Shown here piece after piece: positions 1 through 64,000 of a stretch of 64,000 nucleotides of DNA. The stretch spans positions 349,501 through 413,500 of the forward strand of contig CAJJBE010000002.1 in assembly GCA_905182335.1 (NCBI GenBank). Direction: 5' to 3'. Below the pieces are notes generated by a model, which was not told where the DNA came from, did not search any database, and worked only from the letters and a program-made list of their open reading frames with translations. Every line of letters begins with the position of its first letter. Position 1 is the stretch's first letter. The stretch comes from Flavobacteriales bacterium UBA4466. GTDB lineage: Bacteria; Bacteroidota; Bacteroidia; Flavobacteriales_D; Crocinitomicaceae. The position numbers and the translations under genes are program-made.

Positions 1-2031
1 AATGATACTACAATTTGTGGTGGTACTGGTGTGCAATTAGACGGTCAAGTTGTAGGAATTGTTTCGTCGTGTGATTATATCTTAAGCCTAGAAGATACAT
101 TTGGTGATGGTTGGAATGGAAATACAATTACTATAACGATAAATGGGGTGTCTACAGATTACACGATTATTACTGGCTCTACATTTGTTGTTAACCTTTC
201 TGTTCCCACTGGGGCAACTATAGCATATACTTTTAATGCGATTGGTGCTTTTATTGGAGAGTGTTCATTTGAGGTTATTGATTCAGACGCTAATATTGTT
301 TTTTCTCAAGGACCAAATTTAACTGCAAATGTTAGTGGAAATTGGATGTCAAATTGTGTGCCTGATTTAGTATATGAATGGACTCCTTCTAGCGTAGTAG
401 ATTCTACTTCAATCCTTAATCCAACAGCGACAACAAATATTGAAGAAACATTAACTCTTACTATTTATCCTATTGGACATCCATTATGTTCAACTTCAGA
501 TGATATTGTTATTTCTACTTCTGCAGTTCCAAATCCAGGTTTAGATACCACATTAGAAGTTTGTTCTAGTGGATTACCCATAGATTTATTTTCATTATTG
601 GGTGTAGGGGCCTCTAGTAATGGCTCCTGGACTGATCCATCAGGCGCCCCCTTTTTAATGCCATATGATCCTCAGACAATGTCTCTTGGTGATTATATTT
701 ATACTGTTGATAGTAATGGCTGTTTCGCTCAAGCAATTGTTAATATTATGGAGATAGTTACATCTATTAATAATATTGATACTATTGGAGCAAGTTGTTT
801 TGGAGTTAGTGATGGTTCATTCACACTGAATGGTGTCAATTTTGATAGTTATTCATTAGATGGTGGAGGATCTATTTTTACAGGAAGTCCATTCACAGTC
901 AATGGTCTTTCTTCAGGAGTTCATAATATAATTGTTTCTTCAGTTTCAGGTTGTTCCTCAAGTCAAGATTTTATAATTACTGAACCAACTATATTAACTG
1001 CAAATGCTATTCCAACAGCAGCAAGTTGTTTTGGTGAATGTGATGGCTCTGTAATCGTTACATCAAATGGTGGAACACCTAATTATTCTTATAACTGGCT
1101 TAGTGATGTAAATGGAAATCAAGTAGGAAATGGAACACTTATTTGCTCAGGTGACTACATGGTGGAGGTTACAGATGATAATGATTGTTTAGTAGAGGTG
1201 AATTATTCGATTACTGAACCTGAAAATGTATTTCCGAGTATTCTTGGTGACATATTAGGTGGTTGTTTGCCCCATACAGTTAACTTTATTAATACAACAC
1301 CCTCAACTAATATTTTAACAACTACAATTGATTTTGGTGATGGAATCGTCGAAGTATTTAATGGGAAAGAAGACTTTAATCATACATATCAATCTGCTGG
1401 TATCTACTCGATATCAGTTAATATTTTAACGAATGATGGATGTGAATATATGATATCTTATGCCGACCTGGTACAGGTATATAATGTTCCTATTGCAGAT
1501 TTTTTAATTACTCCAAACAATGTAACGATCTTTAATCCTGTTGTGTCTTTAATTAATCAGAGTTCTGTAGATGTAATTTCTTGGGGTTGGGAAATTGAGA
1601 ACGGAAATCCTGCTTCTTCAACAAATGAGGATGTAAACAATGTAGTTTTTCCATCAGGTGAGCCTGCTGATTATCCCGTTACTTTAATGGTCTCTAATGC
1701 TTATGGTTGTATTGACACGGTAACTAAATTTGTATCTGTGGTAGACGATGTAATTATTTTTGCTCCAAATACATTTACGCCAGATGATGACGAGTTCAAT
1801 CAGACATGGAACATTCATGTTTTAGGAATCGACAGTTATGATTTTGATTTATATATATACAATCGTTGGGGGGAAGTGATTTGGGAAAGTCATGATCCTT
1901 TAGTTGGATGGGACGGTGTTTTTAATGGGAGTATTGTTCAGGCAGGAATGTATAATTGGGCTATTGGCTGTAAAGACATTATTAATGATGATAAGTATAG
2001 TTTTAACGGACACATCACTGTGATAAAATAA
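1..2031 (+). CDS. T9SS type B-sorted surface protein with SprB-like repeats (5' end outside window)
   Basis: This is the C-terminal part of a large secreted protein. The frame is open from base 1, so the true start lies upstream; a GTG at 31 is an internal valine. The visible part begins with a domain carrying DTFGDGWNG. It then has two SprB-like repeats, the second around the AASCFGECDGS motif, and a PKD-like segment with DFGDG. The last 90 residues form a gliding-motility-associated C-terminal domain with the motifs NTFTPDDD, YNRWGEVIW and GWDG. In the Bacteroidota such domains are type B sorting signals for T9SS export, and SprB-type repeats occur in cell-surface adhesins used in gliding. 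The family assignment is firm. A role in adhesion or motility is inferred. Confidence 0.85.
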   Translation, partial: NDTTICGGTGVQLDGQVVGIVSSCDYILSLEDTFGDGWNGNTITITINGVSTDYTIITGSTFVVNLSVPTGATIAYTFNAIGAFIGECSFEVIDSDANIVFSQGPNLTANVSGNWMSNCVPDLVYEWTPSSVVDSTSILNPTATTNIEETLTLTIYPIGHPLCSTSDDIVISTSAVPNPGLDTTLEVCSSGLPIDLFSLLGVGASSNGSWTDPSGAPFLMPYDPQTMSLGDYIYTVDSNGCFAQAIVNIMEIVTSINNIDTIGASCFGVSDGSFTLNGVNFDSYSLDGGGSIFTGSPFTVNGLSSGVHNIIVSSVSGCSSSQDFIITEPTILTANAIPTAASCFGECDGSVIVTSNGGTPNYSYNWLSDVNGNQVGNGTLICSGDYMVEVTDDNDCLVEVNYSITEPENVFPSILGDILGGCLPHTVNFINTTPSTNILTTTIDFGDGIVEVFNGKEDFNHTYQSAGIYSISVNILTNDGCEYMISYADLVQVYNVPIADFLITPNNVTIFNPVVSLINQSSVDVISWGWEIENGNPASSTNEDVNNVVFPSGEPADYPVTLMVSNAYGCIDTVTKFVSVVDDVIIFAPNTFTPDDDEFNQTWNIHVLGIDSYDFDLYIYNRWGEVIWESHDPLVGWDGVFNGSIVQAGMYNWAIGCKDIINDDKYSFNGHITVIK

Positions 2032-2040
2032 AAAGTGAAT

Positions 2041-2071
2041 AAAAAAAAGCAAGGAGGTACTTTCCTTTTTT
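2041..2071. terminator. Weak hairpin between convergent genes
   Basis: An A-rich run, a short AAGGA/TCCTT stem and a T-run lie between the stop of the surface-protein gene and the stop of the proline dehydrogenase gene. The stem is only about 5 bp with an internal mismatch, so a shared terminator is plausible but weakly supported. Confidence 0.35.
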
Positions 2072-2074
2072 CTA

Positions 2075-3256
2075 TTAGATTATTTTTATAGAGGCCTTTC
2101 TTCGAGATATTTCTTTAATGATTAGTGATAATTCACGTGTTGTTTGACCAGCCACTGAAGTATTTTCATCTGCCCTTCTTAATAGGTAAGGTAAAACATC
2201 TTTTATTGGCCCGTAAGGGACATATTTAGCAACATTGTAATGCTTGTATGACAAGTTGTAGGAAATATGGTCAGACATGCCTAGTAGCTGGGCAAAATAG
2301 ATCCTTGAATCATTTTTTTCAACTCTACGATCAATCATAAGCTGAATCAGTTTAACCGAACTCTCTTCGTTGTGTGTTCCAACACATACAGAGGTAACAT
2401 CAAGATTATCTAATACAGTTTCAACTGCTTTGTCGTAGTCTTTATCACTTGCTTCTTTGTTTGGCTGAATTGGTGAAGAGTATCCTTTATTTTTAGCACG
2501 CTCACGTTCTTTTTCCATGTATGCACCACGAACAAGCTTTATTCCTAAGAAATAGCCATGTTCTCTCGCGTGTACGATTTCATTTTTAACAAAAACCAAT
2601 CGGTCATGTCGGTATAGTTGAGCTGAATTAAATACGATAGCACGTTTCTTATTATACTTCAAACTCATTTCTTTCGCTAAGCGATCAATAACATCTTGAA
2701 TCCATGTTTCTTCAGCATCAATGAAAACAGGTACATTTGCATCAAAGGCAGCTTTGCAAATTTGATCTACACGTTGATTTAGTTTATCGTATTCTACTTG
2801 TGTTTCTGTATCAAGCTTCTCTATCCCAGTATTCACTTTTTCAAGTATACTAAATAGACAAATCCCTGTCATCTTAAATACGGCAAAAGGAATATTTTCA
2901 TTTGATTTCCCCTGTTCAATGGTTGCTATAATTTCTGCTACAGTTTTATCGAAGTCTTTTTCTTCCGCTTTTCCTTCAATACTATAGTCAAGTATCGTTT
3001 TCAAACCATACTTAGCAAGTTGATTGGATGTGTTTAAAGATTCCGTAATAGATTCTCCACCGCAAAACTGTTTAAAAATGGTCGCTTTTATGATTCCTTT
3101 AATAGGGAGATGTGTTTTTATAGCAAAATGAGTCGCCCATTTTCCAAAAGAAACTACTTTAGGATTTGCTACAATCTTGAAAAGCCAGTATGCCCTTCTT
3201 AAATCCTTAGATGATTTACTATTAAATGCTATTTCAGTATTGTCGAATGAAATCAT
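2075..3256 (-). CDS. Proline dehydrogenase (monofunctional, FAD-dependent)
   Basis: Oxidises L-proline to pyrroline-5-carboxylate and passes electrons to FAD and the respiratory chain, the first step of proline catabolism. The 393-residue product matches the stand-alone bacterial PRODH length and lacks the P5C dehydrogenase half of bifunctional PutA. It shows barrel motifs typical of the family: VFIDAEETW, the GIKLVRGAYMEKE strand and helix, CVGTHNEES, and a C-terminal YVPYGP...YLLRRADEN stretch that contributes substrate-binding arginines. The start ATG at 3256 is preceded by a TAAATTTG -7 box only 4 nt away. No P5C dehydrogenase gene is seen nearby. Confidence 0.93.
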   Translation of the reverse strand: MISFDNTEIAFNSKSSKDLRRAYWLFKIVANPKVVSFGKWATHFAIKTHLPIKGIIKATIFKQFCGGESITESLNTSNQLAKYGLKTILDYSIEGKAEEKDFDKTVAEIIATIEQGKSNENIPFAVFKMTGICLFSILEKVNTGIEKLDTETQVEYDKLNQRVDQICKAAFDANVPVFIDAEETWIQDVIDRLAKEMSLKYNKKRAIVFNSAQLYRHDRLVFVKNEIVHAREHGYFLGIKLVRGAYMEKERERAKNKGYSSPIQPNKEASDKDYDKAVETVLDNLDVTSVCVGTHNEESSVKLIQLMIDRRVEKNDSRIYFAQLLGMSDHISYNLSYKHYNVAKYVPYGPIKDVLPYLLRRADENTSVAGQTTRELSLIIKEISRRKASIKII

Positions 3257-3260
3257 AGAG

Positions 3261-3268
3261 CAAATTTA
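3261..3268 (-). promoter_or_regulatory. -7 box (TAAATTTG) 4 nt before the proline dehydrogenase ATG
   Basis: It matches the Bacteroidota -7 consensus TAnnTTTG. The distance to the ATG implies a leaderless or nearly leaderless transcript. I see no clear -33 TTG element. Confidence 0.4.
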
Positions 3269-3359
3269 ATCGCTTTTAATTATTAGAATATACCCTTTTC
3301 ATCTTTTTATTTAGATTGGGGCAACATTTCACTATTTTTACTTAAAATTTAAGTCCGTT

Positions 3360-4418
3360 ATGGAGTATTTAGATGCTGGAGATTATACCGTTGAACTTGG
3401 TGGATTACTACAATCGTCTTTTGAACAGTTACTATCTAGATATAATTCTGCTAAAAAAGTAATCATTGTAGATGAAAACACACATGAGCATTGCTTGAGT
3501 TACTTGATTACAAGTTTCGAAGCGCTTAATGGAGCAGAGGTTATTTTGTTGCCGGAAGGTGAGGACAATAAACAATTGGAAGTTGCACTTGGAGCTTGGG
3601 AAGCCTTTACGGAATATGGTATAGGTAGATATGATTTAATTATTAACCTTGGAGGTGGAGTGGTTACTGATATGGGAGGATTTATTGCTTCGTGTTTTAA
3701 ACGTGGGTGCGATTTCATTAATATACCAACAACCTTACTGGCAATGGTTGATGCCTCTATTGGTGGTAAAACGGGAGTTAATCTAGGGATATACAAGAAT
3801 CAAATAGGTGTTTTTTCAAATCCTAAAGCTGTTTTTATTGACACTTCTTTCTTAGAAACTTTACCTGAAATTGAAGTCTATAGTGGTTTAGCTGAAATGA
3901 TAAAACATGGATTAATTCATGATAAAGAACTGTTCAATCGAGTGACTAAACAGTACGATAACCTTGGGGATATTGATGATACACTTTTAAAAGATTGCAT
4001 TGAAGTAAAAAGGATTGTTGTTGCTCAAGATTATATGGAAGTCGGCTTACGAAAAACATTAAATTTTGGTCATACGATTGGTCATGTGATTGAAGGATAT
4101 TATATGAAAAGTTTAAACCTATCACATGGTCATGCTATTGCTATTGGAATGCTGATGGAGGCTTTTCTTTCGATAGATCATGCTTCTTTAAGTCAAGAGG
4201 ATTATAAGCGCATTAAGAAATTTATTACCTCAAATTATGAAATACCTAATTTTACAGATGAGGCAATCACCTCAATGATTGAAATGCTTCGTAACGACAA
4301 GAAAAATAAAGACGGTAAAATACTAACTTGCTTAATCTCAGAAATAGGGGTGTGTAAATATGATGTTGAGGTAAGTGAAAGTGTCTTTCTTCAGACGTTT
4401 AAAACATTTAAAGTCTAA
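3360..4418 (+). CDS. aroB: 3-dehydroquinate synthase
   Basis: Converts DAHP to 3-dehydroquinate in the second step of the shikimate pathway, using NAD and a divalent metal. The 352-residue protein carries the NAD-binding GGGVVTDMGGF (98-108), PTTLLAMVDASIGGKTGVN (about 123-141), the AEMIKHG segment with a metal-ligand glutamate, and the metal-binding LNFGHTIGH (about 234-242). Length and motif order are normal. It is convergent with the MerR gene. The TAA stop is followed directly by that gene's stop with no intergenic base, and no hairpin separates them. No other shikimate gene lies in the window. Confidence 0.95.
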   Translation: MEYLDAGDYTVELGGLLQSSFEQLLSRYNSAKKVIIVDENTHEHCLSYLITSFEALNGAEVILLPEGEDNKQLEVALGAWEAFTEYGIGRYDLIINLGGGVVTDMGGFIASCFKRGCDFINIPTTLLAMVDASIGGKTGVNLGIYKNQIGVFSNPKAVFIDTSFLETLPEIEVYSGLAEMIKHGLIHDKELFNRVTKQYDNLGDIDDTLLKDCIEVKRIVVAQDYMEVGLRKTLNFGHTIGHVIEGYYMKSLNLSHGHAIAIGMLMEAFLSIDHASLSQEDYKRIKKFITSNYEIPNFTDEAITSMIEMLRNDKKNKDGKILTCLISEIGVCKYDVEVSESVFLQTFKTFKV

Positions 4419-4763
4419 TTAGGACTTTAGCGTAATCAATTTCTGTTTGATTTTTTCTAGGCGTAGAATTAATTCTTGCGTCAAATCTTCATTTGATTCT
4501 TTGGAATTAAGACCTGATTTCATTGCCTTATTTGCACCATCTAGCGTGTATCCGCAATCTTTCACCAAATGATAAATTGTATCAATTTTTAAAACATCCT
4601 TGGGAGTGAATAAGCGATTCCCTTTTTTATTCTTTTTAAGCTTTATGATAGGAAATTCTTTTTCCCAAAAACGAATGAGGGAGGTGTTTACATCAAATAA
4701 ATCTGCCACTTCTCCAATGGAGTAGTAGAGTTTTGTTAATTGATGTTCTGTAATCCGTACCAA
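4419..4763 (-). CDS. MerR family transcriptional regulator
   Basis: A 114-residue DNA-binding protein. The winged helix-turn-helix is seen in YYSIGEVADLFDVNTSLIRFWEKEF (about residues 12-36), followed by the wing region NRLFTPKDVLKI and a short dimerisation helix. There is no effector-binding domain or cysteine cluster, so it is not a metal sensor of the MerR or ZntR type. Proteins of this size and pattern are widespread in the Bacteroidota and their targets are unknown to me. No ATG is available near the N-terminus, so a TTG at 4763 is the best start. It is convergent with aroB. Confidence 0.85.
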   Translation of the reverse strand: MVRITEHQLTKLYYSIGEVADLFDVNTSLIRFWEKEFPIIKLKKNKKGNRLFTPKDVLKIDTIYHLVKDCGYTLDGANKAMKSGLNSKESNEDLTQELILRLEKIKQKLITLKS

Positions 4764-4876
4764 ATCAGTCTGTTTATAAGTCGAAGATAATTAAAATTAG
4801 AGAATTTCAAATCTTTCGTTCCTTTAAGAATTAACTTTAAGAATTGTTTAATAAAGAATCCGTAGAAGATATAAGG

Positions 4877-4978
4877 TTAGTAAGACGCAGAGTGTCGCGG
4901 TTTATAATCTTCCCAGGTGTTTTTATGATCGTTGGCTATGCTAAAATATTCCTTTGCATTGATTGATACTATCCCATT
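4877..4978 (-). pseudogene. Possible C-terminal gene relic downstream of the MFS gene
   Basis: A 33-codon open stretch with no start codon and a stop just upstream lies downstream of the MFS transporter gene. The translation has a coding-like tail containing NDHKNTWEDYKP and RHSASY before the stop. It may be the end of a decayed gene, but it could be chance. Confidence 0.2.
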
Positions 4979-5027
4979 TTACATTGCGGTTAAATATATT
5001 AGAAAGTTAGTTAAGATGGAGGATGAA

Positions 5028-6188
5028 TTATGTTTTTGAATGGCGATAATTTAAATGCCATATTAAATAAAACACGCCTATAATCGCCATAATTATTCCG
5101 ATGCAAAATGCAGAGGGAATAGATCCAGGTGTATTATCATATGTAAACATTGTTGAGCCAGAGCCAAACATAATACCAAACTCTAAAGCAATAAATAATG
5201 TTCCTGCCCCAACTCCACGTCTATTTTTATGAGACAAGTCAGCAGTCCAAGCCATTAGTGTAGGACTAGATATTCCGGTGCTCACACCAAACATTATAGC
5301 AGCAAAGGTGTATGACTTCCATTCGGTTGATAGTGCAACTAAAGTCATAGAGATACTCATAAGCGAAAGTCCGAAAATGAGTGTTTTACGTCTCCCTATT
5401 TTATCTGATAGTCCGCTTGCGAATAAGCGAATGAAAATAGTTGAAAAAGCATAGAACCCTAAAAACCAACCTTTATTTTGAATATCAAAAAAACCAGACA
5501 TATCTGGTGTTAACACAAGTACAATTCCTGTTGAAGAAGCAGCGAGAAACATAACAACTGCGGCGGGAATAACGCTTGGCTCAAAGACATCTTGCCAAGT
5601 AATTTTTAGAAGGCTCCACCTAAACTTGACAGGATTCGGTAAAGTTTCTTTTAAAAGAATAATCAGAATCCCTGAAATTACTGCGAAAAAAGCAGCTATA
5701 ATAAATAGGCTTGTCATTCCAAACTCTATGCGAATAATTGACCCTAGTGCTTGACCGCCAAATCCGAGTGAAATAAATACTCCCCATATACCCATTCCTA
5801 CGCCTCTTTTTTCTATGGGTAAAATGTCCGTTACTAGTGCTGTTGCTCCAGTTGGAAGAAAACCTGCGCTAAAGCCGTGCATTAATCTTAAAAATAAAAA
5901 AAGACCTACAGATGCAAATAAAGGGTATAATAATAATACAATAATAGCAACCCCTATTCCTATATACATGACTTTTTTCCTGCCTATTGTGTCAGATAGT
6001 TTACCCGAAAAAGGTCTAGAAATCATTGCTGTAATAGTGAACATGGCTATAATTAAACTTTTCTGTTTAGCTCCTCCCATGCTTGTAATAAAGTCATTCA
6101 ATTCAGGTAATATCAGATTGAAACTTGTCATGAAGAACAAGAGTGAAAAACAGATAATCCAGAAATTTTTAGAATAATTTAACTTCAT
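5028..6188 (-). CDS. MFS transporter
   Basis: A 386-residue inner-membrane protein with about 12 hydrophobic segments, typical of the major facilitator superfamily. The loop between TM2 and TM3 carries [13 protein letters not shown] (near residue 60) and the equivalent loop of the second half carries [15 protein letters not shown], both matching the MFS signature. [15 protein letters not shown] segment resembles the central motif of drug-efflux members. The substrate cannot be read from the sequence; sugar or drug efflux are both possible. It is divergent from msrB, and the 49-bp gap would hold both promoters. Confidence 0.88.
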
Positions 6189-6237
6189 CGAACAAAAGTA
6201 CTCCTATATTACGTCTAAACAATATAAAATATTCAGG

Positions 6238-6759
6238 ATGATGATAAAAATATTGATAGGTTCTGTCGCTCTCATTTTATTGAGTTGCGCCGAAATTATA
6301 GATAACAAGAATGTTGATGTTTTAATATCTGGGGAAAGTTTATTTCAAATGACTTCAGATGACTCTACTAAAGTATTGAAAATGGATAGCGAATGGAAGG
6401 CCATTTTGTCTGAAGAACAATTTAGAGTGACCCGAAAATCGGGTACAGAGCGTCCTTTTACTGGTCTGTATTGGGACAATAAAGAGGAGGGAGACTATCG
6501 CTGTGTTTGTTGTGATAATTTACTTTTCTTATCAGACACAAAATTTAAGTCAGGGACAGGCTGGCCAAGCTTTTATGCGCCCGCTGTACCGAAGAATATT
6601 GGACAGGCTGTTGATGATTCTCAGGGTATGGTTAGAGGAGAGGTTGTTTGTAATAAATGCGATGCGCATTTGGGGCATGTTTTTAATGATGGTCCTGCAC
6701 CGACAGGATTAAGATATTGTATCAATTCAGCGGCATTAAAATTCATTAAAATTCAATAA
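6238..6759 (+). CDS. msrB: Peptide-methionine (R)-S-oxide reductase, lipoprotein form
   Basis: Reduces methionine-R-sulfoxide in damaged proteins. The N-terminus is a lipoprotein signal ending in the lipobox LLSC with Cys17, so the enzyme is probably anchored in the envelope. The SelR domain has both zinc CxxC pairs (Cys89/Cys92 and Cys138/Cys141), the GTGWPSF motif, [10 protein letters not shown], and the catalytic Cys161 in GLRYCINS. It precedes msrA by 18 bp, and the two form a repair operon covering both sulfoxide stereoisomers. The first or second of two ATGs could start it; 173 residues includes both. Confidence 0.94.
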
Positions 6760-6777
6760 TATTCTTTTATTTGCAGT

Positions 6778-7323
6778 ATGATAAATGATGCAACATTTGG
6801 TGCTGGATGCTTTTGGTGCATCGAAGCTTGTTTTAAAGATGTAAAAGGAATACTTGAGGTTTATCCTGGTTATGCTGGGGGATCTAATGATTCTGCTAAT
6901 TACAATGATGTTTGCTCCGGAAGTACAGGGCATGCGGAGGTTGCAAGAATCGTATTTGACTCAGACCAAATTTCCTTTGAAAAATTATTAGAGTTGTTTT
7001 GGTTTGTGCATAACCCAACCCAATTGAATAGACAAGGAAATGATATAGGAACTCAATATAGATCAGTTGTATTTTATCATAACGAAGAGCAGAAAAAAAA
7101 GGCTCAGTTCTATAAAGAAAAACTAAATGATTCTCAGGTATGGGAGAACCCTGTTGTTACTGAGATATCAATACTCCCTGATTTTTACCCTGCAGAGGAA
7201 TATCACAAAAACTATCTAGAGCTAAATCCTCAAAATCCATATTGTCAATCTATCGTTAGACCGAAAGTCGATAAATTTAAAAAGATATTTAAGGATATAG
7301 TTTCAATAAAAAAAGGTTATTAA
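6778..7323 (+). CDS. msrA: Peptide-methionine (S)-S-oxide reductase
   Basis: Reduces methionine-S-sulfoxide. The nucleophile cysteine is in GAGCFWCIEA close to the N-terminus, and the YPGYAGG, HAEVARI and GTQYRSVVFYH motifs are all present. The 181-residue product has no signal peptide, unlike the upstream MsrB lipoprotein, so the pair may serve two compartments. The last codons and the stop lie inside the left arm of a 27-bp perfect inverted repeat that acts as the terminator. Confidence 0.95.
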   Translation: MINDATFGAGCFWCIEACFKDVKGILEVYPGYAGGSNDSANYNDVCSGSTGHAEVARIVFDSDQISFEKLLELFWFVHNPTQLNRQGNDIGTQYRSVVFYHNEEQKKKAQFYKEKLNDSQVWENPVVTEISILPDFYPAEEYHKNYLELNPQNPYCQSIVRPKVDKFKKIFKDIVSIKKGY

Positions 7324-7350
7324 AATAACCTTTTTTTATTGAAACTATAT
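7295..7350. terminator. Bidirectional terminator: 27-bp perfect inverted repeat overlapping the msrA 3' end
   Basis: The arms 7295-7321 and 7324-7350 are perfect reverse complements with a 2-nt centre. The core is AAAAAAAGGTTATT with its complement, giving a T-run on either strand. It serves msrA on the plus strand and the convergent gene ending at 7363 on the minus strand. The left arm encodes the last nine codons of msrA. Confidence 0.85.
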
Positions 7351-7362
7351 GGCCTTGTAGTT

Positions 7363-8076
7363 TTACTTTTTAGCTTTCTTTTCTCTTAATTCCAACTTCT
7401 CGAATATTTTCCCTTGTTCAGGAGTTAATACACGTGTTATCATAGTTGACCTTTTTTGATTATTATGTTTTAAGTATGTTTGTTTTTCTTCTACTGTGAG
7501 TTCTCTATTATCTCTTATTAATTGCTCTTTTTGGAGAAGTCCAAATTCAATTTTTCGTACAGTTTCAATTTGCTCTTTTGATAAACTTAAATCAGTTGCT
7601 AATTTTTTAGTTGCTATGTCAGCTAACTTTTTAAAGTTGACCTTTTTTTTTGGTAGTTTTTTTTCTTTTAATTTCAACTTCTCAAATATTTTCACTTGTA
7701 CTGGAGTTAATACACGTGCGATCATGGCTGACCTTTTTTGACTATTCTTTTTTAGATACGTTTGTTTTTCTTCTACTGTGAGTTCTCTATTATCTCTTAT
7801 GGATTGATTTTTTTGGAGAAGTCCAAATTCAATTTTTCGTACAGTTTCAATTTGCTCTTTTGATAAACTTAAATCGGTTGCTAATTTTTTAGTTGCAATG
7901 TCAGCTAACTCTTTAAAGTTCAACTTATCTATTCTTGGTAAAGAATTAATATGTGATATTTTTTCTATTGATTTAACTTCTCTACTATTTATTTTTGATT
8001 CCTCAGTATCTTGTGCGGTTAATGAAAAACTAGAGATTAGTATGATTCCTAAGACTACTTTTTTTAATTCTTTCAT
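7363..8076 (-). CDS. Secreted protein with a tandem 94-residue duplication
   Basis: A 237-residue exported protein. I start it at the ATG at 8076 because it opens a clean signal peptide (MKELKKVVLGIILISS, cleaved near SLTAQ); an in-frame start at 8100 would add eight residues. The mature part has two nearly identical units, each containing FKELADIATKKLATDLSLS or a close variant, KEQIETVRKIEFGLLQK, RDNRELTVEEKQTYLK and LTPxQxKIFEKL. The units are 94 residues (282 bp) apart and very similar in DNA, so the duplication is recent. The helical LTxxQ-like pattern recalls periplasmic Spy/CpxP-type proteins, but that link is only a resemblance. Confidence 0.75.
   Translation of the reverse strand: MKELKKVVLGIILISSFSLTAQDTEESKINSREVKSIEKISHINSLPRIDKLNFKELADIATKKLATDLSLSKEQIETVRKIEFGLLQKNQSIRDNRELTVEEKQTYLKKNSQKRSAMIARVLTPVQVKIFEKLKLKEKKLPKKKVNFKKLADIATKKLATDLSLSKEQIETVRKIEFGLLQKEQLIRDNRELTVEEKQTYLKHNNQKRSTMITRVLTPEQGKIFEKLELREKKAKK
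7479..7921. repeat. In-frame direct repeat, 282-bp period
   Basis: Two copies of a segment at about 7479-7640 and 7761-7922 are nearly identical, with long stretches of identity around the region encoding RDNRELTVEEKQTYL. The period is a whole number of codons (94). The repeat lies wholly inside the secreted-protein gene and arose by coding duplication. Confidence 0.8.
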
Positions 8077-8206
8077 GCTTTTAAATTTTATTTCTACCAT
8101 TATTAGGCGTTAGATAATGTGTAATATTCAACTCGAAGATGCAAAAAAAAGATGGAATACTTCCCTTTAAAGTGTTATTTAATTGAATTAATCTAACTTA
8201 GTGATT

Positions 8207-8938
8207 ATGCCGATACACTATTTAAGTTGTTGTCTCTTCCTTGTTTTACTTTCTGGTTGTGCAGGACTGAAAGATTTTCAATCTGCTAGAGAAGGAAATA
8301 ATTTAAATTTTTCTAGGCAAGGCTTATCTGAATTCCCTGAAGAAGCATTTTTGAATCCTAACTTGAAAGTTATACGATTGTATGGTAATAAGATTGACTC
8401 TATTCCTGATCGGATAGGAGAATTTGTTAATCTTGAAAAGCTTTATTTAGGTAAGAATAATATTCGCTATTTGCCTAAATCTATTTCCAAGTTAAAAAAA
8501 CTAAAGATTTTATCTATTCAATATAACGACTTAGTTGAGATTCCTTCTTCAATTGGCGGAATGGTAAATCTTGAACAGCTTTTATTGAATAATAACAAAT
8601 TGAAGACCTTACCTAAAACAATAGGTGATTTAAAAAAATTAGAAGTACTTGAATTAAAGTATAACGGTTTCGAGGTTTTACCTGATGAAATTGGAGAATG
8701 CACCGAACTTCAGTTTCTGAAGTTGAATCAAAATAACATACTGGAAATACCATATTCATTGACGAACTGTAGAAAGTTACGTGAACTTCATCTTTCCGGT
8801 GCGGGTACTATTCTAAGCTTACCTGAAGATTTGTGCACACTCCGCTATTTTGAGGTGTTAGAAATTGATCGTATTGTTACAGTTCCCAATTGCTTAATGG
8901 TCTTGCAAACAAATCGACTATCAATCATTGTACGCTAG
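8207..8938 (+). CDS. Leucine-rich repeat lipoprotein
   Basis: A lipoprotein of 243 residues from the ATG at 8207; a GTG six bases upstream is less likely. The signal ends in LLSGC, giving a lipidated cysteine near residue 19. The rest is made of about seven 23-residue leucine-rich repeats of the form NLEKLYLGKNNIRYLPKSI, typical of bacterial LRRs that form a curved protein-binding surface. No catalytic domain follows. It is likely an envelope protein that binds another protein or a ligand; the partner is unknown. Its stop overlaps the convergent CPBP gene by four bases through the shared palindrome CTAG. Confidence 0.85.
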   Translation: MPIHYLSCCLFLVLLSGCAGLKDFQSAREGNNLNFSRQGLSEFPEEAFLNPNLKVIRLYGNKIDSIPDRIGEFVNLEKLYLGKNNIRYLPKSISKLKKLKILSIQYNDLVEIPSSIGGMVNLEQLLLNNNKLKTLPKTIGDLKKLEVLELKYNGFEVLPDEIGECTELQFLKLNQNNILEIPYSLTNCRKLRELHLSGAGTILSLPEDLCTLRYFEVLEIDRIVTVPNCLMVLQTNRLSIIVR

Positions 8939-9486
8939 TCGTCCGATTTTGTTATGACGGCTAATAGTACAAAATCATAGGAAAAATGTGCTCCAATGGA
9001 AAACCATAATCCGAATTCGTAATAGCCATAGCTGATTAGAAATATAAAGGGCAAGACGATTAATCCATATAAAGACACTTTCCAATTGAATGGGTTTAAA
9101 TATCCATGAATTGCTACAAATATAAGAGTGGCTATTATTGGTCCGACACAAAGCTGAATACCAGATCTAAAGAGAAGCTCTTCTCCAATTCCGGCGCATA
9201 TGGAAAGAAAGAAGCAGTCTAATAAATTCAGGTTCATACTTTTTACTAGACTCTCAACCCCTGAAGGCATCTTCTTGAAAACAGTAGCTTGCATAAGCAA
9301 AAGTGCTAAGAACGCGTATACTATCCCTAACTGTATTCCAATACCTAATTTAAAGACAGAGAGGTTTTTTAGTTGTAATATTTCTAAAGGGAAAATATCT
9401 TCAAACCAATACAGGCCCAAAAATGTTGGAATTGGAAATAGGATAAGTGTGATTAACCCCAGAAGATAAATAGACCTTTTACTCAA
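8935..9486 (-). CDS. CPBP family intramembrane glutamic endopeptidase
   Basis: A 183-residue membrane protein with five or six hydrophobic segments. The family motifs are GIGEELLFRSG (EExxxR with the catalytic glutamates) and a later LIFVAIHG with the conserved histidine, followed by a third polar motif near HFSYDF. Related proteins include the Rce1-type CAAX proteases and bacteriocin self-immunity proteins, but no bacteriocin gene lies nearby. The convergent LRR gene overlaps it by four bases. Confidence 0.85.
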   Translation of the reverse strand: MSKRSIYLLGLITLILFPIPTFLGLYWFEDIFPLEILQLKNLSVFKLGIGIQLGIVYAFLALLLMQATVFKKMPSGVESLVKSMNLNLLDCFFLSICAGIGEELLFRSGIQLCVGPIIATLIFVAIHGYLNPFNWKVSLYGLIVLPFIFLISYGYYEFGLWFSIGAHFSYDFVLLAVITKSDD

Positions 9487-9562
9487 AATCTTACTGTTTT
9501 CGCATATAGTTCCTGACTAACATCTTTCTTGCTAAGAGGATAATCTTATATCACAAGAAGTG

Positions 9563-10624
9563 TTATTGAATTTCTTTTTTGAAAATCGTTTGGGTTGGGA
9601 ATGCAAAGTCTAGTTTAGCTTCATTAAATCGTCTTAAGACTTCTTTACTAATTGTATTTTGAGAGTCTAACCAATGAGCTTCTGGCTTGATATAATAAAT
9701 GAATAATATTCCTAATGAGAAATCACCAAAATCTTTGAATCCAGCTTCACACTCTTCATCAAGAATATCAGAATGATCAGCTACAATCTGATTTAAAATA
9801 TCAACACCTTTTTGAATTTCTTTCTCATCAGTATCATATGTTAAACCAAGGTTTAACATAATCTTTAACGATGGCTGTGAGGTAATATTAACCACACTTG
9901 TATCTGTAAAGGTACTATTTGGAATCGTCACAACACGTCCATCCAAAGTTCTTACTCTGGTGCTTCTCAAACCAACTTCCTCTACTATACCATCATATCC
10001 TTCAATTTGAATCCTATCCTGTATCTTAAATGGTTTATCGAGAAAGATCATTATGCCTGCAAAAATATTCTTCACTGAATCTTGTGCGGCTAATGCCAAA
10101 GCCAACCCTCCAATACCAAGACCAGCAATCATTGCAGTAATATCAAAGCCAATATTATCAAGGGCAATGATAATTCCAAACATCCATATAGTAGACCCGA
10201 GTGTTTTTCTAATAAGGGGAAGTAAAAAGTTATTCTGTCCCTTTTCTGTTTTTTCAATATAAGGTAAAACCACTTTTGTAACAACAGCATTAAATAATTT
10301 TGAAATAATAGATGTCAAAATAATAATAGCAGTAAAAAGAGCAAAGTTTTCTAAAAATGAAAGGACCTTTTGATTGCTAAATTTAAGACTATGAATTGCA
10401 ATCCAGTATCCCAATAAAAGAATAGAGTAGACAATTGGTTTTTCAAGCGTTTCTAATAACAAATCATCAAGATCTGTTGTTGTTTTTTGAGTTAACTTTT
10501 TAATGACATTAGAGATTATCCAGTACAGTAATTTAACTGAGATAAATGATCCTATAATATAAGCTAATGCAATTAACCATTCCAATATGGTATTGTCTAA
10601 AAAAATGTTGTCTAAAAATTCCAT
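9563..10624 (-). CDS. MscS family small-conductance mechanosensitive channel
   Basis: A 353-residue inner-membrane protein that opens under membrane tension and protects against osmotic downshock. It has four or five N-terminal transmembrane segments. The pore helix is glycine/alanine-rich (GLGIGGLALALAAQDSVKN), followed by the beta domain motif FKIQDRIQIEGYDGIVEEVGLRSTRVRT and RVVTIPNS. The C-terminal cytoplasmic domain is complete. It has one extra hydrophobic segment compared with the E. coli MscS plan. The ATG at 10624 is followed upstream by an AT-rich region. Confidence 0.93.
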   Translation of the reverse strand: MEFLDNIFLDNTILEWLIALAYIIGSFISVKLLYWIISNVIKKLTQKTTTDLDDLLLETLEKPIVYSILLLGYWIAIHSLKFSNQKVLSFLENFALFTAIIILTSIISKLFNAVVTKVVLPYIEKTEKGQNNFLLPLIRKTLGSTIWMFGIIIALDNIGFDITAMIAGLGIGGLALALAAQDSVKNIFAGIMIFLDKPFKIQDRIQIEGYDGIVEEVGLRSTRVRTLDGRVVTIPNSTFTDTSVVNITSQPSLKIMLNLGLTYDTDEKEIQKGVDILNQIVADHSDILDEECEAGFKDFGDFSLGILFIYYIKPEAHWLDSQNTISKEVLRRFNEAKLDFAFPTQTIFKKEIQ

Positions 10625-10722
10625 TGGTATTTTATTTGGTGTAAAATTATATAATAATGTAAATTACGTATGGTATATAGTAATTTTTTTTTAAAAAAAA
10701 AGACACACACTAATAACTAGTA

Positions 10723-11496
10723 TTAGCTAAACCTTAGGTGTTTTACTGTATGGCCTTTATTTATTAATTGTTTTAATGATTCGACCCCAATTTCAAGGTG
10801 TGAATGAACGAATTTTGTTGTAACATTATTATCACTTGTGCTGGTTTTAACACCTTCTGAAACCATTGGTTGATCAGATACTAGTAGTAAAGCTCCCGTT
10901 GGGATTTCATTCGCAAAGCCAACGGTAAAAACCGTTGCAGTTTCCATATCTATGGCCATGGCACGAATTTTCTGTAAATACAGCTTAAATTCATCATCAT
11001 GCTCCCAAACACGTCTATTTGTGGTATAGCACGTTCCTGTCCAGTAATCTTGATTGAAATCGCGAATAGTTGTTGAAATCGCTTTTTGTAAAGCAAATGA
11101 TGGCAGTGCAGGAACCTCAGGTGGATAGTAATCATTACTGGTTCCTTCTCCACGAATTGCTGCAATTGGAAGTATCAAATCCCCAACCTCATTTTTCTTT
11201 TTTAATCCACCACATTTCCCTAAGAACAAAACTGCCTTTGGTTTAATACTTGACAATAAATCCATACAAGTTGCTGCAGATGCACTTCCCATTCCAAAAT
11301 TAATGATTGTAATTCCTTCAGCGGTGGCACATTTCATCGGTTTATCGTTACCAATAACTTTTACATTATGTATTTCAGCAAAGCGATCCACATAATTTTG
11401 GAAGTTACATAGTAGGATGTATTCTCCAAAATTCTCTAATTTTTCTCCTGTATATCTAGGCAGCCAATTCTCTACAATTTCTTGTTTTGTTTTCAT
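10723..11496 (-). CDS. amn: AMP nucleosidase
   Basis: Hydrolyses AMP to adenine and ribose 5-phosphate, balancing adenylate pools. The 257-residue protein is the short Bacteroidota form, lacking the N-terminal regulatory domain of the E. coli enzyme. It belongs to the nucleoside phosphorylase/hydrolase fold: GMGSASAATCMDLL, LFLGKCGGLKK (phosphate site region), IRGEGTSNDYYP, and AIDMETATVFTVGF with the ribose-contacting ME pair. An LVSDQPM motif follows. It sits downstream of the M49 peptidase, separated from it by a terminator, so it probably has its own promoter. Confidence 0.9.
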   Translation of the reverse strand: MKTKQEIVENWLPRYTGEKLENFGEYILLCNFQNYVDRFAEIHNVKVIGNDKPMKCATAEGITIINFGMGSASAATCMDLLSSIKPKAVLFLGKCGGLKKKNEVGDLILPIAAIRGEGTSNDYYPPEVPALPSFALQKAISTTIRDFNQDYWTGTCYTTNRRVWEHDDEFKLYLQKIRAMAIDMETATVFTVGFANEIPTGALLLVSDQPMVSEGVKTSTSDNNVTTKFVHSHLEIGVESLKQLINKGHTVKHLRFS

Positions 11497-11517
11497 AGAT
11501 TGTTGATTAATGTGTAT

Positions 11518-11555
11518 AAAAAAAGGGCGTTCGATTTGAACGAACTCCCTTTTTT
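11518..11555 (-). terminator. Rho-independent terminator of the M49 peptidase gene
   Basis: Read on the minus strand, an AGGGAGTTCG arm pairs with CGAACGCCCT across a 7-nt loop with one mismatch. An A-run precedes it and a 7-nt T-run follows it. It lies between the peptidase stop at 11572 and the amn start. Confidence 0.8.
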
Positions 11556-11571
11556 AAATTGTATAGTTCAA

Positions 11572-13602
11572 TTACTCTAAAATACTATAAGTCTTCCCAT
11601 AATAAAGCATTTGCTCTTCAAATGTCTGTGTGTTATCAATTTTTACATTGATGATATTTCCATTTTTGTCATTATCTGTAACAAATATTGGATTAACAAA
11701 ACCACTATATGGAGCCAAGTCTAATGGCTTCACACGATTAAGGACTTCTTGGTGCAATACTTGGTCAACTTTTACACCGTAAATTTCAACTAAGCTCTTT
11801 CCAGCCTCATAATCACCTTCTGACTTGATTCGCTGAATCTCTTTTAATAGATCTCCGAATAATACTCTTAGCTTGTCGTAATCAGTAATATTGTAATATG
11901 TTTTTCCATCTTTCGCGATTTTCGCGATAACGTTTTCAGAAGCACCTTTTTCAATGGCCCATGAAGCAACCAACTGACGGTTTTGCATATGTTCTTCTTC
12001 CACATTTTTACCTAAATCTAAGCGTTGCAATTGAGTTAGCATACCATTTCTGATGTAGCCATCGTATTCAGCTTTTCCAACCTCTAGTGTTGTAATTAAT
12101 CCTAATTCAATCATCTTTTGATCCATGATATAATATAGTCCAACTAAATCTGCACGTGCTTCTTCAAGCGTACTTGCATAATTCTTTAACGTTACGGCTG
12201 GCTGTCCAACACCTTTGTTTATTTGACCTGATGCATGTCCAACAACTTCATGTAAAGCGGTATGAAGTTTACCTGCTAAATAGGAGTGGTTTCTTGCACG
12301 ATCAACTTCTTCTTGGTCATAAGCGAACTCTTCTGTCATTCCTTCTCCTCCCGCTTCTGCATAGGCCGAAATGATGTTCCCTAAACTAACTGATTTTGAA
12401 CCGTGTTCTTGACGAATCCAATTGTTATTTGGTAAGTTAACCCCAATTGGAGTAGAAGGAGAGGCGTCACCTGATTCACTAGCAACTTGTACTACCTTGT
12501 ATGAAACACCTTTAACTTCTTTCTTTTTATGTGAATCAATAAGGGGAGAGTTGTCCTCAAACCATTGAGCATTCTCAGCAATTACAGACATTTGTTTTGA
12601 GGCTTCGAAATCGGTTATTTGAACAACACTTTCAAAAGTTGCTCTTCTTCCGATTGCATCACCATAAACTTCAATAAACCCATTAATCCAATCGATATCA
12701 CCTTTTGTAGATTTTGCCCAAAGAATATTGTAATCATCCCATATTTTCAAATCCCCCGTGTTATAATATTCAATTAATTTTTCTAGCGCAGCTTTTTGGT
12801 CGTCGTTTTCTGCAACTAATAGAGCTTTAGCTAGCCAAAACGTAATTTTGTCAATGGCTTTACCATATTTCCCACCTGATTTCCATACGTCTTCATATAG
12901 TTTCCCCTCTTTTAATATTAATGTTGAATTCAAACCAAGTTCAATAGGGTGAAGATCTGTACTGTCTGATTTATTCGCGTAGAATTCTTCCACCATTTGT
13001 TGAGTAACTCCTTCACCATAAAACCCATTAGCTGAAGCAACAATCATATCAACGTCAGCATCTTTAACTTTACGCTTCATTTCAAGTGTTTTACTAAAAA
13101 TAACCTCCATCGTGTTAGTGTTAATTTTAGCACCAGTTTCTAAAATCAATATTCTCATGTAATCACGCGAGAAATTAGGTATTATTTTGTCCATTCCATA
13201 GTGATGGTGAATTCCATTTGCAAACCAAACTTGCTTTGAATAAACCATAAAGTTCTTCCAGTTTTCGCTTTCACGATCTCCCCTGTAGTTTTCTATAATT
13301 GATTCTAGACAATTTCTAATTTCAACATTATATGGATTATTTTGATCATAAATAATATCACGACCAGCTAATCCTGCTTGTGACATGTAGTACACCATTT
13401 TTTTTTGATCTAGGGAAAGTTTATGAAAGTCTTTAATATTATAACGTAATACTTGAATATCAGCAAAACGATCAACCTTAAGGTTTCCCATTTTCACTTC
13501 ATTTAAAGCTAATGAGTAATCATTTTTATGTTTATCTGATCCACATGAGGTTAGCGCAAGAGCACTAGCCAAGAATGGAATGTATACATGTTTAAAAATC
13601 AT
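11572..13602 (-). CDS. M49 family dipeptidyl peptidase III-like lipoprotein
   Basis: A zinc exopeptidase of 676 residues. The signal ends in the lipobox ALTSC (Cys20), so it is attached to the membrane. The HEVVGH zinc motif at 451-456 fits HExxxH, and EEARAD at 480-485 supplies the third ligand, the pair that defines family M49. M49 enzymes release dipeptides from the N-terminus of short peptides. Many Bacteroidota carry such periplasmic homologues, some annotated misleadingly as dihydrofolate reductase. The second domain is intact. It is followed by a terminator and then amn. The substrate is not readable from sequence. Confidence 0.9.
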   Translation of the reverse strand: MIFKHVYIPFLASALALTSCGSDKHKNDYSLALNEVKMGNLKVDRFADIQVLRYNIKDFHKLSLDQKKMVYYMSQAGLAGRDIIYDQNNPYNVEIRNCLESIIENYRGDRESENWKNFMVYSKQVWFANGIHHHYGMDKIIPNFSRDYMRILILETGAKINTNTMEVIFSKTLEMKRKVKDADVDMIVASANGFYGEGVTQQMVEEFYANKSDSTDLHPIELGLNSTLILKEGKLYEDVWKSGGKYGKAIDKITFWLAKALLVAENDDQKAALEKLIEYYNTGDLKIWDDYNILWAKSTKGDIDWINGFIEVYGDAIGRRATFESVVQITDFEASKQMSVIAENAQWFEDNSPLIDSHKKKEVKGVSYKVVQVASESGDASPSTPIGVNLPNNNWIRQEHGSKSVSLGNIISAYAEAGGEGMTEEFAYDQEEVDRARNHSYLAGKLHTALHEVVGHASGQINKGVGQPAVTLKNYASTLEEARADLVGLYYIMDQKMIELGLITTLEVGKAEYDGYIRNGMLTQLQRLDLGKNVEEEHMQNRQLVASWAIEKGASENVIAKIAKDGKTYYNITDYDKLRVLFGDLLKEIQRIKSEGDYEAGKSLVEIYGVKVDQVLHQEVLNRVKPLDLAPYSGFVNPIFVTDNDKNGNIINVKIDNTQTFEEQMLYYGKTYSILE

Positions 13603-13691
13603 AGTATCATTTTTTTATCCTAAAATAGATAATCATTCTAAATGATTAATTTTTAGAATTATAAACGGTAGAATTATAAGCTTGAATGGAA

Positions 13692-14336
13692 TTACTTCAA
13701 TTCTTTTTTTGCTTTGGTAGTGCCAATTTTCATTGTAATGAAATCTTGATCAGCTTTTGGTGAGCGTGAGGGCGAATATTCTCTTCCGTAGAAGATGATT
13801 TGCAAATGTAGTTTGTTCCACAATTCTTCAGGAAAGACTTTTTTCGCATCTTTTTCTGTTTGCTCAACATTTTTCCCAGATGTAATTCCCCAGCGTACAA
13901 GTAAACGATGTATATGAGTATCAACAGGGAATGCTGGCACCCCAAATGCTTGTGCCATCACCACTGAAGCTGTCTTGTGTCCAACCCCTGGGAACTCCTC
14001 TAGCAACTCAAAACTTTGAGGAACTTCACCATTATATTTGGCAATCATCATTTCAGACAACGTGAAAATTGCTTGAGACTTACGCGGAGAAAGCCCACAA
14101 GGGCGAATTATTTCACGAATATCACTAACAGTTAGCTTTACCATGTCGAAAGGATTGTTAGCTAACTTGAATAAACTCGGTGTAATTAGGTTTACCCGCT
14201 TGTCTGTGCATTGCGCAGAGAGTAAGACAGCAATTAATAGGGTGTATGAATCTGTGTGGTTTAATGGAACAGGAGTCTTTGGATATAACCGCTCTAATTC
14301 TTCAACGAGATAGTCTGCTTTTTCTTTTTTTGTCAT
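13692..14336 (-). CDS. nth: Endonuclease III (DNA glycosylase/AP lyase), lacking the iron-sulfur cysteines
   Basis: Removes oxidised pyrimidines and nicks abasic sites in base excision repair. The helix-hairpin-helix reads LEEFPGVGHKTASVV, with catalytic Lys121, and the catalytic aspartate is Asp139 in FPVDTHIHR, equivalent to Lys120 and Asp138 of the E. coli enzyme. The usual C-terminal C-x6-C-x2-C-x5-C cluster is missing: the only cysteines are Cys43 and Cys80, and the C-terminal tail IFYGREYSPSRSPK has none. The protein is otherwise full length at 214 residues. The start overlaps the stop of the upstream TPR gene as ATGA, indicating translational coupling. Confidence 0.92.
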   Translation of the reverse strand: MTKKEKADYLVEELERLYPKTPVPLNHTDSYTLLIAVLLSAQCTDKRVNLITPSLFKLANNPFDMVKLTVSDIREIIRPCGLSPRKSQAIFTLSEMMIAKYNGEVPQSFELLEEFPGVGHKTASVVMAQAFGVPAFPVDTHIHRLLVRWGITSGKNVEQTEKDAKKVFPEELWNKLHLQIIFYGREYSPSRSPKADQDFITMKIGTTKAKKELK

Positions 14337-14929
14337 TTGATTCTGAATCCATTCTTTAGAAATGTCATAAATTCTTTAAACTGAATTATTGAAGTAAATA
14401 CTTTTTTAAATTCAGATTTAGTCGATGTTTTCTCTTCTCTAACCTCGTTTTTTTTGAAGTCAATATTAAGATTATGATTTTCTTCTAAATCATCTATTAC
14501 ATCGAGTAACTCATCTTCCATTTCTGAAAGAGAATCAGCGCGTTTGAAACGATCATCAGCTTCTTTTTGATACCCCTTTTGTTCTAGTAATAAACCTAGA
14601 TTATTTTGTCCAACTGCATCTTCAGGGTCAAGCCCGACTGCTTTTTCATAATCGAGAATAGCTCCGTCAATATCTCCGAAATTATTCCGTGCAAATGCAC
14701 GTGAAGCATAGCGATAACTGTAATCAGGCTGAAGTTCAACCGCACGATCAAAATCGGCTAGACTTTTATCTTTTTGTTTAGCATGAAGATAGGCAACCCC
14801 TCTATCGGATAAAATATTGCATTCGTATGGCGATTCTTTTAATGCTTTAGAATATAGTTCAATTGATTTCTCAAAGTTTCCTTTCTTTAGCGCTTCATCT
14901 GCCTGTTTATGTGTTTTATTCGTGAACAT
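14333..14929 (-). CDS. Tetratricopeptide repeat protein
   Basis: A 198-residue soluble protein with about four TPR units, for example ALKKGNFEKSIELYSKALKE, SLADFDRAVELQPDYSYRYA and AILDYEKAVGLDPEDAVGQN. TPRs are protein-protein interaction helices. The C-terminal third is charged and has no recognised domain. There is no signal peptide. Its stop overlaps the nth start by four bases, so the two are cotranscribed. Whether it helps the glycosylase or is just an operon neighbour cannot be said. Confidence 0.82.
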   Translation of the reverse strand: MFTNKTHKQADEALKKGNFEKSIELYSKALKESPYECNILSDRGVAYLHAKQKDKSLADFDRAVELQPDYSYRYASRAFARNNFGDIDGAILDYEKAVGLDPEDAVGQNNLGLLLEQKGYQKEADDRFKRADSLSEMEDELLDVIDDLEENHNLNIDFKKNEVREEKTSTKSEFKKVFTSIIQFKEFMTFLKNGFRIK

Positions 14930-14946
14930 TATTTAATTTCGTAATT

Positions 14947-15201
14947 ATGTTAGACAAAGATACCGACTTTCCTCAGTACAGAAAACTTTCAAATGATAAG
15001 GTTTTTTATAAAATCGTTAATAATCGTGAATTTCACGAAATACAAGTTGTTGGAACATTTGCTCAACTTTATACCATAGAAGCAAAACAATATCCTGAAA
15101 TTTTAAAGATTAAGGACATGCTTAACTATACCATTGAAGGATTTGTTCCTTCAAGTATAGAAGAGTATTGTAAACTATTGGATACTCACGCGTTGGGTTA
15201 A
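14947..15201 (+). CDS. Small protein of unknown function
   Basis: An 84-residue acidic, soluble product with no signal peptide and no motif I recognise. It begins MLDKDTDFPQYRKL and ends in the SSIEEYCKLLDTHALG segment. It is divergent from the TPR gene with an 17-bp gap, and its last 27 bp overlap the 3' end of the convergent esterase gene. Codon use looks like that of its neighbours, which supports a real gene, but the evidence is limited to an open frame with a sensible start. Confidence 0.55.
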   Translation: MLDKDTDFPQYRKLSNDKVFYKIVNNREFHEIQVVGTFAQLYTIEAKQYPEILKIKDMLNYTIEGFVPSSIEEYCKLLDTHALG

Positions 15202-16287
15202 TTCTCCAGTCATTCCATATTTTAAAATGTAAATACCACGTTGTAAATGAGAAATATTCATTATTGTTTCTCCTGAAGTAATATATTGGGAGTGAACTAA
15301 TTTACCTGCAGTAGTATAAATGAAAATATTATTTGCAACCTCAGTTGTTATTTTAAAAACACCTTTTGATGGATTCGGACTGATTAAAAATAAAATTTTT
15401 GATATTTCATTTACTTCAACAATAGCAGGGCTAGAATGTGACCATTTCCTGAAGAACATCCAGAGATCTACTGATTCTGTAAAGTCATTAACTGGCTCAT
15501 AGAAAAAGCTATGTCCTCCTCCATTTATACGCCAAAGTTCCACTGAAGATGATGGGTCACAATTTTGATATACAAATCGATCAACTGTCAATCCGTCATT
15601 TGAAACATCTGGCAGCTGTGTTGAGTCTACTGTTGCTGAACAGTCATGAACGTTAATCCAAAAATCCATTGTCTCCGTAACCAAACTTAAAGAGGGAAGT
15701 GCTGAACCAGCATAAGGTACAGTAGCATCTGCAGTTCCGTGAACATGCATCACTGGAGTTTTGTAAACGGGAGCACAATTTGAGATATCATCTGTAGACA
15801 TTGTTCCAGACATTGTTCCAATTGCAGCAATACGATTATTTAAAACACAAGCTAAGTGATGACTCATGATACTTCCCATTGAAAATCCTGTAAAATATAC
15901 ACGTGTAATGTCAACATTATAATTTAAAATAAGATCATCAATCATAAAGTTGAAAAAAGAAATATCATCTACATTAGCTGCGAGTAATGTACCGTTATCC
16001 CATGAGGTTTGTCCGAATAAATTTATTAGTCCTTGAGGATAGATTGAAATGCATCTTGCCGTGTCTCCAATTTCTTTAAATCCAATAGGTTCCATCTGTG
16101 AATTACTACCACCTAATCCATGTAAAACAAATACAACAGGTAAAGATTCAGTAGCCAAATTAAAGCCAACTGGAAGGTATTGAATATATTCTCTTTCAAA
16201 TCCTCCAATATTAATAGTTTCATTTGTTTGTTGAGCAAATAACTCACCAATAAAAGAAAGTGTAATTAGTAATATTAGAGATTTCAT
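15175..16287 (-). CDS. Secreted PHB depolymerase/feruloyl esterase-like alpha/beta hydrolase with T9SS sorting domain
   Basis: A 370-residue secreted esterase. It has a signal peptide (MKSLILLITLSFIGELFAQ) and an LpqC/PHB-depolymerase type hydrolase fold with VVFVLHGLGGS near residue 51. The catalytic triad is Ser136 in GFSMG, Asp187 in GTADATVPY and His259 in GGGHSF. The last 75 residues form a type A T9SS sorting domain (NPSKGVFKI, GKLVHSQY, RGIYILKY). The enzyme is therefore probably exported to the cell surface or medium. Candidate substrates are polyhydroxyalkanoate or esterified plant polysaccharide. The adjacent genes give no pathway hint. Confidence 0.88.
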   Translation of the reverse strand: MKSLILLITLSFIGELFAQQTNETINIGGFEREYIQYLPVGFNLATESLPVVFVLHGLGGSNSQMEPIGFKEIGDTARCISIYPQGLINLFGQTSWDNGTLLAANVDDISFFNFMIDDLILNYNVDITRVYFTGFSMGSIMSHHLACVLNNRIAAIGTMSGTMSTDDISNCAPVYKTPVMHVHGTADATVPYAGSALPSLSLVTETMDFWINVHDCSATVDSTQLPDVSNDGLTVDRFVYQNCDPSSSVELWRINGGGHSFFYEPVNDFTESVDLWMFFRKWSHSSPAIVEVNEISKILFLISPNPSKGVFKITTEVANNIFIYTTAGKLVHSQYITSGETIMNISHLQRGIYILKYGMTGELTQRVSIQ

Positions 16288-16325
16288 ATTTATTTTTTTA
16301 TATCAAGTGAGGATTGTCTAAAATG

Positions 16326-17063
16326 TTAGTCTTTTATTCTAATATAAATTAATTTTGCTCTTCCTTTATGACTATCTCTTTGGTCGATTTCAAATTTTCC
16401 CGTTGATTTAATTAGAGGGGTTAATTTCTCAAAACCATAAATTCTTGAATCAAAATTGGGTTGTTTCTTTTGAATTAAACCACCGACATCACCCAGAAAT
16501 GCCCAACCATCTTCGTCTGCAATGTCATTGACAGTTTGAGTGATTAACTTAATTACTTTAGGTGTTATAACATCTATCCTTTTATTCTTTTCTGTAGGTG
16601 TAGACGTATCTTCTTTATCTGTATCTATTTTGTGAAGAATCTCTAGGTAAATGAACTTGTCACATGCTACAATGAAAGGGTCAGGTGTCTTTTTTTCACC
16701 AATCCCAATAACGCTAAGCCCTGTCTCTCGAATACGCATTGCTAATCGTGTAAAGTCACTATCACTAGATGCAATACAAAAACCATCAACTTTTTCTGAA
16801 TACAAAATGTCCATTGCATCGATGATCATAGCAGAATCTGTCGCATTTTTACCAGTTGTATAAGCATATTGCTGCATAGGTGTTATTGCATTTTCAAGGA
16901 GTATTTTCTTCCACTTAGAAAGTTGAGGTTTCGTCCAGTCTCCATAAATACGTTTTATTGTTGGATTACCATATTTGGCAATCTCTTCCATCATTTCTTT
17001 AATGTATTTTGAAGGTATGTTGTCGCCGTCGATTAAGACAGCCATTTTTTTATCTTTTTCCAT
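16326..17063 (-). CDS. NYN-domain protein with a C-terminal LOTUS/OST-HTH-like domain
   Basis: A 245-residue cytoplasmic protein from the ATG at 17063, which places the conserved NYN start MAVLIDGDN near the N-terminus; an upstream in-frame start at 17105 is less likely. The NYN (PIN-like nuclease) core has the acidic residues in IDGDN, ATDSAMIIDAMD and ASSDSDFTRL, and belongs to the LabA/DUF88 group. The C-terminal part (TPKVIKLITQTVNDI and GFEKLTPLIKSTGKFEI) resembles an OST-HTH RNA-binding fold. The likely role is RNA cleavage or RNA surveillance, but the target is unknown. It lies just after dnaX. Confidence 0.85.
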   Translation of the reverse strand: MEKDKKMAVLIDGDNIPSKYIKEMMEEIAKYGNPTIKRIYGDWTKPQLSKWKKILLENAITPMQQYAYTTGKNATDSAMIIDAMDILYSEKVDGFCIASSDSDFTRLAMRIRETGLSVIGIGEKKTPDPFIVACDKFIYLEILHKIDTDKEDTSTPTEKNKRIDVITPKVIKLITQTVNDIADEDGWAFLGDVGGLIQKKQPNFDSRIYGFEKLTPLIKSTGKFEIDQRDSHKGRAKLIYIRIKD

Positions 17064-17111
17064 TATTAGTTTATTAATAAGAACAAAAGATAATTTGGTT
17101 TTCAAATGTGA

Positions 17112-17765
17112 TTAATATTCAATATCCAAATTGAATTTGTCCTTTAATGTGTGTAAGTTAGGATTTTTTTGCGCAAGTGAAGCAAATTTATCTTTCCCTG
17201 TTTGAAACTTAACTTCGGCTTCTTGATTTTTAGAAACCTCCATTTTTAAATCTATGAGGTAATTTTTCACCTCAGCTCTAATATAATCTATTAATTCTCC
17301 AAGGAACGGCTTTATATAATCAATTTGAACTTGGTTGTCTACAACTAAAACGTATTCATGATCACTGACTTGTTTTGGATCTCGCTTAATTAGAGCATTA
17401 TAAATGGTCTCTTTTCGTTTTTCTTTCATTTCGAAAGCAAACCTCCTCCAGGCCATTTTAAGATCGTCTATGCTGTATTCGTTCTTAGGCAGATTGTCAA
17501 TGTCAAACCCTTTCTCTTCATTAATTTCTTCCGTTTTCTGAAGCATTTTCTTAATCGAAATAGCACTTGTCCTAACTTGTCCTGATGGGGAAGTCATAAT
17601 ACGAGGTGCTTTCTTTTGCATAAAAACTTTCTTAGGTTCTTTTTTGACAGTAGGCTTTACTATAATTTTTTTGGTTAAACCTCTAAGGTTTTGATTCGAG
17701 AATGGAATTATGTCAACCGAATCAGTTAAGATTTTTTTTTTTCGAGCTCCTGGGTAATGGAACAC
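17112..17765 (-). CDS. dnaX: DnaX tau-specific C-terminal tail, in the -1 frame of dnaX
   Basis: This frame overlaps the end of dnaX by 40 bp and continues from its A-run. Its N-terminal 11 codons (MFHYPG and so on) are the -1 reading of dnaX itself, so it is probably not an independent gene. Residues after the A-run show a basic linker (KKEPKKVFMQKK) and a conserved-looking domain with DLKMAWRRFAFEMK, QIDYIKPFLGEL and LIDLKMEVSK, the pattern of Bacteroidota DnaX tails. The tau tail normally binds the DNA polymerase III alpha subunit and the helicase. Joining it to dnaX by a -1 shift at the A-run would give a 576-residue tau. The alternative is a real indel or an error in the homopolymer. Confidence 0.8.
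   Translation of the reverse strand: MFHYPGARKKKILTDSVDIIPFSNQNLRGLTKKIIVKPTVKKEPKKVFMQKKAPRIMTSPSGQVRTSAISIKKMLQKTEEINEEKGFDIDNLPKNEYSIDDLKMAWRRFAFEMKEKRKETIYNALIKRDPKQVSDHEYVLVVDNQVQIDYIKPFLGELIDYIRAEVKNYLIDLKMEVSKNQEAEVKFQTGKDKFASLAQKNPNLHTLKDKFNLDIEY
17713..17751 (-). promoter_or_regulatory. dnaX: Programmed frameshift or transcriptional slippage site in dnaX
   Basis: Reading the minus strand, an AGGAG (17751-17747) lies 4 nt before a run of 11 A (17742-17732). The zero frame reads GAA AAA AAA AAA TCT TAA and stops at once. Directly after the A-run a hairpin TTAACTG-ATT-CGGTTGA (17729-17713) can form, with two G-U pairs. The order Shine-Dalgarno, slippery A tract, stem-loop parallels the E. 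coli dnaX -1 site. The long homopolymer also suits polymerase slippage as in Thermus dnaX. Confidence 0.8.
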
Positions 17766-18841
17766 AATTGCATGAGGGCCATTTCGACCAGGAGTCGTTG
17801 GTTTTTTGATGATTTGTATTCAACATCTGCCTTACTTAGAACACCTAGCGCACGAACTAAATGATTTGCATCAATTTCTTTCGATTGATCAATGTATTTT
17901 TGCTGAATAGACTCGCTTACTTCAAGTAATTGAGCCGTTCTTACATCTTTACATACAAGTAAGTTTCTATAGTGATCAGCTAAACCTACTATAAAGTTGT
18001 GAGGATCAAATCCACGCTCTATGATATCATTAAGTAGAAGTAGTCCATTTGGAATATCTTCTTTCAACGCACTTTCTATGATACGGAAATAGTAATCATA
18101 ATCAAGAATGTTTAAATTCTCAATAACATTTTCATAGGTAACAGTATTACCTGAAAAAGTAACAATCTGATCGAAAATTGACAGTGCATCTCTCAATGCT
18201 CCATCAGCTTTTTGAGCAATTATGTGTAAAGCATCAGGCTCAGTCGTAATACTTTCTTTTTCAGCAATTGATGCTAAATGACTGGCAATATCCTTTACCT
18301 TAATCCTAGAGAAATCAAATGTTTGGCAACGAGAAAGTATCGTAGGAATTATTTTATGCTTTTCAGTTGTTGCAAGAATGAAAATTGCATGCTTTGGTGG
18401 TTCTTCTAATGTCTTAAGGAAAGCATTGAAGGCAGAAGCAGTGAGCATGTGGACCTCATCAATGATATATACTTTATAATCTCCTAGTTGGGGTGGAATT
18501 CGAACTTGATCTATTAAGTTCCGTATTTCATCAACTCCATTATTTGATGCAGCATCTAACTCATAAACATTTAAGGAAGCTCCAGAATTAAATGACTCAC
18601 ATGATTCACATTTGTCACAGGCTTCAATTGTCTCGGATCGATTAAAGCAATTAATCGTTTTTGCTAATATTCTAGCTGTAGATGTTTTTCCTACACCGCG
18701 AGACCCACAAAATAGAAAAGCTTGTGCTAAGTGATCATTTTTTATACCATTACGCAAAGTTGAGGTAATCGACTTTTGACCAACAACTGTGTCGAAGGTC
18801 TGGGGACGATATTTTCTTGCGGATACAACAAAATCATTCAT
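17726..18841 (-). CDS. dnaX: DNA polymerase III subunit gamma (zero-frame product of dnaX)
   Basis: Clamp-loader ATPase of the replicative polymerase. The 371-residue zero frame contains the AAA+ core: Walker A GSRGVGKT (46-53), a zinc module with Cys65, Cys75, Cys78 and Cys81, Walker B IIDEVH (126-131), and the SRC motif (170-172), followed by the collar domain. It ends QELEKKKS directly after the A-run, before any tau-specific region. This is gamma length; most Bacteroidota DnaX proteins are longer. A -1 shift yields the tau form. The ATG at 18841 is 5 nt after a TAACTTTG box. Confidence 0.93.
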   Translation of the reverse strand: MNDFVVSARKYRPQTFDTVVGQKSITSTLRNGIKNDHLAQAFLFCGSRGVGKTSTARILAKTINCFNRSETIEACDKCESCESFNSGASLNVYELDAASNNGVDEIRNLIDQVRIPPQLGDYKVYIIDEVHMLTASAFNAFLKTLEEPPKHAIFILATTEKHKIIPTILSRCQTFDFSRIKVKDIASHLASIAEKESITTEPDALHIIAQKADGALRDALSIFDQIVTFSGNTVTYENVIENLNILDYDYYFRIIESALKEDIPNGLLLLNDIIERGFDPHNFIVGLADHYRNLLVCKDVRTAQLLEVSESIQQKYIDQSKEIDANHLVRALGVLSKADVEYKSSKNQRLLVEMALMQLCSITQELEKKKS

Positions 18842-18846
18842 TACAT

Positions 18847-18854
18847 CAAAGTTA
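18847..18854 (-). promoter_or_regulatory. -7 box (TAACTTTG) 5 nt before dnaX
   Basis: Match to TAnnTTTG; the spacing predicts a nearly leaderless dnaX mRNA. There is no clear -33 element at the usual spacing. Confidence 0.4.
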
Positions 18855-18941
18855 CTATTTTGCTAGAGAAAAAGAAATTGTTTCTTTCAATTGTTGATAA
18901 CTGAGGTTCTTTTATACATTAAGTATTAAGATTATTTTAAT

Positions 18942-20420
18942 CTAAATAAGATTAAAATCCTTGAAAAGACAATCTGTAGCAATTTTCGAGCTGCACAGAG
19001 CTAATGGTATACCTCCCCCTGGATGTACAGAAACCCCAACAAAATACAACCCTTTCACTTGTTTACTATAATTAGGATGTCTATAGAATGCCGAAAAACG
19101 ACTGTTTGATGAGTTGCCGTATATCGATCCAGATTTACCACTATATCTATTTTCAATTGTTCTTGGATCAAGAATTTCTTCAAATTGAATAAGCGGGCGA
19201 ATGTCTGTTTTGAGTGTGTTGCTTAATTTCTGAATAATGAACTCACGTTTAATCTCGATTTCTTTATCCCAGTCTTGTCCAGTATTAATAGGGGCATTTA
19301 ATAAAACAAACCAATTTTCACAGCCTTTAGGAGCATCGCTGGTTACAACTTTAGAAGAAATGTTTATATAAATAGAAGGACTTTCAAACATTTTCTTTTC
19401 TAAGAAAATACTATCAAATTCCTCTTTTTCTTGATCGGAGAAGACCATGTTGTGAAGTTCTAATTCAGGGAATGATTTATTTATGCCCCAATAAAAAACA
19501 ATGGCAGAACTAGAGCGTTCTTGATTAAGTATTTTCTTGGGGTGTTTTATGCTTGGAAGTAGTTTCTCATAAGTCAGAGAAATATCCATATTACTAACTA
19601 CAAAATTTGAATCGTATTTCTTTTTATTAGTAGAGATACCGATGATCGTTTTTCCATTTAGGTGAATTTCTTCAACAGTTTCATTGAAATGAAACTGCAC
19701 ACCTTGTTTTTTTGCTAACTCAACTAACGATTCTGTCAGTTGAATCATTCCTCTTTTTGGAAGATATGGCCCTACATTAATCTCTAAGTGAGAAATCATA
19801 TTTAGCATAGCAGGAGCTTTATAAGGGTGGCTTCCGTTATAAGTTGCAAAACGATTAAATATTTGTGCAGTCCGCTTATTTTTGAAAAACTTCGAGTTTT
19901 CCTGATACATCGTACTAAACAACTTAAAATGACGTAATTTAAGTAATGCCTTGATTAGTGTTTTACCCAATAGTTGTCGCCATCGATGTAATGACTTCTC
20001 AATGAATATAGGGGCAATGAGGCTATAGTTCATCTCAGCTTTCTTGAGATATTTATCAATCTGTTGTGGGTCTTCTTTGAGCTTTGTCGAAATTTCCTCA
20101 ATTACTTTTTTACGATCGTGTTTTAATGACAACTCAACACCATCATCAAAGAAGTACTTGAAAGAAGATTCCAGCTTTGCCATTTCAAACGTACTGAAAT
20201 CTTCTCCACAAAGCTTATATAGTTCTTCAATATATTCTGGGCAAGTTAATATTGATGGACCTTGATCAAATCTATATTCATTAATAGAGCGACTATTTAT
20301 CTTTCCTCCAGGAAAAGGGTTAGATTCAAAAACATGTGTCTCAATACCTTTATTTGCTAAACGAATAGCAGCAGATAGCCCACCTATTCCAGAACCAATT
20401 ACAATCGCTTTATCCTCCAT
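18942..20420 (-). CDS. Phytoene desaturase / carotenoid desaturase (CrtI/CrtD family)
   Basis: An FAD-dependent oxidoreductase of 492 residues that introduces double bonds in carotenoid synthesis. It has the dinucleotide-binding GSGIGGLSAAIRLANKG near the N-terminus, ESNPFPGGK, FDQGPSI and the C-terminal VSVHPGGGIPLAL segment conserved in bacterial CrtI. CrtI (phytoene) and CrtD (hydroxycarotenoid 3,4-desaturase) cannot be told apart by eye. No crtB or other carotenoid gene is nearby, which mildly favours a stand-alone tailoring desaturase. It follows the cyclophilin gene by 6 bp, so they are probably cotranscribed. Confidence 0.88.
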   Translation of the reverse strand: MEDKAIVIGSGIGGLSAAIRLANKGIETHVFESNPFPGGKINSRSINEYRFDQGPSILTCPEYIEELYKLCGEDFSTFEMAKLESSFKYFFDDGVELSLKHDRKKVIEEISTKLKEDPQQIDKYLKKAEMNYSLIAPIFIEKSLHRWRQLLGKTLIKALLKLRHFKLFSTMYQENSKFFKNKRTAQIFNRFATYNGSHPYKAPAMLNMISHLEINVGPYLPKRGMIQLTESLVELAKKQGVQFHFNETVEEIHLNGKTIIGISTNKKKYDSNFVVSNMDISLTYEKLLPSIKHPKKILNQERSSSAIVFYWGINKSFPELELHNMVFSDQEKEEFDSIFLEKKMFESPSIYINISSKVVTSDAPKGCENWFVLLNAPINTGQDWDKEIEIKREFIIQKLSNTLKTDIRPLIQFEEILDPRTIENRYSGKSGSIYGNSSNSRFSAFYRHPNYSKQVKGLYFVGVSVHPGGGIPLALCSSKIATDCLFKDFNLI

Positions 20421-20426
20421 TTTAAA

Positions 20427-20879
20427 CTAATCGATAATTTCAATTGTGTCTATACTGTCTCCTTCATTAATATCATCAACTGTATCAACTCCTTCAATCA
20501 CTTTAGCAAAACAAGTATGGTTTCCGTCTAAGTGAGCTGTGTTTTCTCTTGAGTGACAAACGAAGAATTGAGATCCACCTGTATTTCTTCCTGCATGAGC
20601 CATAGATAGCACCCCTCTTTCGTGATGTTGGTTTCCACCAGATAATTCACAATCTATTTCGTATCCTGGACCACCTGTACCTGCATGCCCACTAGCTCCT
20701 GGTTTAGAATTAGGACATCCACCTTGAATTACAAAGTTAGGAATGACTCTGTGCCATTGTAAGCCATCGTAGTATCCTTTTTTTGCCAACTTAACAAAGT
20801 TTTCGACTGTTTTTGGAGCATCGTTTTCAAAAAACTCCAATTTCATATTTCCTTTATTCGTCTTAATTATTGCTTCCAT
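20427..20879 (-). CDS. Cyclophilin-type peptidyl-prolyl cis-trans isomerase
   Basis: A 150-residue cytoplasmic isomerase that speeds proline-limited folding. The cyclophilin core is compact with [37 protein letters not shown] and [17 protein letters not shown], including the active-site arginine and the QFF motif. There is no signal peptide. It is the promoter-proximal gene of a two-gene unit with the carotenoid desaturase; the two functions are not obviously related. A TATCTTTG box lies 16 nt upstream. Confidence 0.94.
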
Positions 20880-20895
20880 AAAATTTCAATTTATA

Positions 20896-20903
20896 CAAAG
20901 ATA
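20896..20903 (-). promoter_or_regulatory. -7 box (TATCTTTG) upstream of the cyclophilin gene
   Basis: Match to TAnnTTTG, 16 nt before the ATG; likely drives cyclophilin and the desaturase. Confidence 0.4.
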
Positions 20904-20943
20904 GGTTTTGGTGATTATTTCCCCCATTTTTCGTAAGCTTAAT

Positions 20944-20951
20944 TACATTTG
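20944..20951 (+). promoter_or_regulatory. -7 box (TACATTTG) 3 nt before bshC
   Basis: Match to TAnnTTTG directly followed by CAT and the ATG, predicting a leaderless bshC transcript. Confidence 0.4.
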
Positions 20952-20954
20952 CAT

Positions 20955-22544
20955 ATGCAGGTTTTCAATTTTAATAGAGGTGATCTAAATCTTTTTAATG
21001 CTCAACACATTAATTTGGTTTACAATCAGGCTTTTTATAAGCCTTACATTCATCGTGAATTCACAATTCAAAACTTTGTAAGTCAATGTATTGAGAAGGA
21101 GTCGAGTTATTTAAACACAAAGCGTGAAGCTTTAGTATCAACGCTAGAAAAAGAATATTTAAATGTTGATAATAATACAAAGTCAGTTGCAAATATTGAA
21201 CTGTTAAAGCTGAAGAATACATTTACGGTTACAACAGGACATCAATTATCTTTGTTTGCGGGTCCTCTTTATTTTATAATTAAAATTATTAATGTAATTA
21301 AATTGGCTGAACGCTTAAATTCAGAAAACGATGGAATTCAAATTGTACCTGTATTTTGGATGGCGACAGAAGATCATGATTTTGAAGAAATTCAGTCATT
21401 TAATTTATATGGTAAAAAAGTTACCTGGAATTCATCGCAGAAAGGCCCTGTCGGAAGATTTCATTTAGAAGGTTTTGATGAAGTTAAAGCTGAGGTCGTT
21501 CGGTTCTTTGGGAATCATCCCGATGCGCAGATACATCATTTAATGAAAATTTATGATGGAAAAAACCTAGCAGAGGCAACATTCAATTTAGTTCATGAAT
21601 TATTTAAGGATTATGGACTACTTATTATTGATGGAGATAATGCCGATTTAAAACGATTATTCATTCCAACAATTGAAAAAGAATTGAAAGAACAGTTTTC
21701 ATATAAAGCTGTTTTAGAAACGAATAAAGAATTAGAGAGAGATGGAGGTAAGATTCAAGTCTTAGCCCGTGAAATAAATTTATTCTATATCGAAAAAGGA
21801 ATACGTCAGCGTATAGAAAAATCAGAATCGGGGTTTACAATTAAAGAGGTTGGGAATTATTCTGAATCAGAGTTGCTTGAAAAAGTACAATCAAATCCAG
21901 AGTGTTTTTCACCCAATGTCATACTTAGACCATTGTATCAAGAAACGATTCTGCCAAACCTGGCTTATATCGGTGGTGCTGGTGAGATTTCTTATTGGCT
22001 TCAGCTGAAACGCGTATTTGATATAATGAGAGTATCTTACCCAATGATTGGAATTAGAAATTCAATGATGTGGATTGAAAAAGCGGTTTCTAAAAAGATT
22101 ACAAAAATTGATTTGGTTCTAGAAGATCTCTTTAAACATACAGATGTTATAAAACGTGAGTTCATTGAAGTTCATTCTAGTGAAGAGTTGAATTTTGAAG
22201 AAATCGAAGCAGCTGCAGTTGAACTTGGAAATAAAATTGAAGATTCAATTTTATTGATTGAGCCCAATATGCAAACGTATGCTGCTGCTGAAAAGGCGAA
22301 GTTAAATAAACAAATTGATGGAGTAAAATCAAAGTTAATCAAGCTATCAAAAACGAATCATGAACAATCTATGAAGTTTATTGAGCAAATACGTGAGAAG
22401 CTTTTTCCTGAGGGTGAATTGCAGGAGCGCTCTTCAAACATTATTTCTTTTTCTCCGGACGGTAATGTTTCAGAGCGAATTGAAATCTTATATAAAGCGA
22501 TTGATCCTGAACAAAAAGACTTCTTAGTTATTAGAGAAAATTAA
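20955..22544 (+). CDS. bshC: Bacillithiol biosynthesis cysteine-adding enzyme
   Basis: Catalyses the last step of bacillithiol synthesis, adding cysteine to glucosaminyl-malate. The 529-residue product, from the ATG at 20955, matches the BshC family in length. Motifs are TVTTGHQLSLFAGPLYFIIK (about residues 93-112), PVFWMATEDHDFEE, SPNVILRPLYQ and LPNLAYIGGAGEISYWLQLK. A coiled-coil region follows in the last third. A TTG six bases upstream is a less likely start. Bacillithiol is known from Firmicutes and some Bacteroidota; bshA and bshB are not in the window. Confidence 0.94.
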   Translation: MQVFNFNRGDLNLFNAQHINLVYNQAFYKPYIHREFTIQNFVSQCIEKESSYLNTKREALVSTLEKEYLNVDNNTKSVANIELLKLKNTFTVTTGHQLSLFAGPLYFIIKIINVIKLAERLNSENDGIQIVPVFWMATEDHDFEEIQSFNLYGKKVTWNSSQKGPVGRFHLEGFDEVKAEVVRFFGNHPDAQIHHLMKIYDGKNLAEATFNLVHELFKDYGLLIIDGDNADLKRLFIPTIEKELKEQFSYKAVLETNKELERDGGKIQVLAREINLFYIEKGIRQRIEKSESGFTIKEVGNYSESELLEKVQSNPECFSPNVILRPLYQETILPNLAYIGGAGEISYWLQLKRVFDIMRVSYPMIGIRNSMMWIEKAVSKKITKIDLVLEDLFKHTDVIKREFIEVHSSEELNFEEIEAAAVELGNKIEDSILLIEPNMQTYAAAEKAKLNKQIDGVKSKLIKLSKTNHEQSMKFIEQIREKLFPEGELQERSSNIISFSPDGNVSERIEILYKAIDPEQKDFLVIREN

Positions 22545-22583
22545 TTGATTAAAATAAACCATCTCATTTCTCGTTTCTAAAGC

Positions 22584-22591
22584 TACTTTTG
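22584..22591 (+). promoter_or_regulatory. -7 box (TACTTTTG) 4 nt before the TonB receptor ATG
   Basis: Match to TAnnTTTG. The 4-nt spacing predicts a leaderless or nearly leaderless transcript. Coordinates may be off by one. Confidence 0.35.
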
Positions 22592-22595
22592 TACG

Positions 22596-25238
22596 ATGCA
22601 CAGATTACTTTTTTTACTATTATTACTATTCACAGGCTTTTCTTCTTCCCAAGAAATAAGTCTTTTAGGTGTGTGCACAGATAAAAAAGGAACTCCAATA
22701 GACAATGTTAAAGTCATTGCTAAAAAAGCAATAAACCCAATTTTGTATACTGATAAAAATGGGGCGTTTAATTTTACTTTTAATAAGCTTGATAGGGTTG
22801 ATGTTGAATTTAGAACATCCAATCTTACTAAAATAAAAACAATAATACTTAAAGAAGGGGTCAATAAATTAGGCGAAATACGATTCAGCTTTTTACAGCA
22901 AGATGAGGTTGATGTGAAAGCTAGACAAACTGATCTTTTTGACTTACCGGAACTTGAAGTAATAGATTGGCAGAACCTTCCAATGGGAAGCGCTGAACGC
23001 TATCTTATTTATAGTACACCAGCAACCTCTAATAATGAGTTAACAACAAATTATAATGTTCGTGGTGGTAGTTATGATGAGAACTTAGTCTATGTAAATG
23101 GATTTAATATTTATCGGCCATTTTTAACGCGCTCTGGGCAGCAGGAAGGGATGAGTTTCATCAATTCAGCCTTGGTTGAGTCTTTAAGCTTCTCAGGCGG
23201 TGGATTTGATGCTCAGTATGGCGATAAGCTGAGTTCAGTTTTAGATATAAAATATAAAACACCTACAGTACTTCATGGTTCCGTGATGGCATCTTTACTT
23301 GGTACTGAAGCTCATGTCGAGCATGCGGTAAACGCTAGATTAAATTATTTGGTTGGAGCAAGGTATCGTTCAAATGGTTATTTATTAAATGCACTTCCAA
23401 CAAAAGGGGCATATAATCCTGTTTTTTGGGATGTACAATTTTTAACAAATTATGCCATCACGGAAAATTTAACATGGTCAGTAATCGGACACTTTTCTTC
23501 AAACAACTATCGTTTTACGCCAGTATCATCAGAAACAGATTTTGGAACAGCTAATGAAGCATATTCATTCCGAGTATATTTCGAAGGTCAGGAACAAACA
23601 CAATTTACAACGATGATGGGAGGTACTTCTTTAAAGTGGGAAGTAAATGAAAAAACAAACCTTGATTTATATGTAACGGTTTTTAATACAGTAGAAGAGG
23701 AAAGTTTTGATATTCTTGCGGAGTATTATATTAACGAATTGGAAACAGATCCTACTCAGGAGGAATTTGGAGATTCAATTGCCGTACTGGGGGTGGGTTC
23801 ATATCTTTCTCATGCGCGTAATAAGCTAAATGCTAACATTATAAACATCTATCATAATGGTTCTCATACTTTTAAAAAGGGCTATAAGGATGAAGAAAAA
23901 ACGAGGTTTCAACATCATGCATTGAAGTGGGGGGTCAACTTTCAATTAGATTATTTTACGGATAAGTTAAGTGAATGGAAACTAGTTGATTCAGCTGGTT
24001 ATGCTATTCCTCAATCTGGCACAAATGAAATCACACTATTTGAATCCTTGAAAAGTGATTTAAACCTTTATTCTCAGAGATATACAGGGTTTATTCAATT
24101 CAATTCAATTTGGTCGAAAAATGAAAGAAATAAACGGGTATCTGTAGCCAAAAAATACAAGATCAAGAAAAACGGGGTTAAAATAAAATTAGAGAAAACG
24201 TTTACAAATACCATTGTCGAATCTCCGTCTAAATGGGCATTGAGTATAGGTGCAAGAACAGGGCATACAACAGCAAACGGAGAATATTTCCTAACTCCAA
24301 GAGCGTCAATTAAATACTTTCCAAGAGCATATATGGTCAAGGATGAAAAAGTAATACGAAGAGATGTAAGCTTTTACTTTTCCACTGGGATGTATTATCA
24401 ACCACCCTTTTATAGAGAGTTCAGAACTTTTTCTGGAAATTTAAATTTAGATGTGAAGTCGCAAAAATCTGCGCATTTTGTGTTAGGTTCTGATGTTTAC
24501 TTTGGAATGTGGGGAAGGGAGAAGCCTTTCAAGTTTACAGTTGAAGCATATTATAAGTATTTATGGGATGTAAACCCTTATGAAATTGATAATGTAAGAA
24601 CACGTTATTATGCCATTAATGATGCTGTGGCATACGCATATGGATTAGATTTAAATATTCATGGTCAGTTTGTGAAAGGAATTGAATCGTTCTTTAAACT
24701 TGGTTTGCTTTCTACGAAAGAAGATATAAAAGGCGATTATTATAACGAGTATTATAATGCCGCAGGAGATAAAATTATTTTCGGATTTAGTGAAGATCAA
24801 ACCGTTGTTGACACGGTTACAGTAAACCCTGGTTATATTCCAAGACCGACGGATCAATGGCTTAATTTTGGAGCATTAATACAGGATCGAATGCCTATTT
24901 ATGAAAGTTTTACAGTTCAAATGGGGATGCAGTTCGGAACACCACTTCCTTATGGCCCACCAGATTTTGAACGTTACAAAGATACCTTAAGATTACGCTC
25001 TTATTTCCGTGTAGATATTGGAACATCATACGATTTTTTTTATAAGAAAAGAGCGCACGAGACTTTTTGGAATAAGAATTTTACAGATTTAATTGTGTCG
25101 TTTGAGGTGTTTAACCTACTTGGAATAAATAACGTGCTCTCAAAGCAATGGGTGCAAGACACACAAGGAAAATACTACGCAATTCCAAATAACTTAACAG
25201 CGCGTCGATTTAACTTGAAAATAATAGCTCGATTATAA
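22596..25238 (+). CDS. TonB-dependent outer-membrane receptor
   Basis: An 880-residue outer-membrane protein. A signal peptide (MHRLLFLLLLLFTGFSSSQ) leads into a carboxypeptidase-like regulatory (CarboxypepD_reg) domain with VCTDKKGTPIDNVKVIAKK. This is followed by a plug domain with NYNVRGGSYDENLVYVNGF and GGFDAQYGDKLSSVLDIK, then a beta-barrel ending in an aromatic/arginine C-terminus (LKIIARL). The layout is that of SusC-like TonB-linked transporters, but no SusD partner follows, so it is not a classic polysaccharide-utilisation receptor. Its ligand is unknown. It starts 51 bp after bshC. Confidence 0.88.
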   Translation: MHRLLFLLLLLFTGFSSSQEISLLGVCTDKKGTPIDNVKVIAKKAINPILYTDKNGAFNFTFNKLDRVDVEFRTSNLTKIKTIILKEGVNKLGEIRFSFLQQDEVDVKARQTDLFDLPELEVIDWQNLPMGSAERYLIYSTPATSNNELTTNYNVRGGSYDENLVYVNGFNIYRPFLTRSGQQEGMSFINSALVESLSFSGGGFDAQYGDKLSSVLDIKYKTPTVLHGSVMASLLGTEAHVEHAVNARLNYLVGARYRSNGYLLNALPTKGAYNPVFWDVQFLTNYAITENLTWSVIGHFSSNNYRFTPVSSETDFGTANEAYSFRVYFEGQEQTQFTTMMGGTSLKWEVNEKTNLDLYVTVFNTVEEESFDILAEYYINELETDPTQEEFGDSIAVLGVGSYLSHARNKLNANIINIYHNGSHTFKKGYKDEEKTRFQHHALKWGVNFQLDYFTDKLSEWKLVDSAGYAIPQSGTNEITLFESLKSDLNLYSQRYTGFIQFNSIWSKNERNKRVSVAKKYKIKKNGVKIKLEKTFTNTIVESPSKWALSIGARTGHTTANGEYFLTPRASIKYFPRAYMVKDEKVIRRDVSFYFSTGMYYQPPFYREFRTFSGNLNLDVKSQKSAHFVLGSDVYFGMWGREKPFKFTVEAYYKYLWDVNPYEIDNVRTRYYAINDAVAYAYGLDLNIHGQFVKGIESFFKLGLLSTKEDIKGDYYNEYYNAAGDKIIFGFSEDQTVVDTVTVNPGYIPRPTDQWLNFGALIQDRMPIYESFTVQMGMQFGTPLPYGPPDFERYKDTLRLRSYFRVDIGTSYDFFYKKRAHETFWNKNFTDLIVSFEVFNLLGINNVLSKQWVQDTQGKYYAIPNNLTARRFNLKIIARL

Positions 25239-25365
25239 GAAGTTATATTTCAACTTTAAGACCAAGTATATTTATAGATTAATAGTCGATATGGACTAAA
25301 AGTCGTAATATTGAATAAAATTTTGTTTATTAAAAGGTCATTTTTTAAATTTAATAATTAAAACT

Positions 25366-27225
25366 ATGAAAATGAAAACACTCACAATTGCACTTTTTTT
25401 TACCTCATATTTTGTAATGTCTCAGAAATCTGATATGCCCCAAGGAATGAGTCATAAACACATTGAAACCAATAGTAATGGACAGCAGGTAACAACTTTT
25501 CAACCATCTGCTTTTTTGCACACTTCGCCAGCTAGAGAATGGCCACAATTAGAAGATTCTAAGATCCCCTCGGCAGATAAACTAAAAATACGAAATAACT
25601 TTGAACGTGATGGTTATCTAGAAGCACAAGCTCAAATTGAAACTGATCCAGTTGTTCAAACAGTTGTTGGAACAAAATCGAATAGGGCCCCAATTGTTAA
25701 TAAAAATGGGTTGAGTGGATCTGGATTACCACCAGACCCAACTGGAGCAGCTGGGCCTAATCATTATGTTCAAGCTGTAAATACAAGTGTTCGCTGTTGG
25801 ACAAATACAGGAAGTGTTGTTCCTGGAGGTACATTTAGCTTAAGCTCACTGTGGTCTGGAAGTGATAATGCAGGTGATCCAATTGTAATGTATGATAGAC
25901 ACGCTGATCGCTGGTTTATTTCTCAGTTTAATCAGAGTCCAAATAGAATATTAATCGCTGTGTCTGAAACAGGCGACCCAACAGGTGCTTATTATGCTTA
26001 CAGTTATACATTCTCACAGTTCCCGGACTATCCAAAGTATTCAATTTGGTGGGATGGTTATTATATGACATCAAACTCTACTCATACAGCTGTTGTTTTT
26101 GAAAGAGACAAAATGTTAGCTGGAGACCCAACTGCTCAAATGGTATCATTGAGCTTACCTAGCTTAGGTTCAGGTGGTTTTAGAAGCCCTCTTCCAGCTG
26201 ATTCTGATGGTTCTTTGCCTCCAAGTGGAACACCATGTTACTTTTTTAATCTAGAGGACAATGCATTTAATGGTGTTTCTCAAGATCAAATTGAGATTTA
26301 CGAAATGAATACAAATTGGACAAATACTGGAAACACTTCTGTTTCAAGTTCACAGCAGTTATCAGTTCCTTCTTTTGATGCAGTATTTACGGGTGGATTT
26401 GCAAATATTTCACAACCCGGCACATCACAAAGAATTGATGCTATTCAAGGGGTTTTAATGTATCGTGCTCAACACATGCGTTGGACAGGTTATAATACAA
26501 TTGTATTGTCTCATGCTGTTGATATGGGAGGCAATAGGTCTGCGGTTCGTTGGTATGAGCTAAGAGACGCAAACGACGGTAATTGGTCGGTTTATCAAGC
26601 AGGAACATATGACCCAACGAACGATAGTCGTTTTATGAGCAGCGCTGCCATGGATAACTATGGTAATATTGCACTTGCATATAGTATTTGTAATTCTACA
26701 TCCATTTATCCTGGTATTCGATATACTGGACGTTTGAGTACTGATCCACTAGGACAAATGACATTTGCTGAAGAAACGGCTATTGATGGTGAAGGCTCTC
26801 AAACATTTACTGATCGTTTTGGTGATTATGGGCATATGTCTTTAGATCCGAATGGAGGAACTTTTTGGCATACAGGTGAATATTTAGCAGCTGGTGGAGC
26901 AAGTAGAACTAGATTTTTCTCATTTAGGTTAGCTGGAGATGCTGGTATCGATATCGAGAATCCATATTATACTAACTTAGAAATGAATATTCACCAGTCG
27001 AATGATGATTTAAATATTAATGTTGTTGGTATTTATGGTAATACTTCTGTTGTGATGGAAGTAATTGCAATGAATGGACAAGTTGTTAAGACTTTAGGTT
27101 TAAAACAGCCACAAGACCAAAAAGTGTCAGGTACCATTGATGTTAGTTCTCTAGAAACGGGTATCTATTTCGTAAGAGTAGGTAATACAAGTTTCCAGAC
27201 TACAGAAAAAGTTTTGATCAAATAA
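25366..27225 (+). CDS. Secreted protein of unknown function with T9SS type A sorting domain
   Basis: A 619-residue secreted protein. The signal peptide (MKMKTLTIALFFTSYFVMSQ) is followed by about 500 residues with PPDPTGAAGPNHYVQ, VMYDRHADRWFISQF, PDYPKYSIWWDGYYM and RFGDYGHMSLDPNGGTFWH, a pattern suggesting a beta-propeller-like repeat fold. The tail from about residue 540 is a type A sorting domain with MNGQVVKTL and LETGIYFVRV. I do not recognise a catalytic site. The product is probably surface attached or released. A strong terminator follows directly. Confidence 0.82.
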   Translation: MKMKTLTIALFFTSYFVMSQKSDMPQGMSHKHIETNSNGQQVTTFQPSAFLHTSPAREWPQLEDSKIPSADKLKIRNNFERDGYLEAQAQIETDPVVQTVVGTKSNRAPIVNKNGLSGSGLPPDPTGAAGPNHYVQAVNTSVRCWTNTGSVVPGGTFSLSSLWSGSDNAGDPIVMYDRHADRWFISQFNQSPNRILIAVSETGDPTGAYYAYSYTFSQFPDYPKYSIWWDGYYMTSNSTHTAVVFERDKMLAGDPTAQMVSLSLPSLGSGGFRSPLPADSDGSLPPSGTPCYFFNLEDNAFNGVSQDQIEIYEMNTNWTNTGNTSVSSSQQLSVPSFDAVFTGGFANISQPGTSQRIDAIQGVLMYRAQHMRWTGYNTIVLSHAVDMGGNRSAVRWYELRDANDGNWSVYQAGTYDPTNDSRFMSSAAMDNYGNIALAYSICNSTSIYPGIRYTGRLSTDPLGQMTFAEETAIDGEGSQTFTDRFGDYGHMSLDPNGGTFWHTGEYLAAGGASRTRFFSFRLAGDAGIDIENPYYTNLEMNIHQSNDDLNINVVGIYGNTSVVMEVIAMNGQVVKTLGLKQPQDQKVSGTIDVSSLETGIYFVRVGNTSFQTTEKVLIK

Positions 27226-27243
27226 GGTTAAGGATTATAAATT

Positions 27244-27277
27244 AAAAAAGTCAACTTCATTTGAAGTTGACTTTTTT
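27244..27277. terminator. Terminator after the T9SS protein gene
   Basis: Perfect 16-bp arms (AAAAAAGTCAACTTCA and its complement) with a 2-nt centre, flanked by T-runs on both strands. Confidence 0.85.
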
Positions 27278-27408
27278 GTGCTTCATGTTTTATCTCTGCA
27301 ATTATTTTTTTGATTAAATTGACTGGTGACACACCATATTCTTAGCTAAAGATATTAGTGGTGTTTTTTATTTCTATCAATATAACTGTTGAATCATAGA
27401 GTCCTTAT

Positions 27409-27567
27409 TTTGTTGAAAAGTGAACAGGGGGTCCTGCTCAAGTTTGAGTTACTATTGATGATAATCTGCACTTAACAGGAAATCAGATCATTACTCATGA
27501 AAATTTATTTTCAGTACTTACATTAATGCAGAATACTTCCACAGACTTTAGTCGATTAAAGAAATAG
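27409..27567 (+). pseudogene. Relic of a decayed gene
   Basis: In one plus-strand frame the segment reads FVEK-stop-TGGPAQV-stop-VTIDDNLHLTGNQIITHEN and continues for about 18 codons to a TAG at 27565. The peptide looks coding-like, but two stops break it and no start is visible. It overlaps the 3' end of the MOSC gene by 20 bp. The remainder of the 322-bp gap between 27226 and 27547 holds only the terminator above and AT-rich sequence. Confidence 0.3.
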
Positions 27568-27988
27568 GATCTCCTATAGAAACTACTCCTTCTGAAATGA
27601 TTTTACAACAAACCCCTCCGCGCCAATTGAAAGTAAGTATTTCTGTTAATCCTTCTAATTGTTCATTCATTCGGTTACACGGTTTTAATTCACCAGTTAT
27701 CTCAAGTTGAACATCACCGATGACTAGTTTTTTTCCTTTTGAGTTTTCTAAATCAAAACCTGAGATAAATAAATTTGCCCTACGGACTGTCCATGGAATT
27801 TTTTCCCCATAAATTTTTGATGTAGTGTTCCAAGATTCTTCCGTTAAAATGGTTACTTGACGTTTACCTTTATTTTTTCCTCGAAAATCGCTTCCTACAC
27901 CATTCGCAAAGGATATTACAGATGTAGAAAGCTCTTCCATCAGAGATCTTGATTTTTTACGTTGAGCAATTGACATTAAATTTCCCAT
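27548..27988 (-). CDS. MOSC domain protein
   Basis: A 146-residue protein with a MOSC fold, the domain found at the C-terminus of molybdenum-cofactor sulfurases. It shows ANGVGSDFRGKNKGKRQVTIL, FISGFDLEN, VIGDVQLEITGELKPCNRMNE and WRGGVCCKIISEGVVSIGDPI. The cysteine in LKPCNRMN is typical of the active site. Such proteins are thought to handle Moco or sulfur carriers in reduction of N-hydroxylated compounds, but the substrate here is unknown. It starts just before the glutathione peroxidase gene ends, spaced 27 bp apart and in the same direction. Confidence 0.87.
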   Translation of the reverse strand: MGNLMSIAQRKKSRSLMEELSTSVISFANGVGSDFRGKNKGKRQVTILTEESWNTTSKIYGEKIPWTVRRANLFISGFDLENSKGKKLVIGDVQLEITGELKPCNRMNEQLEGLTEILTFNWRGGVCCKIISEGVVSIGDPISLID

Positions 27989-28015
27989 GACATAAAAGTA
28001 CGGAATTCAATTCCT

Positions 28016-28492
28016 TTATTTCAAAAGTTTTTGAATATCCTTATTGATCTTATGAGGTTTTGTAGTTGGAGCATATCGCTTGTAAGGATTGCCATCTGCT
28101 GTAATTAAGAATTTCGTAAAATTCCATTTTATATTATTACTAATAAACCCCTTTAATTCACGTTTTAAGTACTTGAATATGGGATGTGTACTTGGACCAT
28201 TCACGTTAATTTTTTCTGTCAATTGAAAAGTGACACCATGATTTACTCTACAATTCTCTTCCATTGAATTATTCGTTTCTGGTTCTTGACCTCCAAATTG
28301 ATTGCATGGGAAGCCTAGTACAACAAGTCCTTTGTCTTTGTATTTCTGATGAAGGTTTTCTAACCCATAGAATTGAGGTGTTAGGCCACATTTTGTAGCT
28401 GTATTAATAATGAGTACAGGCTTGCCTTTGAAGTCACTCATTATTAATTCCCCCCCCTGTGGTGTTTTTACACTTAAGTCGTAAAATGTCAT
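28016..28492 (-). CDS. Glutathione peroxidase-like thiol peroxidase
   Basis: Reduces peroxides using thioredoxin or a low-molecular-weight thiol. The 158-residue protein has the peroxidatic Cys35 in TATKCGLT, the catalytic glutamine in FPCNQFGGQEP (Gln65) and the tryptophan in KWNFTKFLI. It is a cysteine enzyme, not a selenoprotein. Bacterial homologues usually take electrons from thioredoxin. The MOSC gene follows downstream by 27 bp, which suggests a small operon. Confidence 0.93.
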   Translation of the reverse strand: MTFYDLSVKTPQGGELIMSDFKGKPVLIINTATKCGLTPQFYGLENLHQKYKDKGLVVLGFPCNQFGGQEPETNNSMEENCRVNHGVTFQLTEKINVNGPSTHPIFKYLKRELKGFISNNIKWNFTKFLITADGNPYKRYAPTTKPHKINKDIQKLLK

Positions 28493-28694
28493 AGTATGCT
28501 TATGTTTTATTTTTGCGATACTCGCATACGAGTAATATAGCTCTTTTTAATCTTTAGTCAAATAGGTTTTATGATAATTGATAGTACAAGTAAATTATGA
28601 AAATCATAAATAATTAGATGTAAATCAATTTTTTCTATTGATGAGCAATTGAATTTCGCTCTTTTCCTTAACTTGCGCATCAATTAGAAAGTAC

Positions 28695-28967
28695 ATGGCA
28701 CTTACAAACAACGATATTATTAAGAAATTACGTGTAGCTCTTAAGTTAAGAGACGAAGATATCGTTAAGATACTGGCGCTTGTAGATTTTAAAATAACTA
28801 AAAGTGAACTTGGAGCATTCTTCAGAAGTGAAGAGCACCCTAAGTACATGGAGTTACAGGATCAAATATTGAGAAATTTTTTAAATGGGTTAGTCATTCA
28901 TTTAAGAGGACCCAGAGAAGACAAACGTCCGAAACCTACGAATCTGAAGAAGTATTCAGATGATTAG
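28695..28967 (+). CDS. DUF1456 family protein, single-repeat form
   Basis: A 90-residue protein with one copy of the DUF1456 unit: NNDIIKKLRVALKLRDEDIVKIL, then SELGAFFRSEEHPKYMEL and FLNGLVIHLRGPRE. Family members such as E. coli YehS usually carry two such units in about 150 residues, so this appears half length. The C-terminus is a basic tail. The function of the family is not known. Its last 32 bp overlap the 3' end of the convergent flavoprotein gene. Confidence 0.82.
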   Translation: MALTNNDIIKKLRVALKLRDEDIVKILALVDFKITKSELGAFFRSEEHPKYMELQDQILRNFLNGLVIHLRGPREDKRPKPTNLKKYSDD

Positions 28968-30129
28968 CAAGTAATGCACCCATACTGAAACATGCTTGGA
29001 GTAAATATCCTCCAGTCGGTGCATTCCAGTCCAACATTTCGCCAATACAATAATTGGATTCTTTTTTATACAGTTGATAATTTGAATCAATCTCACCCAA
29101 ACACAATCCTCCAGTTGTTGATATAGCTTCATCTAAAGTTGCAGAATCTGTTACTTCCAGCTTAAACTGCTTGATCCAATGCGCAAGCTTTTTGTTAGAT
29201 GTATATTGTTCTTTTGTTAATATTGTTTTAAGTAAGTCAACCTGAACCCTACTCAATTTTAATCCTTTTTTGAGTGTTTCAGTACTATTTTTGAATGTAG
29301 ATTCTTCTAATCTATTAAAGACTTCAGTTTCTGTAAATATAGGTTTGAAGTCGATTTCTAAATACACGCTTTTGCCTTGATCAAGTATCGGTTGTATCTC
29401 AGAACTTAAGGCATATACCGCGTTTCCTTCTATCCCAAATTCAGTAATGACTAATTCTCCTTTTTGTGTTCTTTTACCATAAGAAGCCGCTATATTTTTC
29501 AATGGTTCCCCAGCGTTTCTTTGAATGAAATCTTTTGACAAATTTATTTTATAGGCACAATTTGCAGGAGCGAAGGGGATTGTTTCAATGTTTTGATCAA
29601 TAAATGTGTTTAACCAAGCTCCATCTGAACCTGTAACTTTCCAGGATCCACCACCAAGACAAAATACAATCTTGTCTGCCTTTATTGATTCTTCAGAATC
29701 AAACGTTAGCTCATTATCATTCCAGCCTGTCCATGTTTTGTTAAAAACAAAGTTTATTCCTTTCTCCTTTAACTTATCAATAATAACATTGATTACTTGT
29801 ATTGGTTTAATACCTCCTTCAGGATAAACGCGTTTACTACTTCCAATAAATGTTGGGATTCCTAAATTCTCTAGCCACACTCTTGTGTCATTGTTCGTGA
29901 ATTCACGAAGGGCACCGTCTAAAAATGAGACAGGCGTATACCTGTTGATTAATTGTTCAATATTTTCAGAATGTGTAAGATTAAAACCACCATCTCCGGC
30001 AACTAAAAATTTACGTCCCAATGCTTTGTTTTTTTCGTAAATGGTGACATCGAATTTAGACGTGTCGACAAAAGAAGCAAAAGCCAATGCCGCAGGACCT
30101 CCACCAATAACAGCAATTTCTTTTTTCAT
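28936..30129 (-). CDS. NAD(P)/FAD-dependent oxidoreductase, HI0933/YhiN family
   Basis: A 397-residue flavoprotein of uncertain substrate. It starts with a Rossmann motif (AVIGGGPAALAFAS), followed by YEKNKALGRKFLVAGDGGFNLTHSE, the family's flavin-binding signature. IVFCLGGGSWKVTGSDG and the C-terminal DEAISTTGGLCLGEID and GGYLLQACFSMG are family landmarks. The HI0933 group is related to BaiN-type bile acid reductases, but no function is established for this subgroup. It lies between DUF1456 and the helicase gene on the minus strand. Confidence 0.88.
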   Translation of the reverse strand: MKKEIAVIGGGPAALAFASFVDTSKFDVTIYEKNKALGRKFLVAGDGGFNLTHSENIEQLINRYTPVSFLDGALREFTNNDTRVWLENLGIPTFIGSSKRVYPEGGIKPIQVINVIIDKLKEKGINFVFNKTWTGWNDNELTFDSEESIKADKIVFCLGGGSWKVTGSDGAWLNTFIDQNIETIPFAPANCAYKINLSKDFIQRNAGEPLKNIAASYGKRTQKGELVITEFGIEGNAVYALSSEIQPILDQGKSVYLEIDFKPIFTETEVFNRLEESTFKNSTETLKKGLKLSRVQVDLLKTILTKEQYTSNKKLAHWIKQFKLEVTDSATLDEAISTTGGLCLGEIDSNYQLYKKESNYCIGEMLDWNAPTGGYLLQACFSMGALLANHLNTSSDS

Positions 30130-30201
30130 CTGTAACAGTATTTTTTAGTTTAGTGTTCATCAATTAAGCTTTTATAAACATGGCTAAACATAGTTTTACG
30201 C

Positions 30202-31344
30202 CTAATATCCTTGTAAATTGATAGCATCGCCATCTTCACAATCAACTTGGCACTTCATTTTCTTTTGAATAATCTTAAAATGATGTTGATCTTCAGGAGT
30301 TACTAAAGTAATTGCTTTACCTGTAGCTTCTGCGCGACCAGTTCTACCAATTCGGTGTAAATAATCCTTTGGAGACCTAGGTAATTCGTAATTAATCACA
30401 CAGGCTAAGAATTCAATATCAATACCACGAGATAATAGGTCTGTTGCGACTAAAACGCGCATTTTTCCATCTTTAAAATTACTCAAGGCATCTCTACGTG
30501 CTTTTGAACTTTTTTTACTGTGTGTCGCAACAGCTTGTATACCGTTTTTATTTAGTTTGTCAGCAATGTTATCCGCTTTGAATATGGATGATGCAAAAAC
30601 AAGCACCTGCTGCATGTCTTGATTCTTAATGAGGTAACGTAACAATGGACCTTTTTTCTCTTCGCTTACATTATACGCCAATTGGTCTATTAAATATAGG
30701 TTCGCTTCACCCGATTCAATTTTCACAACTTTGGGATCTTTCAATACGAGCTGAGTAATAGCATCAATGTTTTCGCTAAGCGTTGCAGAAAACAAAAGGT
30801 TTTGACGTTTTTTAGGGAGAAGCTTGAAAATTTCATCCATTTCATCCTTAAACCCAAGATTTAATATTTTGTCGGCTTCGTCTAAAACAAGTGTCTGAAT
30901 CAATGATAAATGAACTGCATTTGATTCTACTAACTCTATTAATCTACCTGGAGTTGCGACAAGTATATTAACACCTCGCATTGCTTTCATTTGAGGGTTT
31001 ATTGACGCTCCACCAAAAACTGCCATTGTTTTAATCGGATTAGGAAGCCCCACAGAAAATATATGAAATACATCTCTAACCTGTATTGCAAGCTCTCGTG
31101 TTGGAACTAGTACTAATACGTTTACATGTCTATTTTGGCTGATTTCAGTAGCTTGAAGATTTGTTAAGATAGGTAGAACAAAACTTGCTGTTTTACCTGA
31201 ACCCGTTCTAGCAATCCCAAGTAAATCTCGTTTTTCAAGAATTGAAGGAATTGCTTCTTTTTGAATTGGGTATGGATTTTCATATTCCTGATTCTTTAAA
31301 ATATTTAGAAGGGCAGGTGCTAAGCCTAAATCTGAAAAGGACAT
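30202..31344 (-). CDS. DEAD-box ATP-dependent RNA helicase (RhlE-like)
   Basis: Unwinds RNA duplexes in ribosome assembly or RNA decay. The 380-residue protein has the Q motif (MSFSDLGLAP), motif I ARTGSGKTASFVLP, LVLVPTRELAIQV, TPGRLIELVE, DEAD in VLDEADKIL, SAT, and HRIGRTGRAEATGKA near the end. It ends soon after the helicase core, without the long basic C-terminal tail of RhlE, DbpA or SrmB proteins. A C-terminal segment with KKMKCQVDCEDG may contribute to RNA contacts. It stands alone. Confidence 0.94.
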   Translation of the reverse strand: MSFSDLGLAPALLNILKNQEYENPYPIQKEAIPSILEKRDLLGIARTGSGKTASFVLPILTNLQATEISQNRHVNVLVLVPTRELAIQVRDVFHIFSVGLPNPIKTMAVFGGASINPQMKAMRGVNILVATPGRLIELVESNAVHLSLIQTLVLDEADKILNLGFKDEMDEIFKLLPKKRQNLLFSATLSENIDAITQLVLKDPKVVKIESGEANLYLIDQLAYNVSEEKKGPLLRYLIKNQDMQQVLVFASSIFKADNIADKLNKNGIQAVATHSKKSSKARRDALSNFKDGKMRVLVATDLLSRGIDIEFLACVINYELPRSPKDYLHRIGRTGRAEATGKAITLVTPEDQHHFKIIQKKMKCQVDCEDGDAINLQGY

Positions 31345-31440
31345 TCAATTATAGTTTCTTGGTGAAAATATTTTCAACGGAGTAAATATACTAGAAATCA
31401 GCAGTTAATTTTTCAGTTAAAAGTTGTTGCAGTAATTAAG

Positions 31441-32361
31441 TTATTGAACAATACCTATTATCATTTTAAAATCACTTTGAAGCGATTCATAATTATTTTC
31501 ATAATCAATATCTTTAACTCTAAAGACATCATATCCATTGTTCCATCCAAAAAATGACTCTATATCTGAAAGGTTATAGGAGTAAATATAAGTTCCATTA
31601 TATTTAGAGAATGAGATTGAAATTTTAGCATTTACTGTATTAACTAACTTCAACTCGAAATTTGATTTTAATCCTGAATCTGATTTGTCTACTTCGTACA
31701 GGCAGGTTATAGTGTTACCATTCGCTAGTTTTATTGAGCAAATGTTTGGTTTTGTGAAAGTTAAATCCTGGATTACAACCTTGACCCTATCATACTTTGA
31801 ATTCTTATAGTTACGGTTGTACCCATAAATAGAATTGAAGTCTAAGTATTCAACATTTTCACCATAGTTGTATCCATCATTGTCACTTAAAGCTAAAGTT
31901 ATTAGTTCCCAACTACCAAGAAGATTGTTTTTAGAAAACTTAGAATTTGGAATGATAATCTTAGGAGATTTAAGTCCAGAAATGAGAAGTTCATTTCTAA
32001 GTTTTTCGGTGGAATCAGTACAAAGGAAAAGTTGTGTTTCTAGTGAATTAACTTTAATGCCACGTTCATCATTTTGAACTCCTAAAGCACTTAGTTTTTC
32101 TGTCAATAAATAGTTACTACTTGTAAGACTCTTTTCTGATTTTTTAAGAACCGCATTTTCATTTTCAGAATCTTTGAGTTTTTTACTTTTCTCTGTGATT
32201 TCTGAAATTAGAAGTTGCTCTGAATTGTATAATGCATCAAGATCAGTTCTTAAGTTTGAAATAGTATCTTGATATTCAAGAATCATCTGTTTTAATTCTT
32301 TTTTGTTTTGTCCAATTGATACCAATGGGAATAGAAATAGAAGGAAAAAATATTTTTTCAT
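31441..32361 (-). CDS. Exported coiled-coil protein of unknown function
   Basis: A 306-residue protein from the ATG at 32361, which opens a signal peptide (MKKYFFLLFLFPLVSIGQ); another ATG at 32379 would add six residues. Residues 20-120 are a coiled coil rich in Glu, Lys and Ser (for example ILEYQDTISNLRTDLDALYN). The C-terminal half is a beta-rich domain with NLLGSWELITLALSDNDGYN and FFGWNNGYDVFRVKDIDY. The first part of that domain resembles small lipocalin-like or DUF domains, but I cannot name one. Confidence 0.7.
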   Translation of the reverse strand: MKKYFFLLFLFPLVSIGQNKKELKQMILEYQDTISNLRTDLDALYNSEQLLISEITEKSKKLKDSENENAVLKKSEKSLTSSNYLLTEKLSALGVQNDERGIKVNSLETQLFLCTDSTEKLRNELLISGLKSPKIIIPNSKFSKNNLLGSWELITLALSDNDGYNYGENVEYLDFNSIYGYNRNYKNSKYDRVKVVIQDLTFTKPNICSIKLANGNTITCLYEVDKSDSGLKSNFELKLVNTVNAKISISFSKYNGTYIYSYNLSDIESFFGWNNGYDVFRVKDIDYENNYESLQSDFKMIIGIVQ

Positions 32362-32494
32362 GCCGTTTATTTTCCCCAAATATAAAAATAATAGTCTTTT
32401 AGTGTAATTTACACTGTGACATTTAAGATATAGACTATTAGTATTTTTTAACTTAAAGCATGATTTTTATTATCTTCACAAAAGAATAAATTCT

Positions 32495-33427
32495 ATGTTA
32501 GAAGTAAAAAATATAAGCAAATCCTTTTTTCGTAAAGAAGCATTAAATGATATTTCTTTGAAAGTGAACAAAGGAGAGATTTTTGGTTTATTAGGCCCTA
32601 ATGGAGCAGGGAAGACTACTTTGATTCGTGTTGTTAACCGAATTGTGCAACAAGACTCTGGCTCTATTCGATTTGATGGTGAGTTGATGACAGAGGTTCA
32701 CTTGGCACAAATGGGTTATCTACCAGAGGAAAGAGGTCTGTATAAAAATATGACGGTTGAAGCGCATGCTGTTTTTCTTGGTAGGTTGAGAGGCCTTTCA
32801 AAAAAGGGTGTACAAGCGAAAATAAATTATTGGTTTGAGCGTTTTGAAATTAACGATTGGCGGAAGAAGCGTGTCGAAGAATTATCAAAGGGGATGGCGC
32901 AAAAAGTTCAGTTCGTCTGTACTGTATTACATGAGCCTAAGTTTTTAATTTTAGACGAACCATTCAGTGGATTTGATCCAATTAATGTGGAGATGATCAA
33001 ACAGGAGTTGATTGAAATGAGAGCAGCAGGAAAAACAATCATGCTCTCTACGCACAATATGAAAAGTGTTGAAGAAATTTGTGATCGTGCGGCATTGATT
33101 CATAATTCGAAGAAAATTGCAGAGGGAACAATTTCTGAATTACAAAGTGAACGTAAAATAGGGTTATATGCAGTTCGCTTCAAAGGAAGTATGATTGCAT
33201 TTGTGAATGCATTATGGACAGGATTTGAAGTGCAAGATAAAGAAGTGCTCGGAGATGATCGTTTTGTTATCCGTATAAAGATGAGAGGTAATAACTCATT
33301 CGAGGATTTACTCAAAGTATTAATCGGACAAGTGAAAATTGAAGCTGCTTGGGAAGTTCTCCCAACAATGGAAGATGTTTTTATTGATTTAGTTCAACCA
33401 AAGATATTAGAGCGACATGAAGAATAG
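32495..33427 (+). CDS. ABC transporter ATP-binding protein (NatA-like)
   Basis: The ATPase of an ABC-2 exporter. The 310-residue protein has Walker A GPNGAGKTT (about residues 35-43), a signature motif ELSKGMAQKVQF, Walker B FLILDEPFSGFDP and the switch histidine in LSTHNM. A C-terminal regulatory extension of about 100 residues follows. It overlaps the permease gene by 11 bp, so the two form one transporter. Its closest pattern is NatA-type sodium or drug exporters, but the substrate is not readable. Confidence 0.93.
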   Translation: MLEVKNISKSFFRKEALNDISLKVNKGEIFGLLGPNGAGKTTLIRVVNRIVQQDSGSIRFDGELMTEVHLAQMGYLPEERGLYKNMTVEAHAVFLGRLRGLSKKGVQAKINYWFERFEINDWRKKRVEELSKGMAQKVQFVCTVLHEPKFLILDEPFSGFDPINVEMIKQELIEMRAAGKTIMLSTHNMKSVEEICDRAALIHNSKKIAEGTISELQSERKIGLYAVRFKGSMIAFVNALWTGFEVQDKEVLGDDRFVIRIKMRGNNSFEDLLKVLIGQVKIEAAWEVLPTMEDVFIDLVQPKILERHEE

Positions 33428-34760
33428 TATGTTAATTGCCATTAGAGAATGGAAAGAACGAATGGGGTCGAGATCTTTTGTCTTGTTTTCAGTACTAGGG
33501 CCATTGATTATTTTAGGTTTGATTTATTTGATGTTCGCTTTTGGTGGGAAGTCTAAGCAGCATTGGAACGTCTTAGTCGCAGATCCTACGGGAATCATGG
33601 GTAACAAAATAATGGCCAGTGAAGATAGATCAATTTCATATGCATTTGCCGATGGATATATTGAAATGGAAGAGTTTGCTAATGCGAAAAAGTATCAGCC
33701 ATATGATGCTCTATTAGAGGTTAACGAAAAAGTACTTTCAAATAAAATGGGATTTGTATTTTTCCGTGAGAAGCCATCTGTTCGAATGCAAACACGTGTG
33801 CAATATCATTTTGAACGTCGATTGGAAGAAGTTATGATAAATGAGTTTACCTCATTGTCCTTATCAGACTTTAGAAAGATAAAGCAACCCTTATCTGTTT
33901 ACTTCAGAGATGTATACGACCCCAATAATCAGTCTTCTGACTTAAGTGGATGGGTTGGTTTTTTTTATGGGACAATCATTTTTACATTTATCTTCTTGTT
34001 TGGAATGACAATCATGCGTTCTGTTTCTAGAGAAAAAAGTAATCGTATTGTTGAGGTTCTCTTGGCTTCTGCTTCACCAAATCAATTGATGATTGGAAAA
34101 ATTATTGGAGTAGGATTTTCTGCATTGGCTCAGTTTCTAATTTGGATAGTTATGATAGGGCTAGGGTTATATTTTATGCGTGAGAATTTGTTCCCAGATA
34201 TTTTAAATGCTGCCAATCTGAATGTTTATGATTTAGCACTTCAGGCTGGAGATCATTCATATCAAGAAACGATGTTTACATCGCGCGAGTACAATCAGTT
34301 TGTTGAATTAATATATAACCGAGTTCAGTTTGTAAATATGACAGCTTTTTTTATCTTATTTTTTATTACGGGCTATATTTTTTATGGAGCTTTATTTGCT
34401 GCTGTTGGCGCTACAATGGGGTCTGAAAGTGATGGTCAACAGTTCATTCTGCCATTAATATTCTTATTATGCTTTGCACTTTATGGAGGGTATTATGTGT
34501 TGAATTATCCAGATAGCCCAATGGCTGACGTTCTACATTATTTACCTTTCACTTCACCCGTTGTAGTCATGGTGAAATTAGCCCAAGGATATTATGTACA
34601 AGGGCATGTTTATGAGATTTACCTCACACTGCTTTTATTGATTATCTCTGCGTTCGCAATGTTAGGAATAGCTTCACGCTTATATAAGAACGGAATATTG
34701 CAATTTGGACATCGTGTTCGTTTGAAACATATTTTTAAATGGTTACAAAATCCTAATTGA
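33417..34760 (+). CDS. ABC-2 type transporter permease (NatB-like)
   Basis: The membrane half of the exporter, 447 residues. It has one N-terminal transmembrane segment after a conserved IREWKERMGSRSFVLF start, a periplasmic loop of roughly 150 residues, and five or six further segments near the C-terminus. The motif MRSVSREKSNRIVEVLLASASPNQLMIGKIIG is the hallmark of NatB-like permeases, where it joins the ATPase. Its stop overlaps an in-frame TTG of the next gene by four bases, suggesting an operon with Ppx/GppA. Confidence 0.92.
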   Translation: MKNSMLIAIREWKERMGSRSFVLFSVLGPLIILGLIYLMFAFGGKSKQHWNVLVADPTGIMGNKIMASEDRSISYAFADGYIEMEEFANAKKYQPYDALLEVNEKVLSNKMGFVFFREKPSVRMQTRVQYHFERRLEEVMINEFTSLSLSDFRKIKQPLSVYFRDVYDPNNQSSDLSGWVGFFYGTIIFTFIFLFGMTIMRSVSREKSNRIVEVLLASASPNQLMIGKIIGVGFSALAQFLIWIVMIGLGLYFMRENLFPDILNAANLNVYDLALQAGDHSYQETMFTSREYNQFVELIYNRVQFVNMTAFFILFFITGYIFYGALFAAVGATMGSESDGQQFILPLIFLLCFALYGGYYVLNYPDSPMADVLHYLPFTSPVVVMVKLAQGYYVQGHVYEIYLTLLLLIISAFAMLGIASRLYKNGILQFGHRVRLKHIFKWLQNPN

Positions 34761-34768
34761 AAAAACCT

Positions 34769-35656
34769 ATGCGACAAGCTGTCTTTGACCTTGGAACAAA
34801 TACATTCAATTTAATTATTGCAGAAATTGAGAATGGAAAACTCAAAATTATTCATTCGAACAAGGCAGCTGTTCTACTCGGTATGGGAGGGATCAATCAT
34901 GGGGTGATCGTAGAAGATGCATTAGAGCGAGCAAAGAATACCTTAAAGTTGTTTAAATCTCAATGCGACCATTACAATGTTGCATCCATAAATGCAATTG
35001 GCACAAGTGCACTAAGAGCATCGAGCAATAGTAATCACTTAGTCGATTACGCAAAGGATACAATGAATATTGACATTCATATTATTAAAGGAATCCAAGA
35101 GGCTGAGTACATTTACCGCGGAGTCAAATGGGGATATGACTTTACTGAAGCTACTATTGTTATGGATATCGGTGGAGGAAGTACAGAGTTTATTTTTGCG
35201 GATAAAATCGGCATAAAGGAGTTGACCAGTTTAGACATTGGTGTTTCCCGTATTTTTCAAACCATGAATGAACCTGATGAATTCACCGAAGAGAGTATCA
35301 AAGCGATTGTTCAATTTTTAGATGCTGAAAAATGTGACTTTTTCAATAAAGTAAACTCAGAAATATTAATAGGTTCTTCAGGTAGCTTTGAAACTATCTA
35401 TGAAATGATTTATAATAGATCCTTTACTGAAAACAAACAGGCGCTTGAAATATCGCTGGAGGAAGTTAAGTTAAGATTAGAATGGATCATTTATTCAACT
35501 TTACAAGAACGACTCGATAATGATTGGATTATTCAAATTAGAAAGAGGATGCTTCCAATAGCGGCTATAAAAATATTATGGGTAATTAATTATTTCAACA
35601 TAAAAAGAATTATTATTTCACCTTTTTCATTGAAAGAAGGGGCTTTAAATAATTAG
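34769..35656 (+). CDS. Ppx/GppA phosphatase family protein
   Basis: Exopolyphosphatase or guanosine pentaphosphate phosphohydrolase. The ASKHA-fold motifs are DLGTNTFNLIIAEI at the N-terminus, GTSALRASSN, and the phosphate-2 loop VMDIGGGSTEF near residue 136. The ATG at 34769 gives 295 residues, less than the E. coli enzymes, since the C-terminal HD-like domain is absent as in other Bacteroidota members. A TTG overlapping the permease stop (34757) could also serve. No ppk gene is adjacent, so polyphosphate or (p)ppGpp turnover cannot be chosen. Confidence 0.9.
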   Translation: MRQAVFDLGTNTFNLIIAEIENGKLKIIHSNKAAVLLGMGGINHGVIVEDALERAKNTLKLFKSQCDHYNVASINAIGTSALRASSNSNHLVDYAKDTMNIDIHIIKGIQEAEYIYRGVKWGYDFTEATIVMDIGGGSTEFIFADKIGIKELTSLDIGVSRIFQTMNEPDEFTEESIKAIVQFLDAEKCDFFNKVNSEILIGSSGSFETIYEMIYNRSFTENKQALEISLEEVKLRLEWIIYSTLQERLDNDWIIQIRKRMLPIAAIKILWVINYFNIKRIIISPFSLKEGALNN

Positions 35657-35729
35657 TATTCAAGACTTCATTAAGTTATTCTGAAGTGATTCTTTATCAA
35701 TTAATTATCTTTATCAAAAATAGAAATCA

Positions 35730-36905
35730 ATGAGCAAAATATTAATAGTCGACGACGAGAGAGCAATACGTAGGGCATTACGTGAAATTCTTGAATTTGA
35801 AGAATTTGAAGTAGACGAAGCTGAAAATGGAAAAGAAGGATTAGACAAGGCTAAATTGGACACATATGATATTATATTTTGCGATATTAAAATGCCTGAA
35901 ATGGATGGTATGGAAGTTTTAGACGGACTTCAAAAAGCGAAAATTGATTCTCCAGTTATTATGATTAGTGGTCATGGTAATATCGATACTGCGGTTCAAG
36001 CAATTAAGAAAGGAGCATTTGATTTTATAGAGAAGCCACTAGATTTAAATCGTATCCTGGTAACTATTAGAAATGCGAGAGACAAGACTGTATTAATTGA
36101 AGAGAAAAAAGTGCTTCGAAAAACAGTTAAGAAATTTAGAGGTTCTTTAATTATTGGTGAAACGGAAGAAATAAAAAATGTTAAAGAGATGATTGAGAAG
36201 GTTGCTCCTTCAGATGCTCGAGTACTTGTGACGGGTGAAAATGGTACAGGAAAAGAGCTTGTAGCACGTTCATTACATGACTTAAGTGATAGAAAAGCAC
36301 AGCCGTTTATTGAGGTTAATTGTGCTGCTATTCCGTCAGAATTGATTGAAAGTGAGTTGTTTGGACATGAAAAAGGTGCTTTTACTTCAGCTGTTAAGCA
36401 TAAGAAAGGAAAATTTGAACTTGCTTCAGGAGGGACTCTGTTTTTAGATGAAATTGGAGATATGTCTGCAAGTGCACAAGCGAAAGTTTTACGCGCTTTA
36501 CAAGAGAATGTAATTCAACGGGTAGGTGGGGAGAAAGATATTAAAGTAAATTCCCGTGTTATTGCAGCAACAAATAAGAATTTGCGAAACGAAATTGATG
36601 AAGGGAACTTCCGTGAAGATTTATACCACCGTTTAGCGGTTATATTAATTCACGTACCCTCCTTAAATGAACGTCGTGATGACATTCCACTACTAGCAAA
36701 TCACTTTTTGACGATGGTTTGTTCAGAGCATGGTATAGGAAGGAAATCTTTTGATGATGAGGCTTTAATTGCTCTTCAAAAAACAGATTGGACAGGAAAT
36801 ATACGGGAACTTAGAAATATTATTGAGCGATTAATTATCCTTGGAGGTGACGTTATCAATGCAGGTGATGTATTAATGTTTGCAAACCCGAGGGGGAAGG
36901 CATAA
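35730..36905 (+). CDS. Response regulator with sigma-54-type AAA+ domain and no DNA-binding domain
   Basis: An NtrC-family protein of 391 residues. The receiver has the acidic pocket Asp9/Asp10, phosphoacceptor Asp52 in FCDIKMPEMDG and Lys103. The AAA+ domain has Walker A GENGTGKE (169-176), ESELFGHEKGAFTSA (207-221) and Walker B GGTLFLDEIGD. The usual sigma-54 loop GAFTGA reads GAFTSA here. The protein ends at FANPRGKA right after the AAA+ helical lid, without the Fis-type HTH of NtrC. It probably acts from solution or through another DNA-binding protein. No partner kinase is adjacent. Confidence 0.92.
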   Translation: MSKILIVDDERAIRRALREILEFEEFEVDEAENGKEGLDKAKLDTYDIIFCDIKMPEMDGMEVLDGLQKAKIDSPVIMISGHGNIDTAVQAIKKGAFDFIEKPLDLNRILVTIRNARDKTVLIEEKKVLRKTVKKFRGSLIIGETEEIKNVKEMIEKVAPSDARVLVTGENGTGKELVARSLHDLSDRKAQPFIEVNCAAIPSELIESELFGHEKGAFTSAVKHKKGKFELASGGTLFLDEIGDMSASAQAKVLRALQENVIQRVGGEKDIKVNSRVIAATNKNLRNEIDEGNFREDLYHRLAVILIHVPSLNERRDDIPLLANHFLTMVCSEHGIGRKSFDDEALIALQKTDWTGNIRELRNIIERLIILGGDVINAGDVLMFANPRGKA

Positions 36906-36963
36906 TCTCTTTTATCTTGTCGATATTGCCTTCTCAGTAGTTTTTATTCTTCTTACTCTTAAA

Positions 36964-37452
36964 TTATTCTTGGAACGGAATTTGAATCAGTTCACCAACA
37001 GTTATGGAGATTGGGATATTATTCATATACCACTCTAAACATGTTGTGTCTAGTAATAATGAAGATTGAACATCATAGTCCATATTCATTTCGTTCACAA
37101 GCAATGCACGGTAAGCGTAGACTTTAACGATAGGAGAATTGTGCACCAATAATTCGTTTAACTCCTTTTCTGTAGCTAATTCCTTTAATTTTTCATAAGC
37201 ACGGAACTCACTTGTGATGCTATCATTTTTCCCTAAATACATCTCTTTGATTCCTGGAGCCTGAGCCAATCGGAAAACAATACTGTCAAGTTCATTTTCT
37301 AGAATGAAAGGAACTATTTGGGAGGCATATGGATCTTGTGGAATAGCACGTATCATTACTCTTAGTTCATGATAGTCTTTTGCGGAGATATCCAGACTTT
37401 TCACGGAAATCACAAGGATTATGGACAATAAGGATAACATTCTATATTTCAT
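36964..37452 (-). CDS. Exported protein of unknown function
   Basis: A 162-residue protein with a signal peptide (MKYRMLSLLSIILVISVKSLDISA). The mature part is mainly helical, with VPFILENELDSIVFRL, ITSEFRAYEKLKELATEKEL and YAYRALLVNEMNM, which suggests a HEAT-like arrangement. I see no catalytic motif. It lies convergent to the response regulator with a 58-bp gap. Confidence 0.65.
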   Translation of the reverse strand: MKYRMLSLLSIILVISVKSLDISAKDYHELRVMIRAIPQDPYASQIVPFILENELDSIVFRLAQAPGIKEMYLGKNDSITSEFRAYEKLKELATEKELNELLVHNSPIVKVYAYRALLVNEMNMDYDVQSSLLLDTTCLEWYMNNIPISITVGELIQIPFQE

Positions 37453-37564
37453 AATTCACTTCTTTGTTAAAGCGATGATTAACAGGTGATTAATTTTGTG
37501 CAAGATAAGTAAAATTATAGAAAAATATAATACAATAGATATATGCTAAATGGTTTTAATTGAA

Positions 37565-38839
37565 TCAAATTAATTTGATGAAATCGTTGGCTAATTTTTT
37601 TGAACTGAATTGCTCAAGATTAATTGGTTCATGAAAAAGCTTTTTTCCTTGATATAATCTGAAGCTTTCAAGTATGTATGCCTTCATGCTATCTGTGTCA
37701 TTGAAGTCTGAAAAATGACCTGCTTGTGTCGATTTGAAAGCAGTATCTAAATCACTGTCTTTCTTTCCAATTGCGATAATTGGTCGTTTTGCTCCAAGGT
37801 ATTCAAAGAATTTCCCTGTGAGTATCCCTTTCACATTTCCTGTATTGTTTGCTACCAGAAGTAATAATTGTGCTTGACGTTGCATTTTCACACTTTCAGA
37901 ATGTTTAACAGTAGATATTAAATGGAGATATGATTTGAGCCCTGTAGACTCTACAGATTCAATTATTTGATAATCGACAGTTCCGATTAGCTTTATTTTT
38001 AATTTTAAAGTAAGTTCTGGTTGCTCAAGAACTAATTCGGAAAGTGCGTTCCAAACTACTTGTGGATTTCGAGCAAACGGCATAGAGCCAAAATGAACAA
38101 TGGTAAAATCTTCGTCAAGTTTAATTTTAGATGTATCAAAGTCTGGGAAGTTATATCCATTCGTGATTACATGAACCGGTCGTGATCCAATTTCCTCTAG
38201 ACCTTTTGCGCAAGACTTACTAACTGTTATGACTTCATCCGCTTCTTTTAGGCACATTTTTTCCAATTGCTTGTGTTTTGCATCGGTGCGTTTACCAGGC
38301 ATTAAATCTTGGTAAAAATCAATTTGTGTCCAAGGATCTCTAAAATCTGCCAACCACTTTACATTGTGTTTTTCCTTTAATTTACGCGCAATTAAATGAG
38401 TTGAGTGCGGAGGGCCTGTAGAAATAATTGTATTTATTTCAGGATGTTCTGTTAAATAGTTAGATAAGAATCGGATGGAAGGTTTAATCCAAAAGACACG
38501 AGCATCTGGAATAAATAGGTTTCCACGAATCCAAATAATAAATTTCTGAATCAATCCAGCTTTTTTATCCTGGCTAAAACCAGTTCCTTTAGAGCTTCTG
38601 TTTCCTAAATATTTATGTGGCTCGAATATTTTTCTTCGAAGAACAGTGACTTCTTTAGGGACTTGTTTTTGAAGTTCTTTATCCATTACTGGCCAAGCGG
38701 CATCTTTTGGACAGTATACAGTAAGATAGCATCCGTTCTCTTTAAAATACTTAGAAAAGCGCAGCCATCTATGTACTCCTGCGCCACCAGAGGGGGGCCA
38801 GTAAAAAGTAATCAGTAAAACGTTTTTTGAAGCTTTCAA
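37565..38839 (-). CDS. Glycosyltransferase family 4-like protein
   Basis: A 424-residue GT-B fold transferase. The N-terminal domain begins with LLITFYWPPSGGAGVHRW, a glycine-rich acceptor loop, and includes ISTGPPHSTHLIARKLKEKHNVKWLADFRDPW. The C-terminal donor domain contains TIVHFGSMPFARNPQ and the sugar-nucleotide region GKFFEYLGAKRPIIAIG. Proteins of this type often build surface polysaccharide or glycoproteins. No neighbouring polysaccharide gene is present, so the acceptor is unknown. The gene is separated from alaS by 2 bp on the same strand, implying readthrough. Confidence 0.88.
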   Translation of the reverse strand: MKASKNVLLITFYWPPSGGAGVHRWLRFSKYFKENGCYLTVYCPKDAAWPVMDKELQKQVPKEVTVLRRKIFEPHKYLGNRSSKGTGFSQDKKAGLIQKFIIWIRGNLFIPDARVFWIKPSIRFLSNYLTEHPEINTIISTGPPHSTHLIARKLKEKHNVKWLADFRDPWTQIDFYQDLMPGKRTDAKHKQLEKMCLKEADEVITVSKSCAKGLEEIGSRPVHVITNGYNFPDFDTSKIKLDEDFTIVHFGSMPFARNPQVVWNALSELVLEQPELTLKLKIKLIGTVDYQIIESVESTGLKSYLHLISTVKHSESVKMQRQAQLLLLVANNTGNVKGILTGKFFEYLGAKRPIIAIGKKDSDLDTAFKSTQAGHFSDFNDTDSMKAYILESFRLYQGKKLFHEPINLEQFSSKKLANDFIKLI

Positions 38840-38841
38840 TA

Positions 38842-41460
38842 TTATATTTTTTCAATCACTGCTGCGATTGCATCTTCTAAGCCTAATGGATTTTTCCCTC
38901 CTGCTGTTGCGAAAAATGGCTGTCCACCCCCACCTCCTTGGATGTATTTAGACACCTCGCTAAGAATGTTACCTGCGTGAATGTTTTTTTCTTTAATTAT
39001 ATTGTCAGAAGAAATTATACTCAATGTACATTTACCATCATATTTCCCGCCTATAACTCCAATAAAATCATCTATTTCACCTTTCAGTTGGAATAATATG
39101 TTCTTGATAGATCCACCGTCTAATTCAATGATTTCAGTTAATAAATTAACACCCTTATACTCCTTGATTGAATTCTTTAATTTTACTTTAATGGCTTTGG
39201 CTTTGGCTTTTTGGAATTGTTCAAGTTCTTTAACCAACATTGTGTTTTTTATTAATAATTCACTTACAGATTTAGCAATATCCTTAGGGTTTTTCAATAT
39301 AATATTTACTTCATCTAACTTGGAGGCTTTGTTTGCATAATGAACTTCCGCTTTTTTAGACGTGATTGCTTCAATTCTCCTAACACCTGCGGCAACAGAG
39401 CCTTCAGAGGTAATAATAAATAATCCAATTTCGCTCGTAGCTTGAGCGTGTGTTCCACCGCAAAGTTCTACTGAATTTCCGAATTTGATTACACGAACAG
39501 TATCTCCATATTTCTCACCAAATAAAGCCATCGCTCCCATTTCTTGAGCAATTGAAATGGGAGTATTTCTTTTTTCATCTAATTTGATACTCTCGCGAAT
39601 ATTATTCGATACAATTTCTTGAATTTTAAGCATCTCTTCATCAGTTACTTTTGAAAAGTGTGAGAAGTCAAATCGTAGATAATCCGAATTTACCAATGAT
39701 CCTTTTTGTTCAACATGGTCCCCAAGAACAGTTCTTAGGGCATGGTGTAATAAGTGTGTTGCTGAATGATTTTTTGCTGAAGCCAGGCGTTTAGCTTTAT
39801 TAACTACTGCGGTGAATGTTGCGTTAACATCTGCCGGCATTTCTGTCATTAAATGAACTATCAAATTATTCTCTTTCTTCGTGTCCAAGACTGAATTTTT
39901 TGAGTCGTTCGCTTCAATATAACCTGTGTCACCGACTTGTCCACCACCTTCAGGGTAGAAAGGAGTCAAGTTGAATACTACCTGATAAAATTCTTTTTTC
40001 TTCTGGCTTACCTTTCTGTATTTTACGATTTTCACCGTTGCTAAAAGTAAGTCATATCCTTCAAAACCTTGTATTATATCCTCACAAACTTCAGTCCAGT
40101 CATCTGTTTCAATTGCTGTAGCTGCTCTAGAATTCGTTTTTTGAACTTCTAATTTTTCTTGGAAACTTTTCTCGTTAATCGTTAAGCCATTTTCACGAGC
40201 AATCAATGAAATCAAATCTAATGGAAATCCAAATGTATCGTATAATTCGAACGCTGTCGATCCATCGATTGTACTACTATTTGCTTCTTTTGTTTTTGAA
40301 ATAACAAGATCCATACGGCCAATTCCTTGTTCTAATGTTCTAAAGAAACTGATTTCTTCTTCACGAATCACTTTATATACTAAGTCTTGTTGTTGTTTAA
40401 TTTCGGGAAATTTTTCTCCCATTAAATCAACTAATACAATGAATAATTCTGATAAGAAAGGTTCTTTTAAGCCAAGTGTTTGGTATCCGTAACGAACAGC
40501 CCTACGTAAAATTCTACGTATAACATAGCCTGCACCTGTATTGGAAGGAAGTTGACCGTCTGCTGTAGAAAACGCAATAGCACGAACGTGATCCGCGATT
40601 ACGCGTAATGCAATGTCAGTTTCTTCTTTCTTTCCGTACTGAAGACCAGATACTTTTTCCATATGCCTAATAAGCGTTTGAAATAAGTCTGTATCATAAT
40701 TTGACTGTTTTCCTTGAATTACCATTGCTAAACGCTCAAGACCCATACCTGTATCGACATGTGTTTCTGGTAATGGTTCCAATGATCCGTTTGCCTTTCG
40801 GTTAAACTCTATGAATACATTGTTCCAAATTTCAATTACTTGAGGATGATCTTCATTCACCATTAATTTACCATCGATTTTAGCCCTTTCAACATCTGAT
40901 CTCAAATCAACATGGATTTCCGTACATGGGCCACAAGGACCAATGTCACCCATCTCCCAAAAGTTATCTTTTTTAGAGGCAAGAAGAATACGATCTTCAG
41001 CGATATGTGTTTTCCAGATACCAATACTTTCTGTGTCTTGCGGAACACCATCAGATTCATTCCCTTCGAAAACAGTTACATATATGCGGTCAACTGGAAT
41101 TTTATACACGTTTGTCAATAAATCCCAAGCCCATCCAATAGCCTCTTCTTTAAAATAATCACCAAATGACCAGTTTCCAAGCATTTCAAACATGGTATGG
41201 TGGTAGGTGTCAACACCAACTTCCTCTAAGTCATTGTGTTTACCAGAAACACGTAGACATTTTTGAGTATTGGCGATACGACGATTCTTAGGAAGTGTAT
41301 TTCCCAAAAAGTAATCCTTGAATTGATTCATCCCTGCATTGATAAACATCAGCGTAGGGTCGTTTTTAACAACCATAGGTGCACTAGGAACTATTTCATG
41401 TCCTTTAGATTCGAAGTAGTCGAAAAATGCTTGGCGTATCTCCGGAATTGTCATTGTCAA
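38842..41460 (-). CDS. alaS: Alanyl-tRNA synthetase
   Basis: Charges tRNA-Ala with alanine. The 872-residue protein has the class II N-terminal catalytic core with FFDYFESKGHEIVPSAP and FINAGMNQFKDYFLG. The editing domain shows the zinc motif SATHLLHHALR (the HxxxH pattern) and VELCGGTHAQATSEIG. A C-Ala domain with GGGGGQPFFATAGGKNP closes the protein. Length and domain order are complete. A TAAATTTG box lies 28 nt upstream of the ATG at 41460. The downstream glycosyltransferase begins 2 bp after its stop. Confidence 0.96.
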   Translation of the reverse strand: MTMTIPEIRQAFFDYFESKGHEIVPSAPMVVKNDPTLMFINAGMNQFKDYFLGNTLPKNRRIANTQKCLRVSGKHNDLEEVGVDTYHHTMFEMLGNWSFGDYFKEEAIGWAWDLLTNVYKIPVDRIYVTVFEGNESDGVPQDTESIGIWKTHIAEDRILLASKKDNFWEMGDIGPCGPCTEIHVDLRSDVERAKIDGKLMVNEDHPQVIEIWNNVFIEFNRKANGSLEPLPETHVDTGMGLERLAMVIQGKQSNYDTDLFQTLIRHMEKVSGLQYGKKEETDIALRVIADHVRAIAFSTADGQLPSNTGAGYVIRRILRRAVRYGYQTLGLKEPFLSELFIVLVDLMGEKFPEIKQQQDLVYKVIREEEISFFRTLEQGIGRMDLVISKTKEANSSTIDGSTAFELYDTFGFPLDLISLIARENGLTINEKSFQEKLEVQKTNSRAATAIETDDWTEVCEDIIQGFEGYDLLLATVKIVKYRKVSQKKKEFYQVVFNLTPFYPEGGGQVGDTGYIEANDSKNSVLDTKKENNLIVHLMTEMPADVNATFTAVVNKAKRLASAKNHSATHLLHHALRTVLGDHVEQKGSLVNSDYLRFDFSHFSKVTDEEMLKIQEIVSNNIRESIKLDEKRNTPISIAQEMGAMALFGEKYGDTVRVIKFGNSVELCGGTHAQATSEIGLFIITSEGSVAAGVRRIEAITSKKAEVHYANKASKLDEVNIILKNPKDIAKSVSELLIKNTMLVKELEQFQKAKAKAIKVKLKNSIKEYKGVNLLTEIIELDGGSIKNILFQLKGEIDDFIGVIGGKYDGKCTLSIISSDNIIKEKNIHAGNILSEVSKYIQGGGGGQPFFATAGGKNPLGLEDAIAAVIEKI

Positions 41461-41488
41461 TTGTGGTTTTTTTTCTAAAATCGTTATA

Positions 41489-41496
41489 CAAATTTA
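41489..41496 (-). promoter_or_regulatory. -7 box (TAAATTTG) for alaS
   Basis: Match to TAnnTTTG, 28 nt before the alaS ATG. Confidence 0.4.
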
Positions 41497-41626
41497 GTCT
41501 TTTTTACTCGAAATTAATAAATGTGGAAAGGAAGTATTATTTGAAGTTCAATCCGAGCTAAAAAGAGAAAACAACTAGAATCGTTCAAATAATTCTGTCT
41601 ATAGTAATATTCAATTAGATTCTTTG

Positions 41627-41634
41627 TAATTTTG
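41627..41634 (+). promoter_or_regulatory. -7 box (TAATTTTG) 3 nt before the M23 peptidase ATG
   Basis: Match to TAnnTTTG directly followed by AAT and the ATG; predicts a leaderless transcript. Confidence 0.4.
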
Positions 41635-41637
41635 AAT

Positions 41638-42609
41638 ATGTCAAAGCAGAATTATAAATATAATCCAAATACCTTATCCTATGATGCAATCTATGTTTCA
41701 TTTGGAAAAAAGGTGTTTCGGGTGATCCTGTGGATAGCTCCAAGTATTTTATTTGGGTTGATTCTGGCATTTTTCTTTACTAAGCAGATAAACTCGCCAA
41801 GGGAAAAGCAATTACAGGCAGAATTGAATGCAAACTCTAAGGAATTAAATCGTATTCAAAAAGACTTAGCTCTAGCTAATGAAGTTTTAGATGTTATAGA
41901 AAGTCGTGATGAGGATTTATACCGTGCAGCTTTATATGCAGAGAAATTCCCGGATCAACTAAGGCAAATGGGAACAGGAGGAAGTGACAAGTATGCATAT
42001 TTATCTGGGGTTTCAAATGGGGAATTGATAAAGTCGACTTCTGTTCAAATGGATAAACTAGAAAAGCGACTGAATGCCCAAAGTATTTCTTTCATAGAAT
42101 TATTGCAATTAGCAAAAGGAAAAGAAAAACTTTTAGCCTGTGTCCCTGCAATTCAGCCTGTTCGTAATTCAGATTTAAAACGAATGGCTTCTGGTTACGG
42201 TTACCGTATAGATCCAATATATAAAAGTAGAAGAATGCATTCTGGCATGGATTTTACTGCTAAAAGAGGAACTGAAGTATATGCAACTGGAGATGGGGTG
42301 GTGGAGCTTATTGAAAAGAAAAAGTGGGGCTATGGTAAATCAATTCTGATTAATCATGGTTTCGGATATAAAACACGTTATGCCCATTTAAGTGCATTTA
42401 AAATAATAGAAGGGCAAAAATTGAAGCGAGGAGAATTGATAGGACTGGTTGGTTCTACAGGTAAGTCAACAGGTCCACATTTACATTATGAAGTAATTAA
42501 AAATGGAGAAAAAGTAAATCCAATAGGGTATTACCATTCTGATCTTTCCGCTGAACAATATGAAACCCTGTTAGAAATGAGTGTAAATTCATATAAGTCA
42601 CTCGATTAA
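41638..42609 (+). CDS. M23 family metallopeptidase (LytM-type)
   Basis: A 323-residue cell-wall peptidase from the ATG at 41638. An N-terminal transmembrane segment (LWIAPSILFGLILAFFFT) is followed by a coiled coil of about 70 residues and the LytM domain. Zinc ligands are in MHSGMDFTAK (HxxxD) and GPHLHYEV (HxH). The segment KRMASGYGYRIDPIYKSR starts the domain. All catalytic residues are present, so it should cleave peptidoglycan cross-links. The membrane anchor and coiled coil recall divisome or envelope regulators. It is alone upstream of dnaK. Confidence 0.92.
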   Translation: MSKQNYKYNPNTLSYDAIYVSFGKKVFRVILWIAPSILFGLILAFFFTKQINSPREKQLQAELNANSKELNRIQKDLALANEVLDVIESRDEDLYRAALYAEKFPDQLRQMGTGGSDKYAYLSGVSNGELIKSTSVQMDKLEKRLNAQSISFIELLQLAKGKEKLLACVPAIQPVRNSDLKRMASGYGYRIDPIYKSRRMHSGMDFTAKRGTEVYATGDGVVELIEKKKWGYGKSILINHGFGYKTRYAHLSAFKIIEGQKLKRGELIGLVGSTGKSTGPHLHYEVIKNGEKVNPIGYYHSDLSAEQYETLLEMSVNSYKSLD

Positions 42610-42621
42610 TTTTTAATGTTT

Positions 42622-42737
42622 TGTCAGCAATCTGACATTTTGACTGTCAAATCGACATCAAATCCGGCTTCCGTCCCAAAGAGAATGACAAAAATGGCAT
42701 AAAAATTGGCTGAAAATCCAATGGCACAGAGATTGAC
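42622..42737 (+). promoter_or_regulatory. dnaK upstream region: two adjacent dyads and a -24/-12-like element
   Basis: TGTCAG-CAAT-CTGACA (42622-42637) and TTTGAC-T-GTCAAA (42639-42651) are two perfect dyads only one base apart. Further down, TGGCAC-N5-TTGAC (42722-42737) resembles a sigma-54 promoter except that the -12 GC is GA. The ATG of dnaK is 39 nt later. The dyads are likely binding sites of a heat-shock or stress regulator. Confidence 0.45.
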
Positions 42738-42776
42738 TAAAGATTAGTATTAAAATTTAAATAGTTAATAATAGTC

Positions 42777-44684
42777 ATGGGAAAAATAATCGGAATTGAT
42801 TTAGGTACTACAAACTCTTGTGTTTCTGTAATGGAAGGAAACGAGCCTGTAGTTATCGCAAACTCAGAAGGAAAAAGAACAACGCCATCAATTGTGGCAT
42901 TTGTTGAAGGTGGTGAACGTAAAGTAGGAGATCCTGCAAAACGTCAAGCAATCACTAATCCAACAAAAACAATTTATTCAATAAAGCGCTTTATGGGATC
43001 ATCTTTTGATGATGTAAGTAAAGAGGCCGGAAGAGTACCTTACAAAGTAGTTAAAGGAGACAATAATACACCACGTGTATTAATTGATGATAGAAAATAT
43101 ACGCCGCAAGAGATTTCTGCAATGATTCTTCAAAAAATGAAGAAAACGGCGGAAGACTATCTTGGACAAGAAGTAACGGAAGCTGTAGTTACAGTTCCGG
43201 CTTACTTCAACGATTCACAAAGACAAGCAACGAAAGAAGCTGGTGAAATTGCTGGGCTGACAATTAAAAGAATTATCAATGAGCCAACTGCTGCGGCATT
43301 AGCTTATGGATTAGATAAGAAAGGTGTTGATCAGAAAATAGTAGTATTTGATTTCGGTGGGGGTACACATGATGTTTCTATCCTTGAATTAGGGGATGGG
43401 GTCTTTGAGGTTTTATCCACAGATGGAGATACTCACTTGGGTGGAGATGATGTAGATCATGCAATCATTGATTGGTTAGCTGCTGAATTCAAAAAAGACG
43501 AAGGCTTAGACTTGACAAAAGACCCTATGGCTTTACAACGTCTAAAAGACGCTGCAGAGAAAGCGAAAATTGAACTTTCCTCTACTACTTCAACTGAAAT
43601 CAATTTACCTTACATCATGCCAGTTGATGGTGTCCCTAAACACTTAGTTAGAACCTTACAACGCTCTAAATTTGAACAATTGATTTCTAAAATCGTTGAA
43701 AGAACAATTGCTCCTTGTCGTTCAGCTCTTAAAAATGCAGGTTTATCTACAAGTGATATTGACGAAGTTATTTTGGTTGGTGGATCTACAAGAATTCCAA
43801 TTATTCAAGATGCAGTGAAGAATTTCTTTGGAAAAGATGCTTCTAAAGGTGTTAATCCAGATGAGGTTGTTGCTATTGGAGCTGCTATTCAAGGTGGTGT
43901 TTTAACAGGAGAAGTTAAAGATGTACTTCTTTTAGATGTCATTCCATTATCATTAGGAATTGAAACAATGGGTGGTGTTTTCACTAAGTTAATCGATGCG
44001 AATACGACAATACCAACTAAAAAGTCTGAAGTGTTCTCTACAGCTTCTGATAATCAACCATCTGTTGATATACATGTATTGCAGGGTGAAAGAGCAATGG
44101 CGAATGATAATAAATCATTAGGTAGATTTCAATTATCAGATATTCCACCAGCGCAAAGAGGAGTTCCTCAAATTGAAGTTACCTTCGATATTGATGCTAA
44201 TGGTATCATGAATATTTCTGCAAAAGATAAAGGAACAGGAAAAGAACAGTCTATTAAGATTGAAGCTTCTTCTGGCTTGTCTGAAGAGGATATTGAAAGA
44301 ATGAAAGCAGAAGCAGAGGCAAATGCAGATTCCGATGCTAAATTAAGAGCTGAAGTTGAAACAGTTAATAAGGCGGATTCATTGATTTTTCAAACGGAAA
44401 GACAATTGAAAGAATATGGAGATAAAATTCCAGCTGAGAAAAAACAACCAATTGAAGATGCTCTTGCTGAGTTGAAGACAGAGTTTGAAGCAAAGAATAT
44501 GGATAATTTAGAACCAGCAATGGAGAAATTGAACCAAGTATTCTCAGCTGCTTCTGAAGAAATGTATAATGCATCAAATGAAGGTGGAGACGCTGGAGCA
44601 AACGCAGGTGATGAAAATCAAGAGGATGAAGTAACCGACGTTGATTTCGAAGAAGTTGATGAAAAAGAAGTTGATGAAAAATAA
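42777..44684 (+). CDS. dnaK: Molecular chaperone DnaK (Hsp70)
   Basis: ATP-dependent protein-folding chaperone. The 635-residue product has the actin-like ATPase start [46 protein letters not shown] and [10 protein letters not shown], then the substrate-binding domain and an acidic tail [13 protein letters not shown]. All signature motifs are intact. Neither dnaJ nor grpE is adjacent, common in this phylum. A strong hairpin terminator follows. The upstream region carries two dyads, indicating regulation. Confidence 0.97.
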
Positions 44685-44702
44685 GTTTACTTAATTGTAA
44701 AT

Positions 44703-44739
44703 AAAAAAAGAGCCAGTCATTTTGACTGGCTCTTTTTTT
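44703..44739. terminator. dnaK terminator
   Basis: Perfect arms of 17 bp (AAAAAAAGAGCCAGTCA and complement) around a TTT loop, ending in a T-run. Confidence 0.9.
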
Positions 44740-44970
44740 GCGAATAATTATATCTATTTACTCTGTTTGATATTTATTGGCTGAATTCTAAAGGGTAAAG
44801 AAGAATTCTCATGATTGAAGATATTATTATATAATACTTAGGGCAAACTTATTACATGAATCTCTTTTCATTTTAGAGTTTTAATTGAAGGGATTTAATA
44901 TAATCGTTTTTTTTTAAGTATGTATCTAAATAATTATTTAGCTTCGGCTTATAATAATAAAGTACTCATT

Positions 44971-46527
44971 ATGAAATTAGTATGTATCTTATTGACTCTC
45001 GGACTAACTATTAGTATAAATGCTCAAAGTCTACAGTCACTAAATCAAAATAACGTTAATGCAATGATAACTGACGCTGGTTTTTTCTTCAATACCCCCG
45101 GGGTAAATACTGGGGGGTATGAAATACCAAGTGGTTCTGGGATTCATACGATATATTCAAGTGCTTTTTGGTTTGGAGGTACAGATATAAATGGACACCT
45201 TAAACTTGCTGGGCAGGATGTTTATGGGTCAAATAGTGATTTATGGCCTGGACCATTAACCCTAAATTCTGCAACAGCAATAATTCCTAACCCCTTAGGA
45301 CAAACAATTTGGTCTGTTACATTGGCAGAGATTAATGATCATATTGCTAATTATAATCAACCTGGATACATCATTCCAACTTCTATTGAAAACTGGCCTG
45401 CGCATGGGGATACTACCTTAGGCCTGAGTTATTTTTTAGCTCCCTTTGTTGATACGGATTTTAATGGCTTCTATGATCCTTCATCTGGAGATTACCCTTG
45501 TATTAAAGGAGACCGAACTGTATACACTATTATGAATGATAAAGCTGATGTTCATGGTTCTGGAGGTAATCCAATTGGCATTGAAGTTCATTTTATGTTT
45601 TACCAGTTTAATTCGACTGATTATTTAAACAATACAACCTTTATTGATATTGATGTTTTTAATCGTGGCACACAAACTATTTTTGATTTTAAAACTTCAT
45701 TCGTCTATGACGGTGATATAGGGAACCCAGCTGATGATTTTTATGGATGTGATTCCTTAGCTAACATAATGTATATGTATAATGCAGATGAGATTGATGA
45801 GAACACTGGTTCCATTAATGGATATGGAGCTAATCCCCCAAGTGCAGGAATGGCTTGTTTAAGTCATGACATGGAAAGTGCTATTAGTTTTAGTAATGGT
45901 GCCGTATTTCCATATTCAGATCCAGCTAGTGCTCTTCAAAAATGGAGTGTTATGAATGGGTTTTGGATTGATGGTTCGCCAGTTTATGATGATTTAGGTC
46001 AGGTTACAAAGTATCAATATTCTGGAAACCCTAATAATCCAGGTGAATGGTCTGAATTGGAGTTGAGTAACTCTCCAGGTGATAGAAGAGGAGTAATGAC
46101 TGTTGGAGATGGGTTTTTAGAATATGAAGGGCATAAGAAGTATACCTTCGCAGTTCTGTATGATCGAAGTGGAACAACAGAAATTGAAAATGTAAATGGG
46201 TTGTTATCGGTAGCTAATTTTGCTCAGACTTTCTTCGATTCAAATTTAGATGAGATCTGTGATGTCTCTGTTATGGGGGTTGAGGAGATAGAACCAAATA
46301 CATTTAGGCTGTACCCGAATCCTTCCATTGGTATTTTTAATATTGAATGGAATTCAGATGCGCAAGTTGATGTTCTTATTAGTGATATTTCAGGAAGAAT
46401 CGTTTATAAATATTTTAATCTACATGGAGTAGATTCGATAATTCAAGTTGATTTACCAGCAGGTATTTATACTGTAAATGTAATTTTAGAAGGTGGTATT
46501 TTAACTGAAAAACTAATTATAGAATAG
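44971..46527 (+). CDS. Secreted protein of unknown function with T9SS type A sorting domain
   Basis: I place the start at the ATG at 44971 because it opens a clean signal peptide (MKLVCILLTLGLTISINAQ); an in-frame ATG 51 bp upstream would precede it. The 518-residue product has a large extracellular region with NTPGVNTGGYEIPSGSG, FWFGGTDINGHLKLAGQ, DTDFNGFYDPSSGDYPCIKGD and PGDRRGVMTVGDG. The last 75 residues are a type A sorting domain (RLYPNPSIGIFNIEW, ISGRIVYKY, PAGIYTVNV). No enzymatic motif is visible. The pattern is typical of Bacteroidota surface proteins of unknown role. Confidence 0.82.
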   Translation: MKLVCILLTLGLTISINAQSLQSLNQNNVNAMITDAGFFFNTPGVNTGGYEIPSGSGIHTIYSSAFWFGGTDINGHLKLAGQDVYGSNSDLWPGPLTLNSATAIIPNPLGQTIWSVTLAEINDHIANYNQPGYIIPTSIENWPAHGDTTLGLSYFLAPFVDTDFNGFYDPSSGDYPCIKGDRTVYTIMNDKADVHGSGGNPIGIEVHFMFYQFNSTDYLNNTTFIDIDVFNRGTQTIFDFKTSFVYDGDIGNPADDFYGCDSLANIMYMYNADEIDENTGSINGYGANPPSAGMACLSHDMESAISFSNGAVFPYSDPASALQKWSVMNGFWIDGSPVYDDLGQVTKYQYSGNPNNPGEWSELELSNSPGDRRGVMTVGDGFLEYEGHKKYTFAVLYDRSGTTEIENVNGLLSVANFAQTFFDSNLDEICDVSVMGVEEIEPNTFRLYPNPSIGIFNIEWNSDAQVDVLISDISGRIVYKYFNLHGVDSIIQVDLPAGIYTVNVILEGGILTEKLIIE

Positions 46528-46560
46528 GGTATACAATTTTATATTAATCATTAACACATA

Positions 46561-46597
46561 AAAAAAAAGGCTTCAATATTGTTGAAGCCTTTTTTTA
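46561..46597. terminator. Shared terminator between two convergent T9SS genes
   Basis: GGCTTCAA and its complement form the stem around a 5-nt loop, extended by an A-run and T-run, between the stops at 46527 and 46607. It works on both strands. Confidence 0.85.
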
Positions 46598-46606
46598 AAT
46601 AGATTT

Positions 46607-47437
46607 TTATTTAATCTGAACTGAACTCGTACTTGATCCAGTTTCATTAGAAATACGCACAACATATTGGCCAGCTTCTAAATATGCTAGATCAAGTTGG
46701 ATATCATTATTCCCTAAGATTAAATCATTATTAGTAGTATAGACTACTTGACCTAATAAGTTACTTACCTCAATTGTTGCATAGTTAGCATCAATCGAAT
46801 TGATAGAAACAGTTACATTACCATTTGAAGGATTAGGGAATAGCTTAATTTCAGCTAAACTTAATTTATCCAATGAAGAAATTCCAGAACAATTCATAGC
46901 AGTTGGGCTGAATCCAGTTTGAAACATGGCAGATTCGAATTCAACGATTGAGCTAACAGGCCAGATATCAGCATTCTTTAATGTCATATCTGGTGCAATT
47001 AAGCAGTAAGTTGGGTAAGCACCAATTCCAAAATCAGTAACAACTGCATCACCACCACCTTCTGTACCAGATGCTGCTGGTGCTGGGCTGTGCCCTGAGG
47101 ATTCAGAATATGTACTTTCAAAGCTTAATACTTCGGCATCGCTGTCTCCACTATCTATAGATATACAGAAAATATCTCCCTCGTTACATCCGTATTTTTG
47201 GTGAAGTTCGCTGAAAAAAGGAACTGTTGCTTGACAAGGGCCGCATGCAACAAAAAAGAAATCAAGTATAATCCATTTTCCTGAAGCAGCTATAGCACTT
47301 AGATTGTGAGTATTGCCATGAACATCTGTCACAGTGAAGTCGCCTACTGTTTGACCAACGGAATAGTTACTAACTTGAGCAAATGATAACTGAATTAACA
47401 TCAAGAATGATGTAATAAGAGTAATTTTTCTTTTCAT
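46607..47437 (-). CDS. Secreted thioredoxin-fold protein with T9SS sorting domain
   Basis: A 276-residue exported redox protein. The signal peptide (MKRKITLITSFLMLIQLSFA) precedes a peroxiredoxin/TlpA-like thioredoxin domain with VGDFTVTDVHGNTHNLSAI and the active site CGPC at 65-68 (FVACGPCQATVPFF). The end is a type A sorting domain with FPNPSNGNVTVSI, LLGQVVYTT and EAGQYVVRI. An exported CGPC protein would be a thiol-disulfide oxidoreductase or redox relay outside the cell, and a sorting domain on one is less common than on hydrolases. No partner gene is adjacent. Confidence 0.88.
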   Translation of the reverse strand: MKRKITLITSFLMLIQLSFAQVSNYSVGQTVGDFTVTDVHGNTHNLSAIAASGKWIILDFFFVACGPCQATVPFFSELHQKYGCNEGDIFCISIDSGDSDAEVLSFESTYSESSGHSPAPAASGTEGGGDAVVTDFGIGAYPTYCLIAPDMTLKNADIWPVSSIVEFESAMFQTGFSPTAMNCSGISSLDKLSLAEIKLFPNPSNGNVTVSINSIDANYATIEVSNLLGQVVYTTNNDLILGNNDIQLDLAYLEAGQYVVRISNETGSSTSSVQIK

Positions 47438-47526
47438 AATTTTTTTTATATAAATATATTTCTCTAATATATTTAATTTTCATGATAAACCCACAATAAT
47501 GTTCTCGTTATATAGGTATTATATGT

Positions 47527-47562
47527 AAAAAAAAAAAAACGCTCATAAAAATGAACGCTTTT
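47527..47562 (-). terminator. rplT operon terminator
   Basis: Read on the minus strand, GCGTTCAT pairs with ATGAGCGT through two wobble pairs around a TTTT loop and is followed by a 13-nt T-run. It ends the thrS-infC-rpmI-rplT operon. Confidence 0.8.
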
Positions 47563-47583
47563 GCTATATAGAAGAATTAGTAA

Positions 47584-47931
47584 TTACTTTTTGACGTTGT
47601 TAACAACTGCTTTAAAAGCGTCTGGGTGATTCATCGCTAAATCCGCAAGAACTTTACGGTTAAGTTCCATTTCACTCTTGTTAACTAGCCCCATGAATTG
47701 AGAATAACTCATTCCGTGTTGACGTGCACCTGCGTTAATACGCGTAATCCACAACGAACGGAAGTTTCTTTTCTTTTGTTTACGTCCTGTGTATGCATAA
47801 AGCATACCTTTTTCTACTGCATTTTTTGCAACAGTCCAAACATTTTTTCTTCTTCCAAAGTAACCTTTGGCGTGCTTCATTACGTTCTTACGACGCGCTT
47901 TTGAAGCAACATGATTTACCGATCTAGGCAT
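47584..47931 (-). CDS. rplT: 50S ribosomal protein L20
   Basis: A 115-residue ribosomal protein that binds 23S rRNA early in assembly and is a known autorepressor of this operon in other bacteria. It has the typical basic N-terminus [31 protein letters not shown] and [19 protein letters not shown]. It is the last gene of the thrS-infC-rpmI-rplT operon and is followed by a terminator. Confidence 0.97.
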
Positions 47932-48024
47932 AATTTTAAGTTTTTTGACAAGGAGTGCATCAATTTTTCAGATGTCTTGGTTACTCGTTATCGGGTTAAC
48001 ATTTTTAAATAAACCAGTATGAAA

Positions 48025-48222
48025 CTATTTCATACATAATTGTTGCTTGATATTCGCTTCATCGGCTTTGTGAACCAATCCAGCATGTGTCAAGTTACGT
48101 TTTTGCTTTTTAGTCTTCTTAGTTAAGATGTGACTTTTAAAAGCGTGTTTTCTTTTGATTTTACCAGTTCCAGTGATTTTGAATCTCTTCTTAGCACTAG
48201 ATTTAGTTTTCATTTTTGGCAT
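48025..48222 (-). CDS. rpmI: 50S ribosomal protein L35
   Basis: A 65-residue small basic ribosomal protein with the family start [20 protein letters not shown] and [14 protein letters not shown]. It sits between infC (68 bp gap) and rplT (93 bp gap) in the usual order. Confidence 0.97.
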
Positions 48223-48290
48223 CTCTCTTCAATTTTAAGTTACCTCTATATAGCTTCTTGTAGAATAACGTGTATCGTTAATCTAGTATA

Positions 48291-48845
48291 TTACTGTTTT
48301 TTCTTAGAGTTGATCATCATAATCATTCTCTTACCTTCAAGTTTTGGCATTTGCTCAATTAGGCCATAATCTTCAAGTTCTTGTGCTAATTTAAGAAGTA
48401 AAATTTCACCTCTATCTTTAAACACAATTGTACGGCCTCTAAAGAAGACGTATGCCTTCACTTTATTCCCTTCTTCTAAAAACTTTTTAGCGTGAGCGAG
48501 TTTGAATTCAAAATCATGATCATCTGTATTTGGTCCAAATCTAATTTCTTTCAAGACAACTTTACTCTGTTTAGCTTTAAGCTCTTTTTGTTTCTTCTTT
48601 TGGTTGTATAAGAATTTTCTATAATCCAAAATCTTACATACCGGTGGATCAGCTTTAGGAGAAATTTCTACTAAATCAAGATCTTCTGCTTCAGCAAGCT
48701 TCAGAGCTTCAGCTGTAGATATAAGTATAGGCTCAGCACCATCTTGGATTAATCGAATCGTTCTAGCATAAATCTTCTCGTTAATTTTGTGCTGGTCAGT
48801 TTCTTCTCTTTTTACAAAATTCCTTCTGTTACTTGGTCTTCTCAT
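48291..48845 (-). CDS. infC: Translation initiation factor IF-3
   Basis: Keeps ribosomal subunits apart and proofreads the initiation codon. The 184-residue protein shows [22 protein letters not shown] (N-domain), the linker [14 protein letters not shown], and the C-domain [32 protein letters not shown]. Unlike E. coli, which uses AUU, it starts with ATG at 48845, so autoregulation by start-codon discrimination is not expected. It starts 8 bp after the thrS stop in the classic operon. Confidence 0.97.
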
Positions 48846-48853
48846 TAATTAAT

Positions 48854-50797
48854 TTAATCGTTTAAAGCTAATTCGTTTTCAATTTCGTCATTAATTATTT
48901 TGGCAAATGCTTCAACGCTCATCGCGCCTATATCTCCATGTCCTCTTTTTCGAACTGCTACCTGATTGCTCTCAGCTTCCTGTTCTCCAACGATTAACAT
49001 GAAAGGTATCTTACCTAGTTCCGATTCACGGATTTTTTTACCAATTTTCTCATTACGATTGTCAACGAATCCGCGAATATCGTAATTATTTAGTAATTGT
49101 AAAAGGTTTTCACAGTAATCATTGTATTTCTCACTAATTGGCAATATCGAAATTTGTTCTGTTGCTAACCACAATGGGAAGTCACCCGCACAATGTTCTA
49201 ACAATACTGCAACAAATCTTTCCATCGATCCGAAAGGGGCACGATGAATCATTACTGGTCTATGCTTTTGATTATCAGCACCAGTATATTCCAATTCAAA
49301 GCGTTCAGGTAAATTATAATCTACCTGAATTGTTCCTAATTGCCACTCTCTTCCTAGAGCATCTTCGACCATGAAATCCAACTTTGGTCCGTAGAATGCA
49401 GCCTCACCATATTCAACAACTGTATTTAGCTCTTTTTGAGCTGTCGCGTCAATAATCGCCTGCTCAGCTTTGTCCCAATTCTCATCAGAACCAATGTATT
49501 TTTCAGGAGTTTTAGTGTCTCTTAGTGAAATTTGAGCTTTAAAGTTTTCAAATTTTAGAGTCTTGAAAATGTATAATACAAGATCAATTACTTTTTTAAA
49601 TTCCCCTTCAACTTGATCTTGTGTACAGAAAATATGTGCATCATCTTGGGTGAATCCTCTAACGCGTGTCAATCCATGTAACTCTCCTGATTGTTCATAA
49701 CGGTAAACTGTTCCGAATTCAGCATAACGCGTTGGTAAATCTTTATAAGATTTTGGTCTTGCTTTAAATATCTCACAGTGATGGGGACAGTTCATCGGCT
49801 TTAATAAAAACTCCTCATTTTCATCAGGTGTATTTATTGGTTGAAAAGAATCTTTTCCATATTTTGCATAATGACCAGAGCAAACATAAAGTTCTTTACT
49901 TCCAATGTGTGGAGTAATCACTTGGTCATAGCCTCCTTTCTTTTGGGCTTTCTTTAGGAAGTTCTCTAAGCGTTCACGTAGTGCTGCACCTTTAGGAAGC
50001 CATAACGGTAATCCTTGTCCAACACGTTGTGAAAACGTAAATAAATCAAGTTCCTTGCCTAGTTTTCTATGATCTCTTGCCTTGGCAAGTTCAACCTTTT
50101 CAAGGTAATCAGTTAACTCAGCATTTTTAGGGAATGTGATTCCATAAATACGCGTAAGTTGTTTTCTTGTTTCGTCTCCTCTCCAATATGCGCCAGCAAT
50201 TGAAGTTAACTTAACGGCCTTAATGAATCCTGTATGAGGGATATGTGGCCCACGACATAAATCCGTAAAATCTCCTTGTGTATAGAACGTAATTGTTCCA
50301 TCATCTAAGCCATCAAGTAATTCTAGTTTATATTCGTCGTCTTTAGTTTTAAAGAATTCAATGGCTTCAATTTTTGAAATGTCTTTACGGACAAAAGCAT
50401 TCTTCTGCTTTGCCAATTCTTTCATTTTTTGCTCAACTTTTTCTAAATCTGCCTCTGTAATTGTATGGTCCATAAAATCTACATCATAGTAGAAACCATT
50501 TTTAATCGGAGGCCCGATTGCTAATTTTATTCCAGGGAAATGAAACTCTAACGCTTCTGCCATTAAGTGAGCTGAAGAATGCCACATTGTCGCTTTACCC
50601 TCCTGATCATTCCAGGTTAGTAATTGTAATGTTGAATCTTCCTTGATTGGGAGATCTGCATCAATAACTTCGTTGTTCACTTTAGCAGCGAGTACGTTTC
50701 TAGCAAGCCCTTCAGAGATACTTTTCGCAACAGCCATTGCAGAAGTACCACTTTCAACTTGTTTTACCGAACCATCTGGTAGCGTTATGTTAATCAT
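48854..50797 (-). CDS. thrS: Threonyl-tRNA synthetase
   Basis: Charges tRNA-Thr. The 647-residue protein has an N-terminal TGS domain ([20 protein letters not shown]), an editing domain with [13 protein letters not shown] and [16 protein letters not shown], and the class II core with [12 protein letters not shown] and [14 protein letters not shown]. The core zinc cysteine lies in [17 protein letters not shown] box lies 22 nt upstream, which probably drives the operon thrS-infC-rpmI-rplT. Confidence 0.97.
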
Positions 50798-50819
50798 TTT
50801 TTTTAATGAAATTAGAGTG

Positions 50820-50827
50820 CAAAGATA
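50820..50827 (-). promoter_or_regulatory. -7 box (TATCTTTG) for the thrS operon
   Basis: Match to TAnnTTTG, 22 nt before the thrS ATG. Confidence 0.4.
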
Positions 50828-51129
50828 ATGAATTCTATCTATTTAAACGATATAAATCAAAAGAGAAAAGTGAATTTTTATAGACTACTTTTTACGTATA
50901 TAACCTCATTTTTTATTGGGGGAGTTATAGCTGTTATTTTTTTTCAAATTGATAATATCACGATTTTATTTACCGGCCTATTTTCTGTTTTAATGGAAAA
51001 ATAATTGTTGTTCGGTTCCGTTCAAGTTTTCCTCGTCGAGATGAATGGTAAGTAGTCGATACGCCTTATTTAATAGCGAACGACTATGGCAAAACACTTT
51101 ATGATGGTGCAGTTACTTTTTCTTTTTAA
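50828..51129 (+). pseudogene. Decayed small membrane-protein gene with its own terminator
   Basis: An ATG at 50828 opens a 58-codon frame ([19 protein letters not shown], then a hydrophobic helix with YITSFFIGGVIAVIFF) that stops at 51002-51004 in an A-run. A one-base shift there leads to a second frame reading IIVVRFRSSFPRRDEW, one stop, and then TPYLIANDYGKTLYDG to a stop at 51127. A hairpin terminator follows at once. The pattern fits a gene of about 100 codons broken by one frameshift and one stop, or two very small genes. Confidence 0.4.
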
Positions 51130-51131
51130 GA

Positions 51132-51173
51132 GGGTGAGCCTTTAGTTTTTAATTGTGTGCTCATCCTTTTTTT
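51132..51173 (+). terminator. Terminator after the decayed gene
   Basis: GGGTGAGC pairs with GCTCATCC (one G-U) around a 19-nt loop, ending in 7 T. It supports past transcription of the segment upstream. Confidence 0.7.
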
Positions 51174-51216
51174 CTTCCATTTGTACTTTTTTATACCTGT
51201 CAAAGCATAAGTGTAT

Positions 51217-51224
51217 TACTTTTG
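51217..51224 (+). promoter_or_regulatory. -7 box (TACTTTTG) upstream of the DUF5916-like gene
   Basis: Match to TAnnTTTG, 27 nt before the ATG at 51252. Confidence 0.35.
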
Positions 51225-51251
51225 TGATTCACTTTTTTCAATTTTACTCAT

Positions 51252-53708
51252 ATGAGCTTTGCGCGTGCTCAACTACTTATTTGTGCATTATTTCTAGGTC
51301 ACTCTGTCTTAGCACAGAAGTCATACTTCATAAAGTTTAATGATAATCCAATTAAAATCGATGGTGAATTAAAGGAGCCTCATTGGAAAGAGGCAGATAT
51401 TGTTTCCAATTTTATTGTTAATTCACCAGTTTATGGGGGGGCTTCAGAATTTATTTCTGAAATAAGATTGTATTATGATTCAGAGGCAATTTATGTAGGT
51501 GGTATCCTAAAGGATCCATCTCCAGATTCTGTAAGTTACTCTTTGTCACAAAGAGATCAAGTTGGAAATGCTGATTGGGTAAGAATTTCAATTGATCCAT
51601 ATGGGAATAATGTCAATGCATTTACGTTTGCCGTTACAGCTGCAGGAGTTGAGATTGACGGATTAGAATCTATAAAGAGTACTGATTACTTATGGAATGC
51701 AGTATGGAAAAGTGCTACAGTAAAGCATATTGAAGGATGGTCTTTTGAAATGAGAATCCCTTTTTCTGCCATACGTTTTCCGAATAAAGAAGTTCAAGAT
51801 TGGAATTTAAATTTTTGGCGCCAAGTTAGGCGTGTGAGAGAAGTGTCAACATGGAATGCTGTTGACCCAAATGTTTTTGGTGAGATTACGCAGTCCGGTA
51901 AGTTGGAAGGGGTGAAAGGAATAAAGTCTCCAATCCGACTATCATTTACGCCTTATGCTACAAGTTATTTGGTCAATTCTTACGATAATTCTAAAGCGAA
52001 GCAAACATGGAAAAGTCGTTTGGCAGGAGGGATGGATTTAAAGTACGGACTGAATGATGCTTTTACACTTGATATGACATTGATTCCTGATTTTGGTCAA
52101 ACGGCTTCAGACAACGAGGTTCTTAACTTGGGTCCTTTTGAGGTTTATTATAATGAAAACCGTCCTTTCTTTTTAGAGGGAACAGATTTGTTCAATATTG
52201 GAGGTGTTTTTTACACAAGGCGAATTGGTGGACAGCCATATAACTATGAATCTGTATATAGTGATTTGGACAAAGGAAAAGGAGAGCGCGTTATTCGAAA
52301 TGCACAACAAGCACCATTAATTAACGGGACAAAAGTTTCTGGAAGAACAAATAAAGGTCTAGGGATTGGTATTTTTAATGCGTTGGAGGGTAGAGTTGAA
52401 GCGATTATTGAAGATAGTAATGGGGTGCACCGAAATATTGAAACTAATCCTCTCACAAATTATAATGTTTTCGTTCTTTCTCAAAATTTAAAGAATAACA
52501 GCACAGTTTCATTGGTTAATACCAATGTAATGAGAAGTGGTAGGGCGCACGATGCAAATGTAACCGCTGGAACAGTAGATTTATATACATTTGACGGTAA
52601 ATACAGAATTTCATCTAATCTAAAAGTATCTTCTATTTTTAGAGATAAACCTGAATATGGACATGCATTATCGTCCGGGATAAGAAAGGTTGCAGGGACA
52701 TGGAGGTATGGATTTAGTTATGGTGAGGAAAGCGATAAGTTTAACCCTAATGATCTAGGCTTCTTATACAATAATAATTCACGATTTTACGATGTAGATA
52801 TTAGTTGGAATGACTTCAAGCCAACAAAACACTTCTATAGAAGATCAGCATTTCTTTCTTTTCAATATGAGGAGCTTTATAAGCCGCAGTTATTTAGTTA
52901 TTTAAACGTTAATACGTATTTAGCTGGGTTGCATAAGAAGCAATTATATACACGTATTACTGCGAATATTAATCCTTTTGGAAGTGTTGATCATTTTGAA
53001 TCACGCCAGTTCGGAAAAGAAGTGAAGTTTAATCCAAATGTCATGTTAAAATGGTTTTTTACATCTGATTACAGTAAGAGGTTTGCTTTAGATGGTGATT
53101 TTTGGTTTAAAAAATTCTTTGGTAGAAAGCAGTATGGAACAGGGATATATATAAGCCCAAGGTTCCGTGTTTCTGATAGAATGTTTCTTGTTTGGGAAAC
53201 AAGACTTGAATTTATTAAGAAAGATTATGGTTTTGTCGCGTCAAAAGAAGAGTCCTACGAGGATGTTATATTAATAGGGTTCAGAGACCGTGATGTTGTT
53301 GTAAATAAACTATCTACAGAGTTTTCGTTTACAAAACGAATGGGATTTGACTTACAATTTAGACATTATTGGCAACAGGTTGATTATATCAACTTCGCAA
53401 CGCTACAAGACGATGCAAGTATGGTTGTAAATGAATATAACCCATTGGAAGATAGTGGAGAGTCGGCTCACAATACTAGTTATAATGCCTTTACTCTAGA
53501 TTTAAACTATCGATGGGTGTTTATGCCAGGAAGTGAGCTTAGAATCGTTTATAAGAACAATATTTTTCATTCGAAGACGGATTTAGACGCAAGTTATTTT
53601 AGAACTTTCGATTCACTGTTCGATGAGCCTCAAGTGAACAGCATTTCGATGAAACTACTATTCTATATTGATGCCATTTACTTTCGTTCGAATAAGAAAA
53701 AACAATGA
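51252..53708 (+). CDS. DUF5916-like outer-membrane protein with CBM9-like N-terminal domain
   Basis: An 818-residue exported protein. A signal peptide (ending SVLAQ) is followed by a family 9 carbohydrate-binding-like domain: IKIDGELKEPHWKEADIVSNF, RLYYDSEAIYVGGILKD and WSFEMRIPFSAIRFP. The remaining 550 residues form the DUF5916 region, likely an outer-membrane barrel, with QVRRVREVSTWNAVDPN and YYNENRPFFLEGTDLFNIG. Such proteins are common in Bacteroidota and sometimes sit near peptidases or polysaccharide genes, but none is adjacent here. Function unknown. It is followed by a very long perfect hairpin. Confidence 0.87.
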   Translation: MSFARAQLLICALFLGHSVLAQKSYFIKFNDNPIKIDGELKEPHWKEADIVSNFIVNSPVYGGASEFISEIRLYYDSEAIYVGGILKDPSPDSVSYSLSQRDQVGNADWVRISIDPYGNNVNAFTFAVTAAGVEIDGLESIKSTDYLWNAVWKSATVKHIEGWSFEMRIPFSAIRFPNKEVQDWNLNFWRQVRRVREVSTWNAVDPNVFGEITQSGKLEGVKGIKSPIRLSFTPYATSYLVNSYDNSKAKQTWKSRLAGGMDLKYGLNDAFTLDMTLIPDFGQTASDNEVLNLGPFEVYYNENRPFFLEGTDLFNIGGVFYTRRIGGQPYNYESVYSDLDKGKGERVIRNAQQAPLINGTKVSGRTNKGLGIGIFNALEGRVEAIIEDSNGVHRNIETNPLTNYNVFVLSQNLKNNSTVSLVNTNVMRSGRAHDANVTAGTVDLYTFDGKYRISSNLKVSSIFRDKPEYGHALSSGIRKVAGTWRYGFSYGEESDKFNPNDLGFLYNNNSRFYDVDISWNDFKPTKHFYRRSAFLSFQYEELYKPQLFSYLNVNTYLAGLHKKQLYTRITANINPFGSVDHFESRQFGKEVKFNPNVMLKWFFTSDYSKRFALDGDFWFKKFFGRKQYGTGIYISPRFRVSDRMFLVWETRLEFIKKDYGFVASKEESYEDVILIGFRDRDVVVNKLSTEFSFTKRMGFDLQFRHYWQQVDYINFATLQDDASMVVNEYNPLEDSGESAHNTSYNAFTLDLNYRWVFMPGSELRIVYKNNIFHSKTDLDASYFRTFDSLFDEPQVNSISMKLLFYIDAIYFRSNKKKQ

Positions 53709-53720
53709 GACTAAAATTCA

Positions 53721-53780
53721 ACACAGATCTATATATAAAAAGCCACTTCAATAAGTGGCTTTTTATATATAGATCTGTGT
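53721..53780. terminator. Bidirectional terminator: 28-bp perfect inverted repeat
   Basis: Arms 53721-53748 and 53753-53780 are perfect reverse complements with a 4-nt loop. The centre is AAAAAGCCACTT and its complement; the outer arms contain a BglII-like AGATCT and an alternating AT tract. It sits between the convergent stops at 53708 and 53783 and is longer than a normal terminator needs. Confidence 0.85.
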
Positions 53781-53782
53781 AA

Positions 53783-54898
53783 TTACCTGTTCAACATCAC
53801 TGGCATAACAAGCATGAGTACGTCTTCATGCTCATTCGCCTCAGAGGGCATTAGCAGGCCTGCTCTACTTGGCTCACTCATTTCTAAGCGAACTTCTGTA
53901 GTATCAAGATTATTCAACATTTCCATTAAGAAACGGGAGTTGAAGCCAATCTCCATGTCGTCACCTACATAATTGCAGGTTAAACGCTCATTCGCTTCAT
54001 TTGAAAAGTCAATATCCTCAGCAGATAATGAAAGCTCAGAGCCAGCTAGTTTTAGTTTAATTTGATGTGTTGTTTTATTTGAAAAAATAGAAACACGCTT
54101 GATTGAGCTTAAGAATTGAAGTCTATCAATTCTGAGAACATTTGGGTTCTCTTTAGGTATTACTGCTTCGTAATTTGGATATTTACCATCAATCAACCTA
54201 CAAATTAAGATGATGTCATTAAATGTAAATACAGCATTCGAATCGTTGTATTCTAATTTTACTTCTTCATCGCCTTTTAAGTTTGACTTTAAAAGATTTA
54301 ACGGTTTTTTTGGCAGAATGAAAGATGAACTTCCAGAAGCCTGAGAATCTGTTCTTGTATAGCGAACTAGCTTGTGTGCATCTGTAGCAACAAATGTAAT
54401 GCTCTCTGGAGAAAACTCACAAAACACTCCACTCATTACAGGCCTTAAATCATCAATACCTGTCGCGAATAATGTTTTATTGATTGCATTTGAAACAATT
54501 TCTCCAGAAATAAGAATCGAATTTGGTTTATCTAATGCTGGTGTACGAGGAAAATCATCCCCATTATAACCTATCATTTTAGATTTACCATTATCATAAG
54601 CAATTTCAACCGCAAAGTTGTCTGGATTTACTAAAAAAGTACATGGCTGATCAGGAAGGTTCTTTAAAACATCCAATAGTAACTTAGCTGGTATGGCAAT
54701 TTTACCTTCTTCCTTTGCTTCAACTTCCATTGAAGTGCGCATTGTTGTTTCTAAATCAGAAGCAGATACTGTAAGCCGTCCATCAATAATTTCAAATAGA
54801 AAGTTATCGAGAATGGGTAAAGTGTTGCTGGTGCTTAAAACTCCAGATATTCCTTGAAGGTGCTTTAGTAAAGAAGCACTTGAGATTACGAAATTCAT
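53783..54898 (-). CDS. dnaN: DNA polymerase III beta subunit (sliding clamp)
   Basis: Forms the ring that tethers polymerase III to DNA. The 371-residue protein has the three-domain clamp pattern: an N-terminal MNFVISSASLLKHLQGISGVL, VTIPAKLLLDVLKNLPDQ and the C-terminal RLEMSEPSRAGLLMPSE followed by MLVMPVMLNR, the hydrophobic region that helps bind partner peptides. It is downstream of the gld operon but has its own TAGCTTTG box. The origin region and dnaA are not in the window. Confidence 0.96.
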   Translation of the reverse strand: MNFVISSASLLKHLQGISGVLSTSNTLPILDNFLFEIIDGRLTVSASDLETTMRTSMEVEAKEEGKIAIPAKLLLDVLKNLPDQPCTFLVNPDNFAVEIAYDNGKSKMIGYNGDDFPRTPALDKPNSILISGEIVSNAINKTLFATGIDDLRPVMSGVFCEFSPESITFVATDAHKLVRYTRTDSQASGSSSFILPKKPLNLLKSNLKGDEEVKLEYNDSNAVFTFNDIILICRLIDGKYPNYEAVIPKENPNVLRIDRLQFLSSIKRVSIFSNKTTHQIKLKLAGSELSLSAEDIDFSNEANERLTCNYVGDDMEIGFNSRFLMEMLNNLDTTEVRLEMSEPSRAGLLMPSEANEHEDVLMLVMPVMLNR

Positions 54899-54921
54899 TT
54901 TAAACGTTTGTTTTGTACGTT

Positions 54922-54929
54922 CAAAGCTA
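54922..54929 (-). promoter_or_regulatory. -7 box (TAGCTTTG) for dnaN
   Basis: Match to TAnnTTTG, 23 nt upstream of the ATG, in the 108-bp gap after the upstream gene. Confidence 0.4.
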
Positions 54930-55006
54930 TCAATTTATTGGTGATTATCTATGAGTGATTTTGTTCTTTTATTCGTGAGTTATTAACAAAATGTTAGCTA
55001 CTTCTC

Positions 55007-56038
55007 CTATATTTCATCATTAGCATCAAGCATAGAAGGGAAATAGATGTGTCCTAAGAATAGCGGATTGAAAACAAAATATTGACATTTCACAACTTCA
55101 CCATTTGGTAGTTCTGCCCAAAAACGATCTTTGTCAATGTCTCTGTATTCTACTTTACCTTGAGGAGTATACTCACTCTGCTTAATTCTAAAGCATTTTA
55201 ATTTTGTTAAGTCACCATTTGTCTCAGTTAATGATAATATGCAGAAAGGTATAGTCATCTTCATACTATCTATCTGCTTCTTAGATAGCTCGTAATTAGC
55301 AATGTCATAATGAATTTTTTTATAGTTGTTAAGGTATCTAAATATCATACTCGTGTCAACAGATATGAGAGGTTTTCCTTGTTGAAAAACACTCATGTTG
55401 AACCCGTTTTTTTTAACTGTAAAACTCCGTTCAGGCTCATCGTAGAATGTTAAATCTACTTCCTTTATTTTGTGTGATTGCACAGCAAAAATGTTTGTGC
55501 AGAACCATTTTTTAGGGTCAGCAAAAAAGCGTGGTTCAATAATACCATTAACCCCCTTGAGCTTCATTATTACGGGATTGTCACTTTTTCCATATTCCTT
55601 AGAGTTCAACAGCATGATTTGACCGTGATGGTCGGGTGCACTTGGACCCATATACCAAGACTTAAGCCATTCTCCGTCTCCATAGATGTCAACTTTTTTA
55701 TGCTGACTAGACATTAGTTTTTTGTATTTATCGTGAGATTCTTCAGGAAGATAACCTTTAAACTCTATTGTTCTGAATGCATTAAGAATGAATTCAACAC
55801 TTGTTTGTTGAATACAGCCACCATCTTTATCTGTCCAGCTTTCTACGCCGCGTATAATTTCAAATGTTCTACCAAAAGCATCATGTATAATAACTTTATC
55901 AATTTCATCTGTCTCTTTAATGGCAAAATCAATAAGTTCTGAATCTGATTTACCTTTATTCGTATTCAGTTGAATAACATAATATGAAAGTCCAGAAACA
56001 ACAGCTAATGCAAGTATGAGTGCAATTATATTTTTCAT
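55007..56038 (-). CDS. DUF4340-like membrane-anchored protein in the gldFG operon
   Basis: A 343-residue protein with an N-terminal hydrophobic segment (IIALILALAVVSGLSYYVI) and an extracytoplasmic domain: IDKVIIHDAFGRTFEIIRG, ESWTDKDGGCIQQTSVEFIL and KKVDIYGDGEWLKSWYMG. The layout is like DUF4340 proteins, which often sit next to GldG-type ABC components in gliding operons. It starts 6 bp after the gldG stop, so it is cotranscribed with gldF and gldG. Two cysteines near residues 74 and 183 are exposed. A contribution to the gliding ABC system is inferred from linkage. Confidence 0.8.
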   Translation of the reverse strand: MKNIIALILALAVVSGLSYYVIQLNTNKGKSDSELIDFAIKETDEIDKVIIHDAFGRTFEIIRGVESWTDKDGGCIQQTSVEFILNAFRTIEFKGYLPEESHDKYKKLMSSQHKKVDIYGDGEWLKSWYMGPSAPDHHGQIMLLNSKEYGKSDNPVIMKLKGVNGIIEPRFFADPKKWFCTNIFAVQSHKIKEVDLTFYDEPERSFTVKKNGFNMSVFQQGKPLISVDTSMIFRYLNNYKKIHYDIANYELSKKQIDSMKMTIPFCILSLTETNGDLTKLKCFRIKQSEYTPQGKVEYRDIDKDRFWAELPNGEVVKCQYFVFNPLFLGHIYFPSMLDANDEI

Positions 56039-56044
56039 AATAAC

Positions 56045-57832
56045 TTATTTAGTATACTTTCTGCTTCGGATAAATCCAAAGAAAAAAGCGAGTGAGATAA
56101 TGATTCCAATCGGCAATACAATATTTAATGTTTTGTAATAATTAGCACTCGCTTTAATTTCTTCCGAATTAATTTCGTGAATGTCAATTTGACGACTACG
56201 TATACCTAATACAGAATTGTTGTCTAACATATAATCCGTCATGTTTTGGAAGAAATCTTGATTTCCAAAAAAGTGAGAGATCTTCATATTGATTAACTCT
56301 TGACTAAATTGTAAATTATTCAATTGTTTCGGTCGGAATTGATATCCTGCTGCAAGTTTGTTTGGCATTGAGTCGTATTCATTTGCAATAAAACGACCAT
56401 TCCCTACAAGTAACACTTTTCCTTCCTTACTACTTGATTCAAGTGTTTTTGTCGCTGGGTTTTTCGCATAGGCATCGCTAATGCGATTGCGGAAGTGCGA
56501 TTTAAACATTCCCTCTGCTAATCCAGCTAAACATTTTTTATTTGTCTCGCTGTCAGGGTTTGAAACTAATTTCGGATCCTTTCCGTAATTTAAAGGCAAT
56601 GATAAACTAACCATAGGTGCTAATCCCGTTACCGTTGAGTTGGTGCTTGAAGTAAGAATTGGGGTTAATTTAATCTTTGGGTCTTGGTTTACAAATTGAA
56701 TCTCACTTGTATATTCAAGGTTTACAGGGTCAACATTTCTCCCTATTGGGTGTGCTGTAGTTGATGCCATGACGTTGAAGAACCATGGAATCATGGACTG
56801 TTTTGCTAAGGGAACCTGTTTAGGTAAACAGCGTATGTCCATGATGTAATTATCATTAATTTTCAATCCATAATCGAAGAGCATATCATCTATACGAATA
56901 TCTGGATATCGAGTTGTATGTACTGTGCCTGTTGATTCTAAGGTGTCAGTATTTATTTTTAACTGATCTAAGAAGCACATTAATCTACCTCCACGCATTA
57001 CAAATTGGTCAATAAGAAAAAGATCCCTGTCATTAAAGCGTGATCTTGGTTGGGCAATAATTAACCCATCTAGATTATCTAGGGCATGAACTGAATCGTT
57101 AATTGTTACATCAGCTATATTGAAGTAGGGAGAAATTAAGGCTCTAACACGTTGTGTTTGCGGCCAAGTTAATTCACCATGCCCATGTAAGAATCCTATT
57201 CGTGGTTTTGTATCTTGTGTTGCCCTTCGAAGTGCACTAACTAAGATGTATTCAAGATTATTAATCGAATTTTGAATAATACTAGACATATTGTCTAATT
57301 GATATGGCTGACGAGTATTGGAACCTGGTAATAGCTGAACACTTTGCACTGTTGACCCCCCATATTCAATAATTGCACCTGGCCAAAGCATCATTTTACT
57401 TTGAGAGCCATCTTTCATATAAACCAAATCCATAGGAAGAATACCTTTTCCTTCGGCAAAGATGTTTTGAAATAATTCTTGTTGCTCTTTTTCAGTTCCT
57501 ACATTTGGATTTATGAACTGGTATTCAATTCTATTTCCAGTGAATTGCTTAAACTCTTGTAGCTTGTCTTCAACCGCATTACGAAAATGCTTAATATTCG
57601 CAGGAAGGTTACCATCTAAATAAATCTTCAGGTTTACTCTACTTTTGAAATTATCCGTTTGCTCTAAGAATGATACTGTTCCATTATCTAATGAATAACG
57701 TTGATCTTCAGTCATATCATAACGCTTATAGATAAAAGAAGAAATGATATTGATTAAAATAACAGCAACGACTACAATCATTAAAAATGTCCAGTTATAT
57801 AGTCCTTTGATAAGTTTTTTGCTTTCTGACAT
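56045..57832 (-). CDS. gldG: Gliding motility ABC transporter substrate-binding protein GldG
   Basis: Part of the GldA-GldF-GldG ABC transporter linked to gliding in Flavobacterium johnsoniae. The 595-residue protein has an N-terminal transmembrane helix (FLMIVVVAVILINIISSFI) and a C-terminal one (TLNIVLPIGIIISLAFFFGF), with a large extracytoplasmic domain between them. Characteristic segments are YDMTEDQRYSLDNGTVSFLEQ, GRIEYQFINPNVGTEKEQQ-like sequence, RIGFLHGHGELTWPQTQRV and FVMRGGRLMCFLDQ. It follows gldF by 2 bp. The ATPase GldA is not in the window. Confidence 0.93.
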   Translation of the reverse strand: MSESKKLIKGLYNWTFLMIVVVAVILINIISSFIYKRYDMTEDQRYSLDNGTVSFLEQTDNFKSRVNLKIYLDGNLPANIKHFRNAVEDKLQEFKQFTGNRIEYQFINPNVGTEKEQQELFQNIFAEGKGILPMDLVYMKDGSQSKMMLWPGAIIEYGGSTVQSVQLLPGSNTRQPYQLDNMSSIIQNSINNLEYILVSALRRATQDTKPRIGFLHGHGELTWPQTQRVRALISPYFNIADVTINDSVHALDNLDGLIIAQPRSRFNDRDLFLIDQFVMRGGRLMCFLDQLKINTDTLESTGTVHTTRYPDIRIDDMLFDYGLKINDNYIMDIRCLPKQVPLAKQSMIPWFFNVMASTTAHPIGRNVDPVNLEYTSEIQFVNQDPKIKLTPILTSSTNSTVTGLAPMVSLSLPLNYGKDPKLVSNPDSETNKKCLAGLAEGMFKSHFRNRISDAYAKNPATKTLESSSKEGKVLLVGNGRFIANEYDSMPNKLAAGYQFRPKQLNNLQFSQELINMKISHFFGNQDFFQNMTDYMLDNNSVLGIRSRQIDIHEINSEEIKASANYYKTLNIVLPIGIIISLAFFFGFIRSRKYTK

Positions 57833-57834
57833 GT

Positions 57835-58575
57835 CTATTTCTTTAGTGATTTAATTACTGTCAAAGCGCCATAAATGAATATGAAAATCAATGATATAAA
57901 ATAGATAATATTCTTCGTGTCTATAACTCCGCGTTTAATTCCTTCGTAATGAAATGTCATTCCAAAATATTGAACGATAGTATCAAAACTTCCCATTAGA
58001 TTATAAGATCCTAAAAGTGCAAGTCCGCCAATATCTGGCATGAAAATCCAGCAAAAGAAAAGTGCTAAAATAAAAGCAACTATTTGGCTACTTGTTAGAG
58101 CAGAGGTAAATATTCCTATTGCAACAAACGATGATCCCAATAGAATTAAGCCGATATATGATGTTATTGTCGCTCCATGATCAAATGTATTCGGGTCTAA
58201 GGACAATTGAACCATTGAGTAGTAGTACACCATTGTTGGTAAAATTGCTATGAGCATTAAGGTAACACTAGCGAAATATTTGGCTAAAAGTATTTTTAAA
58301 TCTGAAATTGGACGTGTAAATAGCAACTCCATTGTACCTGTTCGTCGTTCTTCAGCAATAGACCGCATTGTAATTGCTGGGATTAAAATTAGAAAGATAA
58401 TTGGTGATGAGTTAAAGAATGGAATAAGGTCTGCTTCCGTTCCTTCCATTAGATTAGCTTCAGTTGAAGCTATCCAATGCATAATCCCAGAAGCGATCAA
58501 ATAAATCAAGATAAAGACATATCCGATGATTGAACTTAAGAAGCTTCTAATTTCTTTGAAGTATAATGCTCTCAT
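57835..58575 (-). CDS. gldF: Gliding motility ABC transporter permease GldF
   Basis: Membrane component of the gliding-associated ABC transporter. The 246-residue protein has six transmembrane segments and the ABC-2 pattern KEIRSFLSSIIGYVFILIYLIA, then RSIAEERRTGTMELLFTRPISDLKILLAKYFASV. It is immediately followed by gldG (2 bp), so the transporter is read as one unit. Confidence 0.93.
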   Translation of the reverse strand: MRALYFKEIRSFLSSIIGYVFILIYLIASGIMHWIASTEANLMEGTEADLIPFFNSSPIIFLILIPAITMRSIAEERRTGTMELLFTRPISDLKILLAKYFASVTLMLIAILPTMVYYYSMVQLSLDPNTFDHGATITSYIGLILLGSSFVAIGIFTSALTSSQIVAFILALFFCWIFMPDIGGLALLGSYNLMGSFDTIVQYFGMTFHYEGIKRGVIDTKNIIYFISLIFIFIYGALTVIKSLKK

Positions 58576-58714
58576 TCCTTTGTTTGATTATTAATATTCA
58601 AAAGTAAGATTTCTTATCCGAATGTTCAACGTTAAATGACCAAGTGGTTAAATCATTTATTAAGATGCGATTGTTCATTAGCAATGATAATAGTAATGAA
58701 GGTGTTACGGTGTG

Positions 58715-59020
58715 TTATTCCACTTCAAAACCGTTGAAGTATGCATTTACACTCCAGGCTTCAGGCTTGTTATTGAACCAAGGTTTTATTTTCGGCCATA
58801 TTTCTATAAATTCTTCTGATTCACGGTAATTATCTAATTTTTCTTGTGACTCCCAATGACTATATGTAATTACGACACAAGGGTTGTGAATGTCCTGATA
58901 TAATTTCATTGCGTAGCATCCCGGGAATTTATTAACGACATTTTTAATCGTGTCAAAAAATGATAAAAATTCAAGAATTTTGCCCTCTTGAAATTCTAGT
59001 TTGACTATTCGTGTGATCAT
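58715..59020 (-). CDS. Antibiotic biosynthesis monooxygenase (ABM)-domain protein
   Basis: A 101-residue ferredoxin-like ABM protein with MITRIVKLEFQEGKILEFLSFF, CVVITYSHWESQEKLDNYRES and WPKIKPWFNNKPEAWSV. Family members include quinol monooxygenases, haem-degrading enzymes and proteins with no known role. The gene starts within the stop of the upstream SAM hydrolase gene (4-bp overlap), so they are translationally coupled. The substrate is unknown. Confidence 0.85.
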   Translation of the reverse strand: MITRIVKLEFQEGKILEFLSFFDTIKNVVNKFPGCYAMKLYQDIHNPCVVITYSHWESQEKLDNYRESEEFIEIWPKIKPWFNNKPEAWSVNAYFNGFEVE

Positions 59021-59877
59021 GTGAAGAATGAATCTAAAGTTTGTCGAGATCCTTGTGGTGTGAACTCTATACGGATCATATCGTGAACATGTAATCCGAA
59101 TAATTGTTGGGCACCACCAGTACTTCTATTTGCACCGCGATTAATAGCTATTTCTAAATAGCCATTTTCATTAAATAAAGCTACTTTCTCACCTTGTGGT
59201 ACTTCGTTATATGAACTTGAGATCTCATCGATATAATAATCTTTTTTCTTAAAATAGATAATGAATGAAGTATCTACTCCGAAACGCTCAAAGAATGACT
59301 TATGGATGTTAGTCATAGCATTTCCATAGTTGTCAATATGAAGAATATACCCTTTAATCAGGTTTGTTTCCATAATTGCCATTGGGGTGAAGGCTTTTTT
59401 AAAGCCTTCAAACGGTGAGGCGATTGTTTCAATTTTATCTCCCTTCAATAAAAGCAGTCCTGCAGTTAACAGTAAGTTCTTTGTGGGGAATTGAAATAAG
59501 TTAGGATTCGATAGTACACTATCAATACGCCAAAAAGACTCGGGAGATTCTTCTTTTAGGAACGAACCAAAAAAACCATTGTCATTTGAGATGAAATATT
59601 GCTTATTATAAACTAAGATAGAAGGGAAACTTCCGTCTGTTCCACCAAAATTAACTATTGGCTCACTATCTACCCCAATAATATGAACAGTATCATTTGG
59701 AAAGTCTTTATAGCATGAGCTTAATAAGTAAGCGGCTTCTGAAATATCAAATGGTCTTACGGCATGCGAAACATCAACGATATGTACATCTTGCATAGAT
59801 TTAAGGATAGTACCCTTGAGCGAAGCCACATAGTGGTCGTTCAATCCCATATCAGTTGTTAATGTTATTATTCCCAT
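59017..59877 (-). CDS. SAM hydroxide adenosyltransferase (SAM hydrolase, DUF62)
   Basis: Cleaves S-adenosylmethionine to adenosine and methionine using hydroxide. The 286-residue protein has TLTTDMGLNDHYVASLKGTI, VDVSHAVRPFDISEAAYLL, AVFHIIG-like core sequence in NDTVHIIGVDSEP, and the active-site FISNDNGFF. Unlike fluorinases it lacks an obvious halide loop. The role in the cell is probably SAM homeostasis. It is coupled with the ABM gene and shares a strand with the gld operon 140 bp further on. Confidence 0.9.
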   Translation of the reverse strand: MGIITLTTDMGLNDHYVASLKGTILKSMQDVHIVDVSHAVRPFDISEAAYLLSSCYKDFPNDTVHIIGVDSEPIVNFGGTDGSFPSILVYNKQYFISNDNGFFGSFLKEESPESFWRIDSVLSNPNLFQFPTKNLLLTAGLLLLKGDKIETIASPFEGFKKAFTPMAIMETNLIKGYILHIDNYGNAMTNIHKSFFERFGVDTSFIIYFKKKDYYIDEISSSYNEVPQGEKVALFNENGYLEIAINRGANRSTGGAQQLFGLHVHDMIRIEFTPQGSRQTLDSFFT

Positions 59878-60012
59878 TGTGAATAAAATGAGTAGCGTAG
59901 CGGCTAATTAATTTATAAATTTGATTCAAAAATAAGAAAAAGCTTTACTTTATAATGAACCATCTACGTAAAAGGATGACGAGTTCAATGTTGAAAAATA
60001 TAAAAACACTTA

Positions 60013-60993
60013 TTGTTGGAAAGAAAAATAGAAATTAAAGGGATAAACCCATTGGAATTGTTCGGAGTGAATAATACAAAATTGAAGCATATTAAAACTT
60101 ACTTTCCTAAGCTTAAGGTTATTTCACGAGGTAACATTGTTAGTATTACTGGGGATGAAGAAGTAATGGATCAATTTGAGGCCAAATTTGATTTATTGGT
60201 GCGCCATTTTCACAAATTCAATACTTTGACAGATCGTAACATTGAAAACCTCATGCAAGAGGATGGCGCTAAATTATTGGCGACGGAAAAAACTTTGGGT
60301 GTTATCGTTCATGGAAATCATGGAGCGAAAATAACTGCAAGAACAATCAATCAACGTAATTTGGTTGAACTCGTTGATAAGAATGATATGGTCTTTGCTG
60401 TTGGTCCTGCAGGTACAGGGAAAACATATACGGCAGTTGCTTTAGCTGTTCGCGCATTAAAAGCGAAAGAGGTAAAACGTATTATCTTAACTCGCCCTGC
60501 GGTTGAGGCCGGAGAGAGTTTAGGTTTCCTTCCAGGAGATCTAAAAGAGAAGTTAGATCCTTATCTAATGCCATTGTATGATGCTTTACGTGATATGATA
60601 CCCGCCGAGAAATTAGCATATATGATAGAGTTTGGTGTTATTGAAATTGCACCTTTGGCATTTATGAGAGGACGAACGTTGGATAAGGCGTTTGTAATTC
60701 TTGATGAAGCTCAGAACACTACTACAATGCAGATGAAGATGTTCTTGACACGGATGGGGATGACGGCTAAATTTGTCGTTACTGGAGACATGTCACAAGT
60801 TGATTTGCCGCGGAGGCAGAAGTCAGGATTGGTATTTGCATTAGATGCGCTTGAAAAGGTTGAAGGAATAGGAGTTATTCGAATGGGTTCTGTCGATGTG
60901 ATGCGTCACGGTTTAGTGAAAAAAATTATTACCGCATTCGACTCTGCTGAAGAGCAAAATACAACTGGCTTCAAAAATGAAGGTGAGAAGTAG
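60013..60993 (+). CDS. phoH: PhoH family ATPase
   Basis: A 326-residue protein with a KH-like N-terminal part and a P-loop ATPase domain: GPAGTGKTYTAVALAVRAL, LTRPAVEAGESLGFLPGDLKEKLDPYLMPLYDAL, and VILDEAQNTTTMQMKMFLTRMG with GDMSQVDLP. Homologues act in RNA metabolism, and in Bacteroidota the gene often precedes purC as here. No ATG fits the N-terminus: the first codons are TTG TTG GAA, and an in-frame TAA lies 12 bp upstream, so a TTG start at 60013 or 60016 is used. Confidence 0.92.
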   Translation: MLERKIEIKGINPLELFGVNNTKLKHIKTYFPKLKVISRGNIVSITGDEEVMDQFEAKFDLLVRHFHKFNTLTDRNIENLMQEDGAKLLATEKTLGVIVHGNHGAKITARTINQRNLVELVDKNDMVFAVGPAGTGKTYTAVALAVRALKAKEVKRIILTRPAVEAGESLGFLPGDLKEKLDPYLMPLYDALRDMIPAEKLAYMIEFGVIEIAPLAFMRGRTLDKAFVILDEAQNTTTMQMKMFLTRMGMTAKFVVTGDMSQVDLPRRQKSGLVFALDALEKVEGIGVIRMGSVDVMRHGLVKKIITAFDSAEEQNTTGFKNEGEK

Positions 60994-61013
60994 TGTCAAT
61001 TTAAAAGATTAGC

Positions 61014-61021
61014 TATTTTTG
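61014..61021 (+). promoter_or_regulatory. -7 box (TATTTTTG) for purC
   Basis: Match to TAnnTTTG, 25 nt before the ATG, in the 53-bp gap after phoH. Confidence 0.35.
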
Positions 61022-61046
61022 CACCAAAATTAATAAGAGAAAAGCA

Positions 61047-61994
61047 ATGAGCAACGCGATTACCGATTGTAAATTTGAATTTAAAGGCCAAACAAACGAA
61101 TATAACGGAAAGGTTAGGGATGTTTATACACTTGGCAACGGATTATTAGTTATGGTGGCATCGGATAGGATTTCTGCATTCGATCATGTTTTGCCAAAGG
61201 GTATTCCGTTTAAAGGACAAGTATTAAATCAAGTTGCAACAATGTTCTTAAAGGCAACTGAAGATATTGTCCCTAATTGGTTAATAGCAACTCCAGATCC
61301 ATCTGTGGCAGTTGGAAGTGCATGTGAACCTATTCGTGTTGAAATGGTAATTCGTGGATATATGTCTGGTCATGCTGCGCGTGAGTACAAAGAAGGGAAA
61401 CGGGTTTTATGCGGAGTTCCAATGCCAGAGGGTATGAAAGAAAACGATAGATTTCCAATTCCAATTATTACGCCTGCAACGAAAGCAGATGAGGGACATG
61501 ATGAAGATATTTCACGTGAAGAAATTATAGCGCAAGGAATTGTTCCAGAAGATACCTACATAAAGTTAGAAGAATATACAAGGTCTTTATTCCAAAGAGG
61601 AACAGAAATGGCTGCAGAGCGTGGATTGATTTTAGTGGATACTAAATATGAATTCGGAATGAAGGATGGTCAAGTTATTCTTATTGATGAAATACATACG
61701 CCTGACTCCTCTCGTTATTTCTATATTGAAGGTTATAAAGAGCGCCAAGAAAATGGAGAAGCCCAAAAGCAATTATCTAAAGAGTTTGTGCGTCAGTGGT
61801 TAATTGAAAATGGCTTCCAAGGTTTAGAAGGACAAATAATGCCCGTTATGCCTGACGATTTTGTTCAAGTAGTTACAGATCGTTATATTGAATTATACGA
61901 AGTTATTACAGGTAATAAGTTTCATAAATCGGACACGTCAAACATTACAGAACGCATTCAGAAGAATTTAGACGCATACATTACAGCGTTATAA
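61047..61994 (+). CDS. purC: Phosphoribosylaminoimidazole-succinocarboxamide synthase
   Basis: Makes SAICAR in purine synthesis from CAIR and aspartate with ATP. The 315-residue protein has [26 protein letters not shown] at the N-terminus, [18 protein letters not shown] and [30 protein letters not shown]. It is the longer form typical of Bacteroidota and eukaryotes rather than the E. coli-like short form. No other pur gene is in the window. Confidence 0.95.
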
Positions 61995-62345
61995 ACAAGA
62001 GAAATCTATTCTTTATTAATCTTATTATTTTGGGTTCGTGATTTCAACAATTTCAGATGCTCAAAAATTATATAATTCAACGTCGTATACCTAGTCTATA
62101 AGTTTAATGTTCTAGTTATTTTATTTGTATGTTATCTTATTGTATGCTAATCTTTTTTGATCATTTTCAATAGGGAATCTAATTGTCAATTTCACAATTT
62201 ATAAACAACTTTTTATAGCAGATATAACCGATTCTTTATTTATAATACGATTACTTTTTGTTAAAATAGGGAACTCTTGTGATGATCTGTGCCGTTATAA
62301 CTGAATATCTCATTATCTTTGTGTCACTTTTTATAGTTCTAATTT
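61995..62345 (+). promoter_or_regulatory. Intergenic region with one promoter-like box before the CcsBA gene
   Basis: The 351-bp stretch between purC and the next gene holds no coding-like frame on either strand that I can support. The only clear element is TATCTTTG at 62314-62321, a TAnnTTTG match 24 nt before the ATG at 62346. The rest is AT-rich and unremarkable. Confidence 0.35.
62314..62321 (+). promoter_or_regulatory. -7 box (TATCTTTG) for the CcsBA gene
   Basis: Match to TAnnTTTG 24 nt before the ATG at 62346. Confidence 0.35.
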
Positions 62346-64000
62346 ATGGAGAAAATTGCTCGTCAACTATTTTCAATGCGCATGATGTCGCTTGGGATGA
62401 TTATTTTTTTGTTTGCTATTGGTGCTGCTACTTTGATAGAATCTAAGTACGATATTCAAACAGCGAAAATCATGATATACAATGCGAGATGGTTTGAGAT
62501 CCTGTTGGTTTTTTTATGTATTAATCTTATCGCGAATATTTTTCGTTATCAAATGTTTCAACGTGAAAAGGCTGCGATATTTATGTTTCATTTATCATTT
62601 ATTGTAATGATAATTGGTGCTGGAGTAACACGATTTATCAGTTTTGAAGGATTAATGTTGATACGTGAAAATGCACAAACAGATTTTATTTATTCTTCTG
62701 ACCCACATGTTTGGTTCAAGATAAATGACGGGAAATTACAATATACAGATCACCGTCAAAAATACATGTCAGAGCAGACGAGTAATTATTTTGACTTTGA
62801 CATAGCATTTCCAAATCACCCAACTCCTATTAAAATAGAATATGTCAACTTTCAAAAAAAGATGCTTGATTCATTGGTTATAAATGATTCCATACGTTCT
62901 TCATCTTTAGAGATAGTAACTGGTGGAATGAGTTCAAATTATGTTTCTGAGGGTGATTTTTTAATGATTGGGGACGTTGCCCTTTCGTATAATAAAAAAG
63001 ATGCAATGCCTGGGATTGAGATTTTTCAGCAAGGACCAAAGATCTTATTGAAGACACAACTCCCAATGCGTTATTTGCCAATGTCGGAAATGCAAAAAGC
63101 AAGACAAAATGGAATGGATGTCGCAGATTCAATGTATCGGGATATTCCAATTGATTCACTAGTAGCTTTTCAAACAACGACACTTTATCAAGTTGGTAAC
63201 GAACAATTTGTTTTCAAAGGGGTTGTTGCTAATTCAAAACGTATGAAGGTTTCATCAGGAAGTCGTAAAAAAGGATCAGATTATTTGACTTTGCTTGTAT
63301 CAGATGGTGATAAATCACGTTTAGTAGAGCTAGAGGGTGGACAAGGAGCAATTCCAGATCATGTAGTATTTAACTTTAATGGATTAACTTACGAGATGGA
63401 ATATGGATCTATGAGTCTACCATTACCATTTGCTATTAAATGTAGAGATTTTCAATTAGATAAATACCCTGGTTCGGATTCACCATCTTCTTTTGCAAGT
63501 GAGGTAACTATTATTGATGAAGAGCTTGGCTATACAAGAGATCAACGTATTTTCATGAATAATGTAATGGATTACAGGGGATATCGATTTTTCCAATCGA
63601 GTTATGATCCAGATGAAAAAGGGACACGTTTAAGTGTAAGTCATGACTGGTGGGGAACTAATATTTCATATTTAGGATATTTAATGATGGGGATTGGAAT
63701 GATTTTAGCGCTAATTTCACCAAATGGCCGCTTTAGAGACTTAAATCACAAAATCAAAAAGTCACGTATGAAACGTGAGAAAATGATTTCTGTCATTACA
63801 GCATTAATTATGTTGACAGGTGTTTTTGCACAGGAAGGGCATGAGGGGCATAATCATGCCCTAGGGGAAGGGCATGATCATACTATAGTTGAAGGACAGG
63901 ATAATGATGAAATAAAATCAGAGGCGGTTATTCGTTTTATGTCAAAAGAGCACTCAGTAGAATTTGAAACATTATTAGTTCAAGATTTCCAAGGAAGGAT
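62346..64000 (+). CDS. CcsBA-type cytochrome c maturation protein (3' end outside window)
   Basis: The ATG at 62346 opens a frame that continues past the end of the window, giving 551 residues so far. The N-terminus has three transmembrane segments (MRMMSLGMIIFLFAIGAA; FEILLVFLCINLIANIFRY; IFMFHLSFIVMIIGAGVTRF) typical of a ResB/CcsB half, followed by a large periplasmic domain with FQSSYDPDEKGTRLSVSHDWWG. This is the Bacteroidota fused CcsB-CcsA that assembles haem on c-type cytochromes; the CcsA half with its WWD motif should follow beyond 64000. A His-rich run (EGHEGHNHALGEGHDH) sits near residue 500. Confidence 0.88.
   Translation, partial: MEKIARQLFSMRMMSLGMIIFLFAIGAATLIESKYDIQTAKIMIYNARWFEILLVFLCINLIANIFRYQMFQREKAAIFMFHLSFIVMIIGAGVTRFISFEGLMLIRENAQTDFIYSSDPHVWFKINDGKLQYTDHRQKYMSEQTSNYFDFDIAFPNHPTPIKIEYVNFQKKMLDSLVINDSIRSSSLEIVTGGMSSNYVSEGDFLMIGDVALSYNKKDAMPGIEIFQQGPKILLKTQLPMRYLPMSEMQKARQNGMDVADSMYRDIPIDSLVAFQTTTLYQVGNEQFVFKGVVANSKRMKVSSGSRKKGSDYLTLLVSDGDKSRLVELEGGQGAIPDHVVFNFNGLTYEMEYGSMSLPLPFAIKCRDFQLDKYPGSDSPSSFASEVTIIDEELGYTRDQRIFMNNVMDYRGYRFFQSSYDPDEKGTRLSVSHDWWGTNISYLGYLMMGIGMILALISPNGRFRDLNHKIKKSRMKREKMISVITALIMLTGVFAQEGHEGHNHALGEGHDHTIVEGQDNDEIKSEAVIRFMSKEHSVEFETLLVQDFQGR

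Follow-up and report, generated by a model that had tools for sequence, protein, structure and literature searches.

A conserved A-run at the gamma/tau border of Bacteroidota dnaX points to programmed transcriptional slippage

Results

The dnaX locus

The window, as we call the whole stretch of 64,000 nucleotides analysed here, carries on its minus strand a dnaX gene divided between two frames. The gamma frame (17726..18841, minus strand; 371 amino acids), read from transcripts with 11 A's (or 11 ± 3n), closes with GAG CTC GAA AAA AAA AAA TCT TAA, where the sense strand bears a run of 11 A's (17732..17742) and the TAA (17726..17728) ends gamma in the templated frame. With one extra A (12 A's in the transcript), the reading frame enters a tau tail (17112..17731, minus strand) that stays open to 17112, giving a tau of 367 + 209 = 576 residues; with one A fewer, it ends at a TGA (17722..17724). 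The two frames that do not lead to tau stop one and two codons after the run. A sequence-only reading of this DNA had described a zero-frame stop directly after 11 A's on the minus strand and a 576-residue tau reached by a −1 shift or one added A; the run is present at 17742..17732, the arithmetic holds, and all details that it listed are in place.

The amino-terminal part of the product matched models for DNA_pol3_delta2, the ATPase lid and gamma3 (domain III), as well as TIGR02397 (dnaX_nterm). The tail matched only the end of NCBIfam PRK14971 (positions 436–613, E = 1.5e-20), that is, its carboxy terminus, and a family search gave no Pfam match for it. The gamma and tail frames overlap and are joined at a poly-A stretch, the two-ORF arrangement of the Antonov type. 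In a structure model, the part of the tail encoded by 17112–17500 (minus strand; about tail residues 86–177) is confidently predicted to form an alpha/beta domain, whose structure weakly resembles DnaA domain I, DciA and KH-like folds. Close relatives of the window's genome are labelled Crocinitomicaceae or Flavobacteriales, labels from which we infer its family name; those of two close MAGs (Chryseobacterium gleum and Chitinophaga pinensis) look wrong.

Within a single genome, such a split could also be an ordinary frameshift mutation, or an error in sequencing a homopolymer, in a gene that has, or had, one frame, and two relatives do read through with 11 A's (L015, and L054, which is the same locus as L214). 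The family at large argues otherwise. Across 60 genomes (the window's own and 59 relatives), dnaX of the genus and family is mostly an open frame of 374–428 amino acids, the exceptions being one long frame of 587 amino acids (G001) and fragmentary or broken copies in G003, G030 and G032. In a wider sample of the order, only G001 and G192 (595 amino acids) exceeded 450 amino acids among the entries listed, all of which come from the family, and the identical split recurs at the same A-run across the family. Runs there are 10, 11 or 13 A's long; six relatives with 11 A's (L004, L007, L025, L031, L244 and L252) lack one base between run and stop, and the relative with 13 A's (L218) lacks three, so that the extra A's are offset and the frame relation of the 10-A loci is kept. 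Given this compensation among 10-, 11- and 13-A relatives, the window's 11 A's are not a simple homopolymer error. Relatives with a single frame and no A-run, which the sequence-only reading had named as grounds for abandoning recoding, were not found in the window's family. The same reading had allowed for a fixed mutation or a sequencing error; conservation of the split and of the run rules this out, and we give it next to no credence.

Distribution of the A-run

To gauge the spread of the run, we compiled 250 Bacteroidota dnaX loci in three sets. The first (130 loci) comprised the window's own locus, its relatives and 80 named loci from a scan of species genomes; the second (80 loci) held 40 from class Bacteroidia and 40, partly chosen, from other Bacteroidota classes; and the third added 40 further loci from the window's family. 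The total includes some duplicates: L054, for example, contains L214, the same organism entered with and without a name. A run of at least nine A's lay near the same place, at the gamma/tau border, in 207 of the 250 loci (116/130, 51/80 and 40/40; 167/210 for the first two sets). Within the second set, it was present in 37 of 40 loci from class Bacteroidia versus 14 of the 40 partly chosen ones from other classes. Named carriers include Pedobacter, Mucilaginibacter, Sphingobacterium, Hymenobacter, Rufibacter, Dyadobacter, Chitinophaga and Terrimonas, and further Aureispira, Aquimarina, Aequorivita, Flagellimonas, Halpernia and Proteiniphilum. Aquimarina sp. RZ0 and Flavicella marina show dnaX in its split form. 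Conservation of the A-run was one of the comparisons that the sequence-only reading had proposed as support for recoding, and here the relatives bear it out.

Thinning the first two sets to below 75% identity, which was meant to remove copies, yielded 110 representatives, each with a run of at least nine A's. The run measured 10 A's in 79 of them, 9 in 20, 11 in 10 and 13 in one, and elsewhere in these 110 coding sequences we found one other run of at least nine A's (9 A's long) in 142,487 nt. Among species overall, run length varies from 9 to 13, as would be expected if it mutated within populations and so switched tau on and off by DNA-level phase variation, and the frame switches described below probably arose through slippage in the DNA. 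The sharp peak at 10 A's, however, holds across divergent genera and in every frame class. Because tau belongs to the essential replicase, an OFF state without slippage should moreover be lethal, which makes phase variation a very improbable account of the run.

The run is absent from 14 of the 130 first-set loci, 13 of which have Bacteroidales-type titles. Nine of the 14 (L074, L080, L093, L095, L098, L110, L111, L127 and L129) carry a single uninterrupted dnaX of 566–668 amino acids, eight of them under Bacteroidales-type titles, and in such loci gamma may have been lost or may be made otherwise. In two Bacteroidales MAGs (L123 and L132), dnaX is interrupted close to the gamma/tau border, and the vicinity holds no run of six or more A's; the interruption could reflect faulty assembly, decay or a site of a different kind.

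Frames leading to tau

We searched the 207 loci with a profile of tails from the window's family and found a homologous tail in 191 of 208 long frames, which came from 206 of the 207 loci; 17 long frames were unmatched. The homologous tail is reached with one extra A in 108 loci, in the templated frame in 76 and with one A fewer in seven, all seven with matches at E < 1e-30. Templated-frame tau with 11 A's occurs twice within the window's family, in the L015 and L054 (L214) loci mentioned above. On a quick tree of 109 representatives (161 columns, half of the inner branches unsupported), the frame state changed at least 21 times, and the well-supported branches alone force at least five changes of the templated-frame label.

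These counts bear on whether the tail might instead be translated from its own start, giving gamma and a free tail as two separate proteins. The tail frame does open at a GTG (17765), but in 76 loci gamma and this tail form one continuous frame and the split shifts among directions, so that separate translation is barely credible. According to Antonov et al. 2013 (PMC3711429), in the parts of that paper compared, ribosomal frameshifting keeps its direction among orthologues and transcriptional realignment does not. Since the direction differs among Bacteroidota dnaX orthologues, the event would be transcriptional by this criterion.

The two wrong frames are also closed more tightly after the run than elsewhere. 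Both stop within six codons past the run in 85 of the 110 representatives versus 16% of other positions in the same genes. In most loci of the family the templated stop lies about one codon past the run, and nearly all close the third frame early, 37 of 79 sequences (two odd sequences left out) by the early TGA seen in the window. Of the 42 sequences that lack this TGA, 41 have a stop in the four codons that follow, compared with 13 of the 37 with the TGA (Fisher P = 6e-10, naive to relatedness; a relatedness-aware test, with five supported pairs only, was underpowered and not significant). Third-frame closure counts against a −1 ribosomal shift, because such a shift never enters the third frame whereas slippage does. 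Taken together, the changing direction, the length and purity of the A-run and the closure of the wrong frames point to transcriptional slippage rather than −1 ribosomal frameshifting.

Hairpins around the run

Immediately upstream of the run, the window's transcript has a potential hairpin, GUUCC-N8-GGAGC (17746..17763, minus strand, with an extra pair 17765/17744), whose 3′ arm ends 3 nt before the run (−6.4 kcal/mol, z = −2.4). Of 76 distinct sequences from the family, 59 have all five pairs intact and 74 have four or more. The pair −17/−8 is the most variable of the hairpin; it is paired in 65 of 76 sequences versus 38 expected, and has the top corrected mutual information of 630 column pairs, with covariation within the family not significant in a phylogeny-aware test that was underpowered. 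Base −17 occupies the third, freely variable position of a serine codon (TCN).

An AGGAG 4 nt before the run (17751..17747), pointed out in the sequence-only reading, is present, and four of its bases (17750..17747) fall in the 3′ arm of this hairpin. Its second base, −8, reads G in 39, A in 23, T in 14 and C in 2 of 78 sequences and tracks base −17, so the motif is not kept as a Shine–Dalgarno stimulator of the E. coli kind; judged by this variation, it is better read as part of the hairpin. The relatives, by the comparison proposed earlier, thus keep the A-run and not the AGGAG as such.

Stems of at least 5 bp ending 0–3 nt before the run occur in 41 of the 110 representatives, against a mean of 9.1 (maximum 17) in 39 upstream control windows and of 7.0 (maximum 13) in downstream controls. 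They are found in 35 of 84 Bacteroidia outside the family (control 6.6, maximum 14), in 6 of 13 representatives within it and in none of 13 from classes other than Bacteroidia. As sequence comparisons go, the candidate upstream hairpin is therefore strongly enriched and precisely placed; it is not universal, since the strict test is passed by only 41 of 110 and by none of the 13 outside Bacteroidia. Elsewhere its predicted arms differ in sequence at the same place, as in Rufibacter (10 bp, −17.4 kcal/mol) and in the CUCCAUC/GAUGGAG types of Flavobacteriaceae. Measured against shuffles at 116 loci, the mean z was −1.17 for the 32 nt before the run, −0.81 for positions −64 to −32 and −0.17 for the 32 nt after it.

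The 7-bp downstream hairpin with two wobble pairs that had been noted 2 nt past the run also exists (17713..17729, minus strand; −3.7 kcal/mol, z = −0.8). Only 5 of 68 relatives have it whole and 24 have at least six of its seven pairs; among these 68 none of its pairs was kept clearly beyond expectation. We thus found no conserved downstream stem-loop of the E. coli type.

Ribosomal frameshifting as an unlikely alternative

In E. coli, dnaX uses −1 programmed ribosomal frameshifting with A_AAA_AAG, a Shine–Dalgarno element and a downstream stem-loop. The gene and the product pair are the same here, and the elements of a comparable −1 shift on A_AAA_AAA, aided by pairing of AGGAG with 16S rRNA and by the downstream hairpin, are all present in the window. 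The layout that needs one extra A equals a −1 frame, and ten A's hold an A_AAA_AAN heptamer in any phase. Unlike in E. coli, however, none of the three signals is conserved. The base after the run is G in 42, C in 39 and T in 29 of the 110 representatives, which show no preference for A_AAA_AAG, and the window itself reads A_AAA_AAA in place of the E. coli slip site. The AGGAG has its second base as G in just 39 of 78 sequences and follows the opposite hairpin arm, the downstream hairpin is not conserved, and the third frame is kept closed. Seven loci need the opposite direction to reach tails that are homologous at E < 1e-30, and ten A's are kept although seven would suffice.

As described in the parts of PMC8710568 compared, the anti-Shine–Dalgarno sequence is hidden in Bacteroidia ribosomes, and Weeksellaceae have an altered one and no prfB frameshift. 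Halpernia (L131, 11 A's) and its sister on the tree (L161, 11 A's) nonetheless keep the run with a split frame; the family tail profile did not find the L131 tail. A Shine–Dalgarno route is unlikely because the anti-Shine–Dalgarno sequence of Bacteroidia is buried and that of Weeksellaceae altered, and yet Halpernia and its sister keep the split run. Overall, we regard E. coli-type frameshifting as unlikely, while in lineages that need one extra A, −1 ribosomal slippage at A_AAA_AAN is possible, alone or in addition. The sequence-only reading had proposed a programmed gamma/tau switch by either the E. coli or the Thermus route: Thermus-like slippage fits the comparative evidence, and the E. 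coli-like signals go unsupported.

Discussion

Programmed transcriptional slippage is our preferred explanation of how dnaX makes both gamma and tau, with a probability that we put at about 0.84. RNA polymerase would copy about ten A's, at which point the hybrid in its active site would be nearly all A:T; the length of the run approximately matches the 9–10 bp of the RNA–DNA hybrid within RNA polymerase (PMC5009743, Fig. 18). The nascent RNA could then slip, giving transcripts with more or fewer A's, from which ordinary translation would produce tau in one frame class and gamma, stopped a few codons on, in the other two. In the window, tau would require one A above the templated number. In many relatives, a predicted hairpin would sit just behind the hybrid, placed as in a terminator but with A's after it; such a hairpin probably promotes slipping, a role suggested by its place and enrichment and by analogy with the hairpin-stimulated slippage of an insertion element. 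The sequences themselves show the run, the frames, the stops, the place of the hairpin and their conservation, and from these we infer that the polymerase slips, that the hairpin stimulates the slip and that both proteins are made. Because slippage would feed all three frames, the templated frame could switch repeatedly among 0, +1 and −1 with both products still available.

A bolder reading, towards which we lean with little more than even confidence, is that in most Bacteroidia, and perhaps already in the phylum's ancestor, an essential replication gene passes through a frame-neutral, ten-A transcriptional randomiser, often set against a terminator-like nascent-RNA hairpin, with the templated frame drifting among 0, +1 and −1 without loss of gamma or tau. 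If true, this would be, to our knowledge, the first case of a conserved cellular gene with a slippage element coupled to a hairpin. Penno et al. in 2015 reportedly described hairpin-stimulated slippage in an IS630-type element of Roseiflexus. Hairpin-stimulated polymerase slippage is likewise described for an insertion element in Fig. 18 of PMC5009743. As far as these accounts were compared, the likeness lies in a nascent RNA hairpin next to the RNA–DNA hybrid, which stimulates slipping there and would do so here; an RNA hairpin adjoins the run on its 5′ side in the window and in the same 41 representatives. The Roseiflexus motif, by contrast, is U5C5 in a transposase gene, and the present one is an A-run in an essential replication gene.

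Two other precedents concern dnaX itself. In Thermus thermophilus, dnaX undergoes transcriptional slippage at nine A's (Larsen et al. 2000, as described in PMC1088944). On that description, both systems have an A-run in dnaX, tau from one length class and a stop near the run in the other frames. They differ in that tau is templated in Thermus whereas the window needs one extra A, other Bacteroidota having it templated (76 of the 191 loci with a homologous tail), and the run here is 10–11 long. The window thus has a run of about nine or more A's and stops in both non-tau frames, as Thermus does, and lacks its templated tau. Antonov et al. 2013 (PMC3711429) reported two-ORF dnaX in 17 genes from 12 genera, nine of them with 10 A's, and proposed transcriptional realignment. 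As in the present loci, gamma ends there in the templated frame, a −1 shift leads to tau and runs of ten A's occur, and the ten-A genes of that study may include Bacteroidetes; its shift goes in one direction, and the parts compared hold no hairpin or both-direction evidence for dnaX.

Our literature search found no description, for dnaX, of a phylum-wide spread, of a templated frame that switches repeatedly and in both directions, or of an upstream hairpin. As far as the literature was searched, then, the breadth, the repeated frame switching and the upstream hairpin are new, and two-ORF dnaX with 10 A's was already published (Antonov et al. 2013). The pattern suggests that a means of making both gamma and tau has been retained in most of the Bacteroidia sampled, a point of relevance to the debate over the necessity of gamma. 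It accounts for the broken appearance of dnaX in many genomes of Bacteroidota, in which a split tau could be mistaken for a pseudogene or an error, and it provides many natural pairs of hairpin and A-run for the study of RNA polymerase slippage induced by nascent hairpins.

Two minor observations concern A-runs in other settings. In L109, a Chitinophagales MAG, a long stem (GUGAUUUUAG ... CUAAAAUCAC, at about 1080–1140) appears by eye to enclose the A-run in its loop rather than to precede it as a hairpin. The window's own genome contains 38 exact ten-A runs, only one of which lies in a long frame on its own strand with a 6-bp stem just before it (L260, C2:207715-208515; run 208110-208121, minus strand). 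The product of L260 looks, by eye, like a membrane flippase or polysaccharide transporter, and the run could be due to chance or could be a second slippage site.
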